DNA of 64,000 bases from Curtobacterium sp. S6 (GTDB lineage Bacteria; Actinomycetota; Actinomycetes; Actinomycetales; Micrococcaceae). The DNA lies in contig NZ_JHEL01000015.1 of NCBI RefSeq assembly GCF_000710345.2, positions 1,240,001 to 1,304,000 on the forward strand, read 5' to 3'. Both the position numbers and the translations under genes were made by a program. Positions 1 to 64,000 of the stretch are shown one piece after another; positions within the stretch are counted from its first letter, which is position 1, and every line of letters starts with the position of its first letter. Under the pieces are notes generated by a model. It had not been told where the DNA came from and did no database searches. It saw only the letters and a program-made list of their open reading frames with translations.

Positions 1-133
1 GTCTCCGAGGTCGTCGAATTGTAGTTCTTAAGCCAGGGTCGGCGTTGCGTGCTTCGTTCGGATCCGTCGTACGGAAGTGCATCCATGGTCGAGATTCTGC
101 CATGTGGCCGCGTCACCTGGAATACTGTCCAGC

Positions 134-277
134 ATGACCGCACGCCGCAAGAGCCCCTGGACCGAGGACGAATTTCGCACCGTGATGCGACAGATCAATC
201 GCCGCATGCTGATCGGAACCGGCATCGCCATCCTGATCGGCCTCGTCGTGATCGGCTTGGCGGCCCTGCTCACCTAG
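134..277 (+). CDS. small single-pass membrane protein, 47 aa
   Basis: The protein is 47 residues long: a charged N-terminal half (about residues 1-22, rich in R, K, E and D) is followed by one hydrophobic helix (residues 26-46), ending almost directly after it. That layout suggests a tail-anchored or single-pass inner membrane protein. The ATG at 134 was chosen because upstream in-frame codons add an unlikely extension. I see no strong ribosome binding site; a leaderless transcript is possible. It lies 74 bp before the acetyltransferase in the same direction. No family is recognised, so its function is unknown. Confidence 0.55.
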   Translation: MTARRKSPWTEDEFRTVMRQINRRMLIGTGIAILIGLVVIGLAALLT

Positions 278-351
278 GCCCGAGGCCGCGACACCTCCGT
301 TAACCGAGCCGACCACGACCGACCAACCACTCCGACGAAAGGCCTCCTCGA

Positions 352-1071
352 ATGAGCGCACCTGGACCCGATCCGGATTCGATGACCATGCGGGAACGCA
401 TGCACGCCGGCCTACCCTACCGAGGGGAGGGAACGGCGAACGAGACGAATCATGACGCATCGCTCTCGGCCCGGACCTCCGCGGAGGCGGCCCGCATGAC
501 GGACCGCTACCAGCGACTCGATCTCGACGAGCCGGCTTCCGCGCAGGCCCTCTTGTGTGAGTTGCTCGGGAGCATGGGCGAGGACGTGCGCATCCGTCCC
601 CCGTTCCACGTGGATTACGGATACAACATCCACGTCGGGGACCGGCTGTTCGCGAACTTCGGGCTGACCATCCTCGACGTCTGCGACGTGCGCATCGGCG
701 ATGACGTCCAGATCGGCCCGCACGTGCAGCTCTTGTGCCCCACCCATCCCTTGAACCCCACCGACCGGCGGCTCATGTGGGAAGGCGGGTTGCCGATCAC
801 CATCGAGGACAACGTGTGGCTCGGCGGTGGCGCCATCGTCATGCCGGGCGTGACCGTCGGACACGACTCCGTGGTCGGGGCCGGGGCCGTGGTGACCAAG
901 GACATTCCTCCGTTCTCGATCGCGGTCGGCTCCCCCGCGCGGGTCATCCGCACAATCGATCCCGAGGAACGATCCGGCCAATACGCCCTCGAGAACTTTC
1001 CCCCGTCGTATCGGGAACAGGTTAACCGTCCATCGCATCGGACCGATCCGAGTCAGGAGCAGAACGCGTGA
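352..1071 (+). CDS. sugar O-acetyltransferase, maltose acetyltransferase (Maa/NodL) family
   Basis: Predicted cytoplasmic acetyl-CoA-dependent transferase that acetylates a hydroxyl of a sugar. The N-terminal part (about residues 12-70) resembles the Mac domain and begins with a Met-Arg-Glu-Arg-Met segment. From about residue 90 there are left-handed beta-helix hexapeptide repeats with the typical CoA-site pattern (GGGAIVMPGV, then VVGAGAVVTKDIP and VGSPARVI). His at about residue 131 in the CPTHPL segment fits the catalytic position of the family. At 239 aa it is longer than the usual ~185-200 aa owing to N- and C-terminal extensions; an ATG at 382 is an alternative start. Its stop overlaps the next start by 4 bp (GTGA). 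The actual sugar acceptor cannot be told from sequence. Confidence 0.88.
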   Translation: MSAPGPDPDSMTMRERMHAGLPYRGEGTANETNHDASLSARTSAEAARMTDRYQRLDLDEPASAQALLCELLGSMGEDVRIRPPFHVDYGYNIHVGDRLFANFGLTILDVCDVRIGDDVQIGPHVQLLCPTHPLNPTDRRLMWEGGLPITIEDNVWLGGGAIVMPGVTVGHDSVVGAGAVVTKDIPPFSIAVGSPARVIRTIDPEERSGQYALENFPPSYREQVNRPSHRTDPSQEQNA

Positions 1072-2156
1072 GCACGTCAGGAAATAGGCCGTGGAATGAA
1101 CGCCCGGACGCCGATTCGAACGACCCGAACAGGACCGTCCCCCTGGACGACGACCGGACCGAGGTGATCCCCCACTCGTCCGCGGGCCGGATCGACGAGG
1201 AGCGCACCGAGGTTCTCGACGAGGACAGGACCGAATACCTCTCCGGGGACGACCAACGAACCCAGGTCCTGGACGGGGGCTCCTGGGGGTCGAGCCACGC
1301 GTCGGCCAATGAGACCCTGCCCCTCCCGGCCTACGGGGAGGGATCCCGGACCACGGAAGCGCACAAGTATTCGGGCCTCGAATACGACGACCCGGCCGAA
1401 TGGGATGCCCGGGGCCGGGCCGACGACGCCACGCAGGTCCTCGGACGCACCGAGCCTGTCGACTCGCGCGCCTCCACCCCCGCGGCCGGCGCCGGAATGT
1501 CCCCGGGCGGCGCGGGCTCCCCGACCCAGGGCTTCCCCGCGGGCGGCCAGCAGGGTGGCTACGCGCCGGAACCGCCGCGCGGGCCCTCGGGAGCCGAGCT
1601 TCGTTCCATGATCGTTCGGCGGCAGAAGGCCGAGTACGGGCGGATTCAGCTACTCCCGGGCCTGATCGGATGGCTCGTGGCCACCGCCGTCGCCGGATTC
1701 CTGCTGTGGTTGGCGGGGCAGGTCGTGCCGAGCATCGGCTCCGCGACCATGCCCGACCACGTCGGCGCATCCCTCAAGGAGCTCACGCAAGGTTCGGCCG
1801 GCGGCAGCGCCTGGGTGCTCGTGTTCGGGGCCGTGTATTTCGTCTCTTACGTCGTCGGAGGGTTCGCCGCCGGACGCTCCGGGCGCTTCGCCGGGGCCAA
1901 ACAGGGCGTCGCCGTCTGGCTGTGGCAGCTCATGGGGGCGGCGGTCACGACCGTTCTGTCGCTCTTCCTCGCGGATCGCGTCGGCACGAGCGTCCCCCTG
2001 GGATCCGTGCAGTCTCTGGGCGGCGACGACTTCCTCTGGGGGCTCGCGGCGGCCGTGTGCGCCCTCATCGTGGGCCTGATCGGGGCCATCCTCGGCGGCC
2101 TCTGGGGCACCCGATTCCACCGTTCCGTGGATCGTTGGGGCTTCGAGGGCCGGTAA
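1068..2156 (+). CDS. membrane protein with acidic N-terminal domain carrying tandem R-T-E/Q-V motifs
   Basis: GTG start overlapping the previous stop by 4 bp, so the two genes are probably translationally coupled. Residues 1-180 are hydrophilic and disordered-looking, and contain repeated short motifs DDRTEVI, EERTEVL, EDRTEYL, DQRTQVL and DATQVL; then a Gly/Pro/Gln-rich stretch. Residues about 200-355 hold four hydrophobic segments, giving a C-terminal four-helix membrane domain. The repeated Thr followed by Glu/Gln and Val/Leu resembles phospho-threonine sites read by FHA domains in actinobacteria, but that link is inference. Cytoplasmic tail plus small membrane domain is all that can be stated; no enzymatic motif is visible. 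Confidence 0.7.
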   Translation: MSTSGNRPWNERPDADSNDPNRTVPLDDDRTEVIPHSSAGRIDEERTEVLDEDRTEYLSGDDQRTQVLDGGSWGSSHASANETLPLPAYGEGSRTTEAHKYSGLEYDDPAEWDARGRADDATQVLGRTEPVDSRASTPAAGAGMSPGGAGSPTQGFPAGGQQGGYAPEPPRGPSGAELRSMIVRRQKAEYGRIQLLPGLIGWLVATAVAGFLLWLAGQVVPSIGSATMPDHVGASLKELTQGSAGGSAWVLVFGAVYFVSYVVGGFAAGRSGRFAGAKQGVAVWLWQLMGAAVTTVLSLFLADRVGTSVPLGSVQSLGGDDFLWGLAAAVCALIVGLIGAILGGLWGTRFHRSVDRWGFEGR

Positions 2157-2174
2157 GTTCGGTCGCCTCGATGC

Positions 2175-2212
2175 ACGGAACCCGCCCGGACGGTCGTCCG
2201 GGCGGGTTCCGT
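2175..2212. terminator. bidirectional terminator hairpin
   Basis: Perfect 17-bp stem (2175-2191 with 2196-2212) around a GGTC loop, placed between two converging genes, so it can end transcription from both sides. Confidence 0.8.
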
Positions 2213-2226
2213 GTATGACGATGAGG

Positions 2227-3831
2227 CTACATGTCGAGCAGCAGCGCCGGTTCCTCCAGCACCGCGGCGACGTCGGCCATGAAACGCGCCGAGAGGTCAC
2301 CGTCGACGATGCGGTGATCGAAGGATCCGCCCAGGGTTGTGACCCACCGGGGAATGACCTCGCCGTCCACGACCCACGGCTTCTGCTTGATCGTTCCGAA
2401 GGCGACGATGGCGGCCTCGCCCGGGTTGATGATGGGCGTTCCGGTATCGATCCCCAAGGCGCCAATGTTGGTGATCGTCATGGTCCCGGAGGCCATGTCC
2501 CCCGGCTGAGTCTTGCCCTCGCGGGCCTTGGTGGTCAGCGCGTTCAGCGCCACCGCGAGCTCCCGGAGGGAGAGGTCCTGCGCGTCTTTGATATTCGGCA
2601 CCATCAAACCCCGCGGGGTCGCCGCGGCGATCCCGAGATTCACGTACCGCTTGATGAGGATCTCGGAGTCGGTCCACTGCGAGTTGACCTGCGGGTTCCT
2701 GGCCGTGGCCCAGATGACCGCCTTGGCCAGGATCAGCAGTGGGGTCACCTTGACGCCGTCGAAGGTGGGCGAGGTTTTCAGCCTCTTGACGAATTCCATG
2801 GTCCGGGAGGCGTCCACGTCGACGAAGATCGACACGTGCGGGGCCTCGAAGGCGGACTTCACCATGGCCTTCGCGGTGGCCTTGCGGACGCCCTTGACCG
2901 GTACGCGCTCGATGCGGTCCTCGGTCCCGCCACGCTCGACCCAGAAGTTTGCGGGTTTGTGGCTCTCGACGTCCTGCGCGTGGGCGGCGAAGTTGACCAA
3001 ATCGCGCTGGGTGACCTGGCCTTGCGGGCCGGTCGCCGGGACATCGGCCAAGTCGATCCCGAGGTCCTTGGCGGCCTTGCGTACGGGAGGCTTGGCGAGC
3101 GCGGGGCGCCGGGGCGGCTCGCTGAGCACCGTCTTGTGACCGGAAACCTGGCCCATCGGCTCCTCGGCGGCGCGCCCGGGCAACCGCTTGAGGGCGCCGC
3201 GGCCTTCCTCGGCGAGCCTCTTGGCGCGCTCGGCGAGGCCCATGCCCCCTTGGCGCTGCGTCCGGTTGAGGAGCTGCGTCAGGAGCGTCTCGGGGTGCTC
3301 GCCTTCGGGGGCGGCGGAGGCCTGCTCCGACGGGGCGGCGTTGAGAGTCACCCCGGCGCCCACGGCGCGCTTGCGGGTACGCCGCTTGACCGGGTCGGCC
3401 TTGGGCCCGGAACCCACCAGGGCCTCGGTCTCCTCCGCCGCGTCGGGCGACGGGGTCGACGCCTTGCCGCTGGGCGCGGAGGCGCGCGTGGCCGGGGCCT
3501 GCTCGGGCTCGACCTCGTCGCGCGGCGTCTCGACCGCGGCCGTCTCGGCCTGTTCCGCCGACGCGTCAGGCTCCGAAGGCTGCGGGGCCTCGCCGGAGAC
3601 CGTGACCGAGATCAGCGGCGCGCCGACCTCGACGGTCTCACCTTCTGCGGCGATGATCGATTCGACCGTACCGGCGAACGGGGAGGGCAGCTCGACGACC
3701 GACTTGGCCGTCTCGATCTCCAGGACCACCTGGTTGACCTCGACGGTGCTTCCGGGGCCGACCTTCCATGACAGAATCTCAGCCTCGGTCAGGCCTTCCC
3801 CGACGTCCGGGAGATGAAATATCGAAGACAA
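2227..3831 (-). CDS. bkdC: dihydrolipoamide acyltransferase (E2) of a branched-chain-type 2-oxo-acid dehydrogenase
   Basis: Core E2 subunit that moves the acyl group from lipoamide to CoA. Domains in order: lipoyl domain at residues 1-80 with the lipoylated Lys43 in [11 protein letters not shown]; a long Ala/Pro/Glu-rich linker; a peripheral-subunit-binding domain with [13 protein letters not shown] and [11 protein letters not shown]; and the catalytic domain ending in DHRIVDG, where His506 is the catalytic base. Length 534 aa is normal. The start is a TTG at 3831, chosen because AGGAG sits 6 nt upstream and translation then begins exactly at the lipoyl domain; no ATG fits. It follows E1beta by 26 bp in one operon. 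The ETAKS lipoyl motif and the alpha/beta E1 pair suggest branched-chain or mixed pyruvate use; the substrate is inferred. Confidence 0.93.
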
Positions 3832-3857
3832 TGAGAACTCCTGGGTGATGAGGCTGG

Positions 3858-4868
3858 CTAGTAGTTCAGCGAACGGTCGATGGCTTCCAGCAGGCGGTCG
3901 ATATTCGGAAGGTAATCCTCTTCGACGGCAGCGACCGGATAGGGCATGTGGAAGGCCCCGACCCTGAGCACGGGCGCCTCCAGGCTGTAGAAGCATCGCT
4001 GCCCGATTTCGGCCGCAAGCTCCCCGCCCATGCCGCCGAAGGTGGGGGCCTCGTGGGTCACGATGAGCCGCCCGGTCTTCTTGACGGAAGCCTCGACCGC
4101 GTCGAAATCCAACGGCGAGATCGACCGCAGGTCCATGACCTCGATGGAGAGGCCGTCCTCGCGCGCGGCCTCCGCCGCGGCCAGCGCGACCGGCACGAGC
4201 GGACCGTAAGCGGCCAGGGTCAGGTCCCTGCCTTCGCGGACGATCTGCGCCCGTTGGCTTCCGGGGGCGGCCGTGGCGCGGTCCACCTCGCCCTTGAGCC
4301 AGTAGCGCCGCTTCGGTTCGAGGAAGATCACCGGATCCTCCGAGGCGATCGCTTCGCGCATCATCGAGTAGGCATCCTGCGAATTCGACGGCGTCATGAC
4401 CCGCAAGCCCGCGGTGTGGGCGAACAGCGCCTCCGGGGACTCCGAGTGATGCTCGATAGACCCGATATTTCCGCCGTAAGGAATGCGAATGACGACCGGT
4501 AGGCTCACCGATCCCCGAGACCTCGCCCGGATCTTCGCCAGCTGCGTGGTGATCTGGTTGAAGGACGGGAAGACGAATCCGTCGAATTGGATTTCGCACA
4601 CGGGACGGTACCCCCGCATGGCCAGCCCGATGGCCGAGCCGACGATGCCGGCCTCGCCGAGCGGCGAGTCCATGACGCGCTGAGGGCCGAATTCCTGTTT
4701 CAGCCCCTGGGTCACGCGGAAGACGCCACCGAGGGTCCCGATGTCCTCGCCCATCAGCAGGACGGTCTCGTCCTCCCTCAGGGCATCGGACATGGCCACG
4801 TTGAGGGCCTTCGCCATCGGCATGTTTTCCACGGAGGCCTCCACCTTGTCATTGCTGGTCACGTTCAC
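3858..4868 (-). CDS. bkdB: 2-oxo-acid dehydrogenase E1 component, beta subunit
   Basis: Beta subunit of the thiamine-diphosphate E1 heterotetramer that decarboxylates branched-chain 2-oxo acids or pyruvate. Family landmarks are clear: the N-terminal MGEDIG segment, [20 protein letters not shown], the [15 protein letters not shown] segment, and the C-terminal transketolase-like domain with [19 protein letters not shown]. Length 336 aa matches the family (about 325-340). The start overlaps the E1alpha stop by 4 bp (ATGA), which ties synthesis of the two subunits together; a Met at residue 16 or 18 is an alternative start. The substrate is not proven by sequence. Confidence 0.93.
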
Positions 4869-6013
4869 CGCCCGCCTTCCGCGGTGCCGGATTTTTCGAA
4901 TCCTGCTTCATACTCGTGGAACCACGCGCGCTCCCGCTCGACGAGAGAATTCTTCTCCGCGTAGACGTGCTCGAAGGCCGCGTCGAATTCCGGCGGTTCC
5001 ATGGCGAGCACGGCCTCCCGGATGGAAGCCCCGTACTTCTTGGCCTCGGCGTTGGCGCTCTCGAAGAACTCCTCGGGCGTGCCCTGGTCGCGAAGGTAAC
5101 GCTCGAGCCGAACGAGGGGATCTTTGGTCGTCCACTCGTCCTCTTCCTCGCGCGTGCGGTACTTGGTGGGATCGTCGGCCGTCGTGTGCGCGCCGATGCG
5201 GTAGGTCTCCGCCTCGATCAGCACGGGCCCTTCGCCCCGGTGGATCTTGTCCATCGCGTAGGCGGTCGCGGCCTGGACGCCGAGGATATCGTTGCCGTCC
5301 ACGCGTATTCCCTCGAAGCCGTAGCCGGCCGCGCGCTCCGCGAGGGGCAACCGGGATTGAGTGGCGAAGGGGACGGAAATCGCCCACTGGTTGTTCTGGA
5401 TGAAGAACAGGACGGGTGCATCGTAGGAGGCCGCGAAGACCATGGACTCGTGTGCTTCGCCCTCGGTCGAGGCCCCGTCGCCGAAATAGACGACCGTCGC
5501 CTCGTCGACCTCCCTGCCGCGGATCTCGCGGTCGAGCTTCTGCCCCATCGCGTAGCCCACGGCGTGAGGAATCTGGGAGGCGAGAACGAAGGAATACAGG
5601 TTGAACCGGTGCTTTTTCGGATCCCAGCCGCCGGGCGCGAATCCGCGGAAAACCTTCAGGATGTCCACGAGGTCGACGCCTCGCGCGTACGCCAGGGCGT
5701 GCTCTCGGTAGGAGGGAAAGATGAAATCCTGCGTCGGAATGGCGTTGGCCGATCCCACCTGGGCGGCCTCCTGCCCCTTGGAGGGGACCCAGAGCGCCAG
5801 TTTGCCCTGACGTTGCAGGGAGGTCGCCTCATCGTCGAAGCGACGCACCATCAGCATGTCGGTGTAGGAGCGTTGGAGGTCCTCAAGGGTGAGGTCCTTG
5901 ATATACGGATCGAAGGTGGGATCCGATCCCCGACGACCGTTCTCGTCGAGAATGGTCACTCTCCTCAGCTGACCTTCGGTAGCCCCAGGGTGGTGGGATT
6001 CCGTGGTTTCCAT
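4865..6013 (-). CDS. bkdA: 2-oxo-acid dehydrogenase E1 component, alpha subunit
   Basis: Alpha subunit of the E1 enzyme. The thiamine-diphosphate motif runs from GDGASTEGEAHES (starting at residue 178) to the Asn pair at residues 207-208 in FFIQNNQW. Other family features: FPSYREHALAYARGV, and the phosphorylation-loop-like R-x-G-A-H-T-T-A-D-D segment near residue 270. The 382-aa length is normal. It is the first gene of the three-gene E1alpha-E1beta-E2 unit on the minus strand and lies 93 bp downstream of the aminotransferase gene, separated by a hairpin. No E3 (lipoamide dehydrogenase) gene is adjacent, as is common where E3 is shared between complexes. Confidence 0.93.
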   Translation of the reverse strand: METTESHHPGATEGQLRRVTILDENGRRGSDPTFDPYIKDLTLEDLQRSYTDMLMVRRFDDEATSLQRQGKLALWVPSKGQEAAQVGSANAIPTQDFIFPSYREHALAYARGVDLVDILKVFRGFAPGGWDPKKHRFNLYSFVLASQIPHAVGYAMGQKLDREIRGREVDEATVVYFGDGASTEGEAHESMVFAASYDAPVLFFIQNNQWAISVPFATQSRLPLAERAAGYGFEGIRVDGNDILGVQAATAYAMDKIHRGEGPVLIEAETYRIGAHTTADDPTKYRTREEEDEWTTKDPLVRLERYLRDQGTPEEFFESANAEAKKYGASIREAVLAMEPPEFDAAFEHVYAEKNSLVERERAWFHEYEAGFEKSGTAEGGR

Positions 6014-6049
6014 GAGTCCTCCATGCGGCTAAGTTGTCCGGCGGCCGGC

Positions 6050-6090
6050 GTGACCGGCGGATCCGACAAGCAGGCGGATCCTCCGGTCAC
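6050..6090. terminator. hairpin between aminotransferase and E1alpha genes
   Basis: A 16-bp stem with one mismatch (6050-6065 with 6075-6090) around a 9-nt loop. There is no T-run on the minus strand, so it could be a weak terminator or an RNA element ahead of the dehydrogenase operon. Confidence 0.45.
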
Positions 6091-6106
6091 AAAATACACC
6101 CTTAGC

Positions 6107-7255
6107 CTACCGTTCGCCCTGCTGGGAGAATTCTTCCGCGATGCGCAGGAAGCGGGTGTTCGCTTCCTCTTCCCCGATACTCACGCGCACCCCCTCGGCC
6201 CCGAAGGCACGGACCGACAGTGCGTTCTCGTCTGCCAGTTCGGCGAATTCTTGGGTCCTCTCGCCCAGCGGCAGCCACACGAAATTCGCTCGGGTCACGG
6301 GGAACGTCCACCCCTGGCTCGCCAATCCGTCCACGACGCGTGTTCGCTCTGAGACAAGACGCCGCACCTGGTCCCGCACCTCGGCGTCGTGTTCGATCGA
6401 GGTGATCGCGGCCTCTTCGGCCACCGCGGTCACCGCGAAGGTCGTGGCCGAAACCCGCAGGTACTGCGTGACCTCCGGATGGGAAATCGAGTAGCCGACC
6501 CGGAGCCCGGCCAGGCCGGCGGCCTTCGAGAAGGTGCGGAGAACCACCAGGTTCTCGTAGTCCGGGTACAGATCCATGCCTTCGGCCAGGCCGCCCTCGG
6601 CGATCTCGGCCTCGGTGAGCTCGGACTCTTGGCAGAATTCCAGATAGGCCTCGTCCAGGACGACGACGATGTGCGAGGGCACCCTCGCCATGAAGTCCTG
6701 GACCTTCTTCTTGGTCAGGGCAGGCCCGGTGGGGTTATTCGGGGTGCACAGGATGATGACCTTCGTGCTGTCCGTGATCGCGCGGGTCATGGCCTCGAGA
6801 TCGTGTTCCCCGCTCGGCAAGTTAGGCACCCGAACCTCGCGGGCGCCGGCCAGCCCGGTCACGATCGGGTAGGCCTCAAAGGAACGCCACGGATAAATGA
6901 CCTCGTCTTGGGTCCCGTCGGAATTGCCGCCCGCGAAGGCCGCAAGGATCTGGCTCAGCGCGCCCAGGCTGCCCGCGCCGGTCACGATGTCCGCGGGGTC
7001 CACTCCCAGGTGCTCACCCAGGACCCCGCGCAAACGCGTGCACAACGGGTCCGGGTACCGGTTCGCGGTCGCGAAATCGCGAATTACCTCGCGCACGGCG
7101 GGCACCGGACCGTAGGGGTTCTCGTTGGACGAGAGCTTGTATTGCGTCAGTCCTTCCACCGCGCGCGGGGGTTTGCCCGCTGCGTACTTGGGAAGACCGC
7201 TGAAGACTTCTCGCGGCGTGATTCCGCGCGAAACTGCTTGCTCATTCTCACTCAT
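6107..7255 (-). CDS. hisC: class I/II aminotransferase, HisC/Pat family (histidinol-phosphate or aromatic aminotransferase)
   Basis: Pyridoxal-phosphate enzyme that transfers an amino group between 2-oxoglutarate/glutamate and histidinol phosphate or an aromatic amino acid. Landmarks: LSSNENPYGP at the N-terminus, GAGSLGAL (phosphate contact), CTPNNPTG, VVLDEAYLEF, and TFSKAAGLAGLRVGY with the PLP Lys244. The start at 7255 gives 382 aa beginning MSENEQ; the alternative ATG at 7294 overlaps the upstream stop by 4 bp (ATGA), but adds 13 residues that look non-conserved. It does not sit in a his cluster; the neighbouring dehydrogenase would fit amino-acid catabolism, so Pat-like activity is equally possible. 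Confidence 0.85.
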   Translation of the reverse strand: MSENEQAVSRGITPREVFSGLPKYAAGKPPRAVEGLTQYKLSSNENPYGPVPAVREVIRDFATANRYPDPLCTRLRGVLGEHLGVDPADIVTGAGSLGALSQILAAFAGGNSDGTQDEVIYPWRSFEAYPIVTGLAGAREVRVPNLPSGEHDLEAMTRAITDSTKVIILCTPNNPTGPALTKKKVQDFMARVPSHIVVVLDEAYLEFCQESELTEAEIAEGGLAEGMDLYPDYENLVVLRTFSKAAGLAGLRVGYSISHPEVTQYLRVSATTFAVTAVAEEAAITSIEHDAEVRDQVRRLVSERTRVVDGLASQGWTFPVTRANFVWLPLGERTQEFAELADENALSVRAFGAEGVRVSIGEEEANTRFLRIAEEFSQQGER

Positions 7256-7290
7256 GAATTCCACTGTAACGGGGCCACCCCCAAAAGGTG

Positions 7291-8823
7291 TCATCGCTCA
7301 CTTTCGGCGGTATTCGATGACGCTCGATCGTAGTTTTCCGCGGATGACTCGAAGGTCATGGTGCGCAGGGCGGCCCCTGCGGGAAGCATCTGGCGCATCA
7401 ACTCGGCGTGTTCCCGGCCCTCGGAGGTCGTGGCCAACACGCGGTCGGCCGCCCGTCCGGCTCGAACGTAGTCCTCGGCGTCGTGAGTGAACTCGACCAG
7501 GCCACCGACCCCGACGTTCGTTTCCACCACGACGGCGTGGTCATTGCCCGGGTCCGGCCCTCCGCCGGTGACGACCGGAATCGGGTCGTTCACGTCACGA
7601 AGATGCAGAAGCCGAACATCCCGAGGAACGGCGCGGTACATCGTGCTCGGGGTTCCCGTGGTGACGACGCCCCGGACGGAGTACCTGCCCATGAACTCCC
7701 GATTCGAGGCCAGCGCCATGGCCGCCATTCCCCCTTGGGAAAAGCCTGACAGCAGAACCGGGTCTTCCCTGCCGGCCCCGGCCTCGGCCAACGCGCGGTC
7801 GACGAGTTGGAGGAGGGCCGGTGACTGCGCCAGCGGCGTGTCCGGGGTGGTCGTCGCGACATCGGCGATGCTGAAGGCGCTGTTGGGATCCGTCCGGCTG
7901 AGGAGGTTATCGAAATCCGTGCCCGGTATCGCGACGACGAACGTGCGGGTCCCGTCCGGCCGCGTCACCTCGGTGACGTCCACGTGCGCCAGGGAAACCC
8001 TCTCTTGAGGCCCCGTCGCGGCGTCGAATTGCTCGTCGTGGGCCCCCGCGCCGCGAAGCCCCTCCGCGATCACGGTCGCCGAACCGGCCGCGGATGTTCG
8101 AGGCACGGAGTGCTCGCCGACCTTCCGGAAACCGCTCAACCGCACGAGACCTAGCCCGACGCTGCGCCTCTGGGCCTTGACCCGGGAGACGTCACCCCGC
8201 AGCGTCTCCAGGGGAAGGCCGCTCCCGGCAAGCGACGACCGCACCGCCGCCGCGGTTCCCCGGCTCGCGGAATCCACGGCCAGGAGGGTTCCTTCCGTGA
8301 CCGCAAACCCCGCCGCGCCCGTCAGCAGTCCGAGCGGATGGATGCCCACGGAGAAGGCCGAACCGTAGAGCACCCGATAGGGCACCGCATGAACCGCGTC
8401 GAACCCCTTGACCAAGGTCTCGGCCAACTCTTCCGCGTGCTCATAGGACAATTGCGCCAGGCGCGTTTTGGCCGCGAATTCTCCGACGCCCACCACGAAC
8501 GCCTGAACCTCCCGCCTCGCCTGGGCCATCGACTCCGATGCCTGCCGGAGCCGCTCCGAGACCACGGCCCATATCGTGCCCACCTCGGAGGCCAGGACGA
8601 GCAAGCGAGCCTCGACGGCCGCCGTCTCTCCGGCCGCTTCCGTCAAGACCTCGCTGATTCTCCCGACCTCGGCCGTATCGACCCGCAGGCGGTCAGAGGA
8701 AGACCGCAGGACGGCCCCATCCCTGGGCACCAGGCCAAATCCCGAAGCGAAGGCGCCGGTCTCACCCGCGGGCTCCGTGGCGAAGTCGGCCCACTCACGG
8801 AGCGATCCGGTCAACGCACCCAT
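7291..8823 (-). CDS. alpha/beta hydrolase with helical N-terminal domain, partner of a WXG-like protein
   Basis: 510-aa protein. Residues 1-140 are mostly helical and lack a signal peptide; a hydrophobic segment near residues 145-185 may insert in or cross a membrane. Residues about 290-450 form an alpha/beta hydrolase core: VVAIPGTDFDN near 297, the nucleophile elbow GFSQGG with Ser362, and then DVNDPIP (Asp413) and GNDHAVV (His429) as likely acid and base. It lies 6 bp downstream of a WXG-like gene in the same direction. A helical leader fused to a lipase/esterase fold with a small helical partner resembles type VII secretion effectors, but no secretion genes are in the window. The substrate is unknown. 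Confidence 0.7.
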   Translation of the reverse strand: MGALTGSLREWADFATEPAGETGAFASGFGLVPRDGAVLRSSSDRLRVDTAEVGRISEVLTEAAGETAAVEARLLVLASEVGTIWAVVSERLRQASESMAQARREVQAFVVGVGEFAAKTRLAQLSYEHAEELAETLVKGFDAVHAVPYRVLYGSAFSVGIHPLGLLTGAAGFAVTEGTLLAVDSASRGTAAAVRSSLAGSGLPLETLRGDVSRVKAQRRSVGLGLVRLSGFRKVGEHSVPRTSAAGSATVIAEGLRGAGAHDEQFDAATGPQERVSLAHVDVTEVTRPDGTRTFVVAIPGTDFDNLLSRTDPNSAFSIADVATTTPDTPLAQSPALLQLVDRALAEAGAGREDPVLLSGFSQGGMAAMALASNREFMGRYSVRGVVTTGTPSTMYRAVPRDVRLLHLRDVNDPIPVVTGGGPDPGNDHAVVVETNVGVGGLVEFTHDAEDYVRAGRAADRVLATTSEGREHAELMRQMLPAGAALRTMTFESSAENYDRASSNTAESER

Positions 8824-8829
8824 ACCGCG

Positions 8830-9369
8830 TCACTTCCTTCCGTTTCCGGACACGGCCCGGCGCAGAGCATCGATCTCCTCGGGGTGCGCATGCCCCTGAA
8901 AGGCCTCCCTGATGGTTCGGAGTTCCTCAGCGGCGGGCGCGCCGAGGGTCGCGAAGAACTCCTCCACGTTCGCCATCACCGAGCCCACCGACAGCCCCAG
9001 GTGAGCCGCGTGGCGGACCGTGAATTCCGTGAGTCGACGCTCGAGGGCTTCCGTGGCGACCGCGACGCCGTTCATGCGCTGTCGGATCTCATCCGCGGAG
9101 CGGAGAAGCTCCTCGACGCCGCGCCGGAGGTGCTCGGCCGCGGCGTCGGCGCGCCCGACGTGGCGGTGCACACCGTCCCGGAACGCCCGCGCGGCCTTGG
9201 ACTCCCAGGAGGACGCCGCCGTCTCGGCGACCCGGTCCCTCGCGGCGCGCACCTCCTCCGAAAGCCCGAGAGTTTCTCGGGCGAGGCTCTCGACCCGTTC
9301 CGCGGCGGCCTCTCCGACCGCTCTCACTACCCCCGGCATCTCCATGCCCCACGCGCCGACGATATTCAT
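8830..9369 (-). CDS. WXG100-like helical protein
   Basis: 179 aa, predicted almost wholly alpha-helical. Residues 1-100 resemble the WXG100/ESAT-6 hairpin: a long amphipathic helix, a turn with Ser-Ser-Trp-Glu-Ser (W-x-S in place of W-x-G) near residue 54, then a second helix. The extra C-terminal 80 residues are longer than in classical WXG100 proteins (about 100 aa). It is first in a two-gene unit with the hydrolase downstream. No signal peptide is seen. Function is inferred from architecture and pairing only: a chaperone or secretion partner for the hydrolase. Confidence 0.6.
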   Translation of the reverse strand: MNIVGAWGMEMPGVVRAVGEAAAERVESLARETLGLSEEVRAARDRVAETAASSWESKAARAFRDGVHRHVGRADAAAEHLRRGVEELLRSADEIRQRMNGVAVATEALERRLTEFTVRHAAHLGLSVGSVMANVEEFFATLGAPAAEELRTIREAFQGHAHPEEIDALRRAVSGNGRK

Positions 9370-9566
9370 GTGCCCCTGCCTTTCTCGCGACCGAAGACTG
9401 CGAGCGTTCCGCCCCGTCCGCCACCAGCTTCCGATGCCGCGTCCCGCCGCGACCGGTACGAGCGGCCGTTCCCCACGAATTCGTGGACAAGTTCCTTCCC
9501 ACCGGAGATGACGTCATGCCTGTGGACGGCACCGCGTCGGCCGGGAGGCCGTGCCACAATAAAGCC

Positions 9567-11018
9567 ATGGCCAACTCCTCAGAGAACACCTCCCTGCCCG
9601 AATCGACCTTGCCGAACGGTCGCCGCAGCCTCACCGAGGTCTCGCCGGCGATTGCCCTGGGCCCCCTTGACGGGCGCTACCAGCCCCAGACCGCTCCCCT
9701 GGTGGACTACCTCTCGGAATCGGCGCTCAACCGAGATCGCGTGCACGTCGAGGTCGAGTGGTTTATTTACTTGAGCAATAATTCGGTCCTTCCGGGGCTC
9801 GCTCCCCTCACGGAGTCGCAGAAGTCCGGACTGCGCGCGCTGGTCACCGAGTTCGACGCGGAATCCATCGCGGAATTGGCCGAGATCGAGGCGGTCACGG
9901 TTCACGACGTCAAGGCCGTCGAATACTTCATCGGGCGCCGCCTCGAGGGCCTCGGACTGGGGCACCTGACGTCGTTGGTGCACTTCGGGTGCACCTCCGA
10001 AGACATCAACAACCTCTCCTACGCGGTCGGCATCCGTGACGCGGTCCGTTTCGCGTGGTTGCCCGCGGCCCGGGAGCTGACGGACATGGTCGCGTCCCTC
10101 GCGGAGTCAACCCGTGATGTTCCCATGCTGTCCCGAACCCACGGCCAGCCGGCCACGCCGACGACGCTCGGCAAAGAGATGGCCGTCCTCGCCTACCGCC
10201 TCCAGCGTCAGCTCAAGCACGTCGAAAACCAGGAATTCCTGGGCAAGATCAACGGCGCCACGGGCACCTATGCGGCCCACGTCGCCTCGGCCCCCACCGT
10301 GGACTGGGAATCGGTCTCCCGCGGGTTCGTCGAATACCTGGGACTCACCTGGAACCCGCTGACCACGCAGATCGAGTCGCACGACTGGCAGGCGGAGCTC
10401 TACTCGACGATGTCCCACTTCAACCGGATCCTGCACAACCTCTGCACGGATATCTGGTCGTATATCTCCATCGGCTACTTCCGCCAGATCCCCGTGGAAG
10501 GCGCCACCGGCTCGTCGACCATGCCTCACAAGATCAATCCGATCCGTTTCGAAAATGCCGAAGCGAACCTGGAGATTTCCTGCTCTTTGCTGAATACCCT
10601 GGCCGAAACCCTCGTGACCTCGCGGTGGCAGCGTGACCTGACGGATTCCTCGTCGCAGCGCAATATCGGCGTGGCCTTCGGGCACTCCTTGCTGGCCATC
10701 TCCAACGTCCGCAAGGGCCTGTCCAAGCTCGACGTCGCCGAGGAAACCCTCGCGGAGGACCTCGACCACAACTGGGAGGTCCTCGCCGAGGCGATCCAGA
10801 TGGTCATGCGCGCCGAATCCATCGCCGGCGTCGAGGGCATGGATCAGCCCTATGAGCGCCTGAAGGACCTGACCCGCGGCCACCGCGTGGATCAGCAGCG
10901 ACTCATCGAGTTCGTCTCGGGCCTGGGCCTTTCGCCGGAGGCCGAGTCTCGGCTCACGAGCCTCACCCCGGCGACCTATCACGGCATCGCCGCCCGGCTC
11001 GTCGACCACCTGAAGTAG
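9567..11018 (+). CDS. purB: adenylosuccinate lyase
   Basis: Catalyses two steps of purine synthesis: cleavage of SAICAR to AICAR and of adenylosuccinate to AMP, releasing fumarate. The signature loop GSSTMPHKINPIRFEN lies at about residues 313-328 with the catalytic Ser in it; other conserved stretches are FGCTSEDINN, MLSRTHGQPATPTTLGKE and INGATGTYAAH. The 483-aa length and sequence match the long PurB class typified by E. coli. The ATG at 9567 is preceded by CACAAT 7-12 nt upstream, so the message may be leaderless; an in-frame ATG at 9516 with GGAG upstream is an alternative. It is followed by a strong hairpin. Confidence 0.96.
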   Translation: MANSSENTSLPESTLPNGRRSLTEVSPAIALGPLDGRYQPQTAPLVDYLSESALNRDRVHVEVEWFIYLSNNSVLPGLAPLTESQKSGLRALVTEFDAESIAELAEIEAVTVHDVKAVEYFIGRRLEGLGLGHLTSLVHFGCTSEDINNLSYAVGIRDAVRFAWLPAARELTDMVASLAESTRDVPMLSRTHGQPATPTTLGKEMAVLAYRLQRQLKHVENQEFLGKINGATGTYAAHVASAPTVDWESVSRGFVEYLGLTWNPLTTQIESHDWQAELYSTMSHFNRILHNLCTDIWSYISIGYFRQIPVEGATGSSTMPHKINPIRFENAEANLEISCSLLNTLAETLVTSRWQRDLTDSSSQRNIGVAFGHSLLAISNVRKGLSKLDVAEETLAEDLDHNWEVLAEAIQMVMRAESIAGVEGMDQPYERLKDLTRGHRVDQQRLIEFVSGLGLSPEAESRLTSLTPATYHGIAARLVDHLK

Positions 11019-11034
11019 TCGCACCGGGAGACGA

Positions 11035-11072
11035 CGCAGGGCATCGGCCACCGTGGTGGTCGATGCCCTGCG
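11035..11072 (+). terminator. terminator after purB
   Basis: CGCAGGGCATCG (11035-11046) pairs with CGATGCCCTGCG (11061-11072); the inner sequence also pairs (CCACC with GGTGG), giving a long nearly perfect stem followed by TTT. Confidence 0.8.
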
Positions 11073-11102
11073 TTTGAGGTGAGGACGATCAGCGCTCGGG
11101 TG

Positions 11103-11969
11103 CTACCGCTTCGAGCCTTGGTCCGAGGAGTCCTCCGACTTCTCCTGTTCTGCCTCTGCGGCCTTGCCCGCCGGAAGGTCGCCGGCGAGCGCCTGCGCCT
11201 TCTTTTCCTCGTGGGGATCGGAGAACTTCGGCGCCCGGCCGTCCAGCTGGAGGCTGTCCGGGAACTCCTGGGGGACCTTCCCGAAGGCGGCCTTGGTCGA
11301 CTTGATCACCTGGCGACCCAGCGCGAGGTTTGCGCCGCCACCCACCACGGCCCCGATGCCGAAGGGCAGGGCGCGACCGAGCAGGGCGCCGGACTGCCGC
11401 GTCAGGAACCGTTTGATGAACATGTTGCGAATCGTCCGGGACACGCTGAAGGACTTGCCGTCCTCCTTGCCGAGCATCAAGCCCCACTTGTTGCTGATGC
11501 CGGCCGTCCGACCGGACTGGCCCAGGATCTGCTTCATGAGCACGGCGCCGTCCTCGCCGAGCATCAGGGCCATGACCATCGTGCGCGCCTTCTCGGGATC
11601 GTCCACGTGCACGCCGTAAAGCTCGGCCATGGACTGCGCGTAGATCGCGGTGCGCTCCAGGTAACCGCCGACGGCGACGAACGAGAGCCCGACGGAGGTG
11701 ACGGTGCCGATGCCCGGGATGAAGGCCGACGCGCCGACGGCTCCGCCACCGACCGTGACATCGCGGAGGTACAACCGCTCCAGGCGCTGGGCGATCTGCT
11801 CCGGGGTGTCATCCGGATGCTTCTTGCGGAGCTTCTTGATGGCCGTGACCACCAGGGGACGCTGGGCGCGAAGGACCGAATCCAGCGCCTTATTCAAGGC
11901 GGGCTTGGGCTGCCCGTGATCGTCGAAGGCATTTTTCATTGCGGATTCAAAGGGAAACTTCGGTGCCAT
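11103..11969 (-). CDS. EcsC-family-like protein
   Basis: 288 aa from the ATG at 11969. The central part has a glycine-rich hydrophobic stretch (GGGAVGASAFIPGIGTVTSV, about residues 75-95), and a second Ala/Gly-rich segment near residue 215 (LPFGIGAVVGGGANLALG). Those two amphipathic membrane-contacting regions and the overall plan resemble the EcsC family, whose biochemical role is not established. The last 40 residues are highly charged. It converges with purB across a terminator and stands alone. Assignment to EcsC is from memory of the family and is moderate. Confidence 0.6.
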   Translation of the reverse strand: MAPKFPFESAMKNAFDDHGQPKPALNKALDSVLRAQRPLVVTAIKKLRKKHPDDTPEQIAQRLERLYLRDVTVGGGAVGASAFIPGIGTVTSVGLSFVAVGGYLERTAIYAQSMAELYGVHVDDPEKARTMVMALMLGEDGAVLMKQILGQSGRTAGISNKWGLMLGKEDGKSFSVSRTIRNMFIKRFLTRQSGALLGRALPFGIGAVVGGGANLALGRQVIKSTKAAFGKVPQEFPDSLQLDGRAPKFSDPHEEKKAQALAGDLPAGKAAEAEQEKSEDSSDQGSKR

Positions 11970-12086
11970 GCCCTCATCTAACCACGGGCACCGCGTCTTC
12001 ATCAGCCTCTTAGCCGACAGCGCACCTCGCACCCGCGTCCTCTCCCCCGCTCTCGGCTGGTTCGGACGCCCCCTGGAGCCGTTTTC

Positions 12087-12926
12087 TCACAACCCGCGGA
12101 CGAATTCCTGGGTCTGCACCGGATCCATCACGGTCGCCGGATGAGGGCCGGCCGCAAGCCAGCGATCGGCCCGCTGCGGGGCGTCCAGCATCCCCGGGCC
12201 GGCCGCCATCACCAGGTTGCCCTCCCGCCGCCCCGACGTCACGGACGTGTCGGCCAGGGTCCACACCCCGGATCGATGCCCGAGCCGCGGATCGCTCAGG
12301 GTCGCTGCTGCCAAGGCCTCGGCCTGCCGGGCGAAGAACCCCAAGCCGGGGTCGTCGCCCACGTTGACGAGCAGGACTCCCCGGTCGGAAAGCACCGGGA
12401 GCGCTTCGGCGTAGAACTCCCGGCAGGCCAGGTGCTCCGGGGAGTCGCGGCCCGAAAAGATATCGACGACGATCACGTCGAAGCCGGCATCCTGTGGGAG
12501 ACCGGCCGCCTCGGCGAGGTAGGGAATCGCCGCGCGGGCGTCGTCGGTCACCGATACCAGTCGGGTGCCCTCCGGCAGGGGAAGCGCGCGGGTCACGAGG
12601 CTGGACAGCTCCCGCTCGATGTCGACGGCGACCTGCGGCGATCCCGGCCGGGTCGCGTGGATGTATCGGGGAAGCGTCATCCCGCCGGCTCCCAAGTGGG
12701 CCGCGGTGATGGGCTCCCCCTCGGGCGCGATCGTATCGACGACGTTGCCGATGCGCCGCAAATATTCGTAGAAGATATGTTCTGGGTTCTCCAAGTCCAC
12801 GTGGGACTGTTCCGCACCGCCGATCTCGAGGACGTAACCGCGCGGGCTGAACCCGTCCGGGAGGATCAAGGCGTTCAGGCCCGAGGACGAGAGATTGACG
12901 CTGCGCAGCCTCTCCTGCCCGGTCAT
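12087..12926 (-). CDS. spermidine-synthase-like (aminopropyltransferase/methyltransferase fold) protein
   Basis: 279 aa with a Rossmann-like methyltransferase fold: HLGAGGMTLPRYI near residue 75 is the nucleotide-binding glycine loop, VAVDIE is the acidic end of strand 2, and FDVIVVDIFSGRDSPEHL near residue 150 is the spermidine-synthase-type motif. The canonical tetrad for binding polyamine substrates is not obvious, and there is no adjacent decarboxylase, so true spermidine synthesis is unproven. Such proteins are common in actinobacteria as putative methyltransferases. It overlaps the upstream CDF exporter gene by 4 bp (ATGA) and is likely expressed from the same metal-responsive promoter. 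Confidence 0.75.
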   Translation of the reverse strand: MTGQERLRSVNLSSSGLNALILPDGFSPRGYVLEIGGAEQSHVDLENPEHIFYEYLRRIGNVVDTIAPEGEPITAAHLGAGGMTLPRYIHATRPGSPQVAVDIERELSSLVTRALPLPEGTRLVSVTDDARAAIPYLAEAAGLPQDAGFDVIVVDIFSGRDSPEHLACREFYAEALPVLSDRGVLLVNVGDDPGLGFFARQAEALAAATLSDPRLGHRSGVWTLADTSVTSGRREGNLVMAAGPGMLDAPQRADRWLAAGPHPATVMDPVQTQEFVRGL

Positions 12927-13840
12927 ACCGGAAACTCGTTCTCTTCGTGACGGTAGTGGCTCTGCGGGTCGAGTTGGATCGTCGAGTGGGCGATCGAGAC
13001 CTCAAAGTGCTCCGAGATGCAGTTTTGGATCTCGCAGAGCAACTGGGCGCTGTGGCCGTCCTCGAAACAATCGTCCCGCACCACGACGTGGGCGGTGAGC
13101 ACCGGAAGGTCCGTCGAGATGCGGCTCGCGTGGAGATCGTGGACGGTCACCACGTGGGGGTGGCGTTCGATGTGCCGCTTGACCTCGGCGATGTCCAAGC
13201 CCGGCGGCACCGATTCGAGGAGCACGCTGACGGATTCGCGGAGAATCACGAGCGCCCGCGGGATGATGAGGACGCCGATCAACAGGGCCACGACGGCGTC
13301 GGCCTGAACCCATCCGGTCAGCCCGATGACGACCGCGGAGACCAATACCGCGACCGACCCGAGGGCGTCGTTGACGACCTCCAGGAAGGCCGCCTTCATG
13401 TTCAGCGACTTTTCACCACCAAAGAGCACCACGATGGCCGCGATATTCCCCAGCAGCCCCAAGGCGCCGAAGACGATGAGCTCACGATCCGCGATCGGTT
13501 GGGGATTCGCGAACCGCTGGACGGCCTCCACGATCACGATGATCCCGACGACGATCAGGACGGTCGCCTGCACGGCCGCCGCGAGGACCTCGACCCGCTT
13601 CCAGCCCCACGTGCGATGCTCCGTGGCCGGGCGCCCCATGAGGACCGCCGCCCACAACGCCATCCCCAACCCGGCGGCGTCGGTCAGCACGTGCACCGTG
13701 TCGAACAGGAGGGCGAGCGAACCGGTCCAGATGGCCCCGACGAGTTGCACGACGAACAAGGCCAGCGCGATCCCGAAGGCGATCGACAGCCGCTTTCGCC
13801 CGGTCTCGGGCCCGTGATGGTGATCGTGCGCGTGTCCCAT
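12923..13840 (-). CDS. czcD: cation diffusion facilitator (CzcD/ZitB-type) metal exporter
   Basis: Proton-coupled exporter of Zn2+/Co2+/Cd2+ class metals in the cytoplasmic membrane. The N-terminus is His-rich (GHAHDHHHG), followed by six transmembrane helices; the metal-site motifs are FDTVHVLTDAAG in helix 2 (His and Asp) and FLEVVNDALGS in helix 5 (Asn-Asp pattern). The C-terminal domain (about residues 205-300) is a cytoplasmic ferredoxin-like CDF dimerisation domain. ATG at 13840 was chosen because it begins directly before the His-rich tail. A 10-bp inverted repeat lies just upstream (13853-13880). The exact metal is not deducible; Zn is most likely. Confidence 0.9.
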   Translation of the reverse strand: MGHAHDHHHGPETGRKRLSIAFGIALALFVVQLVGAIWTGSLALLFDTVHVLTDAAGLGMALWAAVLMGRPATEHRTWGWKRVEVLAAAVQATVLIVVGIIVIVEAVQRFANPQPIADRELIVFGALGLLGNIAAIVVLFGGEKSLNMKAAFLEVVNDALGSVAVLVSAVVIGLTGWVQADAVVALLIGVLIIPRALVILRESVSVLLESVPPGLDIAEVKRHIERHPHVVTVHDLHASRISTDLPVLTAHVVVRDDCFEDGHSAQLLCEIQNCISEHFEVSIAHSTIQLDPQSHYRHEENEFPV

Positions 13841-13852
13841 GAGGCACCGTCC

Positions 13853-13880
13853 TAACATATAAGGAATTATTTATATGTTA
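13853..13880. promoter_or_regulatory. AT-rich inverted repeat, likely metal-responsive operator
   Basis: TAACATATAA (13853-13862) and TTATATGTTA (13871-13880) form a perfect 10-bp inverted repeat with an 8-bp AT-rich spacer, standing out against GC-rich surroundings, 13 bp ahead of the CDF exporter start. Half sites of the ACATAT/ATATGT type are like those bound by ArsR/SmtB metal sensors; no such regulator gene is adjacent. Confidence 0.65.
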
Positions 13881-13919
13881 TCTCGCCGGAACCACCTCGG
13901 GAAGGCCTCCCGGTGCGGG

Positions 13920-14249
13920 CTATTTCACACCGAACTGGTCGAATTCTCCCGTCGGCGCGGGATCGGAGCGCTCAACGTCGCTGACCTTGCCCGCGGTATC
14001 GCCGGAATTCAGCGCGCCCCACAGCGCCTCAATCCCCCGCCGGGAACCTTCGGCGATGATCCGCACGCGACCGTCCGGAAGGTTTTCGGCGAAGCCTAAG
14101 AGATCGTTCTCCTGCGCGATGCCCCTGGTCCACCACCGAAATCCCACGCCTTGAACGCGTCCGGAGACCATGGCCTCAATTCGTGCCTCAGGCGCGGCCT
14201 CGGCACCATTCTCGGAGCCGCGACCGCGTCGGGTATTCAACCACCTCAT
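13920..14249 (-). CDS. acyP: acylphosphatase
   Basis: Small cytosolic enzyme hydrolysing acyl phosphates. The signature VSGRVQGVGFRWWTRGIA (about residues 28-45) contains the catalytic Arg and the phosphate loop; the conserved GFAENLPDGRV segment with its catalytic Asn follows, although this copy reads ENLPDGR in place of the common N-x-x-D-G-x-V spacing. The 109-aa length includes about 22 extra residues at the N-terminus compared with typical ~90-aa acylphosphatases. AGGTGG lies 7 nt before the ATG at 14249. It follows the NAD(P)-binding protein gene by 10 bp, so both are probably one transcript. Confidence 0.9.
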   Translation of the reverse strand: MRWLNTRRGRGSENGAEAAPEARIEAMVSGRVQGVGFRWWTRGIAQENDLLGFAENLPDGRVRIIAEGSRRGIEALWGALNSGDTAGKVSDVERSDPAPTGEFDQFGVK

Positions 14250-14259
14250 GCGGATCCAC

Positions 14260-14937
14260 CTACGCCAATTGATCCGTCACGGTGTCGTCGCGAAGGGCCT
14301 GGGCGATGGGGGTATCCCCATCCGCGAAGGGGTAGGCCTTACGGATCGTGCCGTCATCCGCGATCGCCGCGACGAGCACCCGAGCAACGTTTCCACGCGA
14401 GGCCTTGGCCCCCTGCGGGTCGGTCGTGACCGAGATCGATCCCGTCGGCTCGTCGAGGGAAAGCGCCGTCGGGCCGACCAGGGTCCAGTCGAGGTCGGTT
14501 CCGCGCAGGTGCTCGTCCGCCTCGGCCTTGGACTGTGCGTAGGCGTAGAAGTCGTCGTCTTCGGGGACGCCGTGGTCAAAGGAAGCCCCGAGGTACGAAA
14601 CCATGAGGTAACGCTTGACCCCGGCTCGCTCGGCCCCGTCCATCGAACGGATCGCCGCGTCGCGGTCGACCTTCCAGGTCCTCTCCGGATCGCCGCCGCC
14701 GGCGCCTGCCGACCAGATCAGGACATCGAAGTTGTGGTCCCGGAACAGCTCACCCATCTGCTCGGTCGACAGCTCCATGACGTCCTTCACCAGGGCGTTG
14801 GCGCCGGTCTCCTCGACCTCGCCGACCTGATCGGACGAGCGAATGATCGAGGTAACCTCGTGCCCCGCCTCCACCAGGAGGGGTGCCGCGAGCATCGCGA
14901 TCTTGCCGTGTCCGCCGATGATGCCGATATGTGCCAT
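14260..14937 (-). CDS. NAD(P)H-binding atypical short-chain dehydrogenase-like protein
   Basis: 225 aa. The N-terminus is a dinucleotide-binding Rossmann fold, IGIIGGHGKIAMLAAPLL, of the GxxGxxG type used by NmrA-like and biliverdin-reductase-B-like atypical SDRs. The middle has VLIWSAGAGGGDPE and YLMVSYLGA, and FYAYAQSKAEADEHLR carries the Tyr-x3-Lys-like pair. ATG at 14937 has AAAGGAG 7 nt upstream. The protein probably binds NADP(H) and may reduce or sense an electrophile; the substrate is unknown. It is the first gene of the pair with acylphosphatase. Confidence 0.85.
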   Translation of the reverse strand: MAHIGIIGGHGKIAMLAAPLLVEAGHEVTSIIRSSDQVGEVEETGANALVKDVMELSTEQMGELFRDHNFDVLIWSAGAGGGDPERTWKVDRDAAIRSMDGAERAGVKRYLMVSYLGASFDHGVPEDDDFYAYAQSKAEADEHLRGTDLDWTLVGPTALSLDEPTGSISVTTDPQGAKASRGNVARVLVAAIADDGTIRKAYPFADGDTPIAQALRDDTVTDQLA

Positions 14938-15113
14938 GTCTGACTCCTTTGCATGGGGTTTGTGGTCGTTCACTACAACCATGGCACCGGGTCGTTTATG
15001 CCGGAACCCCCACGGTGCACTTCGAGTCACACGAGTTGGTGGGAGCGGCCCGCCTTCTGCTACAGTGGCACTCGCGCAAGAGAGCGGTCACATGATCGCG
15101 CTTCCTCGCGCAG

Positions 15114-15186
15114 GCCTCCTTAGCTCAGTCGGTAGAGCGTTTCCTTCGTAACGAAAAGGTCGCCGGTTCGATTCCGGCAGGGGGCT
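15114..15186 (+). tRNA. tRNA-Thr (anticodon CGT)
   Basis: Full cloverleaf: acceptor GCCTCCT/AGGGGGC, D-arm GCTC/GAGC, anticodon loop TTCGTAA with CGT at 34-36, and T-arm GCCGG TTCGATT CCGGC. The anticodon stem TTTCC/CGAAA has a C-C mismatch at the loop-closing pair (31-39). CCA is not encoded. TACAGT at 15061-15066 is a possible -10. Confidence 0.93.
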
Positions 15187-15195
15187 CTCACAAGG

Positions 15196-15233
15196 CATAA
15201 GGCCCCGGAACCTCGACGTTCCGGGGCCTTATG
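15196..15233 (+). terminator. terminator after tRNA-Thr
   Basis: Perfect 16-bp stem (15196-15211 with 15218-15233), loop CTCGAC, directly downstream of the tRNA. Confidence 0.8.
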
Positions 15234-15344
15234 TCTTGCACGCAACGGTGCGTTCCCTCCGAACACCGTGGATTTGCCACAATGAGGGGTGAACCCCGCG
15301 CGGCGGGGACAGCAGATGAGAACGACGGAGAGCTGAGGCTGACA

Positions 15345-16196
15345 GTGACCAACACCTATCACCGCAACGAACGGGCCGCGAACCTTCCGGCACGCCTATC
15401 CCGTTCCTGGCTGCTCACCTCGGCATCCAACGAAGAGTCGTTCGAGCCGAACTACGAGTCCGAGGCCGACTCCATCATTCTGGACATGGAGGACGCCGTC
15501 CCCGCCGACCGGAAAGAAGAGGCCCGCGAGCGCGTCATCCAGGCCCTCAACCAGGGCATGCGCGCCTGGGTTCGCATCAACGACATCACCACCGAATTCT
15601 GGGAGGGTGACCTCGCGGCACTGTCCAAGGCCGAGGGCCTGCGCGGCATCGTCCTGGCCAAGACCGAGCACCCTCACGACGTCACGCGCACCGCGATGAT
15701 GTCCCGCGCCGGAACGCCGATCATCGCCCTCATCGAATCGGCCGTAGGCATCGTCAACGCGGTCGACATCGCTCGCGCCCCCGGGACCTTCCGCCTCGCC
15801 TTCGGCATGGGCGATTACCGCAAGGACACCGGCATCAGCGACGACCCGATGGCCCTGGCGTACGCGCGCTCCGCGCTGGTCGTCGCGTCCCGCGTCGGTG
15901 AGCTTCCCGGCCCGATCGACGGCCCGGCCAACGGGGTCGACGACAAGGGCCTGATGGACGCCTGCCGCGTGACCGCCTCGATGGGCATGACGGGCAAGCT
16001 GACCCTGAACCCCGCCCAGACGGACACGATCAACCGCGGGCTGGCACCGAGCGAGGAAGAGATCTCGTGGGCCCGCGAAATGCTCGAGCGTGAAGAAGGC
16101 GGGGCCGTCCCCAAGGATGGCTCCTACCTGCCGCGCTTGGCCCGCGCGCGCAAGGTCTCCGAGCTGGCTCAGACCTACGGGATGTGGGGACGCTAG
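15345..16196 (+). CDS. HpcH/HpaI aldolase / citrate lyase beta-like CoA-ester lyase
   Basis: 283-aa TIM-barrel lyase of the CitE-like branch, acting on a 2-hydroxyacyl-CoA or 2-keto acid. Family features: LTSASNEESF, the metal-binding LDMEDAVPADRKEEAR near residue 50, IALIESAVGIVNA with the conserved Glu, and LAFGMGDYRKDTG with the conserved Asp. There are no CitD or CitF genes beside it, so it is probably not a true citrate lyase subunit; malyl-CoA or citramalyl-CoA type activity is possible. The GTG at 15345 was chosen since GAGG lies 7 nt upstream and residues before it are unlike the family; an ATG at 15282 is the alternative. A CACAAT hexamer at 15276-15281 may be the -10. Confidence 0.82.
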   Translation: MTNTYHRNERAANLPARLSRSWLLTSASNEESFEPNYESEADSIILDMEDAVPADRKEEARERVIQALNQGMRAWVRINDITTEFWEGDLAALSKAEGLRGIVLAKTEHPHDVTRTAMMSRAGTPIIALIESAVGIVNAVDIARAPGTFRLAFGMGDYRKDTGISDDPMALAYARSALVVASRVGELPGPIDGPANGVDDKGLMDACRVTASMGMTGKLTLNPAQTDTINRGLAPSEEEISWAREMLEREEGGAVPKDGSYLPRLARARKVSELAQTYGMWGR

Positions 16197-16242
16197 GCCC
16201 CAGCTCGTCCTCGCCGGTGCGGCGTAGGACGACCTGAACGCA

Positions 16243-16289
16243 GACAAGCGCGGGGCGGATCGGTCATACCGATCCGCCCCGCGCTTGTC
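16243..16289. terminator. very long terminator hairpin
   Basis: A perfect 22-bp stem (16243-16264 with 16268-16289) with a CAT loop between converging genes. Confidence 0.8.
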
Positions 16290-16347
16290 GTTCGTGCGAT
16301 ACCTCGGCGACGGCCCGGGTTCCGGGCGGCCCGGGGCCGTCGCGGAC

Positions 16348-17097
16348 TTACGAGAGCTTTCCGTCCCGCATCGTCACCACGGCATCCATGTGGTCCAACA
16401 GGTCCGTCTCGTGCGTGACCATGACCGTTGCAACCTCGAACTCCCGGGTGACCTCACGCAACAGCTCCACGATCTCCAGGGACCGCTCGTGATCCAGGGC
16501 GGAGGTCGGCTCGTCGGCGAGGAGAAGGACAGGATTGCCCATCAGCGCCCTGGCGATGTTCACGCGCTGACGCTGCCCGCCGGAGAGCTGGTGCGGGCGG
16601 CGGTCGCCCTGACCCTCGAGTCCCACGCGAGCCAGCAGCTCGTCGGCCGCCCGATGGCGCTGCTTCAGCTCCTTGCCGCGGACGCCTCGGATGTGGTCGG
16701 CGACCAGAAGTTGTTCCCGGGCCGTCAGCGAGGGGATCAGGTTCGGCTGCTGGAAGACGACGCCGATCTCGTCCCGGCGCAGACCGGCACGGACCTTTTC
16801 CGAGGTCCCGACGGCCTCTCGACCATTGATGCGGACGGATCCGCTCGTGGGTGACACCAAGGCTCCGGCGACGGCCAGGAGGGAAGACTTCCCCGATCCG
16901 GACTCACCGACCAGGGCGGTCATCGTGCCTCGTTCGGCCCGGAAGTCCACGCTGTTCAGCGCGGTGACGGTGCGGGTCTTACCTTCGGGGGTCGTCCCGT
17001 CCGGGTATTCCAGGGTGACCCCGGACATCTCGAGAGCGTGGGAGCTCGTGGTGGAGGCGGTCTGACCCGCCACGTGTTCAGCAATATGCGTCGACAT
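16348..17097 (-). CDS. ABC transporter ATP-binding protein (LolD/MacB type)
   Basis: ATPase subunit that powers the FtsX-like permease encoded immediately upstream. Walker [10 protein letters not shown] at residues 64-72, Q-loop [13 protein letters not shown], signature [15 protein letters not shown], Walker [13 protein letters not shown] and the switch His in VTHETDLLD are all intact, so it should be active. The 249-aa length is normal. It lies 2 bp after the permease stop in the same operon, divergent from a two-component system that probably controls it. MacB/LolD-type transporters move peptides, antibiotics or lipoproteins or act on the cell envelope; the substrate is unknown. Confidence 0.92.
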
Positions 17098-17099
17098 GT

Positions 17100-18233
17100 T
17101 TAGTTGCCTCCTAGGGCGATGAGGGGATCAATGCTGGCGACCTTGCGGACCGCCAGGAGGGAACCGAGCATTCCGAGGACCCAGATGCCGGCCGCCGGTA
17201 GCAGGGTGTTTGCGGCGTTGAGCTGGAACGGGACTCCGTTCTGGGCCAGCCAGCCGAAGCCGGCACCCAGACCCAGGCCGATCACGGCGCCCGCCGCGAG
17301 GACGATCGCGGCCTGCCCCACCGCGTCCTTGATGAGGTATTTTCCGCCCGCGCCGAGGGCCCGGAGGATCGCGATGTCACGGGTTCGCTGAATGGTCCAG
17401 ACCGTCAGGAACGAGACCGTGACGAGGGCGGAGATTCCGTAGAGGAACGCCTGCATGGTCAGCAGCGAGCTGTGCTCCGACGAGTAGGCGGGCAGGCCGG
17501 AGAAGGAATCCTTGACCTTGGAGACCGCGGTGCCGGTCTTGTCCGCGGCCTGGTTCCAGGCGTCCTTGTCCAGGTTTCCGGTCACGGCGAGGGCGGTACC
17601 GACCACGGCCTGATCGCCGGTTGATGCAACGTGGGCGACCTGTTGCCAGCCCGCGGTATCCATCCAGACCACCGGGCTGTGGCTGTAATACTCGTCCGGG
17701 ACGACGCCGTTGACGGTGAACTTCTGTCCGGAGATGCTGACCTCCTTGCCGACCGACGCGCCCTGCTCGTCGGCCACCGACTGGGAGACCACGACGCCGT
17801 CGTCCTTGAGGTTGACGCTGCCGTCGATGGCCGATCCCACGGCGTCCTTGACGATGTCCGCGTCCGGAACACCCAAGACCGCGACTCCGGCGCTGCCGTC
17901 GGCGGCCAACTGCGTCTGGGAGAAGCCGATCGGGCTGGCCTTGTCGACGCCACCGGTCGAGGCCCATTCATCGGCCTGCTTTTCGGTCACCTGCGACGCG
18001 GAGTAGTCCACCTTGGGGTCCTTGGAGGAGCCATCCGTCTCGACGCTCGACGACGGGGCTCCGAAGGCAAAGCGGTCCGGCCCCAGGGCCGTGAGGGCCG
18101 ACGTATTCTGAGATGCGAGGCCGCCGGTCAGGCCGGTGAGCATGACCAGCAGCAGGGTGATCAGGCCGACGACCGAGCCGATCAGCGCAAACCTCCCCTT
18201 GGCGTAAAAGACGTCTCTGATTCCGACGAACAT
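17100..18233 (-). CDS. FtsX-like ABC transporter permease
   Basis: 377 aa. One transmembrane helix near the N-terminus (about residues 15-40), then a large extracytoplasmic domain (about 45-235), and three C-terminal helices (about 245-375): the standard MacB/FtsX topology with a single 4-helix unit. The ATG at 18233 has GGAAGGA six nt upstream. It is first in the two-gene unit with the ATPase. The extracellular domain is rich in Asp, Ser and Gly and has no recognised sub-motif. It likely exports, or responds to, a cell-envelope compound. Confidence 0.88.
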   Translation of the reverse strand: MFVGIRDVFYAKGRFALIGSVVGLITLLLVMLTGLTGGLASQNTSALTALGPDRFAFGAPSSSVETDGSSKDPKVDYSASQVTEKQADEWASTGGVDKASPIGFSQTQLAADGSAGVAVLGVPDADIVKDAVGSAIDGSVNLKDDGVVVSQSVADEQGASVGKEVSISGQKFTVNGVVPDEYYSHSPVVWMDTAGWQQVAHVASTGDQAVVGTALAVTGNLDKDAWNQAADKTGTAVSKVKDSFSGLPAYSSEHSSLLTMQAFLYGISALVTVSFLTVWTIQRTRDIAILRALGAGGKYLIKDAVGQAAIVLAAGAVIGLGLGAGFGWLAQNGVPFQLNAANTLLPAAGIWVLGMLGSLLAVRKVASIDPLIALGGN

Positions 18234-18357
18234 CGTGTTTCCTTCCGAGTGAATTCCGTTGGTATCCACTCTTCCGGCCCGGCGCGCGGCACACATCGGG
18301 AGGACGGGTGAACCTCCGATCAACCGTTCGGTTGATGCCGCGGCTTCGGGACGCGGA

Positions 18358-18363
18358 TACAGT
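18358..18363 (+). promoter_or_regulatory. -10 element TACAGT giving a leaderless kinase mRNA
   Basis: TACAGT ends 6 nt before the GTG start of the histidine kinase at 18370, so transcription would begin at or next to the start codon. The -35 region is not clear. Confidence 0.45.
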
Positions 18364-18369
18364 ACTCTC

Positions 18370-19695
18370 GTGAGCACTTCGACCTCCGAGGCACCCCGCG
18401 AGGGCCAGAACCGGGTTCTGCAGTCCCTCCGTATCGCGCTCCACGTGATGTTCGCTTTTCTGCTGCTCTTCGGCCTGGTGCGCTACATCTGGGGCGCTTC
18501 CGATACCCCCAGCACGGCTCCCGCCGTGTGCGCGATCGTCGTCGCCGTCCTCCTCGGGACCGTCTATATGGTGGGCACGGTCTGGGAGAACAGGTACGCA
18601 CGGGCCGTGCGCGCCGGCCGACGACCGTCCCGCGGCACGCCCCGACGATTCGCCCCGTGGTGGCTCGCGTGCGTCACCCTTCTGTGGTTCGCCCTGCTAC
18701 TCATCTCGGGAAACTTCGTGTGGGTCGTCTTCCCCCTGATGTTCCTCTTTCTGCATCTTCTGCGGCTATGGCAGGGAATCATCGCGGTCATCATCCTGTG
18801 GATCGCCGCATCCCTGATTCCCGTCGCCCAGCTGACCCAGTCGGGGCAGGCCGGACAGGTCAATGCCGGCGGCCTCGTCGGCCCGTTCCTCGGGGCCGTT
18901 CTGGCGATCGTGATCTCCACCGCCTACCGCGCGCTCCATGAGGAAGCCCTCCACCACCTCCACGTGGCCGAAGCTCTTCGCCTGACCCAGGACGAGCTCG
19001 CGGAAAAGGAACACCAGTCCGGGCGGCTCGAGGAGCGAGAACGGCTCGCCCGGGAAATTCACGACACCGTCGCTCAGGGACTCTCCTCGATCGTTTTGAT
19101 GTCTCGGGCGGCCTCTTCCTCGCTCGCGGACATGCGCACCGAAGAGGCCGCCGCTCGCGTGAAAGCCATCGGCAAGACCGCGTCCGAGAGCCTGGACGAG
19201 GCCCGGCGATTCGTCAAAGACCTTTCCTCGCCCGAACTCAGCGACTCCGTGATCGCCGCTCTGACGGCGATCTGCGAACGCACCCAGGATCGCGCGACGG
19301 CATCCGGAAGCCGCCTTCGTTGCGAATTGCGCGTCGAGGGCGGCGACGCCACGACCCTCCCGGAGCCCGTGGGCTCTGCGCTGGTGCGGGCCGCCCAGGG
19401 CAGCCTCGCCAACGTGCTCGAACACGCCGAGGCCAGCATCGCCGTCGTGACCCTCGCCGTGTGGGATGCGGAAGTCACCCTGGACATCTTCGACGACGGT
19501 CGCGGATTCGCGCCCGATCGCGACGTTCAGGACATCCCGTCCCGTGGCTACGGCATCAAGGGCCTCCAGCGCCGCCTGGAGACCCTGGGAGGAAGCCTCA
19601 GCATCGACTCGTCCCCGGGGGAAGGCACGGCACTCGGGATTCGCATCCCGCTCACCTCGGCGCTGACCCCCTCAGAAACACCAGGAGAAGAATGA
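18370..19695 (+). CDS. sensor histidine kinase, NarL/LiaS-type (HisKA_3)
   Basis: 441-aa membrane sensor kinase. The N-terminal part (about residues 20-190) carries five or six hydrophobic segments with no large extracellular loop, so it probably senses at the membrane. A coiled linker is followed by the dimerisation box ERLAREIHDTVAQGLSS with the phospho-acceptor His231, then a HATPase domain with the N-box NVLEHAEA and G-boxes DDGRGFAPD and GYGIKGLQRRLETLGG. GTG start at 18370. The stop overlaps the response regulator start by 4 bp. The gene is divergent from the ABC/FtsX exporter, the usual arrangement for envelope-stress or antibiotic-sensing pairs. Confidence 0.92.
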   Translation: MSTSTSEAPREGQNRVLQSLRIALHVMFAFLLLFGLVRYIWGASDTPSTAPAVCAIVVAVLLGTVYMVGTVWENRYARAVRAGRRPSRGTPRRFAPWWLACVTLLWFALLLISGNFVWVVFPLMFLFLHLLRLWQGIIAVIILWIAASLIPVAQLTQSGQAGQVNAGGLVGPFLGAVLAIVISTAYRALHEEALHHLHVAEALRLTQDELAEKEHQSGRLEERERLAREIHDTVAQGLSSIVLMSRAASSSLADMRTEEAAARVKAIGKTASESLDEARRFVKDLSSPELSDSVIAALTAICERTQDRATASGSRLRCELRVEGGDATTLPEPVGSALVRAAQGSLANVLEHAEASIAVVTLAVWDAEVTLDIFDDGRGFAPDRDVQDIPSRGYGIKGLQRRLETLGGSLSIDSSPGEGTALGIRIPLTSALTPSETPGEE

Positions 19696-20327
19696 GAACA
19701 CCCCTGAAGGTCCTGCTCGTGGACGATCACCCGGTGGTCCGGGCGGGTCTGCGCGCCCTCCTCAACGGCTTCGACGGCGTTTCCGTGGTCGCCGAGGCCG
19801 GAGACGGCGAGACCGCGTTGCGCGAAGAGGAGCGCCTTCGAGACACCGAGGATGCGGTGGATCTGGTCGTCATGGACATCCAGATGCCCGGCATGGACGG
19901 GATCACCGCGACGGCGAAGTTCCGGGAACGCTCCGGACCTCCCGTGCTCATCCTCACGACCTACGACACCCAGGCCGATATCGTCGCGGCCGTGCGGGCC
20001 GGGGCGCTGGGATACCTCCTGAAAGACGCCCCCGAGGAAACCCTGCGGAAGGCCGTCGTCGACACGGCCGCGGGAAAGTCGACCCTGGCCCCCGAGGTCA
20101 GCGCCGCGCTCATGGCCAGCATGCACAGCCCGGCGCAGTCCCTCTCCGACCGTGAACTCGAGATCCTCCGCCTGCTGGCCACCGGAAAGAGCAACCGGGA
20201 ACTCGCCAAACGACTCTTCATCTCGGAAGCCACCGTCAAGACGCACCTGGTCCATATCTATGGAAAGCTCGGCGTCGAAAACCGCACCTCGGCGATCGCC
20301 AAGGCGCGGGAGAACAAGCTGATCTAG
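19692..20327 (+). CDS. response regulator, NarL/LuxR family
   Basis: 211-aa transcription factor partnered with the kinase just upstream. The receiver domain (residues 1-125) has the acidic pair DD at 11-12, the phospho-acceptor Asp62 in VVMDIQMPGMDG, and the conserved Thr and Lys (LTTYD, LLKDAP). The C-terminal LuxR helix-turn-helix (about 145-208) reads LSDRELEILRLLATGKSN and ISEATVKTHLVHIYGKLG. ATG at 19692 with AGGAG upstream; overlap with the kinase gene is ATGA. Likely target: the divergent exporter promoter. The stop overlaps the tail of the convergent small gene by 4 bp. Confidence 0.94.
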   Translation: MRTPLKVLLVDDHPVVRAGLRALLNGFDGVSVVAEAGDGETALREEERLRDTEDAVDLVVMDIQMPGMDGITATAKFRERSGPPVLILTTYDTQADIVAAVRAGALGYLLKDAPEETLRKAVVDTAAGKSTLAPEVSAALMASMHSPAQSLSDRELEILRLLATGKSNRELAKRLFISEATVKTHLVHIYGKLGVENRTSAIAKARENKLI

Positions 20328-20530
20328 CCGGTCGGCTGGTCCTTCTGTCCGTCGGCGAGTCGCTGCTCGTGCAGGGCCTTCCGGCGGTCGTATTCGCGCT
20401 TGAGCCGCTGCCGTGGATCGGACTGCGCCGAGCCCTGCGCAGGGCCGACGAAGATGAGCATGGTCCTCACCAGACGATTCTGAATGCGAAATCCGAGGGA
20501 AAACGAGTCCTTCTTGTCCTGGGGGCCCAT
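20324..20530 (-). CDS. small basic protein, 68 aa, downstream of twin OhrR-like operators
   Basis: A short, soluble-looking protein with a basic, hydrophobic middle (GFRIQNRLVRTMLIFVGPAQ, about residues 13-32) and a charged C-terminal tail (RQRLKREYDRRKALHEQR). I recall similar unnamed short proteins in actinobacteria but recognise no domain. The ATG at 20530 is preceded by AAAGGA (20535-20540) at 4 nt, and that ribosome binding site overlaps the first operator copy. Divergent from the OhrR-type regulator, so probably controlled by it. It is not Ohr: it lacks the two Cys residues and the length (about 140 aa). Confidence 0.6.
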   Translation of the reverse strand: MGPQDKKDSFSLGFRIQNRLVRTMLIFVGPAQGSAQSDPRQRLKREYDRRKALHEQRLADGQKDQPTG

Positions 20531-20538
20531 GACATCCT

Positions 20539-20581
20539 TTCAATACATTGTGCGCAAATCTATTGCGTACAATGTATTGTA
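20539..20581. promoter_or_regulatory. twin OhrR/MarR-type operators
   Basis: Two copies of a TACAAT-N2-ATTGTA-like site: TTCAATACATTGTG at 20539-20552 and TACAATGTATTGTA at 20568-20581, start to start 29 bp. Together they make a 17-bp inverted repeat (20541-20557 with 20563-20579) with one mismatch. The known B. subtilis OhrR operator has the same TACAATT-x-AATTGTA character. Lies between the small gene and the ohrR-type gene. Confidence 0.75.
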
Positions 20582-20671
20582 CACAAAGTATTCCACCAAA
20601 CGGCTCGGACCTCGGCCGATGCCACTTTACAATGGACCGTCACGAGGATTTCGAGGAAGAGGGAGCGCAGC

Positions 20672-21142
20672 ATGCAGGGGTCGAATCAGCCGGAGGAAGA
20701 TCCCCTGGCCCTCGAGAGCCAGGTCTGCTTCGCGCTCACGCTGGCCTCGCGCAGCGTGATCGCGGCCTATCGGCCGGTTCTCGAACCGATGCACCTGACA
20801 CACCCGCAATACCTCGTGATGCTCGCGCTGTGGGAGCATTCCACCCTGACCATCAAAGAGCTCGGGGGCCACCTGAGCATCGATTCGGGGACTCTCTCCC
20901 CCTTACTCAAGCGGCTCGAGGGGCACGGCTACATCGTGCGGGAACGCAGCGCCGACGATGCGCGAACCGTCGAGATCTCGCTGACGCCCGAGGGAAAGGC
21001 GCTCAGGCGCGAAGCCGAGAAGGTGCCCGGCAAGATGATGGAACGGCTCGGAATGGACGAGGCCGAGGTCCGGGCCCTGCACGCCAGCATGATGAAGGTC
21101 ATCGCGGCGGCGCAGACCCCTCCGGCCGCGGATGTGGGCTAG
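20672..21142 (+). CDS. ohrR: MarR-family peroxide-sensing regulator, OhrR-like
   Basis: 156-aa winged-helix dimeric repressor. The segment ESQVCFALTLASRSV (residues 15-29) matches the OhrR N-terminus, with the reactive Cys19 that is oxidised by organic hydroperoxides; the Tyr in IAAYRPVLEP fits the contacting Tyr of the family. The DNA-binding wing and helix are seen in LTIKELGGHLSIDSGTLSPLLKRLEGHGYI and RSADDARTVEISLT. AGGGAG lies upstream of the ATG at 20672. A possible -10 TACAAT is at 20628-20633. Twin operators lie upstream (20539-20581). No ohr gene is in the window. Confidence 0.88.
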   Translation: MQGSNQPEEDPLALESQVCFALTLASRSVIAAYRPVLEPMHLTHPQYLVMLALWEHSTLTIKELGGHLSIDSGTLSPLLKRLEGHGYIVRERSADDARTVEISLTPEGKALRREAEKVPGKMMERLGMDEAEVRALHASMMKVIAAAQTPPAADVG

Positions 21143-22122
21143 AAGCTGCCGCTCGCCCCGCCGCCGCTGAACCCCGCGCCCCCGCCGAAGGACGAGCCGG
21201 AATACGACGAGCCGTTGGCCCCCGACGACGATATGCCGTTGTACATCGCCGGGTTGGCGGCGTATAGCGGAAGCCACGCGGCAAAGCTCGGGGCGTACTG
21301 CGTCGTCACCGCGGGATCGTCCTCCGGGTCCAGCTCGCGCCCGTCGCGGCGGGCCTCGGCGCGACGTCGCTGCTGATCCTCGAAGCCTTCGGGCTCCTCC
21401 CGGTGGATTTCGCGATACCTTCGGAAGGCTTTCCGCTGTTCCTTGGTGACCTTATCCCCCGGATGGGAACGCTCATACTCGGCGATCTCGCGATCCGCGC
21501 CCGCCCGAATCTTGTGACTCCGGCGCATGAACCCCCACACCACCAGGGCCGCGGCCAACAGGCACACACCCAGGGCGATAACCGCCGTGTACCGGTCCCA
21601 GAAGCCGTGGTCGGCCGCGACCGGATGCGTGCCATCGGCGTCATCGTAAATGGCCCGAGCGGTGTCGGTGAGGGCCTGGGCCGGGTGCCCTTGCTTCAGG
21701 CCGGGGTCGAGGGTTTCGTCGACCACGGTGGAGGCATCGTCGTCGGTGAACGTCTTCTTCAGCCCGTCGGCCACCTCGATGCGCGTCTTGCGCTGATCCA
21801 TGTCCACGGCGATGAGGGCCCCGTTGTCCTTGCCGTTCTCGCCGACGCCCCAGCGGCTGGCGGTGTCTCGGGTCCAGTCCTCCCAGTCCCCGTCGACGCC
21901 ATCGACGGTCACGATCGCAATCCGCGCACCGTCGCCATTACGCTCGTCGATCAAGCGATTAAGCTGCTCTTCCTCCCCGTCGGAGAGCACGTCGGCCCCG
22001 TCGGAGATACTCCCGTGAGCTGGCCTTTCCGGAATATCGGTGGTTTGGCCCCCGCAGGCCGAGAGGATCACAAGGGCCGCCATCAAGAGGATGGTGCCGC
22101 AGAACGTCCGCAGTCGAGTCAT
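21139..22122 (-). CDS. TPM-domain lipoprotein with C-terminal Gly/Ser-rich tail
   Basis: 327 aa. A lipoprotein signal peptide ends in LSAC with the lipidated Cys23. Residues about 40-160 form the TPM domain (SDGADVLSDGEEEQLN, then IAIVTVDG and the NGALIAVDMDQRKTRIEVADGL segment), a fold implicated in phosphatase or photosystem/respiratory assembly roles in other organisms. One transmembrane helix (about 180-200) is followed by a charged segment and a low-complexity Ser/Gly tail ending GGGASGSF, the classical end of this family. Converges with ohrR, overlapping its stop by 4 bp. Function unknown beyond an envelope location. Confidence 0.85.
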   Translation of the reverse strand: MTRLRTFCGTILLMAALVILSACGGQTTDIPERPAHGSISDGADVLSDGEEEQLNRLIDERNGDGARIAIVTVDGVDGDWEDWTRDTASRWGVGENGKDNGALIAVDMDQRKTRIEVADGLKKTFTDDDASTVVDETLDPGLKQGHPAQALTDTARAIYDDADGTHPVAADHGFWDRYTAVIALGVCLLAAALVVWGFMRRSHKIRAGADREIAEYERSHPGDKVTKEQRKAFRRYREIHREEPEGFEDQQRRRAEARRDGRELDPEDDPAVTTQYAPSFAAWLPLYAANPAMYNGISSSGANGSSYSGSSFGGGAGFSGGGASGSF

Positions 22123-22215
22123 GGTGGCTCCTTCTCGGCGCGATGGTCGTGACGCCCATCATTGTAGGAGCGACCGGCGATCAGGTGGGAAAGGAGCCCC
22201 CGGCCCGCCCGGAGA

Positions 22216-22716
22216 TTACGCCGCGGAGTGCCCTCCGGCGCCGCCGCTGGCGCCGACCTGAACGGTCCGAAGGATCCTGGCCGCCTCCGCCACGTGCTCC
22301 TCGACCGTCACGACCCGCCGCTCGACCGAATCCACCCGGGCGCACCCGTCGGTGCAGGCGCCGTCGCAACGCATCATCGCGAGGGCCTCCGCGCACTGGG
22401 CCAAAGCGTTGCCGGCCTTGGACAATTCCCGGTGAAGGTCCGAGTAGTGGCCTTCGCGGGACGCGGGGATATCCGTGGACTGGCTCGGGGCGCTCAGTTG
22501 GGCACCGATGGCGATCTCACGCACCTCGGGCAGGAGGTCGGCGAGACGATTGGCGGAGGGCACCAACTGTTCGAGCGCCTGTTCGTCGGTGACGCGTTCC
22601 AGGATCTGGTGAAATCGGTCCAGGCCACGTCGAAACCTGTCGTGGGCACGGCGCCAGACACCGTGTCCCATGTCGGCCTCGTCGCGACGCCCCTGCACGA
22701 ATTCCTTGAGTCCCAC
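22216..22716 (-). CDS. uncharacterised helical protein, 166 aa
   Basis: Mostly helical, soluble protein with no signal peptide. A short Cys-rich cluster, MRCDGACTDGCARVD near residue 115, holds three Cys residues in a C-x3-C-x3-C spacing that could bind metal, or form disulfides. The GTG at 22716 follows GGGAGG but with only 3 nt spacing; the ATG at residue 16 is an alternative. A palindrome AGGTATACCT lies 30 bp upstream. I recognise no family. It sits alone between the TPM lipoprotein and the sulfur amino-acid cluster. Confidence 0.55.
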   Translation of the reverse strand: MGLKEFVQGRRDEADMGHGVWRRAHDRFRRGLDRFHQILERVTDEQALEQLVPSANRLADLLPEVREIAIGAQLSAPSQSTDIPASREGHYSDLHRELSKAGNALAQCAEALAMMRCDGACTDGCARVDSVERRVVTVEEHVAEAARILRTVQVGASGGAGGHSAA

Positions 22717-22745
22717 GATCCTCCCGTCCTCCCGACCGGCGGGTT

Positions 22746-22755
22746 AGGTATACCT
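22746..22755. promoter_or_regulatory. AGGTATACCT palindrome
   Basis: A perfect 10-bp palindrome within TTAGGTATACCTCACC, 30 bp upstream of the divergent unknown gene and 27 bp before a TTGACA hexamer. It partly resembles iron-box halves (TTAGG) but is not a full match. Confidence 0.3.
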
Positions 22756-22756
22756 C

Positions 22757-23008
22757 ACCAGGATACAGGGTCTCCATCTTATTGACACCCTGTCACTGAA
22801 AGATTCTCGCAGAACCTTCCCCGACAGGGCATCAAACCCTCGCGCCGGACATGGCCGGCGAGGATACTGGGTTTCACTGCTGACGTTCAGCTCCCCGAAA
22901 CCTGGCGTCACACCGGGGCCGCGAGAGGTGACGGCAGGAATTTTCCGGCCTGAGATGTTCTTTGAACTGACAGACTTCTCGTCACCACCTTCTGAAGGGA
23001 TGCCCACC
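22757..23008 (+). promoter_or_regulatory. structured leader of the sulfur amino-acid cluster, with a possible leader peptide
   Basis: About 250 bp without a long gene. A TTGACA hexamer lies at 22782-22787. Several inverted repeats are visible: ACAGGGT/ACCCTGT flanking that hexamer, AAACCC/GGGTTT at 22834-22874 enclosing a GC hairpin, and TGACG/CGTCA and CCCCG/CGGGG further on. A 10-codon reading frame at 22851-22883 ends in Cys then stop (MAGEDTGFHC). No known SAM or T-box core could be matched. Confidence 0.35.
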
Positions 23009-24142
23009 ATGGCAGGATTTACCACTCGCACGATCCACGCGATCGAAGAGATCGACAAGGGAGCCGTCACGCCCCCGATCTATACGGCCTCAACGTTCCT
23101 CCAGCCCACCGAGGGCGGGGAAGGGGAATACGAGTACCAGCGCGGCGGCAATCCCACGCGCGATTCGGCGCAGCGCACCCTCGCCTCGCTCGAGAATGCG
23201 CAGCACTCGTTCCTCTACGCCACCGGCATGGCCGCGACGGCCGCCGCCCTCGGCACGCTCAGGGCGGGCGACACCGTCCTGATGAACCTGCCGGTCTACG
23301 GCGGCAACTACCGGTTCGCGACCATCGAATTGCCCAAGCGCGGAGTCGATCACCGTTTCCTCTTGGACCCGAATACCCTCTCCGACGCCGACTTCGACGA
23401 CTCGGTCAAGGCCGTTTTCCTCGAGACCCCCGCCAACCCGACGCTGCGCGTCTCCGATATCCAGCGGATCTCCGAGCTCGCGCACCGCCACGGCGCCATC
23501 GTGATCGTGGACAACACGTTCCTCACCCCGTACCTGCAACGCCCGCTCGAACTGGGCGCGGACATCACGGTTCAGTCGGCCACCAAGTACCTCGCCGGAC
23601 ACGGAGACCTCTTGGGCGGCGTCGCGTCGACCAACGACGACGCCCTCGCCGAGGAGCTCTTCAAGGCCCAGTTGATCTCCGGGGGAATCCTCTCCCCGAT
23701 CGATTCCTACCGGCTCTTGCAGAACGTCAAGACCCTCGCCCTCCGCATGGACCGGCAGCAGGAGAACACGCGGAAGATCATCGAGTTCCTCGAACAGCAT
23801 CCCGCCGTCGCGGCGATCCACACCCCCGGTTCCCACAGCAGCGAGGAAGCCGAGATCCAGCAGCGGCAGGCGGACGGGAAGGGCGCCGTGTTCTCGATGG
23901 AGCTGGCGGAAGGACGGGATGTCCGGGCCTTCCTGGGCCGCCTGTCGGTCTTCGGCTTCGCCGTCAGCCTCGGAGGGATCGAATCGCTGCTGTGCCTGCC
24001 GGCCGGCATGACCCAGGGGGCCTACGCCGCGTCGGATCTGGAACGCTCCGACATCGCGGAGAACCTGATTCGCGTCGCCGTCGGCATCGAAGATGTCGAG
24101 GACCTCATCGCGGATCTGGACCACGCGCTCGATGCCGCATAG
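23009..24142 (+). CDS. PLP-dependent trans-sulfuration enzyme (cystathionine gamma-synthase/lyase family)
   Basis: 377 aa. Cys/Met metabolism PLP enzyme: YEYQRGGNPTRDSAQ, the glycine loop ATGMAATAAAL, VDNTFLTPYLQRPLELGAD, and SATKYLAGHGDLLGG with the PLP Lys193; the C-terminal SLGGIESLLCLPAGM is typical. Homologues include cystathionine gamma-lyase, gamma-synthase and beta-lyase, which cannot be told apart safely by eye. ATG at 23009 follows GAAGGGATGCCCACC. The gene is followed by a complete amino-acid ABC importer on the same strand (17 bp spacing to the next start), so this enzyme probably cleaves or builds an imported sulfur amino acid such as cystine or cystathionine. Confidence 0.9.
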   Translation: MAGFTTRTIHAIEEIDKGAVTPPIYTASTFLQPTEGGEGEYEYQRGGNPTRDSAQRTLASLENAQHSFLYATGMAATAAALGTLRAGDTVLMNLPVYGGNYRFATIELPKRGVDHRFLLDPNTLSDADFDDSVKAVFLETPANPTLRVSDIQRISELAHRHGAIVIVDNTFLTPYLQRPLELGADITVQSATKYLAGHGDLLGGVASTNDDALAEELFKAQLISGGILSPIDSYRLLQNVKTLALRMDRQQENTRKIIEFLEQHPAVAAIHTPGSHSSEEAEIQQRQADGKGAVFSMELAEGRDVRAFLGRLSVFGFAVSLGGIESLLCLPAGMTQGAYAASDLERSDIAENLIRVAVGIEDVEDLIADLDHALDAA

Positions 24143-24158
24143 AAGGTCGAGGAGAACC

Positions 24159-24992
24159 ATGATGTCCCAACCCACCCGACGCGGCGCGCTGGGCCTGCTC
24201 GGCCTCGGGGCGCTCGGGTCGATTCTGGCGGCGTGCTCCTCGGACGAGTCAGCCTCCGGGTCAGCAACCTCCGGGACCGATCTGGCGACGATTCGCCGGA
24301 ACGGGACCGTGCGGATCGGCATGGAGGGCACCTTCCGGCCCTACGGCTACCACGATTCCTCGGGCCAGCTCGTCGGTTTCGAGAAGGAGATCGGCGACCT
24401 CATCGCCCGCGATCTCGGGGTCAAGGCGGAGTACGTCGAGACCCAGTGGGATTCGCTGATCGCCGGGGTCAACGCCGGACGATACGACCTGATCATCAAC
24501 AACCTCTCCGCGACGGACGAGCGCAAGGCCAAATTCGACTTCTCGATCCCCTACGCGGAGACCCAGGGCAAGGTCGGCGTCGCGCAGGACTCACCCCTCA
24601 AGCACACCCGCGAGATTTCCGGGCATTCTGCCGCGCAGACCGAGACGTCGAACTTCGGCCAGGAGATGGCCGCGGCCGGCGCCAACCTCGTGCCCGTCAC
24701 GGGCTTCGACGAGGCCGCGATGCTCGTGTCCTTCGGGCGCGTCGATATGACCGGAAACGACTTCGTGACCTTCCAGGCCTTCTTCGAGCAGCGTCCGGAC
24801 AACAAGTTGCGTTTGCTCGAGGGAAACCTCGGCGACCCCTCGGAATCCGCCGTGCTGATGGGCAAGGGGCAGACCGAGCTGAAGACCGCCATCGATCAGT
24901 CGTTGCGGACGCACATGGACAACGGCGACCTGAAGAAGATCTACGAGAGGTACGTCAAGACGGACCTCACTCCCCCGACCGCCACCTCGTGA
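24159..24992 (+). CDS. amino-acid ABC transporter substrate-binding lipoprotein
   Basis: 277 aa. The N-terminus has an RR pair then a hydrophobic run ending in ILAAC with lipidated Cys26. The rest is a type-F periplasmic-binding fold: VRIGMEGTFRPYGYHD, GQLVGFEKEIGDLIARDLGVKAE, and DSLIAGVNAGRYDLIINNL, the pattern of polar amino-acid binding proteins (SBP_bac_3) such as those for cystine. ATG at 24159 with GAGGAG upstream; the next codon is also ATG. Genes for the permease and ATPase follow directly. Cystine specificity is inferred from the neighbouring trans-sulfuration enzyme. Confidence 0.93.
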   Translation: MMSQPTRRGALGLLGLGALGSILAACSSDESASGSATSGTDLATIRRNGTVRIGMEGTFRPYGYHDSSGQLVGFEKEIGDLIARDLGVKAEYVETQWDSLIAGVNAGRYDLIINNLSATDERKAKFDFSIPYAETQGKVGVAQDSPLKHTREISGHSAAQTETSNFGQEMAAAGANLVPVTGFDEAAMLVSFGRVDMTGNDFVTFQAFFEQRPDNKLRLLEGNLGDPSESAVLMGKGQTELKTAIDQSLRTHMDNGDLKKIYERYVKTDLTPPTATS

Positions 24993-25005
24993 GCTAGGCG
25001 AAACT

Positions 25006-25680
25006 ATGAACGACATTCTGAATCTCTGGGCACAGTCTCTGCCCCAGCTGTTGGTGGCGACCATCTCGGTCACCATCCCGCTGAGCATCATCGCCTTTAT
25101 CCTTGCCCTGATCGTCGCGGTGCTGGCAACCTCGATGCGCATGGGCCGCGTGAAGGTCCTGCAGTGGATCTCTCGCTTCTACGTGTGGCTCTTCCGCGGC
25201 ACACCCATCCTCGTGCAACTGTTCATCATCTTCTACGGCCTCCCGGCCGTGGGCATCACGCTCTCCGCGTGGACCTCAGCGATCATCGCCTTCACCCTGA
25301 ACACCGGGGCCTATGCCGCGGAGACGTTGCGTGCCTCCGTGCAGTCGATCCCGCGCGGCCAGTTGGAGGCGGCCAAGACCCTGAACTTCACGAGCTGGCA
25401 GACCCTGCGGCACGTGATCGCGCCCCAAGCGATGCGCATCGCGCTCCCGCCGTTGGGCAACGACCTCATCGACCTCGTCAAGGGGACCTCCCTGGTCATG
25501 GTGATCACGCTGTCGGACGTGTTCCAGGTGGGCCGCCAGATCGCGGCGACCAATTTCCAGCCGCTCTCGTTGTACGTGGAAGTCGCCGTGATCTACCTGG
25601 TGATCTTCACGATCCTCTCCTTCATCCAGAGCCGCGTCGAGAAGGCATCCTCGCGTTACGTCAGGAGCACCAATGCTTGA
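25006..25680 (+). CDS. amino-acid ABC transporter permease
   Basis: 224-aa inner membrane protein of the His/Glu/Gln (HisM/GlnP) class. About five transmembrane helices; the EAA loop reads AYAAETLRASVQSIPRGQLEAAK with the conserved Gly, and YGLPAVG precedes it. The start is 13 bp after the substrate-binding protein stop. The stop overlaps the ATPase start by 8 bp. It forms the membrane channel of the importer with the protein encoded at 24159 and ATPase at 25673. Confidence 0.94.
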   Translation: MNDILNLWAQSLPQLLVATISVTIPLSIIAFILALIVAVLATSMRMGRVKVLQWISRFYVWLFRGTPILVQLFIIFYGLPAVGITLSAWTSAIIAFTLNTGAYAAETLRASVQSIPRGQLEAAKTLNFTSWQTLRHVIAPQAMRIALPPLGNDLIDLVKGTSLVMVITLSDVFQVGRQIAATNFQPLSLYVEVAVIYLVIFTILSFIQSRVEKASSRYVRSTNA

Positions 25681-26410
25681 GTTGAACACCGTGTCCAAGA
25701 GCTACGGAGAGAACACCGTCCTGGACGGCATCGATCTGACGATCCGCGACGGAGAGACCACCGTCATTCTCGGACCGTCCGGTTCCGGAAAGTCGACCCT
25801 GCTTCGCATCATGGACCTTCTCGAGGTCCCGGAATCCGGGTCCCTGACGATCAACGACGACGCCGTGACCTTCGGCGAGCGCCTGACGGACGCCCAGATT
25901 CGCGCGATCCGGCGCCATTCGGCCATGGTCTTCCAGGGATACAACCTGTTCCCCAACCAGACCGTGCTGAAGAACGTCGCGTTGCCGCCCGTGCTCAACG
26001 GCAGGATCTCGGCCTCGGAGGCCGACGAGCGTGCCCGTCAGCTCCTCGACAAGGTCGGCCTGGGCAATCGGCTCTCGGAGTACCCGGATAACCTGTCCGG
26101 CGGACAGCAGCAGCGGGTCGCGATCGCTCGGGTCTTGGCCGTCGCCCCCGATTACCTGCTTTTCGACGAGCCGACCTCGGCCCTGGACCCCGAACTCGAG
26201 GCCGAGGTTATCAAAGTCCTGGTCGATCTGGCCCACGAAAACCGGTCGTTGGTCGTCGTGACGCACAATATCGCCTTCGCGAAAAAGGTCGCCGACCGGG
26301 TGATCTTCCTGGACGACGGGCACATTGGCTACGACGGGGCTCCCGCGGAATTCTTTGCCTCCGAGAACGAGCGCATCCGTCGGTACCTGAGCACCTTCAC
26401 CGCCGTCTAG
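25673..26410 (+). CDS. amino-acid ABC transporter ATP-binding protein
   Basis: 245 aa. Walker [10 protein letters not shown] at residues 34-42, Q-loop [17 protein letters not shown], signature [15 protein letters not shown], Walker [13 protein letters not shown], and the switch-region [15 protein letters not shown] are intact. It powers the uptake of a polar amino acid, inferred as cystine or similar because the operon begins with a trans-sulfuration enzyme. It is the last gene of the four-gene operon, which closes with a hairpin and T-rich tail. Confidence 0.95.
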
Positions 26411-26442
26411 GCGCTTTTCGGGGCGGAGCACGCCCCCATGCC

Positions 26443-26486
26443 ACAGGGCATGTTCCCCGCCGCTTCGTGCGGGGAACATGCCCTGT
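26443..26486 (+). terminator. terminator after the ABC importer operon
   Basis: A perfect 18-bp stem (26443-26460 with 26469-26486) and 8-nt loop, followed by the T-rich stretch TTTCTCTT. Confidence 0.85.
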
Positions 26487-26530
26487 TTCTCTTCACTCTT
26501 CGCCCCTGGGGACGCGGCGGCGATGCGACC

Positions 26531-26731
26531 CTAGCAGCACCGCGCCCCGGGGTTGGCTTCCTGGTGATCCGTCAGGGACCTCCAATATTCCTTTTCGCTC
26601 ATCGGCGGCTCGGAGCATCCGGACCGTCGGTGATAGTCGAGGTAGCGCTGGTACTTATCGGCGCCCAAGACCCCCGAGGCGAAACGGGCGAGCGCCGAGC
26701 CCCGGATACGGGCGAGGTATGACGTCTTCAT
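26531..26731 (-). CDS. YbdD/YjiX-family small protein
   Basis: 66 aa, highly charged and Cys/His/Arg-rich, with no signal peptide. The core GADKYQRYLDYHRRSG and PPMSEKEYWR matches the short YbdD/YjiX (DUF466) family, which is encoded just downstream of cstA-type carriers in many bacteria. AAAGGAG is upstream of the ATG at 26731. It lies 26 bp after the carrier gene in the same operon. Suggested role: accessory protein of the CstA-type pyruvate/peptide carrier, by gene neighbourhood. Confidence 0.88.
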   Translation of the reverse strand: MKTSYLARIRGSALARFASGVLGADKYQRYLDYHRRSGCSEPPMSEKEYWRSLTDHQEANPGARCC

Positions 26732-26757
26732 GGTGAACACTCCTTTCGATGGCCCGG

Positions 26758-29046
<2,289 letters not shown>

Positions 29047-29132
29047 CGTGAGCCTCCATTGCCTCGATGACTTCAGTGATTGATGCGACTGAAATCATCA
29101 TGGCATATGGCGGAGACCACGAATCTTTTATG

Positions 29133-30197
29133 TCAGCCCATCACCAGCACGGTTTTTCCCCGTTGATCGGCCGAATCGAAGAATTCGTGAGCGGCCCGAA
29201 CCTCGTCGAGCCCGAACCGTCGTCCGACCAGCGGATCGATCAGCCCGTCCGAGACCATGCGCCACACGGTGCCCGCCATGAGCCGAAGAATTTCGCCTTT
29301 CTTCTCCGAGGTCAGCGCGCGCAGGGTCGTTCCCCGGACCGTCGCCCGCTTGGTCATGAGGGCGCCCAGATCCATCGAGCCGTGCCGGCCGCCCTGCACC
29401 GCGATCACGGTCAGCAGACCGTTCACGCTGAGCGAGGCGACGTTGGACTCCAGGTACTTCCCGCCGACGACGTCCAGGATGGCCCGCACGCCCACGCCCT
29501 GGGTCTGTTCCCGGATGATCTCGGAGAAGTCCTGCTCGCGATAGTTGATGACGGTCGCCTGTCCCAGCGTCCGCGGCGCATTCTTGGCCGCGTTGGCCTC
29601 GTCCTGGCGCGCGAGGAGGTCTTCGACCCAGGCGACCTTCTCCGCGCTGCCGACGGTCGTGAAGACGTGGTAGCCGAGCGCCCGGCACAGCTGCAGGGCG
29701 TGGGTTCCGATCCCGCCGGTCCCGCCATGAATGAGGACCGACTGCTCGCCGTCCTTCTTTCGGGGACCGTCCGGGTTGAGCCCTCCGGGCCCAAAGAGGT
29801 TCGACCAGACCGTCGCGGCGACCTCGGGCAGGCCCGCGGCCTCTTCCAGATCGATATTCGCCGGGGCCGGGAGGACCTGCGCGTGGTTCACCACGACCTG
29901 CTCGGCGTATCCGCCACCGGCCAGGAGGGCGACGACCTTGTGGCCTTCCTTGAGGAACGAGGTGCGGGCCGCGTCGTCACCCAACGCTCGGACCGTTCCG
30001 GAGACCTCGAGGCCGTAGACGCTCGACGCCCCTTCCGGCACGGGGTATTTGCCCTGTCGCTGCAAGGCATCGGCCCGGTTCAGCCCGGCGGCCGCGACGT
30101 CGATCAAGACGTCGTCCGGCCCCAGCTCCGGGGTGGGAATCTCCGAGACCGTCAGAACTTCCGGTCCGCCATGCTCGTTTTCGACGACTGCCTTCAT
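29133..30197 (-). CDS. quinone oxidoreductase-like NADPH-dependent zinc-free MDR protein
   Basis: 354 aa. Medium-chain dehydrogenase/reductase of the zeta-crystallin/QOR type: the N-terminal GroES-like part has LNRADALQRQGKYPVPEG (the QOR hallmark), then GLEVSGTV, and the nucleotide-binding loop VLIHGGTGGIGTHALQLCRALGYHV. The Cys/His zinc-binding residues of classical alcohol dehydrogenases are absent. ATG at 30197 was chosen because the following MKAVV start is family-typical; residues upstream of it are dissimilar. It may reduce quinones or alkenals with NADPH. The gene stands alone, opposite to the neighbouring tRNA. Confidence 0.9.
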   Translation of the reverse strand: MKAVVENEHGGPEVLTVSEIPTPELGPDDVLIDVAAAGLNRADALQRQGKYPVPEGASSVYGLEVSGTVRALGDDAARTSFLKEGHKVVALLAGGGYAEQVVVNHAQVLPAPANIDLEEAAGLPEVAATVWSNLFGPGGLNPDGPRKKDGEQSVLIHGGTGGIGTHALQLCRALGYHVFTTVGSAEKVAWVEDLLARQDEANAAKNAPRTLGQATVINYREQDFSEIIREQTQGVGVRAILDVVGGKYLESNVASLSVNGLLTVIAVQGGRHGSMDLGALMTKRATVRGTTLRALTSEKKGEILRLMAGTVWRMVSDGLIDPLVGRRFGLDEVRAAHEFFDSADQRGKTVLVMG

Positions 30198-30317
30198 TCG
30201 GTGCCTGCCTTTCGTGACGGGGACCCACGCCTTAGACAAGGCATAGGACTGAGCGGTAAGATCAACAATCGCGTGCTCAGGGATCATCCCCAGTGTAGGG
30301 ATATCCCCTGAAGACGA

Positions 30318-30408
30318 GGAAGCTTGTCCGAGCGGCCGAAGGAGCCGGTCTTGAAAACCGGTGTGCGGCAACCCCGTACCATGGGTTCAAATCCCATAGC
30401 TTCCGCCA
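30318..30408 (+). tRNA. tRNA-Ser (anticodon TGA)
   Basis: Class II tRNA with a long variable arm. Acceptor GGAAGCT/AGCTTCC, anticodon stem CCGGT/ACCGG around the loop CTTGAAA (anticodon TGA), T-arm around GGTTCAAAT. A CCA end is encoded at 30406-30408. Confidence 0.95.
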
Positions 30409-30414
30409 CCGAAA

Positions 30415-30452
30415 TGGCCCCGGATCGCTGTCATCACAGCGATCCGGGGCCA
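30415..30452. terminator. terminator after tRNA-Ser(TGA)
   Basis: Perfect 17-bp stem (30415-30431 with 30436-30452), loop CATC, followed on the plus strand by further short repeats; also ends the converging flavoprotein gene. Confidence 0.75.
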
Positions 30453-30543
30453 TCGGCCGTTAACGGCCGGCCGCTCCCTGAGGGCCGGGTCTGAATTTGC
30501 CCGAAACCCGCTCACCGCGCGCGCCGACGCGTGGCGCGACGGG

Positions 30544-31980
30544 TCAGATCTGCTGCAGCAAACCGTTGAGCCCCTCGCTGGTCGAGGGATGCGTGTAGAT
30601 CGCATCGCGAAGAGCCGTGAAGGGCAGATCGTGCTTCATCGCGAGGGTGATCGTGTTGATCAGCTCTTGGGCATCGATGCAGAACAGCGTGGCACCCAGG
30701 ATCTTTTCGCTCTTGCGGTCCACGACAACCTGCATGAATCCGCGCGCCTCGCCCATGGACTTGGGCCGGGGCATCACGGCGATGTCGGCCACCTTGGCCC
30801 GGGCGACGGCGACGTCCCAGCCTTCGGCCTCGGCCTTCTCCCGCGCATCGGTGGCCGAGAGGCCGACGCGGGCAAACGGCGGGGTGATGAACGTGCAGTT
30901 CGGCACCGGCCCGCGGTCGGCCAGCGACCGGCCGGACTCGCCCTTACCCGCGAGCAGCTGATCCTTGACGATGCGGTGATCGTCGTAGGAAACGAAGGTG
31001 AACTGCGGCCCGCCGTTGACGTCGCCGACGGCCCAGACGTTCTCGGCGCTGGTCCGGAGGAAGTCATCGACCACGATCCCGCGCTCGGTCGTCTCGACGC
31101 CCGCCGCCTCGAGGCCCAGGCCCTCGACGTTGGGAACGCGCCCGGTGCAGATGAGCAGCGCGTCGGCCTCGAGGGTCTGCGCCTCGCCCTTCGCGTCCAG
31201 GTTCAGGGTCAACGGGGCGGCCTGATCGGCGGGAGCCTCGACGGAGGTCAGGGAGGTGCCGAAGCGGAACGTCACGCCGTTCTGCGTCAGAACCTCTTCC
31301 AGGGCCTCGGAGGCCTCGGGGTCCTCGCGCACGGCGAGGCGGTCCGCGATGTCCACGACCGTCACCTCGGCGCCGAACTTGGTGTACATGTTGGCCAGTT
31401 CCAGCCCGATGAATCCGCCGCCGAGGACGGCCAACCGAGCCGGCAGATTCTCCCGGTCGACGAGGCCCGTGCTCAGCAGAACCCTCGGATCGTCCAGGGG
31501 GTTCTCCGGCAACCCCTTGAGGCTGGGAACGCGCGGGGTGGCGCCGGTATTGATGATGACGTGATCGGCGGTGACCTCCAGCTCGTCCGAGCCGGCGGTG
31601 ACCTTGATGCGACGCTCGCCGACGAATTCACCGTGGCCGTCGATGACCACGACGCCCGGCTTCTCCACCATGGCCAGGTTGGCGGCGTTCATCGCGGCCC
31701 GAAGCGCCTTCTTCCGCTCCATCGCCGAGGCGTAGTTTCCCGGCCCATCGTGGGGACCGGAGGCGGTCGCGGCGTGAAGCTCGGCATCGTGCAACAGCGT
31801 CTTGGTGGGGACGCACCCGATGTTGATGCAGGTGCCCCCGTACATGTCCGAGGATTCTTCGATCAGCGCGACGCTCCGGCCGGCTCCGGCGAGCCCCATA
31901 GCAAGCGTCTTGCCCGCCTTGCCGAAGCCGATGACGACGGTATCGAAGTGGGTGGAATCGATGTGATCAAGAGTAGTCAT
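30544..31980 (-). CDS. RclA-like pyridine nucleotide-disulfide oxidoreductase
   Basis: 478-aa FAD flavoprotein. The redox-active disulfide is in MYGGTCINIGCVPTKTL (Cys51 and Cys56), preceded by the FAD loop VVIGFGKAGKTLAMGLAG; NAD(P)-binding GGGFIGLELANMYTKFG and the second FAD motif VWAVGDVNGG are present. The last residues carry YTHPSTSEGLN, close to the FTHPSMSESLN ending of E. coli RclA, a Cu(II)/Hg-type reductase involved in reactive chlorine resistance. ATG at 31980 has GAGGGGAC 8 nt upstream. It is preceded by an AT-rich patch with a good promoter. Mercuric-reductase-type or general disulfide reductase roles remain possible. Confidence 0.88.
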   Translation of the reverse strand: MTTLDHIDSTHFDTVVIGFGKAGKTLAMGLAGAGRSVALIEESSDMYGGTCINIGCVPTKTLLHDAELHAATASGPHDGPGNYASAMERKKALRAAMNAANLAMVEKPGVVVIDGHGEFVGERRIKVTAGSDELEVTADHVIINTGATPRVPSLKGLPENPLDDPRVLLSTGLVDRENLPARLAVLGGGFIGLELANMYTKFGAEVTVVDIADRLAVREDPEASEALEEVLTQNGVTFRFGTSLTSVEAPADQAAPLTLNLDAKGEAQTLEADALLICTGRVPNVEGLGLEAAGVETTERGIVVDDFLRTSAENVWAVGDVNGGPQFTFVSYDDHRIVKDQLLAGKGESGRSLADRGPVPNCTFITPPFARVGLSATDAREKAEAEGWDVAVARAKVADIAVMPRPKSMGEARGFMQVVVDRKSEKILGATLFCIDAQELINTITLAMKHDLPFTALRDAIYTHPSTSEGLNGLLQQI

Positions 31981-32113
31981 GCGTTGTCCCCTCGAGTTGA
32001 TGCTCAGTGCGCCTTGGCGCAACGGGCGACGCGGCGTCGTCGCCCGCCTTCACCACGGGGAGATCACCGGGGTGGACCACCCCGCGCCGCGCGGGCGCCC
32101 CATGGATTGCAGA

Positions 32114-32142
32114 ATTGTAGCAACCTGTTGTCAAAAATTGAA
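32114..32142 (-). promoter_or_regulatory. promoter of the RclA-like gene
   Basis: On the minus strand TTCAAT (32142-32137), 17 nt, then TACAAT (32119-32114). This lies in an AT-rich island in an otherwise GC-rich spacer and gives an untranslated leader of about 130 nt. Confidence 0.5.
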
Positions 32143-32226
32143 TTTTCCACAACGACCCCGCCGCCCCGGCCCCTCGGGCCACCGTTATTCCCGTGCGTGA
32201 GCGGACTTCGACCCGAGCGGTCGGCC

Positions 32227-34200
32227 TCAGCCCAGGATGTCGGCGACGATGTCGTTCGAGTCCGCCACGGTCCCGGACCCGAATTCCAGGGCGGCGTCGG
32301 CCTCGGCCGCGATCGCGGTGCCCCACTGCACGGAGGAGAGTTGCAGGCCGAGCACGTAGATCCCGTCCGCGGCTTCGCCGGAGGCGGAGACGAGCCGGTA
32401 GGGCGGCTTCGTGACCTCCAGGCCCTTGGTCGGGACGGGGGCCGCGGCATCCGCGAAGTGCATCTGGTAGGGGCGCGCCAGGCCGTCCTCGAAGAGCCGT
32501 CCGATGAGGGGCGAGGTGCTGACCCGGACGTCGTTCGCCGGGGCGAGGGCCTCGATCAGCCAGTCAGAGTGCACGGGCTCGTCACGGACCCAGGGGGACG
32601 ACGCGATGAAGCACCCTTCCTCCTCGTCGGCGCGGAAGACGGGGTCCGGCCCGAGGAAACGCAGCACTCCCGCGCGGGCCAGCGCGGCCATCTGCTGAAT
32701 CCTCAGGGCGGGCGGCCCCGAGGCCAGCCCGTCGACGAGGCTGCCGAATTCCCGCTCGAGGCCTCGCACCCAGGATTCGTCCGAGATGCCGTGATCCCGC
32801 ACCGCGTACTTCACGACCGCCCGCGCCTGGTTAAGAGAACCGATCGCCATCTTAAGGGGGCTGTCTTCGCCCTCGATGGACGCGGAGACATCGCGGTCGA
32901 GGAAGTGCACCAACGCGGCGGCGTACTCCTCGTGGGACGTGAAGCTCTGCCCCTCGAAGGGACAGGTCAACCGCTCGGGGGTGAAGACCAGATTCCGGGG
33001 GATCCGCTCCGAGACCAACCGGTCCATGCGGTTCCACCAACTGCCGTGTTCGACATCCGACAAGATCTCGTCCACGCGGTCGAGAAACTCCCGGGGATCC
33101 CCGGAGATCGACCCGGGATTGACCCTGACCAGGGTCCGGTAGTAATTCCATTGGGCATCGCGCCTGATCAACGGCCAGTAGTCGACCTCGAAGTCCACCC
33201 GCCGGCCTTCCTCGCGCGCGAGCTTCTGGGTTCGGTCAACATAGGCCCGGGTGAAGTAGCGATTCTCCGTCGATCGCGGATAGTAGGAGTCCAGGAGGGC
33301 CTTGGCCCGGTACGGGGTGCCCCTCCGGGAGCCGACCCACACCTTCGGTTCGCGCCCGCAGGCCCGGTAGATCAGGCGCTCGGGATTCTCGGGGTCCGGC
33401 TCGAAGACACCTCCACGACCCTCCGTGAGTTGCGCCAAGACATCGTGGAAATTCAGGCCCATGCCCCGCACCAGAACATTGGTGCCGCCCGGCAGGCCTT
33501 CCCACCGAACGTCGGCCGGGACCGCCGGTGGCCAGTAGTGCAATCCACGACTTTCGGCGAATTCCATGAGGTCCCGCTGGTCCTCACGCAACCTCGCGTC
33601 GGTGTGGCCCAAGGCCAGCACCACGGAGTGCGCCGCGAGCAAGACCCCGTCGCCGAGTTCGACGAGATAGGGCGTGGCCGACTCCGTTTCGGCGGGCGCC
33701 ACACGAACGGCCTCCTGGGAATAGCAGCTCAGCCGCAGGTTCTTCGGCAAACCGGCCCGCAAACGCGCAAAGACGTCCGCCAGATACGTTCCGTAAAGCT
33801 TGCGGGACGGGAAACCGGTGCGCGTCAGCTCTCGCACCTCGGCCAAGTCTTCATCCGAGAGTCCGATGTAGGGAAAGCTCGAGTCCTCCGCGACGCTCCG
33901 GCGCCACGCCTCAAAAGTCAGGCCCTGGATCTCCGGTATGGGCGCCACGTAGGCACCACCACTCGTGTCCACCGTGGCTTTCGACGGGACAACCGTGGGG
34001 AAAAAGGAGGGGGTATTCATGAGGAACAGCCGGGACTGATCGGTTCGCCACACGTGTCCGGGGCCGGGAGGGAACGGGTCCACGAGGTGGACATCAAGGC
34101 TTTTCTCCGGCGCGGACGCCGCGTGCGCCGCGATCCTCTCCAAAATCGAGAGTCCGCGGGGACCGGCTCCAATCACGACAATTCGATGAGTTCTTCCCAT
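32227..34200 (-). CDS. FAD/NAD(P)-binding protein, HI0933/NAD_binding_9-type
   Basis: 657 aa, cytoplasmic. The N-terminal nucleotide-binding loop is IVVIGAGPRGLSILERI (residues 6-22), then DPFPPGPGHVWRTDQSRLFLMNTP, a pattern of large actinobacterial FAD-NAD(P)-binding proteins (NAD_binding_9). A second glycine-rich strand reads SVVLALGHTDARLREDQ. No metal or heme motif is seen and the catalytic role is unknown; relatives occur beside amino-acid, lysine-hydroxylase-like or secondary-metabolite genes, but none of those are adjacent here. GC-rich and codon use like the neighbours. Confidence 0.82.
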   Translation of the reverse strand: MGRTHRIVVIGAGPRGLSILERIAAHAASAPEKSLDVHLVDPFPPGPGHVWRTDQSRLFLMNTPSFFPTVVPSKATVDTSGGAYVAPIPEIQGLTFEAWRRSVAEDSSFPYIGLSDEDLAEVRELTRTGFPSRKLYGTYLADVFARLRAGLPKNLRLSCYSQEAVRVAPAETESATPYLVELGDGVLLAAHSVVLALGHTDARLREDQRDLMEFAESRGLHYWPPAVPADVRWEGLPGGTNVLVRGMGLNFHDVLAQLTEGRGGVFEPDPENPERLIYRACGREPKVWVGSRRGTPYRAKALLDSYYPRSTENRYFTRAYVDRTQKLAREEGRRVDFEVDYWPLIRRDAQWNYYRTLVRVNPGSISGDPREFLDRVDEILSDVEHGSWWNRMDRLVSERIPRNLVFTPERLTCPFEGQSFTSHEEYAAALVHFLDRDVSASIEGEDSPLKMAIGSLNQARAVVKYAVRDHGISDESWVRGLEREFGSLVDGLASGPPALRIQQMAALARAGVLRFLGPDPVFRADEEEGCFIASSPWVRDEPVHSDWLIEALAPANDVRVSTSPLIGRLFEDGLARPYQMHFADAAAPVPTKGLEVTKPPYRLVSASGEAADGIYVLGLQLSSVQWGTAIAAEADAALEFGSGTVADSNDIVADILG

Positions 34201-34237
34201 GCACTCCAGCGTACTGTGCCGTTGCGCAAATCCCCTT

Positions 34238-34267
34238 TTGACCCAGGGCCCCGATTATCGCTAAGCT
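34238..34267 (+). promoter_or_regulatory. promoter of tRNA-Ser(GCT)
   Basis: TTGACC (34238-34243), 18-nt spacer, TAAGCT (34262-34267), 54 bp before the tRNA. Confidence 0.5.
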
Positions 34268-34321
34268 AATAAGGCTGTTATGCGCGCGTCCGTTGTATCG
34301 GACTCGGCGGTATAACACCAT

Positions 34322-34413
34322 GGAGACGTGCCAGAGCGGCCGAATGGACTTCACTGCTAATGAAGGGTCGGGGTTAAACTCGACCGGGGGTTCAAATCCC
34401 CCCGTCTCCGCCA
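34322..34413 (+). tRNA. tRNA-Ser (anticodon GCT)
   Basis: Class II tRNA with a long variable arm. Acceptor GGAGACG/CGTCTCC, anticodon stem CTTCA/TGAAG around CTGCTAA (anticodon GCT), T-arm with GGTTCAAAT; CCA is encoded at 34411-34413. Confidence 0.95.
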
Positions 34414-34417
34414 CGTA

Positions 34418-34457
34418 CGAAAAGCGCGGCACCGCAACGCCGGTGCCGCGCTTTTCG
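34418..34457 (+). terminator. terminator after tRNA-Ser(GCT)
   Basis: A perfect 17-bp stem (34418-34434 with 34441-34457), loop CAACGC, 4 bp downstream of the tRNA end. Confidence 0.8.
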
Positions 34458-34510
34458 CGTCGAACCCCCTGTTCCGCCATCCATTTCACAGGACCCGGAG
34501 GTATGGACCC

Positions 34511-35725
34511 GTGGTATCACGCGTCGCAGGAATCTATTCGCCTCGCCTGAGCGCGGGAGGCGGCGCCGAGGCCACCGTGCTGCGCGCCGCGACGGCCCTG
34601 TCCGCCGCGGGCCATGAGGTGTCGGTCTTCTCGCCGTCGGAGGTGGACGTCCAGGCCCTCGAGAGCCACTTCGGCATGAGTCTCCGCGGCATCCGGTTCG
34701 TGAAGCTCCCCGAAGAATCGGGGCGATGGTCGCGCCTCCCCGTGGCCGTCCGCAACCTTCTACTGGATCGGCGCCAAGCACGATTCCTGCGCGCCCACCG
34801 ATTGGGGCTTTTCGTCAACGCGACCTTTAAGAGCAATATCCCGGGCGTCGGTTCTCGCACGGTGTATTACACCCATTTCCCGCACCGGCTACACGTCGCC
34901 CCGAGGCGCCGACTCCACGCGGTCTACCTGGGGTTGGTTGATCTGGCGCGCCGGATCCTGCTGCATCCCGGGCATCCCCACGCGGTCCACACGTACGAGA
35001 CCGTCTTGGCGAATTCCGAATTCACCCGCCGGAACATCGCCGACCGGTGGGGACGCGAGGCCACCGTGGTCTATCCACCCTGCGGCGTCTCCCCCGCGAG
35101 CGCCGAGGAACCGCGCGAGAAGATCATCGTGACGGTCGGCCGCTTCCAGCCGGGCTCCCCCGATATCCCCCAGAAGAGCCAGGGCACCATGGTCCGCGCC
35201 TTCCGCGAGATGACGGACCTGCATCGTCGGGGGTGGCGGTTCGTCCTCGTAGGTGCGCTCGGCGACGACGAGCACAGCCGCGCGTTCTTCCGCGTGCTCA
35301 CCGAGCTGGCGGACGGTCATCCGATCGAGTTCCGCACCAACGTCTCCCGCGAGGACCTGGAATCGACCCTTCGCCGCGCTTCCGTGTATTGGCATGCCCA
35401 GGGGGTCGACGGGGACCCGATTCGTCGCCCGGAGACCCAAGAGCATTTCGGAATTTCCGTGGTCGAGGCGATGAGCCACGGGGTCGTGCCGCTCGTCTTC
35501 GGCTCCGCGGGGCCGAGCGAGATCGTCTCTCGCCTCGACCCAAGCCTGACCTGGCAGAGCACCGACGGCCTCATGGACGCGACCCGCACGCTCCTCGAGG
35601 CGGACCGGCTCCCCGAGCTCTCGCGACAAGCGCGTCAGGCCGCGGAATACTTCTCGGCCGAGCGGTTCGACCGCCAGTTCCTCACCGCGTGCGGCGTTGC
35701 GCCCACCGGTCGTAAGCCTCGGTGA
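34511..35725 (+). CDS. family 4-like glycosyltransferase
   Basis: 404 aa, GT-B fold, cytoplasmic or membrane-associated. The N-terminal half has a Gly-rich loop, RLSAGGGAEATVLRAATAL, and the C-terminal half has KIIVTVGRFQPG and the nucleotide-sugar site EHFGISVVEAMSHGVVPLVF with the E-x7-E pair. The length and C-terminal pattern resemble Alg11/PimB-like GT4 enzymes making cell-wall polysaccharide or glycolipid. The GTG at 34511 follows GGAGGT by 9 nt. It converges with the second glycosyltransferase, overlapping it by 44 bp. Donor and acceptor are unknown. Confidence 0.88.
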   Translation: MVSRVAGIYSPRLSAGGGAEATVLRAATALSAAGHEVSVFSPSEVDVQALESHFGMSLRGIRFVKLPEESGRWSRLPVAVRNLLLDRRQARFLRAHRLGLFVNATFKSNIPGVGSRTVYYTHFPHRLHVAPRRRLHAVYLGLVDLARRILLHPGHPHAVHTYETVLANSEFTRRNIADRWGREATVVYPPCGVSPASAEEPREKIIVTVGRFQPGSPDIPQKSQGTMVRAFREMTDLHRRGWRFVLVGALGDDEHSRAFFRVLTELADGHPIEFRTNVSREDLESTLRRASVYWHAQGVDGDPIRRPETQEHFGISVVEAMSHGVVPLVFGSAGPSEIVSRLDPSLTWQSTDGLMDATRTLLEADRLPELSRQARQAAEYFSAERFDRQFLTACGVAPTGRKPR

Positions 35726-36899
35726 CGATCCCGCCCCACTGGGCCACAAGATTCTCGGGAAAGTATTGGCTCGCGATCTGCCGGGCCCGTTGCCCCATCT
35801 CTTGGAGGCGATCGGGCTCCCGCAGCGTCCGCGCGAGGGCCCGCTCGTAGGCCTCCTCGGTCATCGGCGTCACCAGCACGCCGGCGCCATCGGGCAGCAA
35901 CCCACGGACCCCCGGCGAGCAATCGTAGGCGATCGAGGGGACCCCCGCCCGGCCCGCCTCGATGATCGTCATGCCGAACCCCTCGGCGCGGCAGGTCACC
36001 AGGTTGACGCTCGCGGTCTCGTAGACGGACTCGACGTCGTCGGTGGAGCCCTCGAGCACCACGCGGTCGCCCAGGCCGGCCTCGCGGATCTGCCGCTCCA
36101 GGACCTGACGCTCGGGACCGTCGCCGTAGAGCCGCAACCGCCAATCGGCGAGGTCGGGCTCGGCCGTGACCTTGGCAAAGACCCGAATCATGAGGTCGAA
36201 GAGCTTTTCGTCGACGAAACGTCCGAGCCCAACCGCCTCCGGACGGTCGAGCGCCAAGAACCTCTCGGTGGGCCGAATCGGGTTGCCCACCGAGGAGACC
36301 GGCGCGTCGATGATTCCGGAGAAGAGCTCGGCGTCGCCCTCGGACAAGGCCGTGAAGGCATCCAGGCCCGTGCCGAATTGGCCTTCGACCATGTCGCGGA
36401 GGTTCTCCTCGACATCGAGGCTCTCGTACTGCGCGTGGTGCTGACCGATCAGAGGGAAGGACCGATCTCGGAGGCGCACCCCGAGCCCCTCCAAGGCCAA
36501 GGAGGCGCTGGCGTGGGTCACGACCACGACGGTCTCCGGTCCCAGATCATCGAAGTAGGCGGCGGCCCGACGGGCGACGCGCCGCCGGTCCCAGCGCTTC
36601 CACGGCAAGCGGGCCAGACCCGCGATGCGTTGCAAAACCCCCAGGCCCTCGGCGCGGACCGTGGACCGGAAGTGCAGGTCCTCCCGGTCAAAGATGGTGG
36701 TCGTGGGCACCGTGGGAGCACGGGTTCCCGGCTTGATCGAGACGTGTTCCACCGCGAGCCCCGCCTCGCGTAACGCGTGGCTCAAGGTTTCGGTCGAGGT
36801 CGCGCCGCCGCTCATTTCGGGAATGCGGTGGCAGACGAACACGACGCGTCGGCAGTCATCCGGCCAGGTCTCGGGCCTTCCGGCGGCGTTGTGGGGCAC
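35682..36899 (-). CDS. family 4-like glycosyltransferase
   Basis: 405 aa, GT-B fold. N-terminal VVFVCHRIPEMSGGATSTETL fits the loop that binds the acceptor; the C-terminal half has LRLYGDGPERQVLERQI and the donor site EGFGMTIIEAGRAGVPSIAYD with the E-x7-E pair. The GTG at 36899 is used for the start, since it comes closest to the N-terminal strand. Its last 44 bp overlap the convergent glycosyltransferase gene, an unusual amount for two functional genes. The two GTs probably act in the same envelope glycan pathway, but no polymerase or flippase is adjacent. Confidence 0.87.
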   Translation of the reverse strand: MPHNAAGRPETWPDDCRRVVFVCHRIPEMSGGATSTETLSHALREAGLAVEHVSIKPGTRAPTVPTTTIFDREDLHFRSTVRAEGLGVLQRIAGLARLPWKRWDRRRVARRAAAYFDDLGPETVVVVTHASASLALEGLGVRLRDRSFPLIGQHHAQYESLDVEENLRDMVEGQFGTGLDAFTALSEGDAELFSGIIDAPVSSVGNPIRPTERFLALDRPEAVGLGRFVDEKLFDLMIRVFAKVTAEPDLADWRLRLYGDGPERQVLERQIREAGLGDRVVLEGSTDDVESVYETASVNLVTCRAEGFGMTIIEAGRAGVPSIAYDCSPGVRGLLPDGAGVLVTPMTEEAYERALARTLREPDRLQEMGQRARQIASQYFPENLVAQWGGIVTEAYDRWAQRRTR

Positions 36900-37020
36900 G
36901 AATTATCCTCACCGAGGGTCAGGAAGCGAACAACCTGGCCGCTCTTGCTGGGCATCGCCCAAGTGGCAGTCTCACGAGGGGGAACGCCTCGATCTTATCG
37001 CCAACAGGTCCACCGAAGGG

Positions 37021-37383
37021 CTATTCCCGCGCGACGGGGTCGTTGCGGACGGGGGCCGCGGCCTCGTCCTGCGGCAAGAGCTTGAGCCCCACCGTGGCCC
37101 CCACGATTCCGAGGATGCAGAGCACCTTGAGCCACGACACGGGCTCCCCGCCCGTCGCCATGCCGTAGACAACCGTCAGCGCCGCCCCGATGCCAGTCCA
37201 CATCGCGTAGGCGGTCCCCATCGAGATCGTCCGGGTCGCCTGGGCGAGCCCGGCCATGCTACAGACGAAGGACACCACGAAGAGCACCGTGGGCCCGAGG
37301 CGGCTGAAGCCGTCCGATGCGCTGAGAGCGGTGGCCCACACCGCTTCGAGAACCGCGCTGATAAGAAGAAAAATCCAGGCCAT
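37021..37383 (-). CDS. SMR-family transporter subunit, Gdx/SugE type (second of a pair)
   Basis: 120 aa with four transmembrane helices. N-terminal helix has the SMR Glu (AVLEAVWATALS, Glu13), the site for proton/guanidinium binding; conserved GTAYAMWTGIGAALTVVYG follows in helix 3. The C-terminus is a short charged tail. It begins 1 bp after the stop of its partner SMR gene, so the two are coupled and likely form an asymmetric dimer as in YkkCD-type pairs. A guanidine-III riboswitch precedes the pair, so the substrate is most probably guanidinium. Confidence 0.92.
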   Translation of the reverse strand: MAWIFLLISAVLEAVWATALSASDGFSRLGPTVLFVVSFVCSMAGLAQATRTISMGTAYAMWTGIGAALTVVYGMATGGEPVSWLKVLCILGIVGATVGLKLLPQDEAAAPVRNDPVARE

Positions 37384-37384
37384 G

Positions 37385-37699
37385 TCAGCTCGCCACCTTC
37401 AGGCCGACGATCGATGCCACGAGGAGGACCAGCAACGCGATCCTTGCCGCGGTGGGACGCTCCTGCCGGGTGGCAAATCCCCAGATGACGGTGAGGGTCG
37501 CGCCAATTCCGACCCACACGGCGTAGGCGGTGCCCACCGGCAAGGTCCTCATCGACCACGCGAGGCCGGCCAGGCTGACGAGCAGGGCAACGAGGAAGAG
37601 CACGGTGGGTTTCCACCGGCGCAGGCCGTGGGAGGCGGACAGCGCTGCCGCCCACACCATCTCCAGGGTCCCGGAAAGTATCAGAATGATCCACGCCAT
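37385..37699 (-). CDS. SMR-family transporter subunit, Gdx/SugE type (first of a pair)
   Basis: 104 aa, four transmembrane helices, the normal SMR length. The essential Glu13 lies in SGTLEMVWAAALSASHG; LPVGTAYAVWVGIGATLTVIWG is the Gdx/SugE helix-3 pattern and differs from the EmrE type. The ATG at 37699 has AGAGG about 12 nt upstream, immediately after the aptamer, so ligand binding would expose or hide the translation signal. First gene of the riboswitch-controlled pair that expels guanidinium in exchange for protons. Confidence 0.93.
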   Translation of the reverse strand: MAWIILILSGTLEMVWAAALSASHGLRRWKPTVLFLVALLVSLAGLAWSMRTLPVGTAYAVWVGIGATLTVIWGFATRQERPTAARIALLVLLVASIVGLKVAS

Positions 37700-37718
37700 G
37701 ACGACATCAGCCTCTCGC

Positions 37719-37760
37719 GAGTCAGTCTTGTCGTGGTGCGGGTACTGCTCCCTCGTCCGC
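37719..37760 (-). promoter_or_regulatory. guanidine-III riboswitch
   Basis: Read on the minus strand the element contains CGGACGAGG, AGTACCCG and GACAAGACTG in the order and spacing of the ykkC-III/guanidine-III aptamer. The stem GAGCAGT/ACTG(A)CTC forms with a bulged A, and the 5' GCGG pairs with CCGC in the loop, the expected pseudoknot; these bases differ from the well-known CCGG/CCGG version, which is compensatory. It ends 20 nt before the SMR start, fitting translational control. Confidence 0.88.
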
Positions 37761-37779
37761 AGGCCGGAGAGCCCGGCCT
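37761..37779 (-). terminator. short GC hairpin between sixA-like gene and riboswitch
   Basis: AGGCCGG/CCGGCCT with a GCTCT loop, just upstream of the aptamer; it may end the phosphatase transcript or insulate the aptamer fold. Confidence 0.4.
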
Positions 37780-37792
37780 CACCGGAAAGATA

Positions 37793-38326
37793 TCAACTTG
37801 TCACGAAGGCCCGCAAGAGGGCGTCGGCGCCGTCGAGGGCGGCCCACGGTTTATCCAGGGTCATGACCGCCAGGGCGGCCGGCGGGAACCCGGACGAGGC
37901 ATCCATCACGGCCTCGTAGTTCGAATCCCGCGACGCGAGCGAAAGAACGGCTTCCTGAACGGCCGGGAAATGGGCGATCACCAGCAGGCTGTGGACGGTC
38001 TCGGGGGTTCTGCCGATGACCGACAGGAGGTTTCGCGTGGGGGCGTTGTAGAGCCGATCCTCAAGGCTCGCGGTGGGCGCTTTATCCCCGAGCGCGTCGC
38101 ACACCCAGGTGCAGGTCTGACGGGTCCGCAGCGCGGACGAGGAGGCGATCATCTCGGGGACGACGCCCTCCCGAAGCATCCACCGCCCCACGGCCGGCGC
38201 GGTCTCGTGGCCCCTGCGCGTGAGGGGCCGGTCAAAATCGCTGGTGCCCCACGGCAGGTCCGCCTCCGCGTGCCGCATGATCATGAGGGTTTTGCCTTGG
38301 GAACGGGGATCGATCAGGGGGCTCAT
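37793..38326 (-). CDS. SixA-like histidine phosphatase
   Basis: 177 aa, histidine phosphatase superfamily. The signature is IMRHAEADLPWG with the catalytic Arg18-His19; SSALRTRQTC provides the second conserved Arg, and VIAHFPAVQEAV the second His. It matches SixA-type phosphohistidine phosphatases of about 160-180 aa. The gene ends 33 bp before the guanidine riboswitch on the same strand. The physiological target (a phosphotransfer protein or other) is unknown. Confidence 0.88.
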   Translation of the reverse strand: MSPLIDPRSQGKTLMIMRHAEADLPWGTSDFDRPLTRRGHETAPAVGRWMLREGVVPEMIASSSALRTRQTCTWVCDALGDKAPTASLEDRLYNAPTRNLLSVIGRTPETVHSLLVIAHFPAVQEAVLSLASRDSNYEAVMDASSGFPPAALAVMTLDKPWAALDGADALLRAFVTS

Positions 38327-38380
38327 GGGTCAAGTCTACAAAGGAGCAGTGCGCCGGATCGGGTCGCCCCCTAGCAACAC

Positions 38381-38418
38381 AACGCCGGCCCCCTCCAGTA
38401 TGGGAGGTGGCCGGCGTT
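38381..38418. terminator. terminator between winged-helix gene and sixA-like gene
   Basis: A 16-bp stem with one mismatch (38381-38396 with 38403-38418), loop AGTATG, between two genes read on the minus strand. Confidence 0.7.
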
Positions 38419-38461
38419 GCCCTGAGCGCATCCGCTCGACGGCGAAGAACCGCGCGGCGGC

Positions 38462-39268
38462 TCAGATCGAGTATTCGGGGGCCGCCCACACGACGACCTC
38501 GGGGTGCTCGTAAAAGCGGTAGCCCTGTCCGCGCACGGTCCTCACCGTGTTGGACAAGCGGCCCAGCTTGGAGCGCAAGCGCCGGATGTGCACGTCGATG
38601 GTGCGCTCATTGGGAGTTTCATCGGCGTCGCGCCACAGCGACTCGAGCAATTCCTCGCGCCCGGCGGTGCGGCTGGAATTCTCCACGAGGTAATTCAGAA
38701 GTTCGAATTCCTTGTAGGTCAGGTTGAGCACCTCGCCGTCGAGGAAGACCTCACGGCGCGAGAGATCGATCAGGACACCGGCCGGCTGGTTCGGCTTCGT
38801 TTCCGAGCTCGGCATGTGGCTCAGCGGTGCAACCTCGGCCTGGCTCTTGGGAGCCGTCGGGTCGCCGAGCGCGTCGCGCACGACCTCCAGGTCGCTGCCC
38901 TCCGCGCCGGCGGGGGCGATGGCGACCGCGGCGTAAGACTCGGCCTGCGGGACTAGGGTCTGCGCATAGGCGCGGATATCCTGCACCATGCGCACCAGCG
39001 ACGTGCCGTTCTGGGCGGCCACGTCCTCGTTGAGCCCCACGTACAGCACGAATCCTCGCGCCTCGTTATCGGCGGTGACGGGACGGACCGATGTGCCGTT
39101 CTCTCCCTGATGGGTCGTGGCGGCGGGATTCATGGCGCGCAGGGAACGGTAGTCGGTTGGCTCTCCCACGGCTCCGCGGCCCGTGACGGTTGCGTGACGC
39201 ATGGCGGGATTGGTCCCGTTCGCACGATTCCGCTGTGAGATGTGCACATATCCGGGTGCGCCTGTCAT
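38462..39268 (-). CDS. OmpR/PhoB-type winged-helix regulator without a receiver domain
   Basis: 268 aa. The C-terminal domain (about 160-265) is a classic winged helix of the response-regulator type: FLDGEVLNLTYKEFELLNYLVENS and IDVHIRRLRSKLG then RGQGYRF. The N-terminal 150 residues have no receiver (no phosphorylatable DDxxxD-K set), but show FVLYVGLNEDVAAQNG and an Ala-rich strand, GAEGSDLEVV; the sensing function is unknown. ATG at 39268 with CGGGGA upstream. A 640-bp non-coding region lies before it. Gene order winged helix / upp / tadA is familiar in Micrococcaceae (recalled, not checked). Confidence 0.82.
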   Translation of the reverse strand: MTGAPGYVHISQRNRANGTNPAMRHATVTGRGAVGEPTDYRSLRAMNPAATTHQGENGTSVRPVTADNEARGFVLYVGLNEDVAAQNGTSLVRMVQDIRAYAQTLVPQAESYAAVAIAPAGAEGSDLEVVRDALGDPTAPKSQAEVAPLSHMPSSETKPNQPAGVLIDLSRREVFLDGEVLNLTYKEFELLNYLVENSSRTAGREELLESLWRDADETPNERTIDVHIRRLRSKLGRLSNTVRTVRGQGYRFYEHPEVVVWAAPEYSI

Positions 39269-39492
39269 AAGATCCCCGTTTCTCCACAATGTAGACACCA
39301 CGGCAGGGGCCGTGGGATTGACTGGGCCGCGACGAGCGACACGACCATGCGGACCGCCACCGACCCGGAACGTCTGGGACGTTTGTTCGCGCCGAGGGGC
39401 GTAGACCCGCCCCTCCATGCTCCCCCGGTTCCCAGGTTCCCGCAAGTAACAATCGGACGAAGCGTCCATATTGTGGGACAATCAGTCTCAAA

Positions 39493-39521
39493 TATGCATT
39501 CTGACGAAAATATTATGCATA
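39493..39521. promoter_or_regulatory. TATGCAT/ATGCATA inverted repeat
   Basis: A 7-bp inverted repeat with a 15-bp spacer inside an AT-rich patch about 225 bp upstream of the winged-helix gene; a possible operator or promoter. Confidence 0.4.
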
Positions 39522-39804
39522 ACCATGCTTGATGGAAAAACGGTGGATCGCCGCGATTCCCCCACCATGCGGCCCCCTATCGAGCCCGGGAATCCGGGGA
39601 GCATGTAAAAATCACATTTGTTGGTTCATGTCAAGGGGGAGGGATCGCATATTTTCTCCCTCCCGCCCGGTACCCAGCATTCCCCCAGGAAACCGCGGTT
39701 TGTTAGAACATAACTCGCGAGTACAATTCCGCTCGGCTCGCGAGGACCCGTTCGTCCGGAACCGCATCCGATCGATTTCCCCACCCCGGGCCGCGTCGAA
39801 GGCG

Positions 39805-39848
39805 CAAAAAAGCTCCCGGGGCGAACAATGGCTGTTGCCCCAGGAGCT
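39805..39848 (-). terminator. Rho-independent terminator of upp
   Basis: On the minus strand AGCTCCTGGGGC (39848-39837) pairs with GCCCCGGGAGCT (39822-39811), with one wobble pair, followed by a six-T tail. It lies 60 bp after the upp stop. Confidence 0.85.
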
Positions 39849-39909
39849 CTTCCTCGTCACGCGGCGGACTTATGACCAGTGGTATTTATCACACGGCGCG
39901 CGGTATTGG

Positions 39910-40548
39910 TCAGTCCACAACCCCGTACAAGCGGTCCCCCGCGTCACCGAGACCCGGAACGATATACGCGTTCTCGTCGAGCCGCTCGTCCCGGGCGGCG
40001 AGAAAGACGTCCACGTTCTCCATGCCCTCGACGCCACGTTCCAAGGCCTGAAGCCCCTCGGGGGCGCCCAGGATGCACAGGCACGTGATGTGGTCGGCCC
40101 CGCGATTGCGCAGGAACTTGATGGACTCGATCAGGGTGCCGCCGGTGGCCAGCATCGGATCCAGGACGTAGACCTGGCGGCCGGTCAGGTCGTCGGGGAG
40201 ACGCTCCGCGTAGGTCACGATGTCCAAAGTCTCTTCCTGGCGCGCCATACCGAGGAATCCCACCTCGGCGGTGGGGATCAGACGGGTCATCCCCTCGAGC
40301 ATTCCCAATCCCGCCCGCAAGATCGGCACCACCAGGGGCCGAGGCTTGGCGATGACCGATCCTTCGGCCTGAGCCACGGGAGTCTGCACCGTCTTCGGCT
40401 CGACCCGAATCTTCCGGGTGGCCTCGTAGGCCAGGAGGGTCACGAGTTCGTCGACCAGCTGGCGGAATTGTGGTGAGGTGGTCTCACGATCCCGCAGCAC
40501 GGTGATCTTATGGGTAACCAGGGGATGGTCCAGAATCTTGACTCGCAT
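39910..40548 (-). CDS. upp: uracil phosphoribosyltransferase
   Basis: Salvages uracil: uracil + PRPP to UMP + PPi, in the cytosol. 212 aa, the normal length. Conserved parts include [34 protein letters not shown]-like [14 protein letters not shown], the PRPP loop [17 protein letters not shown], and the C-terminal [15 protein letters not shown]. The ATG at 40548 gives the usual N-terminus [11 protein letters not shown]; further upstream frames overlap tadA. Divergent from tadA by 30 bp, which probably shares a bidirectional promoter region. Confidence 0.97.
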
Positions 40549-40578
40549 GGCTCCCAAACTACCGCAGAGAATGGAACC

Positions 40579-41049
40579 ATGACGCATAATCCACAGCTCC
40601 ATCACGAGTGGATGGGACTCGCTCTGGCCGAGGCTCACCGAACATCGGCTTCCGGAGATGTCCCGGTCGGTGCGGTCGTCATCGACGCGGGTGGAAACGT
40701 CGTCGGCCGCGGATATAACCGCCGAGAGGCCGACGCGGATCCGGTGGCACACGCCGAGGTCCTCGCGATCCGGTCGGCCGCGGAGCGCCTGGGACGCTGG
40801 CGACTGGACGACTGCACCTTGGTCGTCACCCTGGAACCGTGCACGATGTGCGCCGGGGCAACGCTCTTGGCGCGCATTCCCCGGCTCGTGATGGGCGCTT
40901 GGGACGACAAGGCCGGGGCCGTGGGCTCGGTCTTCGACGTCCTGCGAGACCGCCGGCTCAATCACTGGGTCGAGGTGTTTCCCGACGTCCGGCGCGAAGA
41001 GTGCGCCGCCATGTTGCGAGATTTCTTCGCCGCGAAGCGCGGCTCTTAA
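40579..41049 (+). CDS. tadA: tRNA adenosine-34 deaminase
   Basis: Converts A34 to inosine in the anticodon of tRNA-Arg(ACG). 156 aa; the zinc site has HAE (His58, Glu60) and PCTMC (Cys88, Cys91), the CDA-fold cytidine/adenosine deaminase signature, and [10 protein letters not shown] precedes it. The ATG at 40579 follows GGAACC, close to the start of upp on the other strand. It is an essential tRNA-modification gene in most bacteria. A TetR-type operator lies 65 bp downstream. Confidence 0.95.
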
Positions 41050-41113
41050 CCATCGCGGCGCCCGCCACCATCCGCGGTGCACAGAATCACACCCGGTGGC
41101 GGAGGCATTGGTA

Positions 41114-41131
41114 GAACTGACCGGTCAGTTC
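41114..41131. promoter_or_regulatory. perfect 18-bp palindromic operator of the YhgE/TetR operon
   Basis: GAACTGACCGGTCAGTTC is a perfect palindrome. TTGGTA lies just ahead (-35-like) and ACTAAG just after (-10-like), so the palindrome fills the spacer of a promoter. The TGACCGGTCA core is typical of TetR-family operators. The last gene of the operon encodes a TetR protein. Confidence 0.75.
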
Positions 41132-41257
41132 AACTAAGGTGGATCGTGTCATCGCTCCGCCCGCACCGCGACCCCCTCTGCGCGTCCTCGCACCGCTCGC
41201 TCAGTCCCCGCCTCGGGCCCCTTTCCCCCTGATGACTCGTTTTCAAGGAGTAATTCC

Positions 41258-41956
41258 GTGCTCGAAGTCGAGGATCTTCAATCGAAGGGGCGTCACGCCC
41301 CGCTGATTTATCCGACCTCATTCACCGTCGAACTCGGTGAGCTCATTCTGGTTCAGGCCAATTCGCAGCTCGAACGTTCGGCCCTGTCGCTGACCCTCAC
41401 GGGCCGCATGAAGCCCGGGGACGGCGTCGTCTCGTGGGACGGCAACACCCGGAGCAAGGACCTGCGCAAGGCCTCCGCGATCGTCGATTCTCCCGAGGTC
41501 AATCAGATGGAGAGCCACATGCGGGTGCGCGACTACGTCGCCGAGATGCTGTCCTACATGCCCCACCGCTTTCTGCGCCGCCCCCAAGCCGGGCCGTGGC
41601 TCGAACAGAACGGGCTCGAGGACCTCGACAACCTCTGGGACGAACAGCTCACGGGAACGCAGCGGATCCGACTCATGGCCGCGCTGGCTCGCCACGATCG
41701 GTCGGCCGACCTCCTCGTCTTCGATACCCCCTCACGTCACGCTAACCACACCGCGACGTGGCTTCCGCTCTTGCACGAGCTCGCCCACGACGAGGATCAC
41801 CCCCGAACCGTCGTCGCGGTGGTCCCCCACATCAGCGAATCCTGGCACGGGCTCAGGGCCGTCGTCGGGCACCCGACCCAAACTCCCCATGTCCCCGCGG
41901 GGTTGGGCCTCGACCAGCTTTTCGAATCGAACCACATTCAGGAGGAGAGCGCGTGA
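41258..41956 (+). CDS. ABC-ATPase-like protein lacking the P-loop
   Basis: 232 aa with the overall plan of an ABC nucleotide-binding domain but with a missing Walker A: where GxxGxGKS/T is expected (about residues 32-44) there is VQANSQLERSALS. The C-loop is degenerate (LTGTQRIRLMAALARH, residues 131-146), while the Walker-B-like DLLVFDTP remains at 151-158. ATP binding in the normal way is therefore unlikely. GTG at 41258 with AAGGAG 7 nt upstream. The stop overlaps the YhgE/Pip gene by 4 bp. It may be a structural partner or regulator of the YhgE membrane protein. Confidence 0.7.
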   Translation: MLEVEDLQSKGRHAPLIYPTSFTVELGELILVQANSQLERSALSLTLTGRMKPGDGVVSWDGNTRSKDLRKASAIVDSPEVNQMESHMRVRDYVAEMLSYMPHRFLRRPQAGPWLEQNGLEDLDNLWDEQLTGTQRIRLMAALARHDRSADLLVFDTPSRHANHTATWLPLLHELAHDEDHPRTVVAVVPHISESWHGLRAVVGHPTQTPHVPAGLGLDQLFESNHIQEESA

Positions 41957-44415
41957 CCGCCATCCGACTCGCACTCAGTGAACTCAAGCGCATGACCGGC
42001 GGGGTCTTCCCCAAACTGGTCATGGTCGCGCTCGCCTGCGTCCCCCTGCTCTACGGGGGCGTCTACCTGTATTCCAATTGGGATCCGTACGGCAAGGTCG
42101 ATCACGTCAGTGGCGCCATCGTCATGGAAGACGCCGGCGCCAAGGGTCCCGACGGCAAACAGATGAATACCGGCCAGAGCGTCAAGGACAAACTCCACGA
42201 CTCCGGAACCTTCGACTGGCACGACGTCTCGACCCGCGACGAGGCCGTCGACCAGGTGACCAAGGGCGAGACCGACTTCGCGATCGTGATCCCCCAGGAC
42301 TTCTCCGAGCGCTTGCTCTCGACGTCCCGTTTCGCGCCGGACGAGAACGGCAAGCCGGGCACGGTGGATCCCCAGAAGGCCGGCCTGGAAATCGTCACGA
42401 ATGACGCCAACAACTACCTGCTCACCAACATCGTGGCCAAGGCCGGAACGACGATCCGTGACGAGGTGGCCGCGCAGGTCGGCGACCAGACCTCCCAGCA
42501 GATGCTCGCGAGCTTCACGGACATTCATCAGCAGATGTCCAAGGCGACCGACGGTTCCCAGAAGGTCTCCGACGGCGCCGTCAACCTCTCGTCCGCCGTG
42601 GATCAGCTCAAGGACGGAACCTCGTCCTTGGCCAGCGGTGCGCAGCAACTGAATCAGGGCTCCCACGCGCTCGTCGACGGCGAGAACCAGCTGGTCGACG
42701 GCAACGCGCAGGCGCTTTCGGGCACCCAGCAATTGGACGGCGGTGCCCAACAGCTCAGCGGCGGCGCCTCGACCCTCGCGGATGGGACCCAGCAACTAGC
42801 CGACGGCTCCGCACAGCTCAAGCAGGGCACCTCGACGCTCGCCGGCGGCTCTTCCCAGCTCGCGGACGGGACCGCGAAGCTCTCGGATGGCGCCGGCCAG
42901 GTCGCCCAGGGCGCCTCCACGCTGAATCAGCAGGTCCAGGCCTCCGGGATCAATGACCTCGGACAGAACCTGACCGCGATGTGTCAGGATCTCTCCGCGG
43001 CGAACACCTCGGATCCGAGCGGAAGGCTCGGCAGCGACGTCTCCAACGCCGTCGCTTCCGAAGCCGCCACCGCCACATCGGAGCAGGTCAATGCCCTCGT
43101 GAAGCAGGGGGTTCTCACCCAGGATCAGGCCGACAACATCACCCGCTCGGTATCGGGCCAGGACACCAAGGATCGCCTGGCTAGCGTCGCCACCGACAAG
43201 CTCAATGCCGCGGAGAGCTCCGGGCCCGCCGCGTCTTTGCAGAAACTGCGCGACTCGAACTGCGCCACCGACGGATCCTCGACCGTGGCCGCGCAAATCT
43301 CGCAGCTGACGGGCGGAATTGCCCAGCTGGATCAGGGTGCGGCCGGCGTGGCCGATGGCGCCAAGAACGCCAACGACGCCGCCCAGCAGGTCGCGAGCGG
43401 GGCCGGAACCATCGACCAGAAGACCGGCGAGCTCTCCGGGGGCGCCGCCAAGGTCAACGACGGCGCCCAGGACCTCAAGAACGGCGCCGGCACGCTGGCG
43501 GGTTCAACAGGACAGCTGGTCCAGGGCTCCCAGCAGCTCTACGACAACCAGGTCAAGGCCCGGGACGGGGCGCAACAGCTCGCCGACGGCACCGATCAGG
43601 CCGTCCAGGGTTCCTCCCAGCTCGATCAGGGGGCATCTCAGCTCCAGGGTGGCTCGGGAGACCTCGCGAGCGGGTCGCAGAACCTGACCAAGGGTCTGCG
43701 CGACGGAACCAACCAGGTCCCGAACCTCAACGGAGACCAGCAGTCGACGCTGGCCTCGGTCATGTCCGACCCCGTGTCGGATAACCACAGTTCGCTGGCC
43801 TCGGCCCGCAACTACGGCGAGGGCATGGGACCGTTCTTCATCGTGCTCGCCCTCTGGATCGGCGTGCTCATGGCCGGTCAGTTCTTGCGGGCCAGCAATA
43901 ATCGGGCCCTCGCGTCCGGGACGTCGAGTTTCCGCGTTGCGCTGGGCTCGTGGGGGCCGTTTGCCGTGGTCGCCGTTGCCCAGACCGTGGTCCTCTTCGC
44001 CGTGGTTCGGTTCGGGCTCGGATTCGAGATGACCCACCCGTGGCTGACCTTCTGGTTCCTCTTACTGACCTCCGTGACGTTCAGCGCGCTGGGACAGGGG
44101 CTGATATCCCTCCTCGGGTCGCCAGGCAAGCTTCTGGTGTTGATCCTCCTGATACTCCAGTTGGTCACCTGTGGCGGCATGATGCCCTACGAGACCCTGC
44201 CGGAACCCCTCAAATGGATGCACCACGTGTTGCCCATGGGGTACGCGCTGACCGGTGTCCGACGCCTGGCCTACGGGGTCAATGAAAGCTCGGTCCCGCT
44301 GCTGGTCCTGATCCTCGTCGGCTTCTTGATCCTCGGCGTGGCGATCAGCCTGCTCGGGTCCGTCAAGAGCCGGACGTGGACGCTGTCCAAGCTGAATCCG
44401 GAGGTCGAGCTGTGA
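41953..44415 (+). CDS. YhgE/Pip-family membrane protein
   Basis: 820 aa. One transmembrane helix near the N-terminus (about residues 20-40) is followed by an extracytoplasmic region with heptad-like repeats of the form Q-L-x-x-G/D-x (about 195-345 and 445-580), predicted to form a long coiled or beta-like stalk. Five to six C-terminal helices (about 620-810) complete the topology. This plan is that of YhgE/Pip (phage infection protein and ESX-related) proteins that resemble ABC-2 exporters. GTG start; overlaps on both sides are 4 bp. Its role is unknown in general: phage receptor, export or envelope function. Confidence 0.88.
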   Translation: MTAIRLALSELKRMTGGVFPKLVMVALACVPLLYGGVYLYSNWDPYGKVDHVSGAIVMEDAGAKGPDGKQMNTGQSVKDKLHDSGTFDWHDVSTRDEAVDQVTKGETDFAIVIPQDFSERLLSTSRFAPDENGKPGTVDPQKAGLEIVTNDANNYLLTNIVAKAGTTIRDEVAAQVGDQTSQQMLASFTDIHQQMSKATDGSQKVSDGAVNLSSAVDQLKDGTSSLASGAQQLNQGSHALVDGENQLVDGNAQALSGTQQLDGGAQQLSGGASTLADGTQQLADGSAQLKQGTSTLAGGSSQLADGTAKLSDGAGQVAQGASTLNQQVQASGINDLGQNLTAMCQDLSAANTSDPSGRLGSDVSNAVASEAATATSEQVNALVKQGVLTQDQADNITRSVSGQDTKDRLASVATDKLNAAESSGPAASLQKLRDSNCATDGSSTVAAQISQLTGGIAQLDQGAAGVADGAKNANDAAQQVASGAGTIDQKTGELSGGAAKVNDGAQDLKNGAGTLAGSTGQLVQGSQQLYDNQVKARDGAQQLADGTDQAVQGSSQLDQGASQLQGGSGDLASGSQNLTKGLRDGTNQVPNLNGDQQSTLASVMSDPVSDNHSSLASARNYGEGMGPFFIVLALWIGVLMAGQFLRASNNRALASGTSSFRVALGSWGPFAVVAVAQTVVLFAVVRFGLGFEMTHPWLTFWFLLLTSVTFSALGQGLISLLGSPGKLLVLILLILQLVTCGGMMPYETLPEPLKWMHHVLPMGYALTGVRRLAYGVNESSVPLLVLILVGFLILGVAISLLGSVKSRTWTLSKLNPEVEL

Positions 44416-45062
44416 GCACCTCGGAGGAAACACGCGCTGGCAAACCCCGACCCACGGTCAAGCGCCGACCTGGACGCACGTCCCGGACCCAGCTCAAGCT
44501 CTTTGAATCGGCCATGGTCATCATGAGCGAGAAGGGCCCGACCGCGACCACGGTCGACGAGATCGCGGCCAAGGCCGGCGTCTCGAAAGGCACGGTCTAC
44601 TACAACTTCGGCTCCAAGAAGTCGATGGTCGACGGGCTGCTTCGGTACGGCGTGAACCTGGTTCTGGAAAGCATCGACGACGCGGTCGACGAGGTCGATG
44701 ATCCCCGCGAGCGCTTGACCCGCGCCACCATCGCGGCGTTGCGGTTCCTCGAGACCCAGCCGGGTTTCGCGCGACTCGCGATCGCCGAGATGTGGCGCCC
44801 CAACGGGGAGGCCAGCTCGCCGGTGCTCTCGGAACAACGCGGCGTGATCATCGATCGCGTGACCGAATTGGTCGAGGACCTCTCGGAGAAATACGAGGTC
44901 TCCCCTACGCCGGACAGCGCGTCGATGGCCGTTGCCATCTTTGGGGCGACGTTCATGCTCGCGATGGATCGGGAGATGAACCACTCGGCCAGGACCACTC
45001 AGGACGCGACCAGGGCGGTATCGAAACTGGTCGATGGCTACATCCTGGGCCCCGTCGAGTGA
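44412..45062 (+). CDS. TetR-family transcriptional regulator
   Basis: 216 aa. The N-terminal helix-turn-helix (about residues 22-70) contains ATTVDEIAAKAGVSKGTVYYNFGSKKS-like sequence: the TVDEIAAKAGVSKGTVYYNF recognition region is canonical. The C-terminal ligand domain is helical and unlike well-known types. GTG start overlapping the YhgE/Pip stop by 4 bp. The likely binding site is the perfect palindrome 3.3 kb upstream, at the head of this operon, implying autoregulation and control of the whole cassette. Ligand unknown. Confidence 0.9.
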   Translation: MSTSEETRAGKPRPTVKRRPGRTSRTQLKLFESAMVIMSEKGPTATTVDEIAAKAGVSKGTVYYNFGSKKSMVDGLLRYGVNLVLESIDDAVDEVDDPRERLTRATIAALRFLETQPGFARLAIAEMWRPNGEASSPVLSEQRGVIIDRVTELVEDLSEKYEVSPTPDSASMAVAIFGATFMLAMDREMNHSARTTQDATRAVSKLVDGYILGPVE

Positions 45063-45104
45063 GCAAGCCAACAGGTCCGCAGCGGAGAATCGGACGGCCC
45101 CAAG

Positions 45105-45133
45105 TTGAGTCAGGCTCGCCGAGTCGGTAAAGT
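45105..45133 (+). promoter_or_regulatory. promoter of tRNA-Ser(CGA)
   Basis: TTGAGT (45105-45110), 17-nt spacer, TAAAGT (45128-45133), starting 10 bp before the tRNA gene. Confidence 0.6.
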
Positions 45134-45143
45134 AACCGAAGTT

Positions 45144-45231
45144 GGTGACGTGTCCGAGCGGCCGAAGGTGCGACACTCGAAATGTCGTGTACGGTAACCC
45201 CGTACCGAGGGTTCAAATCCCTCCGTCACCG
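45144..45231 (+). tRNA. tRNA-Ser (anticodon CGA)
   Basis: Class II tRNA with a long variable arm: acceptor GGTGACG/CGTCACC, anticodon stem CGACA/TGTCG around CTCGAAA (anticodon CGA), T-arm with GGTTCAAAT. CCA is not encoded (GCTC follows). Confidence 0.94.
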
Positions 45232-45241
45232 CTCAGTGAGA

Positions 45242-45282
45242 AGCCCTCACATCCTTGATATACCGGGATGTGGGGGCTTTTT
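45242..45282 (+). terminator. terminator after tRNA-Ser(CGA)
   Basis: A 13-bp stem with one G-T pair (45242-45254 with 45266-45278), followed by a T-run. Confidence 0.8.
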
Positions 45283-45440
45283 CGCGTGCGGGTCACCATG
45301 CCCGCGGCCCCATTCAGCTCATCGGTTGAAAAATCGTACTACCCCGAGGAAAGGCCGCCCCTTCGCATCCGGGTCGGTAGACTCGCATCGCAGTCCATCG
45401 CTTAGCCGGCCGACTCATCGCGAGCGGCCGTGGAGGTTTC

Positions 45441-46379
45441 ATGTCCGAGTTGTCGTCTCCCGATATTCGCACCGTCAACGCCGAGCAGGTCCTGGCTCAT
45501 CTGCCCATGAGAGCGGCGGTTGACGCCCTCAAGCAGGCCCTTCTGCAGGGATTCGACCCTTCGCAGGCCCACACCCGCACCTCGGCTGGGCTCACCCACG
45601 GCGAATTCCTCATGATGCCGAGCGAGTTTGGCGACTACGCGGGGGTCAAGATCCTCACCGTGGGGCCGGGAAATCCTCAGCGCGGCCTCCCCAAGATCCA
45701 GGGCCAGTACCTCCTCTTCGACGCGGACACGCTCGCCCCGCTCGCGCTGATCGACGGCGTCGCGCTCACCGCGATTCGCACGCCGGCCGTCTCCGCGTTG
45801 GGTGTCGACATTCTCGCCGCCCCGGACGCCTCGGATCTGCTCGTCTTCGGGACCGGCCCCCAGGCCGAGTACCACGTCCGGGCCGTGGCCGCCGTGCGCG
45901 AAATCTCGCGGGTCGGCATCGTCGGGCGCAGCGGAAATAAAACGGATCGTCTGGTCGCGGCCCTGAACGCGGAGGGCTTCAACGCCCGGACCGCCTCGGA
46001 AGACGACGTGGCCGGCGCCGACATCATCACCTGTTGCACCGCGGCCAGCGAGCCGCTCTTCGATGGGGAAGCCGTGCGGGACGGCGCCGTCGTCGTGGCG
46101 ATGGGATCGCACACGCCGGACGCCCGGGAGACGGACGACGCGTTGGCCCGCCGGGCCGCGTTCTACGTCGAAGACGTCGACACCGCACTGCGCGAAGCCG
46201 GCGACGCCGCGATCGCGATTCAGCGGCACCTCCTTCGCAGGGAAGACCTCCGCGACCTGTCCACCATGGTCTCCGAGGGAAAGCGCACGACGTCCCGCCC
46301 GGCCCTGTTCAAGACCGTGGGCATGGGCTGGCAGGACCTCGTGACCGCGAAGGCCCTCTTCGAGAATCTTCCGGGCTAG
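45441..46379 (+). CDS. ornithine cyclodeaminase / mu-crystallin family protein
   Basis: 312 aa, NAD-dependent imine/amino-acid enzyme. The family core includes AHTRTSAGLTHGEFLMMPS, the substrate-contacting LTAIRTPAVSALGVD, the dinucleotide loop VFGTGPQAEYHVRAVAAV, and DIITCCTAASEPLF. Members catalyse ornithine to proline, alanine dehydrogenase or ketimine reductions; the exact substrate cannot be assigned. GGAGG is upstream of the ATG at 45441. The gene is followed by hrpB 35 bp on, perhaps as one transcript. Confidence 0.9.
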   Translation: MSELSSPDIRTVNAEQVLAHLPMRAAVDALKQALLQGFDPSQAHTRTSAGLTHGEFLMMPSEFGDYAGVKILTVGPGNPQRGLPKIQGQYLLFDADTLAPLALIDGVALTAIRTPAVSALGVDILAAPDASDLLVFGTGPQAEYHVRAVAAVREISRVGIVGRSGNKTDRLVAALNAEGFNARTASEDDVAGADIITCCTAASEPLFDGEAVRDGAVVVAMGSHTPDARETDDALARRAAFYVEDVDTALREAGDAAIAIQRHLLRREDLRDLSTMVSEGKRTTSRPALFKTVGMGWQDLVTAKALFENLPG

Positions 46380-46414
46380 CCCCGGCCGGTCGCCTTCGGC
46401 CACGGAGACCTGAC

Positions 46415-48981
46415 GTGAAGACTTTCCCCCTCGACGACATCGCCGACGCCCTGCCCGCCGCGCAACTCCTTCCGTTGTTGACCCGGTGGTGGCGCGATGA
46501 GGGCGTGCGCCGCGCCGTCGTCGAGGCGCCGCCGGGGTCGGGGAAGACCACCGTGATCCCGCCGCTGATGGCAAACCTTGCCACGGCCGACGCCCACGGA
46601 ACCGGGGCGGCGCGCAAGGTTCTGGTCACCCAACCTCGACGCATCGCGGCAAGATCCGCGGCCCATCGCCTGGCGCAGCTCTCGGGCACCCCGGTCGGCG
46701 ACCTCAGCGGTTATACCGTGCGCGGGGAGCGGAAACACTCCGCGGCAACCCGGGTCGAATTCGTGACCACCGGCGTCTTGCTCCGGCGCTTGATCCGCGA
46801 CCCGGAGATGGCCGACGTGGGCTGCATCGTGCTGGACGAGGTGCACGAACGACACCTGGACTCGGACCTGGCCGTGGGCATGACGACCCAGCTCGCGCAG
46901 ATGCGGGACGATTTGTCGGTCATCGCCATGTCCGCGACCCTCGACGCATCGCGCTGGGCCGACCTGCTGGGCACGGAGGCCGGGCCCGCGCGCATCGCCT
47001 CGGCCACCGTCCGGACCCATGATCTGACGCAACGATGGGCGCCGTCGCCCACGCCGCCCCTGGATCTTCGGGGCGTGACGCCCGGATTCTTGAGCCACGT
47101 CGCCGAGACCGTCGTGGCGCAGCTCGATGCCGCCGATGGCGACGCCCTGGTCTTCCTGCCGGGCGCCCGGGAGATCGACCGGGTCTCGGGACTCATTCGA
47201 GGGCTCGCTCCGAGGGACGTCGAGATCATGACCTTGACCGGGCGAACTCCCGCCGCGGAACAGCAGCGCATCCTTTCACCGCGGCCGGTCGGCGACGGGC
47301 CCCGGCGCGTCATCGTTTCCACGAACGTGGCCGAATCCGCCGTGACCGTCCCAGGGGTGCGACTCGTGATCGACGCGGGCCTGGACCGGCAACAGCGGCT
47401 GGACACGCTCCGCGGGATGAGCGGGCTCGTCACCGTGGGGGCCTCGAAGGACTCGATGATTCAACGCGGGGGTCGTGCCGCCCGCGAAGCCCCCGGCACG
47501 GTCGTACGCTGCCTGAGCTCGGCGGACTTCGCCGCCCGGCCCGCCTCCACGCCCCCGGAGATAGCGACCAGCGACCTCACCTCCGCGGTCCTCGACCTGG
47601 CGTGCTGGGGTGCCCCCGGCGGGGAAGGACTGCGCCTTCCGGACCCGCTTCCGCCCCGGTCCCACGAGAATGCCCGATCGCTGCTCCGCACCCTGGGGGC
47701 GATCGACGAGGATGGCCACGCGACCGAGACCGGGCGACGCCTTGCCGCGGTTCCCACCGATCCCCGGCTCGCGAGGGCGCTGTTCGACGGCGCAGACCTC
47801 GTCGGCCCCCGGGCCGCGGCCGAAGTCCTCGCGGCCATCGACTCGGACTCGAGAGCCCCCGGCGCCGATCTCTGGGCCGCCGTCAGGAGCCTGAAGCGGG
47901 AGGGTGGCGCGACCTGGCGGAAGGAGGTCGAACGGCTCATGCGCGAGGTCGGCGCGAAAGACCAGGGCGGGCACGCGACCGAGCAGTCGACGGCGCTCGT
48001 CACCGCCCTCGCTTTCCCCGACCGTATTGCACGGCGTCGCGACCGCGGCGACGAATACCTCATGACCTCCGGAACCGGGGCGGCACTGCCCCGGGGGTCG
48101 AGCCTCGCAGGACAGGAGTGGTTGGCGGTGGCCGACGTCGCCCTGGTCCACGGGGCCCGGTCATCCGAGCCGCCGCGGTCTTGGATCCCGACACCGCGGA
48201 ACTCGCCGCGGCGGAGATGCTCCGCGACGAGGAGGTCGCGACCTTCGACGCGTCTCGTCGGGGCGGCAAGGTCACGTCCCGAGACGTCACCGCGCTGGGA
48301 GCGATCGAGCTGTCGTCGGCTCCGCGGCGTCCATCGCTCGAGGCGGGACGCCGCGCCGTCAGGGACGCGATCGATCGCGTCGGCTTCAAGGACTTCCTCT
48401 CGCCCTCGCCAGCCTTTGAAACGTTGAGGGCGCGTGTGGGGCTCATTCACGCGGTGTTCGGCGATCCGTGGCCCAGGGTCGATCTACCGACGCTCGCCGC
48501 CACCGCGGACACCTGGCTCGCGCAGGGCCTCGACGCCATCGCCTCGGGCGGCTCGCCCACGTCGGTGGACACGGTCTCGGCCCTGCGGGGCCTCCTCCCG
48601 TGGCCGGAAGCATCCCGCCTGGACGATATGGCGCCCGAACGCATCTCGGTGCCGAGCGGGTCCTCGGTGCGATTGACGTACCCCGCGCCGGAGGACCACG
48701 AGGCCGAGCCTGCCGCGCCGGTTTTGGCCGTGAAATTACAAGAATGCTTCGGATGGGCCGAAGGACCGAGAATCTGTGATGGACGAGTCCCGGTGGTTCT
48801 GCACCTGCTCTCTCCGGCGAGGCGACCCCTGGCGGTCACGCAGGATCTCTCGAATTTCTGGACCAACGTCTATCCGCAGGTCCGCGCCGAAAATCGCGGT
48901 CGGTACATCAAGCATCCGTGGCCGGAGGACCCGTGGAACGCGGTGGCCACCGCCAAGACCAAGCGAGCTTCCGAGCGCTGA
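46415..48981 (+). pseudogene. hrpB: ATP-dependent RNA helicase HrpB, frameshifted
   Basis: GTG at 46415. The first reading frame gives a DEAH helicase to about residue 579: Walker A PPGSGKTT (38-45), the DEVH box in VLDEVHERH, SATLDAS, and helicase C motifs RRVIVSTNVAESAVTVPGV and QRGGRAAREAPG. It then runs into meaningless residues until a stop at 48427. The true C-terminus continues in the -1 frame from about 48155 to 48981: VIRAAAVLDPDTAELA, FLSPSPAFETLRARVGLIH, and the ending RYIKHPWPEDPWNA, typical of HrpB. The break is in GGGG at 48152-48155; one added G would rejoin the frames as VHGGPVIRA. The cause may be a mutation, a sequencing error or, less likely, recoding. Normal HrpB is about 820-850 aa, matching the joined length. 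Confidence 0.85.
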
Positions 48982-49017
48982 GCCGGCCCAGGCGTCCTGC
49001 CACGCTCGATCCCGCGT

Positions 49018-51237
49018 TCACCCTTGGAGCGCCAGCCCGAACGGAAGAACGCCCTCCGCGCCGGCCAGGCGCAGCTCTCGCGCGGCCATGGTCATCGTCC
49101 ACCGGGAATCGATCAGGTCATCGACCAGGAGCACCGGCCCCCTGAGCCCCTCGAGCCGATTCGCTAGCTCGGGCCCCACGCTGAACCGCCCCCACACGGC
49201 GGCCGCGCTGAACGCACTATTGCCGCCGCGCTGGGGCGCACGCGCCGCGGCATCCGGTGAGATCTCCAGCGATCCGAGATACGGCAATCTCCCGGCGCCC
49301 GACAGCCCCCGGGCCAGGGAGTCGACGAGGCGGGGACGCGAGGACGAAGGAACCGAGACCACTCCCACGGGCCGGGCTGACCAGTCCCACTCGGCAAGCA
49401 CCCCGACGCACGCCTTACCGACGTCGGGAGGAACCTCCATGTCGAGGGGCCTGCCGGCTTCATCACGGGCGAAGATCTCTCGGAGGCGATTGCCCCACCC
49501 GAGGTCCGTCAGCCGGGCCAGGGCACGTCCGCGCTCGGCGCGCTCCGATTCGGGGATCTTGCCCTTGCGGTCGATCCCCAGCTTGGTCAGGCCGCTGGGC
49601 CATTGCGCGCGCGGCTCGACCGGAACGCCGACGCGGACCAACCCGTGTTTGGCGCGTCGCGACGACTCGGCGTCGACATCGCTCGGGTACCACGGCCCCG
49701 CGCAGACGTCGCATCGGCCGCAAGGCTCCGCGGTGGTGTCGTCCAATTGATCCGCGAGGAACTGCATCCGACACGTCGACCCCGATTCGTAGTCGAGCAT
49801 GGCCGTCTGTTCCCGGCGTCGTGCCTCCGCGATGCGCTCGTATCGTTCGGCGTCGTAGCGCCACGGCCGACCGGTCGCTTCCCAGCCTCCCTGGACGCGT
49901 TCGACGGCGTCTTCGACCGACAGCACCTTAAGCAGCAGCTCCAGGGAAGTTCTCTTGACGTTGACCGCCGACTCCAATGCCGCCACGGACATCGGCCGAC
50001 CGGCGCTCGCGAGCGCACCGAGGACCGCTTCGGCGTTCTCCTGGGTCGGCATCGACGCCGTGGCGAAGTACTTCCAGATCTCCGGGTCCTCACGGCCCGG
50101 CAGAAGGAGGACGTCGGCGCTGTCCGTCGCACGACCCGCACGACCGACCTGTTGGTAATACGCCACCGGAGATGACGGCGCGCCCAGATGCACCACGAAT
50201 CCAAGATCCGGCTTATCGAAGCCCATGCCGAGGGCGCTGGTTGCCACGAGGGCCTTCACCGCGTTGCCCTTCAGCGCCGCCTCGGCCTCTTCGCGTTCCG
50301 ACGTGTCCGTGCGACCGGTGTAGGCACGAACCTCGTATCCCGACTCCGTGAGGATCCGCGCGGTGTCTTCCGCCGCCGAAATCGTCAGGGCGTAGACGAT
50401 GCCGCTACCGGGGAGATCCCGGAGATGCTCGATGAGCCACGCGATGCGAGCCGCGTTGTCCGGCAGGTTAAGGACCCCGAGCCGGAGGCTGTGGCGGGAG
50501 AGCGGCCCCCTGAGGGTGAAGATGCCGTCGGTTTCCGCGGTCCCGGGATCCCCGTTCCGGTCCCCGCCCGCCGAGACCTGCCCGTCGCCCTCTGCGCGCC
50601 GCTGAACGGAGACGCCCAATTGCTCCTGGACATCCGCCACCACGCGGTGGTTCGCGGTCGCCGTGGTCGCGAGCACCGGGACCCCCTGGGGGAGCCTCGC
50701 GATGAGGTCGCGGATGCGTCGATAGTCGGGCCGGAAGTCGTGCCCCCAGTCGGAGATGCAATGGGCCTCGTCGATCACCAACAGGGAACAGCTCCGCATG
50801 AGGGTGGGCATCCATTCGTCGCGGAATCGCGGATTATTGAGCCGTTCCGGGCTGACGAGAAGGACATCGAGGTCGCCCGCCTCGATGCGTGAGCGGATGT
50901 CGTTCCACTCCGTCGCGTTGGCCGAGTTCACCGCCGCGGCGCGGACTCCGGCGCGTTCCGCCGCGGAGACTTGGTCCCTCATGAGCGCCAGAAGGGGCGA
51001 GACGATCAGTGCGGGCCCGCCGCCGAGCTCCCGCATCAGCAGCGATGCGATGAAGTACACAGCGGACTTGCCCCAGCCCGTCCGTTGAACCACCAGGGCC
51101 CTGGCCCGGTCCTCGACCAGGGCTCGGATCGACTCGAATTGCCCCGGATGAAATTCGGCGTCCTCCCGGCCGGTCAAGGCTCGGAGGTGGGCGATGGCGC
51201 GGTGATACAGCTCGGAATCCTGTGAAGCAACGGTCAT
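49018..51237 (-). CDS. recQ: RecQ-family DNA helicase with a C-terminal phosphoribosyltransferase-like segment
   Basis: 739 aa. RecA-like helicase core: motif I TGWGKS (52-58), DEAH box VIDEAHCISDWGHD (156-159 for DEAH), motif IV-VI LVATSALGMGFDKPDLGFVVH and QQVGRAGRATDS. A zinc-binding segment CRMQFLADQLDDT/CGRCDVC follows. The last 40 residues (GPVLLVDDLIDSRWTMT and beyond) match a PRPP-binding loop of phosphoribosyltransferases, as in ComF/amidophosphoribosyltransferase-type folds, so the helicase is fused to a PRTase-like domain. ATG at 51237 has GGAGG with only 1 nt spacing; other starts lie further upstream. Standard RecQ is about 600 aa without this tail. Confidence 0.9.
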   Translation of the reverse strand: MTVASQDSELYHRAIAHLRALTGREDAEFHPGQFESIRALVEDRARALVVQRTGWGKSAVYFIASLLMRELGGGPALIVSPLLALMRDQVSAAERAGVRAAAVNSANATEWNDIRSRIEAGDLDVLLVSPERLNNPRFRDEWMPTLMRSCSLLVIDEAHCISDWGHDFRPDYRRIRDLIARLPQGVPVLATTATANHRVVADVQEQLGVSVQRRAEGDGQVSAGGDRNGDPGTAETDGIFTLRGPLSRHSLRLGVLNLPDNAARIAWLIEHLRDLPGSGIVYALTISAAEDTARILTESGYEVRAYTGRTDTSEREEAEAALKGNAVKALVATSALGMGFDKPDLGFVVHLGAPSSPVAYYQQVGRAGRATDSADVLLLPGREDPEIWKYFATASMPTQENAEAVLGALASAGRPMSVAALESAVNVKRTSLELLLKVLSVEDAVERVQGGWEATGRPWRYDAERYERIAEARRREQTAMLDYESGSTCRMQFLADQLDDTTAEPCGRCDVCAGPWYPSDVDAESSRRAKHGLVRVGVPVEPRAQWPSGLTKLGIDRKGKIPESERAERGRALARLTDLGWGNRLREIFARDEAGRPLDMEVPPDVGKACVGVLAEWDWSARPVGVVSVPSSSRPRLVDSLARGLSGAGRLPYLGSLEISPDAAARAPQRGGNSAFSAAAVWGRFSVGPELANRLEGLRGPVLLVDDLIDSRWTMTMAARELRLAGAEGVLPFGLALQG

Positions 51238-51392
51238 GCCTCCAGTCTGACAGAGCCTCGAACGGGTCCGAGCACCCCTGTGGAAAACCACCCACCGGCA
51301 TCAAACCTCGGGCACCCGCACAGCGCCTACACAGGTTGCCTCCAGTAGACTAACCTCGGCGTTCCCCTCTTTCTTCGACACAAGGTATGTGC

Positions 51393-52118
51393 ATGTCAGT
51401 CATCGCGGATCTCGGTATCCACCTGCCCCAGCACGTTCAGGCATTGAACATGTTGCCCACTCCGTCGGTGGGCCTGCTGGGCTTCAATCTGGAAGACGTA
51501 CTCTCCAGCGCGGGTCCGTGGGTTCTCGGGCTCGTATCGCTCATGGTGTTCATCGAGTCCGGGGTGCTTTTTCCGTTTCTTCCGGGGGACTCCCTCCTCT
51601 TCACCACGGGCCTGCTCCACGAACAGCTCGGGCTGAACCTTTGGGTCCTCCTGGCCTCGGTCTCCGTGGCGGCGATCCTCGGCGATCAGGTCGGCTACAT
51701 GTTGGGCCATTTCTTCGGGCGGCGCCTGTTTTCCGAAAAGGGCCGCATCCTCAACTACCAAAATCTCGACCGGGCTCACGACTTCTTCGATAAGTACGGC
51801 GGCAAGGCGCTGATCCTCGCCCGGTTCGTACCGATCGTGCGGACCTTCGTGCCGCTGACCGCGGGCATCGCCAAGTATCGCTACGCCGACTTCGCCAAGT
51901 GGAACATCATCGGGGCGCTCCTGTGGTGCGTCCTGCTGACCTTCGCCGGCGTCTGGCTCGGCAACGTGACCTTCATCCGCGAGCACGTGGACATCATCGT
52001 CATCGTCTTGGTGTTGCTCTCGGTGGTGCCGATCGGCCTCGAGGTTCTCCGCGAGCGCAAGAAGGCGAAACTGCGCGAAGCCTCCTCGGAAGACGCCGCC
52101 CCCACCAGGGAAGGCTGA
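51393..52118 (+). CDS. DedA-family membrane protein
   Basis: 241 aa with about five membrane segments. The family core is FIESGVLFPFLPGDSLLFTTGLL, DQVGYMLGHFFGRRLF, and ARFVPIVRTFVPLTAGIA, the conserved Arg/Pro motif. DedA proteins act in membrane lipid (undecaprenyl-phosphate or phosphatidylethanolamine) translocation in several bacteria. ATG at 51393 was chosen because AAGG lies 7 nt upstream; an ATG at 51387 is too close to it. A second DedA-type gene is at 59286-60056. Confidence 0.9.
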   Translation: MSVIADLGIHLPQHVQALNMLPTPSVGLLGFNLEDVLSSAGPWVLGLVSLMVFIESGVLFPFLPGDSLLFTTGLLHEQLGLNLWVLLASVSVAAILGDQVGYMLGHFFGRRLFSEKGRILNYQNLDRAHDFFDKYGGKALILARFVPIVRTFVPLTAGIAKYRYADFAKWNIIGALLWCVLLTFAGVWLGNVTFIREHVDIIVIVLVLLSVVPIGLEVLRERKKAKLREASSEDAAPTREG

Positions 52119-52147
52119 CCCCCGGACGGAAGCAACGCCGGCCACGA

Positions 52148-52182
52148 CAAAGCGGCGGCACCCCGAGGGTGCCGCCGCTTTG
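52148..52182. terminator. terminator between DedA and the mutarotase gene
   Basis: A perfect 16-bp stem (52148-52163 with 52167-52182), loop CGA, between converging genes. Confidence 0.8.
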
Positions 52183-52187
52183 CTGTC

Positions 52188-53144
52188 TTAGGATCCTGAG
52201 GGCTCCCCGCCCGTGATGGGACCGATGCGCCACCAGGCCCGGTGGATGTCGCCCGGCGCGAGCACGGTCAGATCCTGCCCGGACCGGAACGAATCCGCCG
52301 GTGCGCTCATGGGCTCGACGGCCACCGCGCGTCGTCCCGGCAGCCCGTTCGGCTGGTCATCCGTGTAAACCTGAATCCAGCCGATCTCGCCGCCGCATTC
52401 CAGAAAAACTCCCCCGCCCTGGGGGTCGGTCAGTTCGCACCGGAACTTTCCGTCGGCCTGCCGGGATATTCCGCCGAGGGCGACGTCGTAGGGCGTCTCC
52501 CCTAACCGCCGGCTCTCCCGGAAGTCGGCCTCCGTGCCGTTCACGGATCGGGTGTCCACCGGCAATAACCGCTCCGGATCGGCCTCAATATATACCCCGG
52601 CAGGAATCTTTAGTCGCCAGTCGCCCACGGATCCGGGCGTGGACCCGTCTCCCCCGTCGGCCACGAGGTACGGATGCCCCGCGACCGCGTAAGGGGCCGG
52701 GTCCGAACCCGCGTTGGTCGCGATGACCGTCCAGTCCAGGCCCTGCTCCGTCAGCTCGTACTCGACCTCAAGGCGGATCGCGAACGGATACCCGGGCTGG
52801 GGCACCAGGTCCAGGCAGAGCACCAGACCGTCGGGCCGGGATTCGACCACGCTCCAGCGTTCCCACAGCGCGAGCCCGTGAGCCGCATTATGGCGTTCCG
52901 GTTCGCTCAGCGGCAGTTGATGGGTCCGGCCATGAAATTCGTACGCACCGTCTCGGATGCGATTCGGCCAGGGCGCGAGGATCGCGCCGTTGCAGCCGGG
53001 CCGAAGACCGTCGGCCGGAGTGGTCCGCACGAGATGCCCCGACGGCCCGCGGAGGGACACCAAGCTGGCGCCTACCTCCGCGATGGCCGCCGAGAAACCA
53101 TGGCCGGCGATCTCGTGGACCTCTCCCTGGCAGGAGCCGAACAC
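52188..53144 (-). CDS. galM: aldose 1-epimerase (galactose mutarotase)
   Basis: 318 aa, cytoplasmic beta-sandwich enzyme interconverting alpha and beta galactose or glucose. Conserved parts: APWPNRIRDGAYEF, HGLALWERW with the catalytic His region, YAVAGHPYLV, and AVEPMSAPADSF carrying the catalytic Glu. GTG at 53144 overlaps by one base with the stop of the small membrane protein, so the two are translationally coupled. Third gene of the symporter / small protein / mutarotase operon. Confidence 0.9.
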   Translation of the reverse strand: MFGSCQGEVHEIAGHGFSAAIAEVGASLVSLRGPSGHLVRTTPADGLRPGCNGAILAPWPNRIRDGAYEFHGRTHQLPLSEPERHNAAHGLALWERWSVVESRPDGLVLCLDLVPQPGYPFAIRLEVEYELTEQGLDWTVIATNAGSDPAPYAVAGHPYLVADGGDGSTPGSVGDWRLKIPAGVYIEADPERLLPVDTRSVNGTEADFRESRRLGETPYDVALGGISRQADGKFRCELTDPQGGGVFLECGGEIGWIQVYTDDQPNGLPGRRAVAVEPMSAPADSFRSGQDLTVLAPGDIHRAWWRIGPITGGEPSGS

Positions 53145-53488
53145 TAGTCCAGCTTCCCTTCGCCCTCGGCCTTCTTGATCTCCACGGACTCCGCGCTGGC
53201 CACGATGTCTTCCGCCGGAACCGGCGCGAGCCGATCCCAGAGGAAGAACAACCCGCCGACGATCAGCATGCAGATGCCCGTCCAGAGGTTGATGTGGATG
53301 CCACCGGTCTTGGCGGTGTCCGCGGCGGGATCGATGATGCCCATCAGGGTCACCAGGACGCCGTAGATCACGAACAGCCCACCGATGATTCGGCGCAGAT
53401 CCGTGCGTCGGGTGTGCCGAATCAGTTCGTTTTTCTCCCCCTCGCTCAGCCTCACAAGGTCCGGAGTCTCAGAAACGTTGTCGCTCAT
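53144..53488 (-). CDS. small membrane protein of the galactose operon, 114 aa
   Basis: 114 aa with a soluble, charged N-terminus (residues 1-30), then two hydrophobic helices (about 34-52 and 67-86) and a charged C-terminal tail. It lies 27 bp after the symporter gene and overlaps the mutarotase start by a base. Two-helix proteins beside SSS symporters are familiar in other bacteria (DUF-type accessory subunits), so a role as a partner of the symporter is plausible but inferred. Confidence 0.75.
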   Translation of the reverse strand: MSDNVSETPDLVRLSEGEKNELIRHTRRTDLRRIIGGLFVIYGVLVTLMGIIDPAADTAKTGGIHINLWTGICMLIVGGLFFLWDRLAPVPAEDIVASAESVEIKKAEGEGKLD

Positions 53489-53515
53489 CGTATTTCTCCT
53501 AGTCAGTGTGAGTGT

Positions 53516-55192
53516 TTACAGGAAGGGCAGGTAGAGGAGCACGCAGAGCACCAGGGCGGCGGTGCCCAAAAGTGCCGGCGAGCGGTACCAGGCGGCGTCG
53601 CCGGCGACGACGTCGGACTTCATGTCGACGGTGCCTACACCGTAGACCAACCCCTTGAGTTCGGACAGCGGCTTCGGTTTGGACATGTAGGTCACGATCA
53701 CCGACACCACGATCACGGCCACGAAGGAGTAGATCGCGCCATACATGGTTTCCGCGGTGGCCGACCCGAAGAGCGACTCGTCGTTGAGGTACGCGATCCA
53801 GACGATCGTCGGGGCGATGATGCCCGCTATGTACCCCCATAGACCCGCCGCGGGGGTCATCCTCTTCCACAAGAGCCCCAAGATGAACACCGCGAACAGC
53901 GGGGCGTTGAAGAACGAGAACAGGGTCTGCATGTACGTCATGATGTTGCCGAATTGCGCCGCCAAGAAGGCGGTGCCGATTCCGATGACAACGCCGACCG
54001 CGGTGACCCACCGGCCCGCCGACAGGTAGTAGAGGTCGGGCATGTTGGGCTTGATGTATTCCTGCCAGATGTCGTACGTGAACACCGTGTTGAAGCTGGA
54101 CACGTTGGCGGCCATACCGGCCATGAACGAGGCCATCAGACCCGTCACCGCGACGCCCAAGACGCCGGAGGGAAGGTACATCTGAATGAGCTTGGGGATC
54201 GCGTCGTTATAGGTCAACGAGCCGTCGGCGAACTGGTTACCGACGGTCGCCGCCGCGATCAGACCGGGCACCACGACGATGAACGGGATGAACAGCTTCG
54301 GGAAAGCGCCGATCAGGGGCGTACGACGGGCGGCAGACATGTTCTTGGCGGAGAACGCCCTCTGAACCTCGGTGAAGTTGGTGGTCCAATAACCGAAGCT
54401 CAGGACGAAGCCGAGGCCCAGCACGATCGCGAGCCAGTTGGCCCCGATCGGGTTGGTGACATCGCCGATGCCCGTGCCCTGCCACGTGGAGAGGTGCAAC
54501 CTGCTGACGCCCTCCGTGTGCATCAGCGCCTCCTTCAGGCCGGACCATCCGTGCACGCGATGCAATCCCACGATCGTGAGCGGAACCAGGCCCGCGACGA
54601 TCACGAAGAACTGCATGACCTCGTTGTAGATGGCACCCGAGAGCCCGCCGAGGGTGATGTACAGCAGCACGAAGCCCGCGGAGACCACGATCGCAACCCA
54701 CTGGGGCCAGCCCAACATCGCCTCGATGATGATGGCCATCGCGTAGAGGTTGATGCCGGCGATCAGCACGTTGGACACCGCGAAGGCAATCGAGTTGACG
54801 GCGTGCGCCGCCTTGCCGAAGCGACGCAACATGAACTGCGGCACCGAACGAACCTTGGAGCCGTAGTAGAAGGGCATCATGACCAGGCCCAAGAAGACCA
54901 TCGCGGGCACCGCGCCGATGATGTAGTAGTGCAACGTGGCCATGCCGATTTCGGCGCCGTTGGCCGCCATGCCCAGGATTTCGGTGGCCCCGAGGTTCGC
55001 CGAGACGAAAGCGAGGCCGGTGATCCAGGCCGGCATGGAACGACCCGAGAGGAAGAAGTCCATGCTGGTCTTGACCCGGCGCTTGGCCGCGATGCCGATG
55101 GCGATCACGGTCGCAAAGTAGAGGAAGAGCATCAGATAGTCGACCCATGAAAGGGACAGCCGGATGCTACTACTGGCATCTGCAAGCAACAT
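53516..55192 (-). CDS. sodium/solute symporter (SSS family), probable galactose carrier
   Basis: 558 aa with about 13-14 transmembrane segments. SSS family landmarks: SGRSMPAWITGLAFVSANLGATE, GGLSGAIYNEVMQFFVIV (the vSGLT-like core), and GLMASFMAGMAANVSSFNTVFTYDIW with conserved Ser residues of the Na2 site. AGGAGG is 7 nt upstream of the ATG at 55192. The neighbours (mutarotase, divergent DeoR, galT and galK) argue for galactose or a related hexose as substrate, with sodium coupling. Confidence 0.92.
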   Translation of the reverse strand: MLLADASSSIRLSLSWVDYLMLFLYFATVIAIGIAAKRRVKTSMDFFLSGRSMPAWITGLAFVSANLGATEILGMAANGAEIGMATLHYYIIGAVPAMVFLGLVMMPFYYGSKVRSVPQFMLRRFGKAAHAVNSIAFAVSNVLIAGINLYAMAIIIEAMLGWPQWVAIVVSAGFVLLYITLGGLSGAIYNEVMQFFVIVAGLVPLTIVGLHRVHGWSGLKEALMHTEGVSRLHLSTWQGTGIGDVTNPIGANWLAIVLGLGFVLSFGYWTTNFTEVQRAFSAKNMSAARRTPLIGAFPKLFIPFIVVVPGLIAAATVGNQFADGSLTYNDAIPKLIQMYLPSGVLGVAVTGLMASFMAGMAANVSSFNTVFTYDIWQEYIKPNMPDLYYLSAGRWVTAVGVVIGIGTAFLAAQFGNIMTYMQTLFSFFNAPLFAVFILGLLWKRMTPAAGLWGYIAGIIAPTIVWIAYLNDESLFGSATAETMYGAIYSFVAVIVVSVIVTYMSKPKPLSELKGLVYGVGTVDMKSDVVAGDAAWYRSPALLGTAALVLCVLLYLPFL

Positions 55193-55218
55193 CGCTTGCC
55201 TCCTGGAAAGTTCGATCA

Positions 55219-55234
55219 CGCACAGAATTGTGCG
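55219..55234. promoter_or_regulatory. CGCACA-N4-TGTGCG inverted repeat
   Basis: CGCACAGAATTGTGCG: a 6-bp inverted repeat with a 4-bp spacer, 27 bp upstream of the symporter ATG and downstream of its promoter. A candidate DeoR operator. Confidence 0.55.
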
Positions 55235-55265
55235 TTGATGTTCACATTTGTTGAATTTTGCATTC

Positions 55266-55293
55266 AGCTTACACGCAGGTTGGGGGCTGTCAA
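55266..55293 (-). promoter_or_regulatory. promoter of the galactose symporter operon
   Basis: On the minus strand TTGACA (55293-55288), 16-nt spacer, TAAGCT (55271-55266). Confidence 0.6.
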
Positions 55294-55340
55294 CCGCTCA
55301 TCGGCACCACTATGAGAATCCCCCCGCTGACGAGGCGATG

Positions 55341-55368
55341 TTTACTATTGTTCGTTTCGTGGCATACT
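55341..55368 (+). promoter_or_regulatory. promoter of the deoR-galT-galK operon
   Basis: TTTACT (55341-55346), 16-nt spacer, CATACT (55363-55368), about 40 bp before the regulator ATG. TTGTTCGTTTCG in the spacer resembles DeoR-type half sites. Confidence 0.45.
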
Positions 55369-55408
55369 GATGCTGGTTCATACGCTGGGGTGTCCGAAAG
55401 GGGTGACC

Positions 55409-56203
55409 ATGCTCGCCGAACAACGCAGGAAGCGGATCGTCCAAGAGGTCGAGAAACACGGGGCAGTCCACGTCCAGGACCTCGCCGAGATCTTGAACGT
55501 CTCCCCCATGACGGTCCGCCGCGACCTTGCGGATCTGGATGACCAGGGGCTACTCAATCGAATCCACGGCGGGGCCGAGGCCACGACGTCGGTCCTCGAA
55601 CCGGCCTACGCGGACAAGATGTCGCGCAACGCGGATGCCAAACGCTCCATCGCATCCTCCGCCGCCGAGATGGTCTCCTCCGATCAATCCCTGGGGTTCT
55701 CGGCGGGGACCACGTGCACCCGCCTGGCCCAAGAGCTGACCGGCCGCCGAGGCATCACCAACCTGACGATCGTGACCAATTCCCTGCCCGTCGCCGAGGA
55801 ATTTTTTACGGCCGAGCACGTCTCCCCCGGGCAGGCCCCCGCCAATCCCCATCACGTCCTTCTCACGGGCGGACAACGCACCCCGTCCGACGCGTTGGTC
55901 GGCCCCGTCGCCGACCTCACCATGACGAGGCTCCACGTGGACATCCTGTTCGTCGGCGCCCACGGAGCGGGCCCGTCGGGGCTCACCACGCCGAATCTCG
56001 CCGAGGCCCGCACCAACCGGGCGCTCATCGAATCGGCGCGCACCGTGGTGGCGATCTTCGACCACACCAAGTGGGGCACCACGGGCCTCGCGGGGTTCGC
56101 CGAGTGGTCCGAGGTGGACGTCGTCGTGACGGACTCGGGCATTCCCGCGGAGGCCCGCGAATTTCTGGAAGACAAGGTACAGAAGGTGGTCATTGCATCA
56201 TGA
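55409..56203 (+). CDS. DeoR/GlpR-family regulator of the galactose genes
   Basis: 264 aa. N-terminal helix-turn-helix: RRKRIVQEVEKHGAVHVQDLAEIL then MTVRRDLADLDDQGLL (residues 5-55), the DeoR signature. The C-terminal sugar-phosphate-sensing domain has SAGTTCTRLAQEL and VLFVGAHGAGPSG-like DILFVGAHGAG. ATG at 55409 with AAGGGG. It begins the deoR-galT-galK operon (ATGA overlap into galT) and faces the symporter operon, so it probably represses both; the inducer may be a galactose phosphate. Confidence 0.9.
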   Translation: MLAEQRRKRIVQEVEKHGAVHVQDLAEILNVSPMTVRRDLADLDDQGLLNRIHGGAEATTSVLEPAYADKMSRNADAKRSIASSAAEMVSSDQSLGFSAGTTCTRLAQELTGRRGITNLTIVTNSLPVAEEFFTAEHVSPGQAPANPHHVLLTGGQRTPSDALVGPVADLTMTRLHVDILFVGAHGAGPSGLTTPNLAEARTNRALIESARTVVAIFDHTKWGTTGLAGFAEWSEVDVVVTDSGIPAEAREFLEDKVQKVVIAS

Positions 56204-57327
56204 CAGAGACGGTTTCGCCGCGAATCACCCGGGGGACTTTGGCCGACGGCCGAGAAATCATCTTTTTCGACGATACGGAACCCCATCTCTCCGGCGCCGC
56301 GACGCGGGAGGTCCATGATCCCCGCCCGCTCGACGCACGGGTCATGCCTCCTCACGATGCCGCGAGCATCCGCATCGACCCGCTGACCGGCTCTCACGTG
56401 GCACTGGCGGCGCACCGAATGAACCGCACCTTCCTGCCTCCCGCCGATGAGGACCCTTTGGCCCCGGCGGGCCGCGGCACCGTCCCGTCCGAAATTCCCG
56501 AACCGGAATACGACGTGGTGGTGTTCGAGAACCGTTTCCCCTCACTCCAAGGCCCCCTCGAGGTGTACCGCGACGAGCCCCTCTTCCACGAAACCTCCCC
56601 CGCGGGTCGCTGCGAGGTCGTGTGCTTCACCTCCGACTGGGAGGGCTCGTTCGCCGAACTCGGGCATCGGCGGGCCCGGACCGTCATCGAGGCGTGGACC
56701 CATCGCACCCGCGAGCTCTCGCGCCTGGACGGCGTCGCCCAGGTCGTCCCCTTCGAAAATCGCGGGGAAGAGATCGGAGTCACCCTCCATCATCCGCACG
56801 GACAGATCTACGCCTACCCCTACCTCCCCCCGGAGACCGCCGACGTTGCCCGACAAGCACGGGAATGGCGGCAGCGAACCGGAGGGGACCTTCTGGGAGA
56901 CGTCCTGGAGGCCGAGCTGACCGATCCCGTGCGCGTCGTCGCCGAGACCGCCTCCTGGGTGGCCTACGTTCCGTTTGCCGCCAAGTGGCCGGTCGAATTC
57001 ATGGTCATGCCACGCCGGGCCGCCCGCGATTTTACCGAGCTCACCGACGCCGAGAAGGACGAGCTGACGGATCTGTACCTCGACCTCCTGGCTCGCCTGA
57101 ATCGCTTCTTCGAATCCGTCGAGCACCTTCCCTACATCGCGGCCTGGCATCAGGCCCCGGTGCGCGGAGGCGACGACATCTCTCGCATGAGGTTGCACGT
57201 CTTCTCCCTGTTGCGGGCGCCAGGAAAGCTCAAGTACTTGGCGGGCTCGGAGTCCGCCATGGGCGCTTGGATTAACGACACCACCCCCGAACGCATCGCC
57301 CAACGACTGAGGGAGATCGCACCGTGA
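56200..57327 (+). CDS. galT: galactose-1-phosphate uridylyltransferase
   Basis: Transfers UMP from UDP-glucose to galactose-1-phosphate in the Leloir pathway. 375 aa, cytosolic. The active-site histidine triad is HPHGQ (198-202), with His200 as the likely nucleophile; VFENRFPSL and the C-terminal RLHVFSLLRAPGK are conserved. Compared with E. coli GalT, the N-terminal CxxC zinc pair is absent here (RTFLPPADEDPLAPA), as in some actinobacterial enzymes. Overlaps deoR and galK by 4 bp each. Confidence 0.94.
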   Translation: MTETVSPRITRGTLADGREIIFFDDTEPHLSGAATREVHDPRPLDARVMPPHDAASIRIDPLTGSHVALAAHRMNRTFLPPADEDPLAPAGRGTVPSEIPEPEYDVVVFENRFPSLQGPLEVYRDEPLFHETSPAGRCEVVCFTSDWEGSFAELGHRRARTVIEAWTHRTRELSRLDGVAQVVPFENRGEEIGVTLHHPHGQIYAYPYLPPETADVARQAREWRQRTGGDLLGDVLEAELTDPVRVVAETASWVAYVPFAAKWPVEFMVMPRRAARDFTELTDAEKDELTDLYLDLLARLNRFFESVEHLPYIAAWHQAPVRGGDDISRMRLHVFSLLRAPGKLKYLAGSESAMGAWINDTTPERIAQRLREIAP

Positions 57328-58649
57328 CCGATATCGAGTGGAATAGTGCCCCCTCCGCGGAGGAGAGCGTCCAAGCCGTGAGGGCCGCGTTCGTCGAAGC
57401 CCACGGCGCGGAACCGTGGGGCGTCTTCTCGGCGCCCGGGAGGGTTAACCTCATCGGTGAACACGTGGACTACAACGGAGGGACGGTCGTCCCGCTGGCC
57501 CTGCCGCACCGGACGTACGTTGCGGTGGCACCGCGCACCGACGACCTGATCCGGGCCGCCTCGGCGCAGGAGCCGGGCGAACCGCAATCGGTTCATCTCT
57601 CCGAGCTGGCCCCGGGAACGCTCTCTGGATGGTTGACTTACGTCGCCGGTGTCCCCTGGGCCATGAGCCACGAAGGAATTGCGGGTGGAACCGCGGGCCG
57701 TGAAGCCTCCGGGGCGGATCTCGTCATCGACTCCGCGGTACCCATGGGGGCCGGGCTCTCGTCGTCCGCCGCCTTGGAGTGCTCCGTGGCATTGGCCATC
57801 GATGCCTTGGCATCGGCGACCGACCACGGCCGAGAGCCGTTGGCCGCGACCGATGCCGGTCGAGCCCGACTGGCGGCCGCCTGCATCCGGGCCGAAAACG
57901 AGATCGCCGGTGCCAGCACCGGCGGAATGGACCAGTCCATTTCGTTGCGCGCCAGCGAGGGCTCCGTGCTGACCATCGACTGCCGTGATTTTTCCTCGCG
58001 GCCCATCCCGATCGACGTCGCCGGTGCCGGCCTGGTCCTGCTGGTCATCGATACCCGGGCCCCGCATCGTTTGGCCGATGGCCAATACGCCCATCGCCGG
58101 GCGGGCTGCGAGGCCGCGGCTCGCGCCCTCGGGGTGCCGACGCTGCGGGACGCACTGGGCGAAGAAGTCACCGAGGCAGACCTCGAGACCATGCTCCGTC
58201 GGTGGGACGAGACGCTAGAGCGCGGCGCCATCGAGATGCCGGAGGGCCACGACGCCGAATCCATGACCGGGCTCGTTCGCCACGTGTGGACCGAGGTCTT
58301 CCGCGTCGAGCGGTGCAAGGAGCTCTTCGCCTCGGAGGCCCCTTCGGCCGAGGACCCCGCCTGGGTTCGCCTCGGCGAACTGCTGGACGCTTCGCACGTC
58401 TCGCTGAGGGACGACTACCGGGTCAGCTCTCCCGAGCTGGACCTCGCCGTGGACGCCGCGCGCGGCGCCGGGGCCATCGGCGCCCGCATGACCGGTGGCG
58501 GCTTTGGCGGGTCGGCCATCGCCCTGGTCCCGGTGGATTCGGTCGTACCCGTCGCCGAGGCCGTGGACCAGGCATTCCGGGCCGCGGGATTCAACGCACC
58601 GGCGTTCCTCGAGGCGGCGCCCTCCGAGGCCGCCCGCCGCGACGCCTAA
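57324..58649 (+). CDS. galK: galactokinase
   Basis: Phosphorylates galactose to galactose-1-phosphate. GHMP kinase of 441 aa. The galactokinase signature GRVNLIGEHVDYNGG is at residues 39-53; the ATP loop is VPMGAGLSSSAALE near residue 140, and TGGGFGGSAIALV is the third motif; the Asp in GGMDQ is the catalytic base. GTG start at 57324, GTGA overlap with galT. It closes the deoR-galT-galK operon before two hairpins. Confidence 0.95.
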   Translation: MTDIEWNSAPSAEESVQAVRAAFVEAHGAEPWGVFSAPGRVNLIGEHVDYNGGTVVPLALPHRTYVAVAPRTDDLIRAASAQEPGEPQSVHLSELAPGTLSGWLTYVAGVPWAMSHEGIAGGTAGREASGADLVIDSAVPMGAGLSSSAALECSVALAIDALASATDHGREPLAATDAGRARLAAACIRAENEIAGASTGGMDQSISLRASEGSVLTIDCRDFSSRPIPIDVAGAGLVLLVIDTRAPHRLADGQYAHRRAGCEAAARALGVPTLRDALGEEVTEADLETMLRRWDETLERGAIEMPEGHDAESMTGLVRHVWTEVFRVERCKELFASEAPSAEDPAWVRLGELLDASHVSLRDDYRVSSPELDLAVDAARGAGAIGARMTGGGFGGSAIALVPVDSVVPVAEAVDQAFRAAGFNAPAFLEAAPSEAARRDA

Positions 58650-58675
58650 ACACCGGGCCGAAGACAGCGACGACG

Positions 58676-58700
58676 CCCCGTCGCCACCCGCTCGACGGGG
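58676..58700 (+). terminator. first hairpin after galK
   Basis: CCCCGTCG (58676-58683) pairs with CGACGGGG (58693-58700), 27 bp after the galK stop. Confidence 0.55.
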
Positions 58701-58730
58701 GCAACGGGACGTCGTGGTGCGTGATGGCTT

Positions 58731-58768
58731 GCGGGGCGTCTCGGCCCTCAAGAGCCGAGACGCCCCGC
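58731..58768. terminator. bidirectional terminator between galK and rpiB-like gene
   Basis: A perfect 15-bp stem (58731-58745 with 58754-58768), loop of 8 nt, between converging genes. Confidence 0.75.
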
Positions 58769-58791
58769 TCGCCTAAATCGCTCTCACAGCC

Positions 58792-59253
58792 CTAGTCGCC
58801 TTCGTAGGCGCAGATCGCGTCGACCTTGGCGGCCGACGAGGAGTTCGGGTCGAATTCGAGGCCGAGCCACTCGTCGACGAGCGTCCTCGCCAGCTCGAGC
58901 CCGATGACTCGCTCGCCCATGCAGAGGACCTGCGCGTTATTGGACAGCACCGAACGCTGAACCGAGTAGATGTCGTGGGCCGTCACGGCGCGGATGCCCT
59001 TGACCTTATTCGCCGAGATGGCCACGCCCAGGCCGGTGCCGCAGATCAGCAGCGCCCGATCGGCCTCGGAGGCCATGACCTTTTCCCCGGCCGCCGTGGC
59101 GACATTCGGGTAGAAGGTGCCGTCGTCGGTCCCGGTGACCCCGACATCGATGACCTCGTCCACGCGCTCATCGGCCTCCAGATCCGCCTTGAGCGCCTCT
59201 TTGTAGTGATATCCGGCGTTATCTCCGCCGACTACGATTTTCAAACCCATCAT
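58792..59253 (-). CDS. rpiB: RpiB/LacAB-family sugar-phosphate isomerase
   Basis: 153 aa. Converts ribose-5-phosphate to ribulose-5-phosphate or an analogous tetrose/hexose isomerisation. Family motifs: GGDNAGYHYKEAL at the N-terminus, the catalytic Cys71 in LICGTGLGVAISANK, and NNAQVLCMGERVIGLELA. The N-terminal GGDNAGY differs from the E. coli RpiB GSDHAGY in having Asn in the usual His position, as in the tetrose-phosphate isomerases of actinobacteria (EryH-like). The first two codons are both ATG with GAGGAG upstream; the second has the better spacing. It stands alone. Confidence 0.88.
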   Translation of the reverse strand: MMGLKIVVGGDNAGYHYKEALKADLEADERVDEVIDVGVTGTDDGTFYPNVATAAGEKVMASEADRALLICGTGLGVAISANKVKGIRAVTAHDIYSVQRSVLSNNAQVLCMGERVIGLELARTLVDEWLGLEFDPNSSSAAKVDAICAYEGD

Positions 59254-59285
59254 GTGCTCCTCTCGTCACCGGGCATAACTGCCAG

Positions 59286-60056
59286 TCAGGCCCCATTATT
59301 TCGACTAGGGGGCCCATTTGCACCTCGTGCACGGAATTTCTTGACCAGCCACGTCGCCACGGCGAGCATCACCACACCGATCACGATCTTCTGGAAGATT
59401 CCGGCATAGTCCTCGACGACGTGCCACTTCTCTCCCAGGTAATAGCCGGCGAGCACGAACAGGGAATTCCAGATCGCGCTACCGAGGGTCGTCAAGACCA
59501 AGAAGGTTCCCAGCGGCATGCGGTCCACTCCGGCGGGAATCGATACCAGGGAGCGAAACAGCGGAATCATCCGTCCAAAGAACACCGCCCGGTTCCCGTG
59601 CCGGTGAAACCAGGACATGGTGCGGTCGACGTCCTCCACCTTGACCAGGGGCACGCGCCCGGCGATACGCCGTATCCGTTCGAGCCCGAACACGAAACCG
59701 GCGTAGTACAGCGCCACCGCGCCCAGAACCGATCCGAGCGTCGTCAGAAGCAGCGCTGCGGCCAGATGCAGGTCGCCACGGCTCGCGGCGAATCCCGCGA
59801 GCGGGAGAATCACTTCCGACGGCAACGGCGGGAACAGGTTTTCCAGGGCAATCAACAGCCCGGCGCCCCAGGAACCGAGGCCTTCCATGACCTCCACGGC
59901 CCAGCCGGCGACGCCCGTCTGCTCGGGCTCGGCGGCGGCCACGGCGAACATTCCGGCCTCGGGAAACGCGCCGAGAGAGGTTTCGGCCCCTTGGGCATGG
60001 CCCAGGGCGACGGTGTCGGAGGGGCGGTTGGCAACGGCATTTACTGTCGATGTCAT
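59286..60056 (-). CDS. DedA-family membrane protein (second copy)
   Basis: 256 aa. Residues 1-50 are a non-hydrophobic, Ala/Glu-rich extension; five membrane segments follow. The DedA signature is ENLFPPLPSEVILPLAGFAASRG, and GRMIPLFRSLVSIPAGVDRMP is the conserved Arg-Pro region. It shares the family with the protein at 51393 but is not a close duplicate. The gene lies 32 bp downstream of nothing on its strand except the promoter; it is divergent from the thioesterase by about 140 bp. A role in lipid translocation or envelope homeostasis is inferred. Confidence 0.88.
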   Translation of the reverse strand: MTSTVNAVANRPSDTVALGHAQGAETSLGAFPEAGMFAVAAAEPEQTGVAGWAVEVMEGLGSWGAGLLIALENLFPPLPSEVILPLAGFAASRGDLHLAAALLLTTLGSVLGAVALYYAGFVFGLERIRRIAGRVPLVKVEDVDRTMSWFHRHGNRAVFFGRMIPLFRSLVSIPAGVDRMPLGTFLVLTTLGSAIWNSLFVLAGYYLGEKWHVVEDYAGIFQKIVIGVVMLAVATWLVKKFRARGANGPPSRNNGA

Positions 60057-60197
60057 GCCGCCAGCCTACCGGTGGCCCGTCATCAACTCGACCCTGGGGG
60101 GGCAACAGCGCGACGCCGCGGGACGGTCGAAGCGCGCGCAGATCCCCCGACTGACTAGGATCGACAAGACGCCTCCCCACGAAAGGACCATTTCCTC

Positions 60198-60647
60198 ATG
60201 ACCGAATACCCCGCCTTCGCACAGCCGGTCGAGATCCGTTGGTCGGATCAGGACCTCATGGGCCACGTGAACAATGCCCGCATCCTGACCCTGGTCGAAG
60301 AGTCTCGCATCCTGTGGCTACGCTCCCTCAACGGGTGGGACCGCGATATCAATCCGACGGTCGTGGTGCGCACGGAGATCAACTACCGCAAACCGGTCAT
60401 GTACGGACCCGAGCTGGTCATCGAGCTCGGCGTCGGAAGGATCGGAGGCTCGTCGTACGGCATCACCTTCCGCGGAATCCAGGAGGAGGCCGTCGTCTTC
60501 GATGGCGTCAACGTCCTGGTCGGGGTCGATCCCGTCAAGCTCACGCCGCGGCAGCTCTCCGAATCCGAATTGGGCATCCTGAACCGGTTCGGAACCTTCG
60601 ATCCCGAGGCCCCGACGGACCTCACCGCGGAGCCCGTGTCCCGGTAG
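60198..60647 (+). CDS. hotdog-fold acyl-CoA thioesterase, FadM/YbgC type
   Basis: 149 aa. The catalytic motif WSDQDLMGHVNNARIL contains Asp17 and the conserved Asn of 4-hydroxybenzoyl-CoA-thioesterase-like (YbgC/FadM) enzymes; VVVRTEINYRKPVMYGPELVIE continues the fold. It probably hydrolyses acyl-CoA esters in the cytosol. GAAAGG lies 6-10 nt upstream of the ATG. It is followed 100 bp on by a fatty-acyl-CoA ligase on the same strand, suggesting linked acyl-CoA turnover. Confidence 0.9.
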   Translation: MTEYPAFAQPVEIRWSDQDLMGHVNNARILTLVEESRILWLRSLNGWDRDINPTVVVRTEINYRKPVMYGPELVIELGVGRIGGSSYGITFRGIQEEAVVFDGVNVLVGVDPVKLTPRQLSESELGILNRFGTFDPEAPTDLTAEPVSR

Positions 60648-60750
60648 GCTCATCACCTCGTGAGAAACACTTTGTGTCATGGGTCACTGACGCGTAGGGT
60701 TTTGCGCACCAGTATCCGGCGACGACGCCGACGACAGTGACGAGGTACCC

Positions 60751-62391
60751 ATGCTCCACGGACGGTCCGCGACGACGGGCGACGACTACCCGCTCAACAT
60801 GATTTCCCTGTTCCGGTATTCGGCACAGACCTTTCCCGAGAACACCATCACCCATCGGGACTTGGACGGCACCTGGCACCGTTCCACGTACTCCGAGGAA
60901 TTCGGCCGCATCGGGCAGATGGCCCACGCCCTGACCGAGATCGGCATCGGTCCCGGCGACACCGTGGGTGTGCTCGATTGGAATTCACGACGCCATCTGG
61001 AACTCTATTTCGCGGTCCCCGGCCTAGCCGCGACGATGCTCCAGCTGAACCTGCGCCTGGCGGCCGAGGACTTGGGCTACGTGATCGACCATTCCGAGGC
61101 CGACTGGATCTGCGTGGACGAGTCGTTGCTACCGATCGCCGAAAAACACCGGGACGCCGAGCGGGTCAAAGGCTGGATCGTCATGTCCGATCACCCCTCC
61201 GGCGAGGTGGAGACTTCCCTCCCCAACGTCGTGTATCTCGAAGACATCATGGGCAAGCACCCGGGTGACTACCCCTTCGAATGGGTCGAGGAAACCTCGG
61301 CCGCGTACGCGGGATACACCACGGGCACCACAGGTCGCCCCAAGGGAATTTTATATTCCCACCGGGCCATGTACCTCCACTCGCTCGCGACGATCGCGTC
61401 CATGAGGATCGGGTACAACTCAACGGTCATGCTTCTGACGCCGATGTTCCACGTCATGTGCTGGGGTTTCCCCCAATCGGCGGTCTCGGCCGGGGCCCGC
61501 ATCGTCTTGCCCGGCCGGTGGCAGGCGAAGGACGTCGCCGTGCTCGGCGACGCCTTGGCGGCCGAGTCGGTCACGGTGACCAACGCGGCGCCCTCCATCC
61601 TGACTCCCCTGCTCGATTACTATCGCTCGCTGCCCGAGCCGCCCGACCTGACCGGGCTCAGCATCATTTGCGGAGCCAGCGAGCCGGCCCTGTCCATGAT
61701 GCGGGGGTTCAAGGAGGTCACGGGCGCCGACGTCGTCCACGCCTACGGGGCCTCGGAGACCTCGCCGCTCGTGTCCACCAACCGGGATCTCCCGCCCGCG
61801 CTCCACGACCTCAGCGAAGATGAAGCCTGGGACATCAAAAGATCGCAGGGGATCCCGATGCTGGGAGCCGAGGTCAAGATCGTCGATCTCGACGGCCGCG
61901 AGCAGCCTCACGATGGCGAATCCGCCGGTGAGCTGCTGGTCCGCGGCCCCTGGATCACGACGTCGTACGTCAATCGCCCGGACACCGAAGACAGTTTCAG
62001 CGACGGCTGGTGGCGCTCTGGCGATGCCGGCGTGATCGATCGGAGGGGCTATATCAAGCTCACGGATCGGCTGAAGGATGTCATCAAGTCCGGTGGCGAA
62101 TGGATCTCGTCGATCGACATGGAGAATACGATCCTCGATCACCCCGACGTCGGCGAGGCTGCGGTCATCGGCGTCCCCGATGAAACGTGGGAAGAACGGC
62201 CCGTGGCCTACGTGGTCCCCCGCGATGGAGCCTCCGTGACCGAGCAGAGCATCTATGACCTTCTCGCCACCCGCTTTGCCAAGTGGCAGCTTCCCGATCA
62301 AGTCATCATTTCCGAGGGGCTCCCCCGTACGTCGGTCGGAAAGCTCAATAAGCGGAAGATGCGCGCCGAATTCGCGGACCAGGAGAATTGA
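60751..62391 (+). CDS. long-chain fatty-acid--CoA ligase-like AMP-binding enzyme
   Basis: 546 aa, acyl-adenylate-forming enzyme. The P-loop-like AMP motif is YTTGTTGRPKGILYSH near residue 190; GASEPALSMMRGF, HAYGASETSPL, and the C-terminal SGDAGVIDRRGYIKLTDRLKDVIKSGGE with the hinge DRLKD and the conserved Lys near residue 530 in VGKLNKRKMR complete the family. It activates a carboxylic acid, probably a medium- or long-chain fatty acid, with ATP and CoA. The upstream thioesterase may trim its products. Confidence 0.92.
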   Translation: MLHGRSATTGDDYPLNMISLFRYSAQTFPENTITHRDLDGTWHRSTYSEEFGRIGQMAHALTEIGIGPGDTVGVLDWNSRRHLELYFAVPGLAATMLQLNLRLAAEDLGYVIDHSEADWICVDESLLPIAEKHRDAERVKGWIVMSDHPSGEVETSLPNVVYLEDIMGKHPGDYPFEWVEETSAAYAGYTTGTTGRPKGILYSHRAMYLHSLATIASMRIGYNSTVMLLTPMFHVMCWGFPQSAVSAGARIVLPGRWQAKDVAVLGDALAAESVTVTNAAPSILTPLLDYYRSLPEPPDLTGLSIICGASEPALSMMRGFKEVTGADVVHAYGASETSPLVSTNRDLPPALHDLSEDEAWDIKRSQGIPMLGAEVKIVDLDGREQPHDGESAGELLVRGPWITTSYVNRPDTEDSFSDGWWRSGDAGVIDRRGYIKLTDRLKDVIKSGGEWISSIDMENTILDHPDVGEAAVIGVPDETWEERPVAYVVPRDGASVTEQSIYDLLATRFAKWQLPDQVIISEGLPRTSVGKLNKRKMRAEFADQEN

Positions 62392-62495
62392 GGGTTCTCT
62401 GCTCGGACTCCGGGGTTCTTCGACAGTCCTGCACAGGCTCGGTACAGGGTCGATTCCTATGCTGGAAGTACCTCATAGGTGCGAGTGATTGACAG

Positions 62496-62527
62496 AGAGC
62501 GGCCCCCGATACGTCGGGGGCCGCTCT
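62496..62527. terminator. terminator between acyl-CoA ligase and brnQ
   Basis: A perfect 14-bp stem (62496-62509 with 62514-62527), loop TACG, then TTTC; genes converge here. Confidence 0.8.
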
Positions 62528-62560
62528 TTCATGCGCGGGCGGTGCGCACCGGTTGCGGTT

Positions 62561-63967
62561 TTAGCGCGCCGCTTCGGTTTCGCCGGCGTCGGTTCGCGCT
62601 TCCGCCTCGGAGATGGATTCCCCTCCCAGGGGGACGCCCTTCCGAGCGCCGCCGGCAAGGTCGAGGATCGCACCAATCACCGCCGCGATCAGCGTCGGGA
62701 GGAACCAGCCAAGGTCCTGCGAATGCCCCGGCGACCATCCGATCAGCGGCGTGATCAGGGAGGCCCCGACGTTGAGCGACGCCAAGGTCATCAGCGCGGC
62801 CCAGATGGTGGCTACCGCGAGCGCCAGAACGAAGGTCCAGTGCAGGCGTCGGCGAACGAGCGGTTCGATCAAGGTCAGCAGGATCAGCGTGATCGCCGGC
62901 GGATAGAGGAAACCGACGATGGGCGCGGCGATGGCCAGCACCGTTTCCAGGCCCGTGGTCGAGACCGCGCAGGAGATCAGGCAGAAGATGACCAACCAGG
63001 CACGGTAGGAGACCTTCGGAACCATTTTGTGGAAGTACTCGGAGGTCGCGCCCAACAGGCCAACCGCGGTCGACAGGCAGGCCAGCAACACGATCAGGCC
63101 GAAGACGATCGTTCCGGGCGTCCCCATGGTCTGTGCGGCGGCGTCGGCGAGGAGGGCGGCTCCGTCCTGATAGCCGGACCCATTGGGGATGAAGTTTCCG
63201 ATGTAGCCCAGGCCAAGATAGATCACGCCGAGGAAAACTCCGGCGATGATGGCCGACAGCCCGACGCCTCGCACGAGCTTCGGTCCGGCAGGCATTCCCT
63301 TGTGGCGAAGGGCCGAGACCACCAGGATGCCGAACGCGAGCGCGGCAATGGAATCCATGGTGAGGTAACCGTTGACGAATCCGGTGGCCCCCGCGTGCGT
63401 CGCGTAGTCGCCGGAGGCCTGCCCGGTCCCGTGATCCATCGTGAAAATGGCGAGGACGATCAGGATCGCCAGGAGAACGAGCAACGCGGGGGTCAGGTAT
63501 TTGCCGAGCTTATCGACCAGCCCGTTCGGGTCCAGACACATCAAGAACGCGATGATGAAGAACACCGCGGAGAATCCGGCGGCCGCCCCGGTGGATTCCC
63601 AACCGAAGACGGGCGTGACCGCCGACGAGAAACTGACGGTGGCGGTTCGTGGCAACGCGTAGAACGCACCGATCGACAGGTAAGCCAGGATCGGGAAGAT
63701 CAGGCCGAAGATGCGTCCTCCGCGGCGGGCGAGATCCTGCACGTCGTTGCCCGTGATCGCGACGGCGATCACGGCCAGGACGGGAAGCAGGACACCCGTG
63801 CTGATGAATCCGAGAATGGCCGGAAGGAAGTGTTCACCGGATTCGACCCCGACGATGGGCGGGATGATCAGGTTCCCCGCCCCGAAAAACATCGAGAACA
63901 GCATCATGGCTGCGATCGCGATGATCCAGGGGGAGGTGCTCTTCTGCGACGGATCTGTGTGTGCCAT
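62561..63967 (-). CDS. brnQ: branched-chain amino-acid carrier BrnQ
   Basis: 468 aa from the ATG at 63967. About 12 transmembrane helices; the LIVCS family core is MMLFSMFFGAGNLIIPPIVG at the N-terminus, and GFVNGYLTMDSIAALAFGILVV, GATSEYFHKMVPKVSYRAW are typical. It is a sodium-coupled importer of leucine, isoleucine and valine. The AAAGGA upstream fits neither start perfectly: an in-frame ATG at 63979 follows it with no spacing, and the one at 63967 has 12 nt. Its substrates match the branched-chain-type dehydrogenase at the other end of the window. Confidence 0.93.
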   Translation of the reverse strand: MAHTDPSQKSTSPWIIAIAAMMLFSMFFGAGNLIIPPIVGVESGEHFLPAILGFISTGVLLPVLAVIAVAITGNDVQDLARRGGRIFGLIFPILAYLSIGAFYALPRTATVSFSSAVTPVFGWESTGAAAGFSAVFFIIAFLMCLDPNGLVDKLGKYLTPALLVLLAILIVLAIFTMDHGTGQASGDYATHAGATGFVNGYLTMDSIAALAFGILVVSALRHKGMPAGPKLVRGVGLSAIIAGVFLGVIYLGLGYIGNFIPNGSGYQDGAALLADAAAQTMGTPGTIVFGLIVLLACLSTAVGLLGATSEYFHKMVPKVSYRAWLVIFCLISCAVSTTGLETVLAIAAPIVGFLYPPAITLILLTLIEPLVRRRLHWTFVLALAVATIWAALMTLASLNVGASLITPLIGWSPGHSQDLGWFLPTLIAAVIGAILDLAGGARKGVPLGGESISEAEARTDAGETEAAR

Positions 63968-64000
63968 GTGGTCTGGCATTCCTTTACGTGCTGGTGGTGA

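Follow-up and report, generated by a model that had tools for sequence, protein, structure and literature searches.

The stretch of DNA analysed here, referred to as the window, comprises 64,000 nucleotides of Curtobacterium sp. S6 (Micrococcaceae; NZ_JHEL01000015.1, positions 1,240,001–1,304,000 of the forward strand, assembly GCF_000710345.2). It contains a class III guanidine riboswitch that very probably turns on translation of a two-gene operon encoding a heterodimeric guanidinium/proton antiporter. Riboswitches of this class sense guanidine, a toxic waste product. Both the guanidine-III switch class and paired Gdx exporters are already known, and the window locus itself is a clean, ordinary example whose value is comparative. 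Judged from sequences across actinobacteria, the flipped outer pair of its pseudoknot, GCGG/CCGC for CCGG/CCGG, appears to mark a lineage of paired exporters.

The aptamer and its locus

The Rfam Guanidine-III model (RF01763) matches the leader of the first SMR gene (SMR1) at 48.1 bits against a gathering score of 36, with all 67 of 67 model positions aligned (E 6.6e-7 for the 64-kb window), which confirms the class assigned in a preliminary description of the locus. This is the sole match among the 150 of 1,042 candidate places scored in the 2.75-Mb genome. No Guanidine-I match was found in the genome with 134 of 134 candidates scored, and no Guanidine-II match among the 150 of 1,496 candidates scored. 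The three aptamer blocks that had been described, in order on the minus strand and with a bulged A in the stem, are present in the sequence, as is the compensatory GCGG/CCGC form of the pseudoknot, and P1 covaries in the comparison across loci. The aptamer had been placed 20 nt before the start of SMR1, in keeping with a P2 that ends 19 bases ahead of the ATG at 37699; the RF01763 match ends 16 bases ahead of it. The match also takes in a 5′ hairpin (P0) that lies outside the coordinates first given and belongs to the Rfam consensus. Among the matches listed, a P0 of at least 5 bp is found in 112 of 124 GCGG-type leaders and 73 of 109 CCGG-type leaders, compared with about 15% for shuffled letters. 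The features of the locus are collected in Table 1.

Table 1. Features of the guanidine-III locus, numbered from the first nucleotide of the window
Feature	Position	Strand	Remarks
Guanidine-III riboswitch aptamer, full Rfam model	37716..37782	-	RF01763, 48.1 bits
5′ hairpin P0	37761..37779	-	Abuts pseudoknot; 8 bp, 3-base loop; outermost 7 pairs AGGCCGG/CCGGCCT
P1 (pseudoknot) 5′ strand GCGG	37757..37760	-	
Third strand ACGAGG	37751..37756	-	37755 is C6 and 37754 is G7, guanidine contacts in T. fusca (excerpts of PMC5696562)
P2 5′ strand GAGCAGU	37744..37750	-	37745 is the equivalent of ligand-binding G17 of T. fusca (excerpts of PMC5696562)
P1 (pseudoknot) 3′ strand CCGC	37738..37741	-	
P2 3′ strand ACUG-A-CUC	37719..37726	-	Bulged A at 37722; inner four pairs alone in covariation count
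Shine-Dalgarno-like GAGAGG	37711..37716	-	Putative, from sequence
GUCGUC abutting start codon	37700..37705	-	Possible anti-aptamer; GTC at -3 to -1 enriched in riboswitch-controlled SMR genes
SMR1	37385..37699	-	104 aa, Gdx-type subunit, Arg/Lys bias -3; PF00893 78.8 bits
SMR2	37021..37383	-	120 aa, Gdx-type subunit, Arg/Lys bias +3; PF00893 81.2 bits
SixA-like phosphatase gene	37793-38326		Upstream of aptamer; PF00300
Glycosyltransferase gene	35682-36899		Downstream of SMR pair

The core segments ACGA, GUACCC and ACAAGAC are all present, including the equivalents of C6, G7 and G17, the ligand-contacting nucleotides of the T. fusca crystal structure as given in excerpts of PMC5696562. With that crystal structure the window aptamer shares the H-type pseudoknot, these three nucleotides and the nearness to an SMR start codon. 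By comparison with the same excerpts, its outer P1 pair is G-C and not C-G, its third strand is one base shorter than the T. fusca numbering implies, and its P2 carries the bulged A and has A-U at the pair equivalent to C16-G37. Among these differences, the outer P1 pair alone sets the paired lineage apart: the A-U pair occurs in 20 of 54 alignment rows and with CCGG too, and the short loop GGGAGCC is also seen with CCGG aptamers (for example L010 and L077). The assignment to the class is based on an aptamer above the gathering score, with the conserved core and covarying P1 and P2, in the leader of a guanidine-related gene.

Covariation was assessed with 56 aptamers (54 distinct) hand-picked from 258 pattern-matched ones, in which 99.8% of P1 and inner P2 cells pair and the covariation score is 0.313 versus 0.076 in shuffles, none of 500 shuffles scoring as high. 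The outer P1 pair is CG in 30 rows, GC in 23 and UA in 1, and is never unpaired. Both-sided changes are seen in two of the four P1 pairs and two of the four inner P2 pairs; the four remaining pairs are invariant in the alignment, partly since the pattern fixed their letters. The matching pattern required GGACGA, ACCC and AAGAC, whose constancy is thus partly by construction, and rows from the pattern scan were additionally bound to GCGG/CCGC, the first two P1 pairs being nearly free in rows from the model searches. The C6 and G7 equivalents (in ACGA) and that of G17 (in GUACC) are kept in GCGG and CCGG types, again partly by construction of the pattern. Of the 24 model-derived loci not fitted by the pattern, 23 keep them too, and ACGA is likewise found in these loci; the exception, L017 (32.7 bits, no SMR gene), was put aside as a probable false match. 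The core stretch is otherwise nearly constant: CAAAGAC replaces ACAAGAC in L012, L179, L209, L217 and L143 and in several CCCG/CGGG aptamers, and three more alignment rows have AAAAGAC or CCAAGAC.

The stop codon of a SixA-like phosphatase gene lies 10 bases ahead of the aptamer; the encoded protein scores 50.4 bits against TIGR00249, under its cut-off of 74.5. This phosphatase was found in 33 of 35 genomes of the genus, and a guanidine-III match in seven of the 35 (own included, 70 candidates scored per genome), one of which, G017, is below the cut-off. Four of these seven have an SMR pair and three a single SMR gene. The switch-plus-pair cassette lies 3′ of the phosphatase in 4 of 30 phosphatase loci read (own included). 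In an empty-site relative (G013, locus L318) the phosphatase is 85% identical, a glycosyltransferase homologue starts 39 bases past the end of the phosphatase match, and the interval between them has no SMR match and no aptamer. Since the cassette is present in 4 of 30 loci and absent from G013, switch and SMR pair are gained or lost as one unit at the phosphatase site. Elsewhere in the same genome (C11:58819-59444) there is a second SMR pair, likewise two adjoining PF00893 genes; it is only 25–29% identical to the window pair, and no guanidine-III match was found there.

The two SMR proteins

Both proteins exceed the PF00893 cut-off of 23.7 bits (Table 1), their genes are separated by a single base (TGA C ATG), and the best solved relative of each is Gdx-Clo (6wk5; E 2.8e-23 for SMR1 and 2.9e-20 for SMR2), which scores far better than EmrE, in agreement with the paired Gdx-type genes described earlier. 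E13, W16, S42, Y59 and W62 of the Gdx-type binding site are present in both; according to passages of PMC7695847, W16 is a conserved residue of Gdx that gives way to Gly or Ala in Qac. The SugE equivalog model NF008512 is the top-scoring NCBIfam model for SMR1 (97.1 bits) and SMR2 (78.4 bits), though at these scores, under its cut-off of 126 bits, neither is filed as a SugE equivalog.

The Arg/Lys biases of the two subunits are opposite, -3 for SMR1 and +3 for SMR2, with loop limits set by eye from the alignment. Opposite signs are found in 116 of 116 complete GCGG-type pairs among the matches listed (means -3.96 for SMR1 and +4.28 for SMR2), and 111 single SMR genes have a mean bias of 0.13, the values lying between -1 and 3. 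Excerpts of an SMR review (PMC9574504) give biases of about +4 and -4 for heterodimeric SMRs and near 0 for singletons, tie such biases to fixed antiparallel heterodimers, and put the share of pair-encoded Gdx transporters in its genome set at about 20%. Because the biases are opposite, SMR1 and SMR2 would be expected to insert in opposite orientations, giving an antiparallel pump. Each subunit keeps all of the catalytic residues checked, E13 included, as would suit two separate homodimers under one switch; this arrangement is nonetheless very unlikely in view of the opposite biases throughout the complete GCGG-type pairs listed, the near-neutral singles, and the link to fixed antiparallel heterodimers drawn in the review. 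The sequences give good support to an antiparallel heterodimer of SMR1 and SMR2 controlled by a guanidine ON switch, and the suggestion of an asymmetric heterodimer in the preliminary description gains support accordingly from the biases. The known heterodimeric Gdx exporters share with the window pair PF00893, the five binding-site residues and opposite biases in adjoining genes, and no clear difference between them was found. The loci compared here are actinobacterial and were reached via the guanidine-III switch, pairs without the switch lying outside the sample. Kermani and co-workers have reportedly published a paper on guanidinium export.

Pseudoknot form, gene pairing and descent

RF01763 was searched against 59 genomes (own and 58 relatives; 70 candidates scored per genome) and, overlapping with these, 394 class genomes (matches listed to E 1.5e-7; 12 candidates scored per genome), weak matches being missed in both. 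From the matches listed, 164 loci were kept (L001-L018 and L023-L168). They include 15 SMR pairs, 13 of them with GCGG/CCGC, 133 single SMR genes, none with GCGG/CCGC, and 16 loci without an SMR gene. A stricter aptamer pattern fits 140 of the 164. Within these 140, all 13 GCGG/CCGC aptamers are followed by two SMR genes, while the 123 with CCGG/CCGG comprise 107 with a single SMR gene, 2 with a pair and 14 without SMR; the other P1 forms, TCGG/CCGA (2), CTGG/CCAG (1) and GCGG/CCGG (1), all precede a single SMR gene. The pattern missed the remaining 24 loci, which were left out of the GUC, bias and tree counts. By eye, their P1 is CCCG/CGGG in 17, CCTG/CAGG in 1 and CCGG/CCGG in 5, the last locus being L017; 22 have one SMR gene, two (L017 and L165) have none, and none has two, so that including them leaves the picture of subtype and pairing unchanged. 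The 17 CCCG/CGGG aptamers constitute a third P1 form with a compensated third pair, all of family code f37 (for example L093, L112, L119 and L127) and with one SMR gene each.

A pattern scan that admitted only the GCGG/CCGC form found at least 118 loci in the named genomes, at least 110 of them paired. Among the matches listed, four others are cut by the end of the DNA (L177, L229, L246 and L262) and three from Microbacterium (L173, L175 and L180) have no SMR match in the stretch searched; L236, which has a pattern match and no RF01763 match, was put aside as a probable false match. The paired loci, at least 110 in number, carry 43 genus labels and belong to more than 20 named families, one label (L185, Kocuria by title) being a name-resolution error. 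Some organisms occur in both samples (L011/L177 and L015/L183 are examples), and the 123 GCGG pairs listed are not independent cases. Among the matches listed, 112 of these 123 pairs have a stop-to-start distance between -1 and +3 bases. The paired lineage is widespread, and GCGG/CCGC is its usual pseudoknot version.

A tree of 47 rows places the 14 SMR1 sequences from GCGG loci and the SMR1 of L083 in one fork (88/82), and 14 of 15 SMR2 rows together with the SMR2 of L083 and L088 in another (86/75); the SMR2 of L179 falls outside it with weak support (83/78). Support is moderate because the proteins give only about 105 columns. Pairs with CCGG aptamers nest inside, so that no bootstrap tree (0%) recovers either the SMR1 or the SMR2 label as a clean clade. 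A 162-row FastTree broadly agrees, with 2 and 4 label changes versus shuffled means of 32 and 38. The nested loci, L083 and L088, belong to the family of the window genome (genus g25) and have SMR proteins of the paired lineage under an ordinary CCGG/CCGG aptamer, a state that would represent aptamer exchange or reversion; their P2 segment CGGTTCA recurs in L114, a single-gene CCGG locus.

The simplest reading of these sequences would be one old duplication that retained the GCGG/CCGC aptamer, followed by at least one later exchange or reversion, the GCGG/CCGC pseudoknot being the form inherited in this old paired lineage. A functional match between the GCGG/CCGC pseudoknot and paired genes, for example through tuned stability or response range, would also account for its presence in 13 of 15 pairs versus 0 of 133 singles among the 164 loci listed, and for the span of more than 20 named families by the at least 110 pairs of the form-bound scan. 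It is nevertheless unlikely: the paired SMR1 and SMR2 proteins are about one lineage each, so that the association may count as one event; the pairs with a CCGG aptamer in L083 and L088 indicate that the flip is not needed by a pair; and compensatory P1 variation is found among singles too (TCGG/CCGA, CTGG/CCAG, CCCG/CGGG and CCTG/CAGG). Because the two exceptions are paired-lineage proteins with an ordinary aptamer, the trees point to common descent over functional need as the probable source of the association.

The tie between the variant and a distinct transporter lineage might instead reflect a shift of the aptamer to another ligand, such as a substituted guanidine, that is exported by the pair. 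Methylguanidine, aminoguanidine, ethylguanidine and agmatine are bound by the class via a side opening, according to excerpts of PMC5696562, where a guanidine Kd of 60 uM is quoted for the class, and a CCGG single coexists with a GCGG pair in some genomes (L054 and L158 in G094; L074 and L136 in G432). The lineage-marking change is, however, in the outermost P1 pair, outside the ligand-touching nucleotides, with C6, G7 and G17 kept, and the L083 and L088 pairs retain the ordinary CCGG aptamer; a different ligand is therefore quite improbable.

Several aptamers precede other genes. In Microbacterium sp. MYb62 (L173:2149-2762) and M. oxydans (L180:5507-6117), a GCGG-type guanidine-III match on the minus strand lies ahead of a cytochrome b gene (PF13631/PF00033 in L173; L180 has a similar reading frame) and adjoins, back to back, two Guanidine-II matches on the plus strand. 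In L173 a 94-aa ORF follows the first of these, and the second lies ahead of a gene of the sodium/calcium-exchanger family (PF01699). In both genomes that single cluster holds all the Guanidine-II and -III matches found, with 150 candidates scored per search. It would be surprising for guanidine to control respiration or cation exchange, and a literature search listed no title on it. In Microbacterium sufflavum (L175:6840-6904) a GCGG-type aptamer of 46 bits lies ahead of short ORFs of unknown function, with no SMR match downstream. Guanidine-III matches also precede genes for hydrophobic proteins of 85–93 aa (L058, L081 and L128, the last without a Pfam match), metallo-beta-lactamase-fold genes (L149 and L160, only L160 scanned) and arginase-family genes (L023, L027, L029, L031, L032 and L039; L023 scanned, the rest assigned by eye).

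Switching and the GUC abutting the start codon

Guanidine-III is described as a translational ON switch with an additional effect on RNA stability in excerpts of PMC12186494 and PMC5696562, and the ykkC-III motif had already been placed ahead of emrE and speB genes in PMC2864571. A transcription terminator as expression platform was rejected, since no terminator-like site was found in 36850-38000, in line with the translational control described for the class. Nor was a sigma-70-like promoter found near the locus. In the predicted free fold, the start region is base-paired to the 3′ half of the aptamer; with the window aptamer masked, the predicted mean probability of being unpaired near the start rises from 0.31 to 0.46. 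For 115 GCGG-type leaders listed, the mean gain in accessibility is 0.122 versus 0.054 with shuffled platforms, and for 104 single-gene leaders it is weaker, 0.054 versus 0.034. The predicted effect of masking is modest. An unusually stable leader fold is unsupported (z -0.48 versus shuffles).

As guanidinium builds up, it would bind the pseudoknot aptamer, with the third strand held in a triplex with P2. The 3′ half of the bound aptamer would then be barred from pairing with the ribosome-binding and start region, and SMR1 would be translated, followed by SMR2 through translational coupling over the 1-base gap.

In the GCGG pairs listed, GTC abuts the SMR1 start codon in 65 of 123 cases, and among CCGG singles it does so in 53 of 107 (22 of 29 and 13 of 20 by family label). 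The background, taken from other ORF starts in the named loci that have a Shine-Dalgarno-like site, is 27 of 958. GTC is found in 2 of 123 SMR2 genes listed, where the SMR1 stop codon constrains the letters, and in 1 of 33 SMR starts scored without a riboswitch, which are mostly Qac-like and count the second own pair twice (L021 and L022). GUC as a trait of SMR genes was rejected on these 33 switchless starts, but true Gdx genes are barely represented among them. Nor does GUC hold as a signature of guanidine-III targets in general: most of the arginase-family ones have CCC or the like ahead of the start, and GUC is found mainly before SMR genes. The aptamer contains GAC three times, in the third strand, the core and P2. 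The start-adjacent GUC may be an anti-aptamer to one or another of these three GACs and part of the expression platform.

In the de-duplicated CCGG loci, the letter before GUC is associated with P2 (G with C 23, T with A 4, G with A 1, T with C 3; Fisher p 0.005), with eight further G rows and two further T rows having other letters; the GCGG loci do not follow, and the GACT-aptamer rows come from three families only, 7 of 9 from one. Strict covariation with P2 did not hold up and is kept as a hint. A tentative model, possible but less likely than not, is that in the ligand-free state the third strand (GGACGAG) or the GAC core pairs with the start-touching GUC segment (UCGUC, CUUGUC or C(A/C)GUC), making the initiation site the platform; guanidine would recapture the strand into the triplex, and the GCGG/CCGC paired subtype would be a tuned form of this mechanism.

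Searches of the open literature gave no description of the pseudoknot subtype, of its tie to pairs or of the start-codon GUC, and no claim is made that they are unpublished. GCGG/CCGC is a simple sequence mark that predicts, in actinobacteria, guanidine-III control of a probable heterodimeric exporter. The GUC adjacent to the start codon gives a testable model of how this small switch works, and the paired loci with an ordinary aptamer, L083 and L088, are natural constructs bearing on whether the flipped pair matters.
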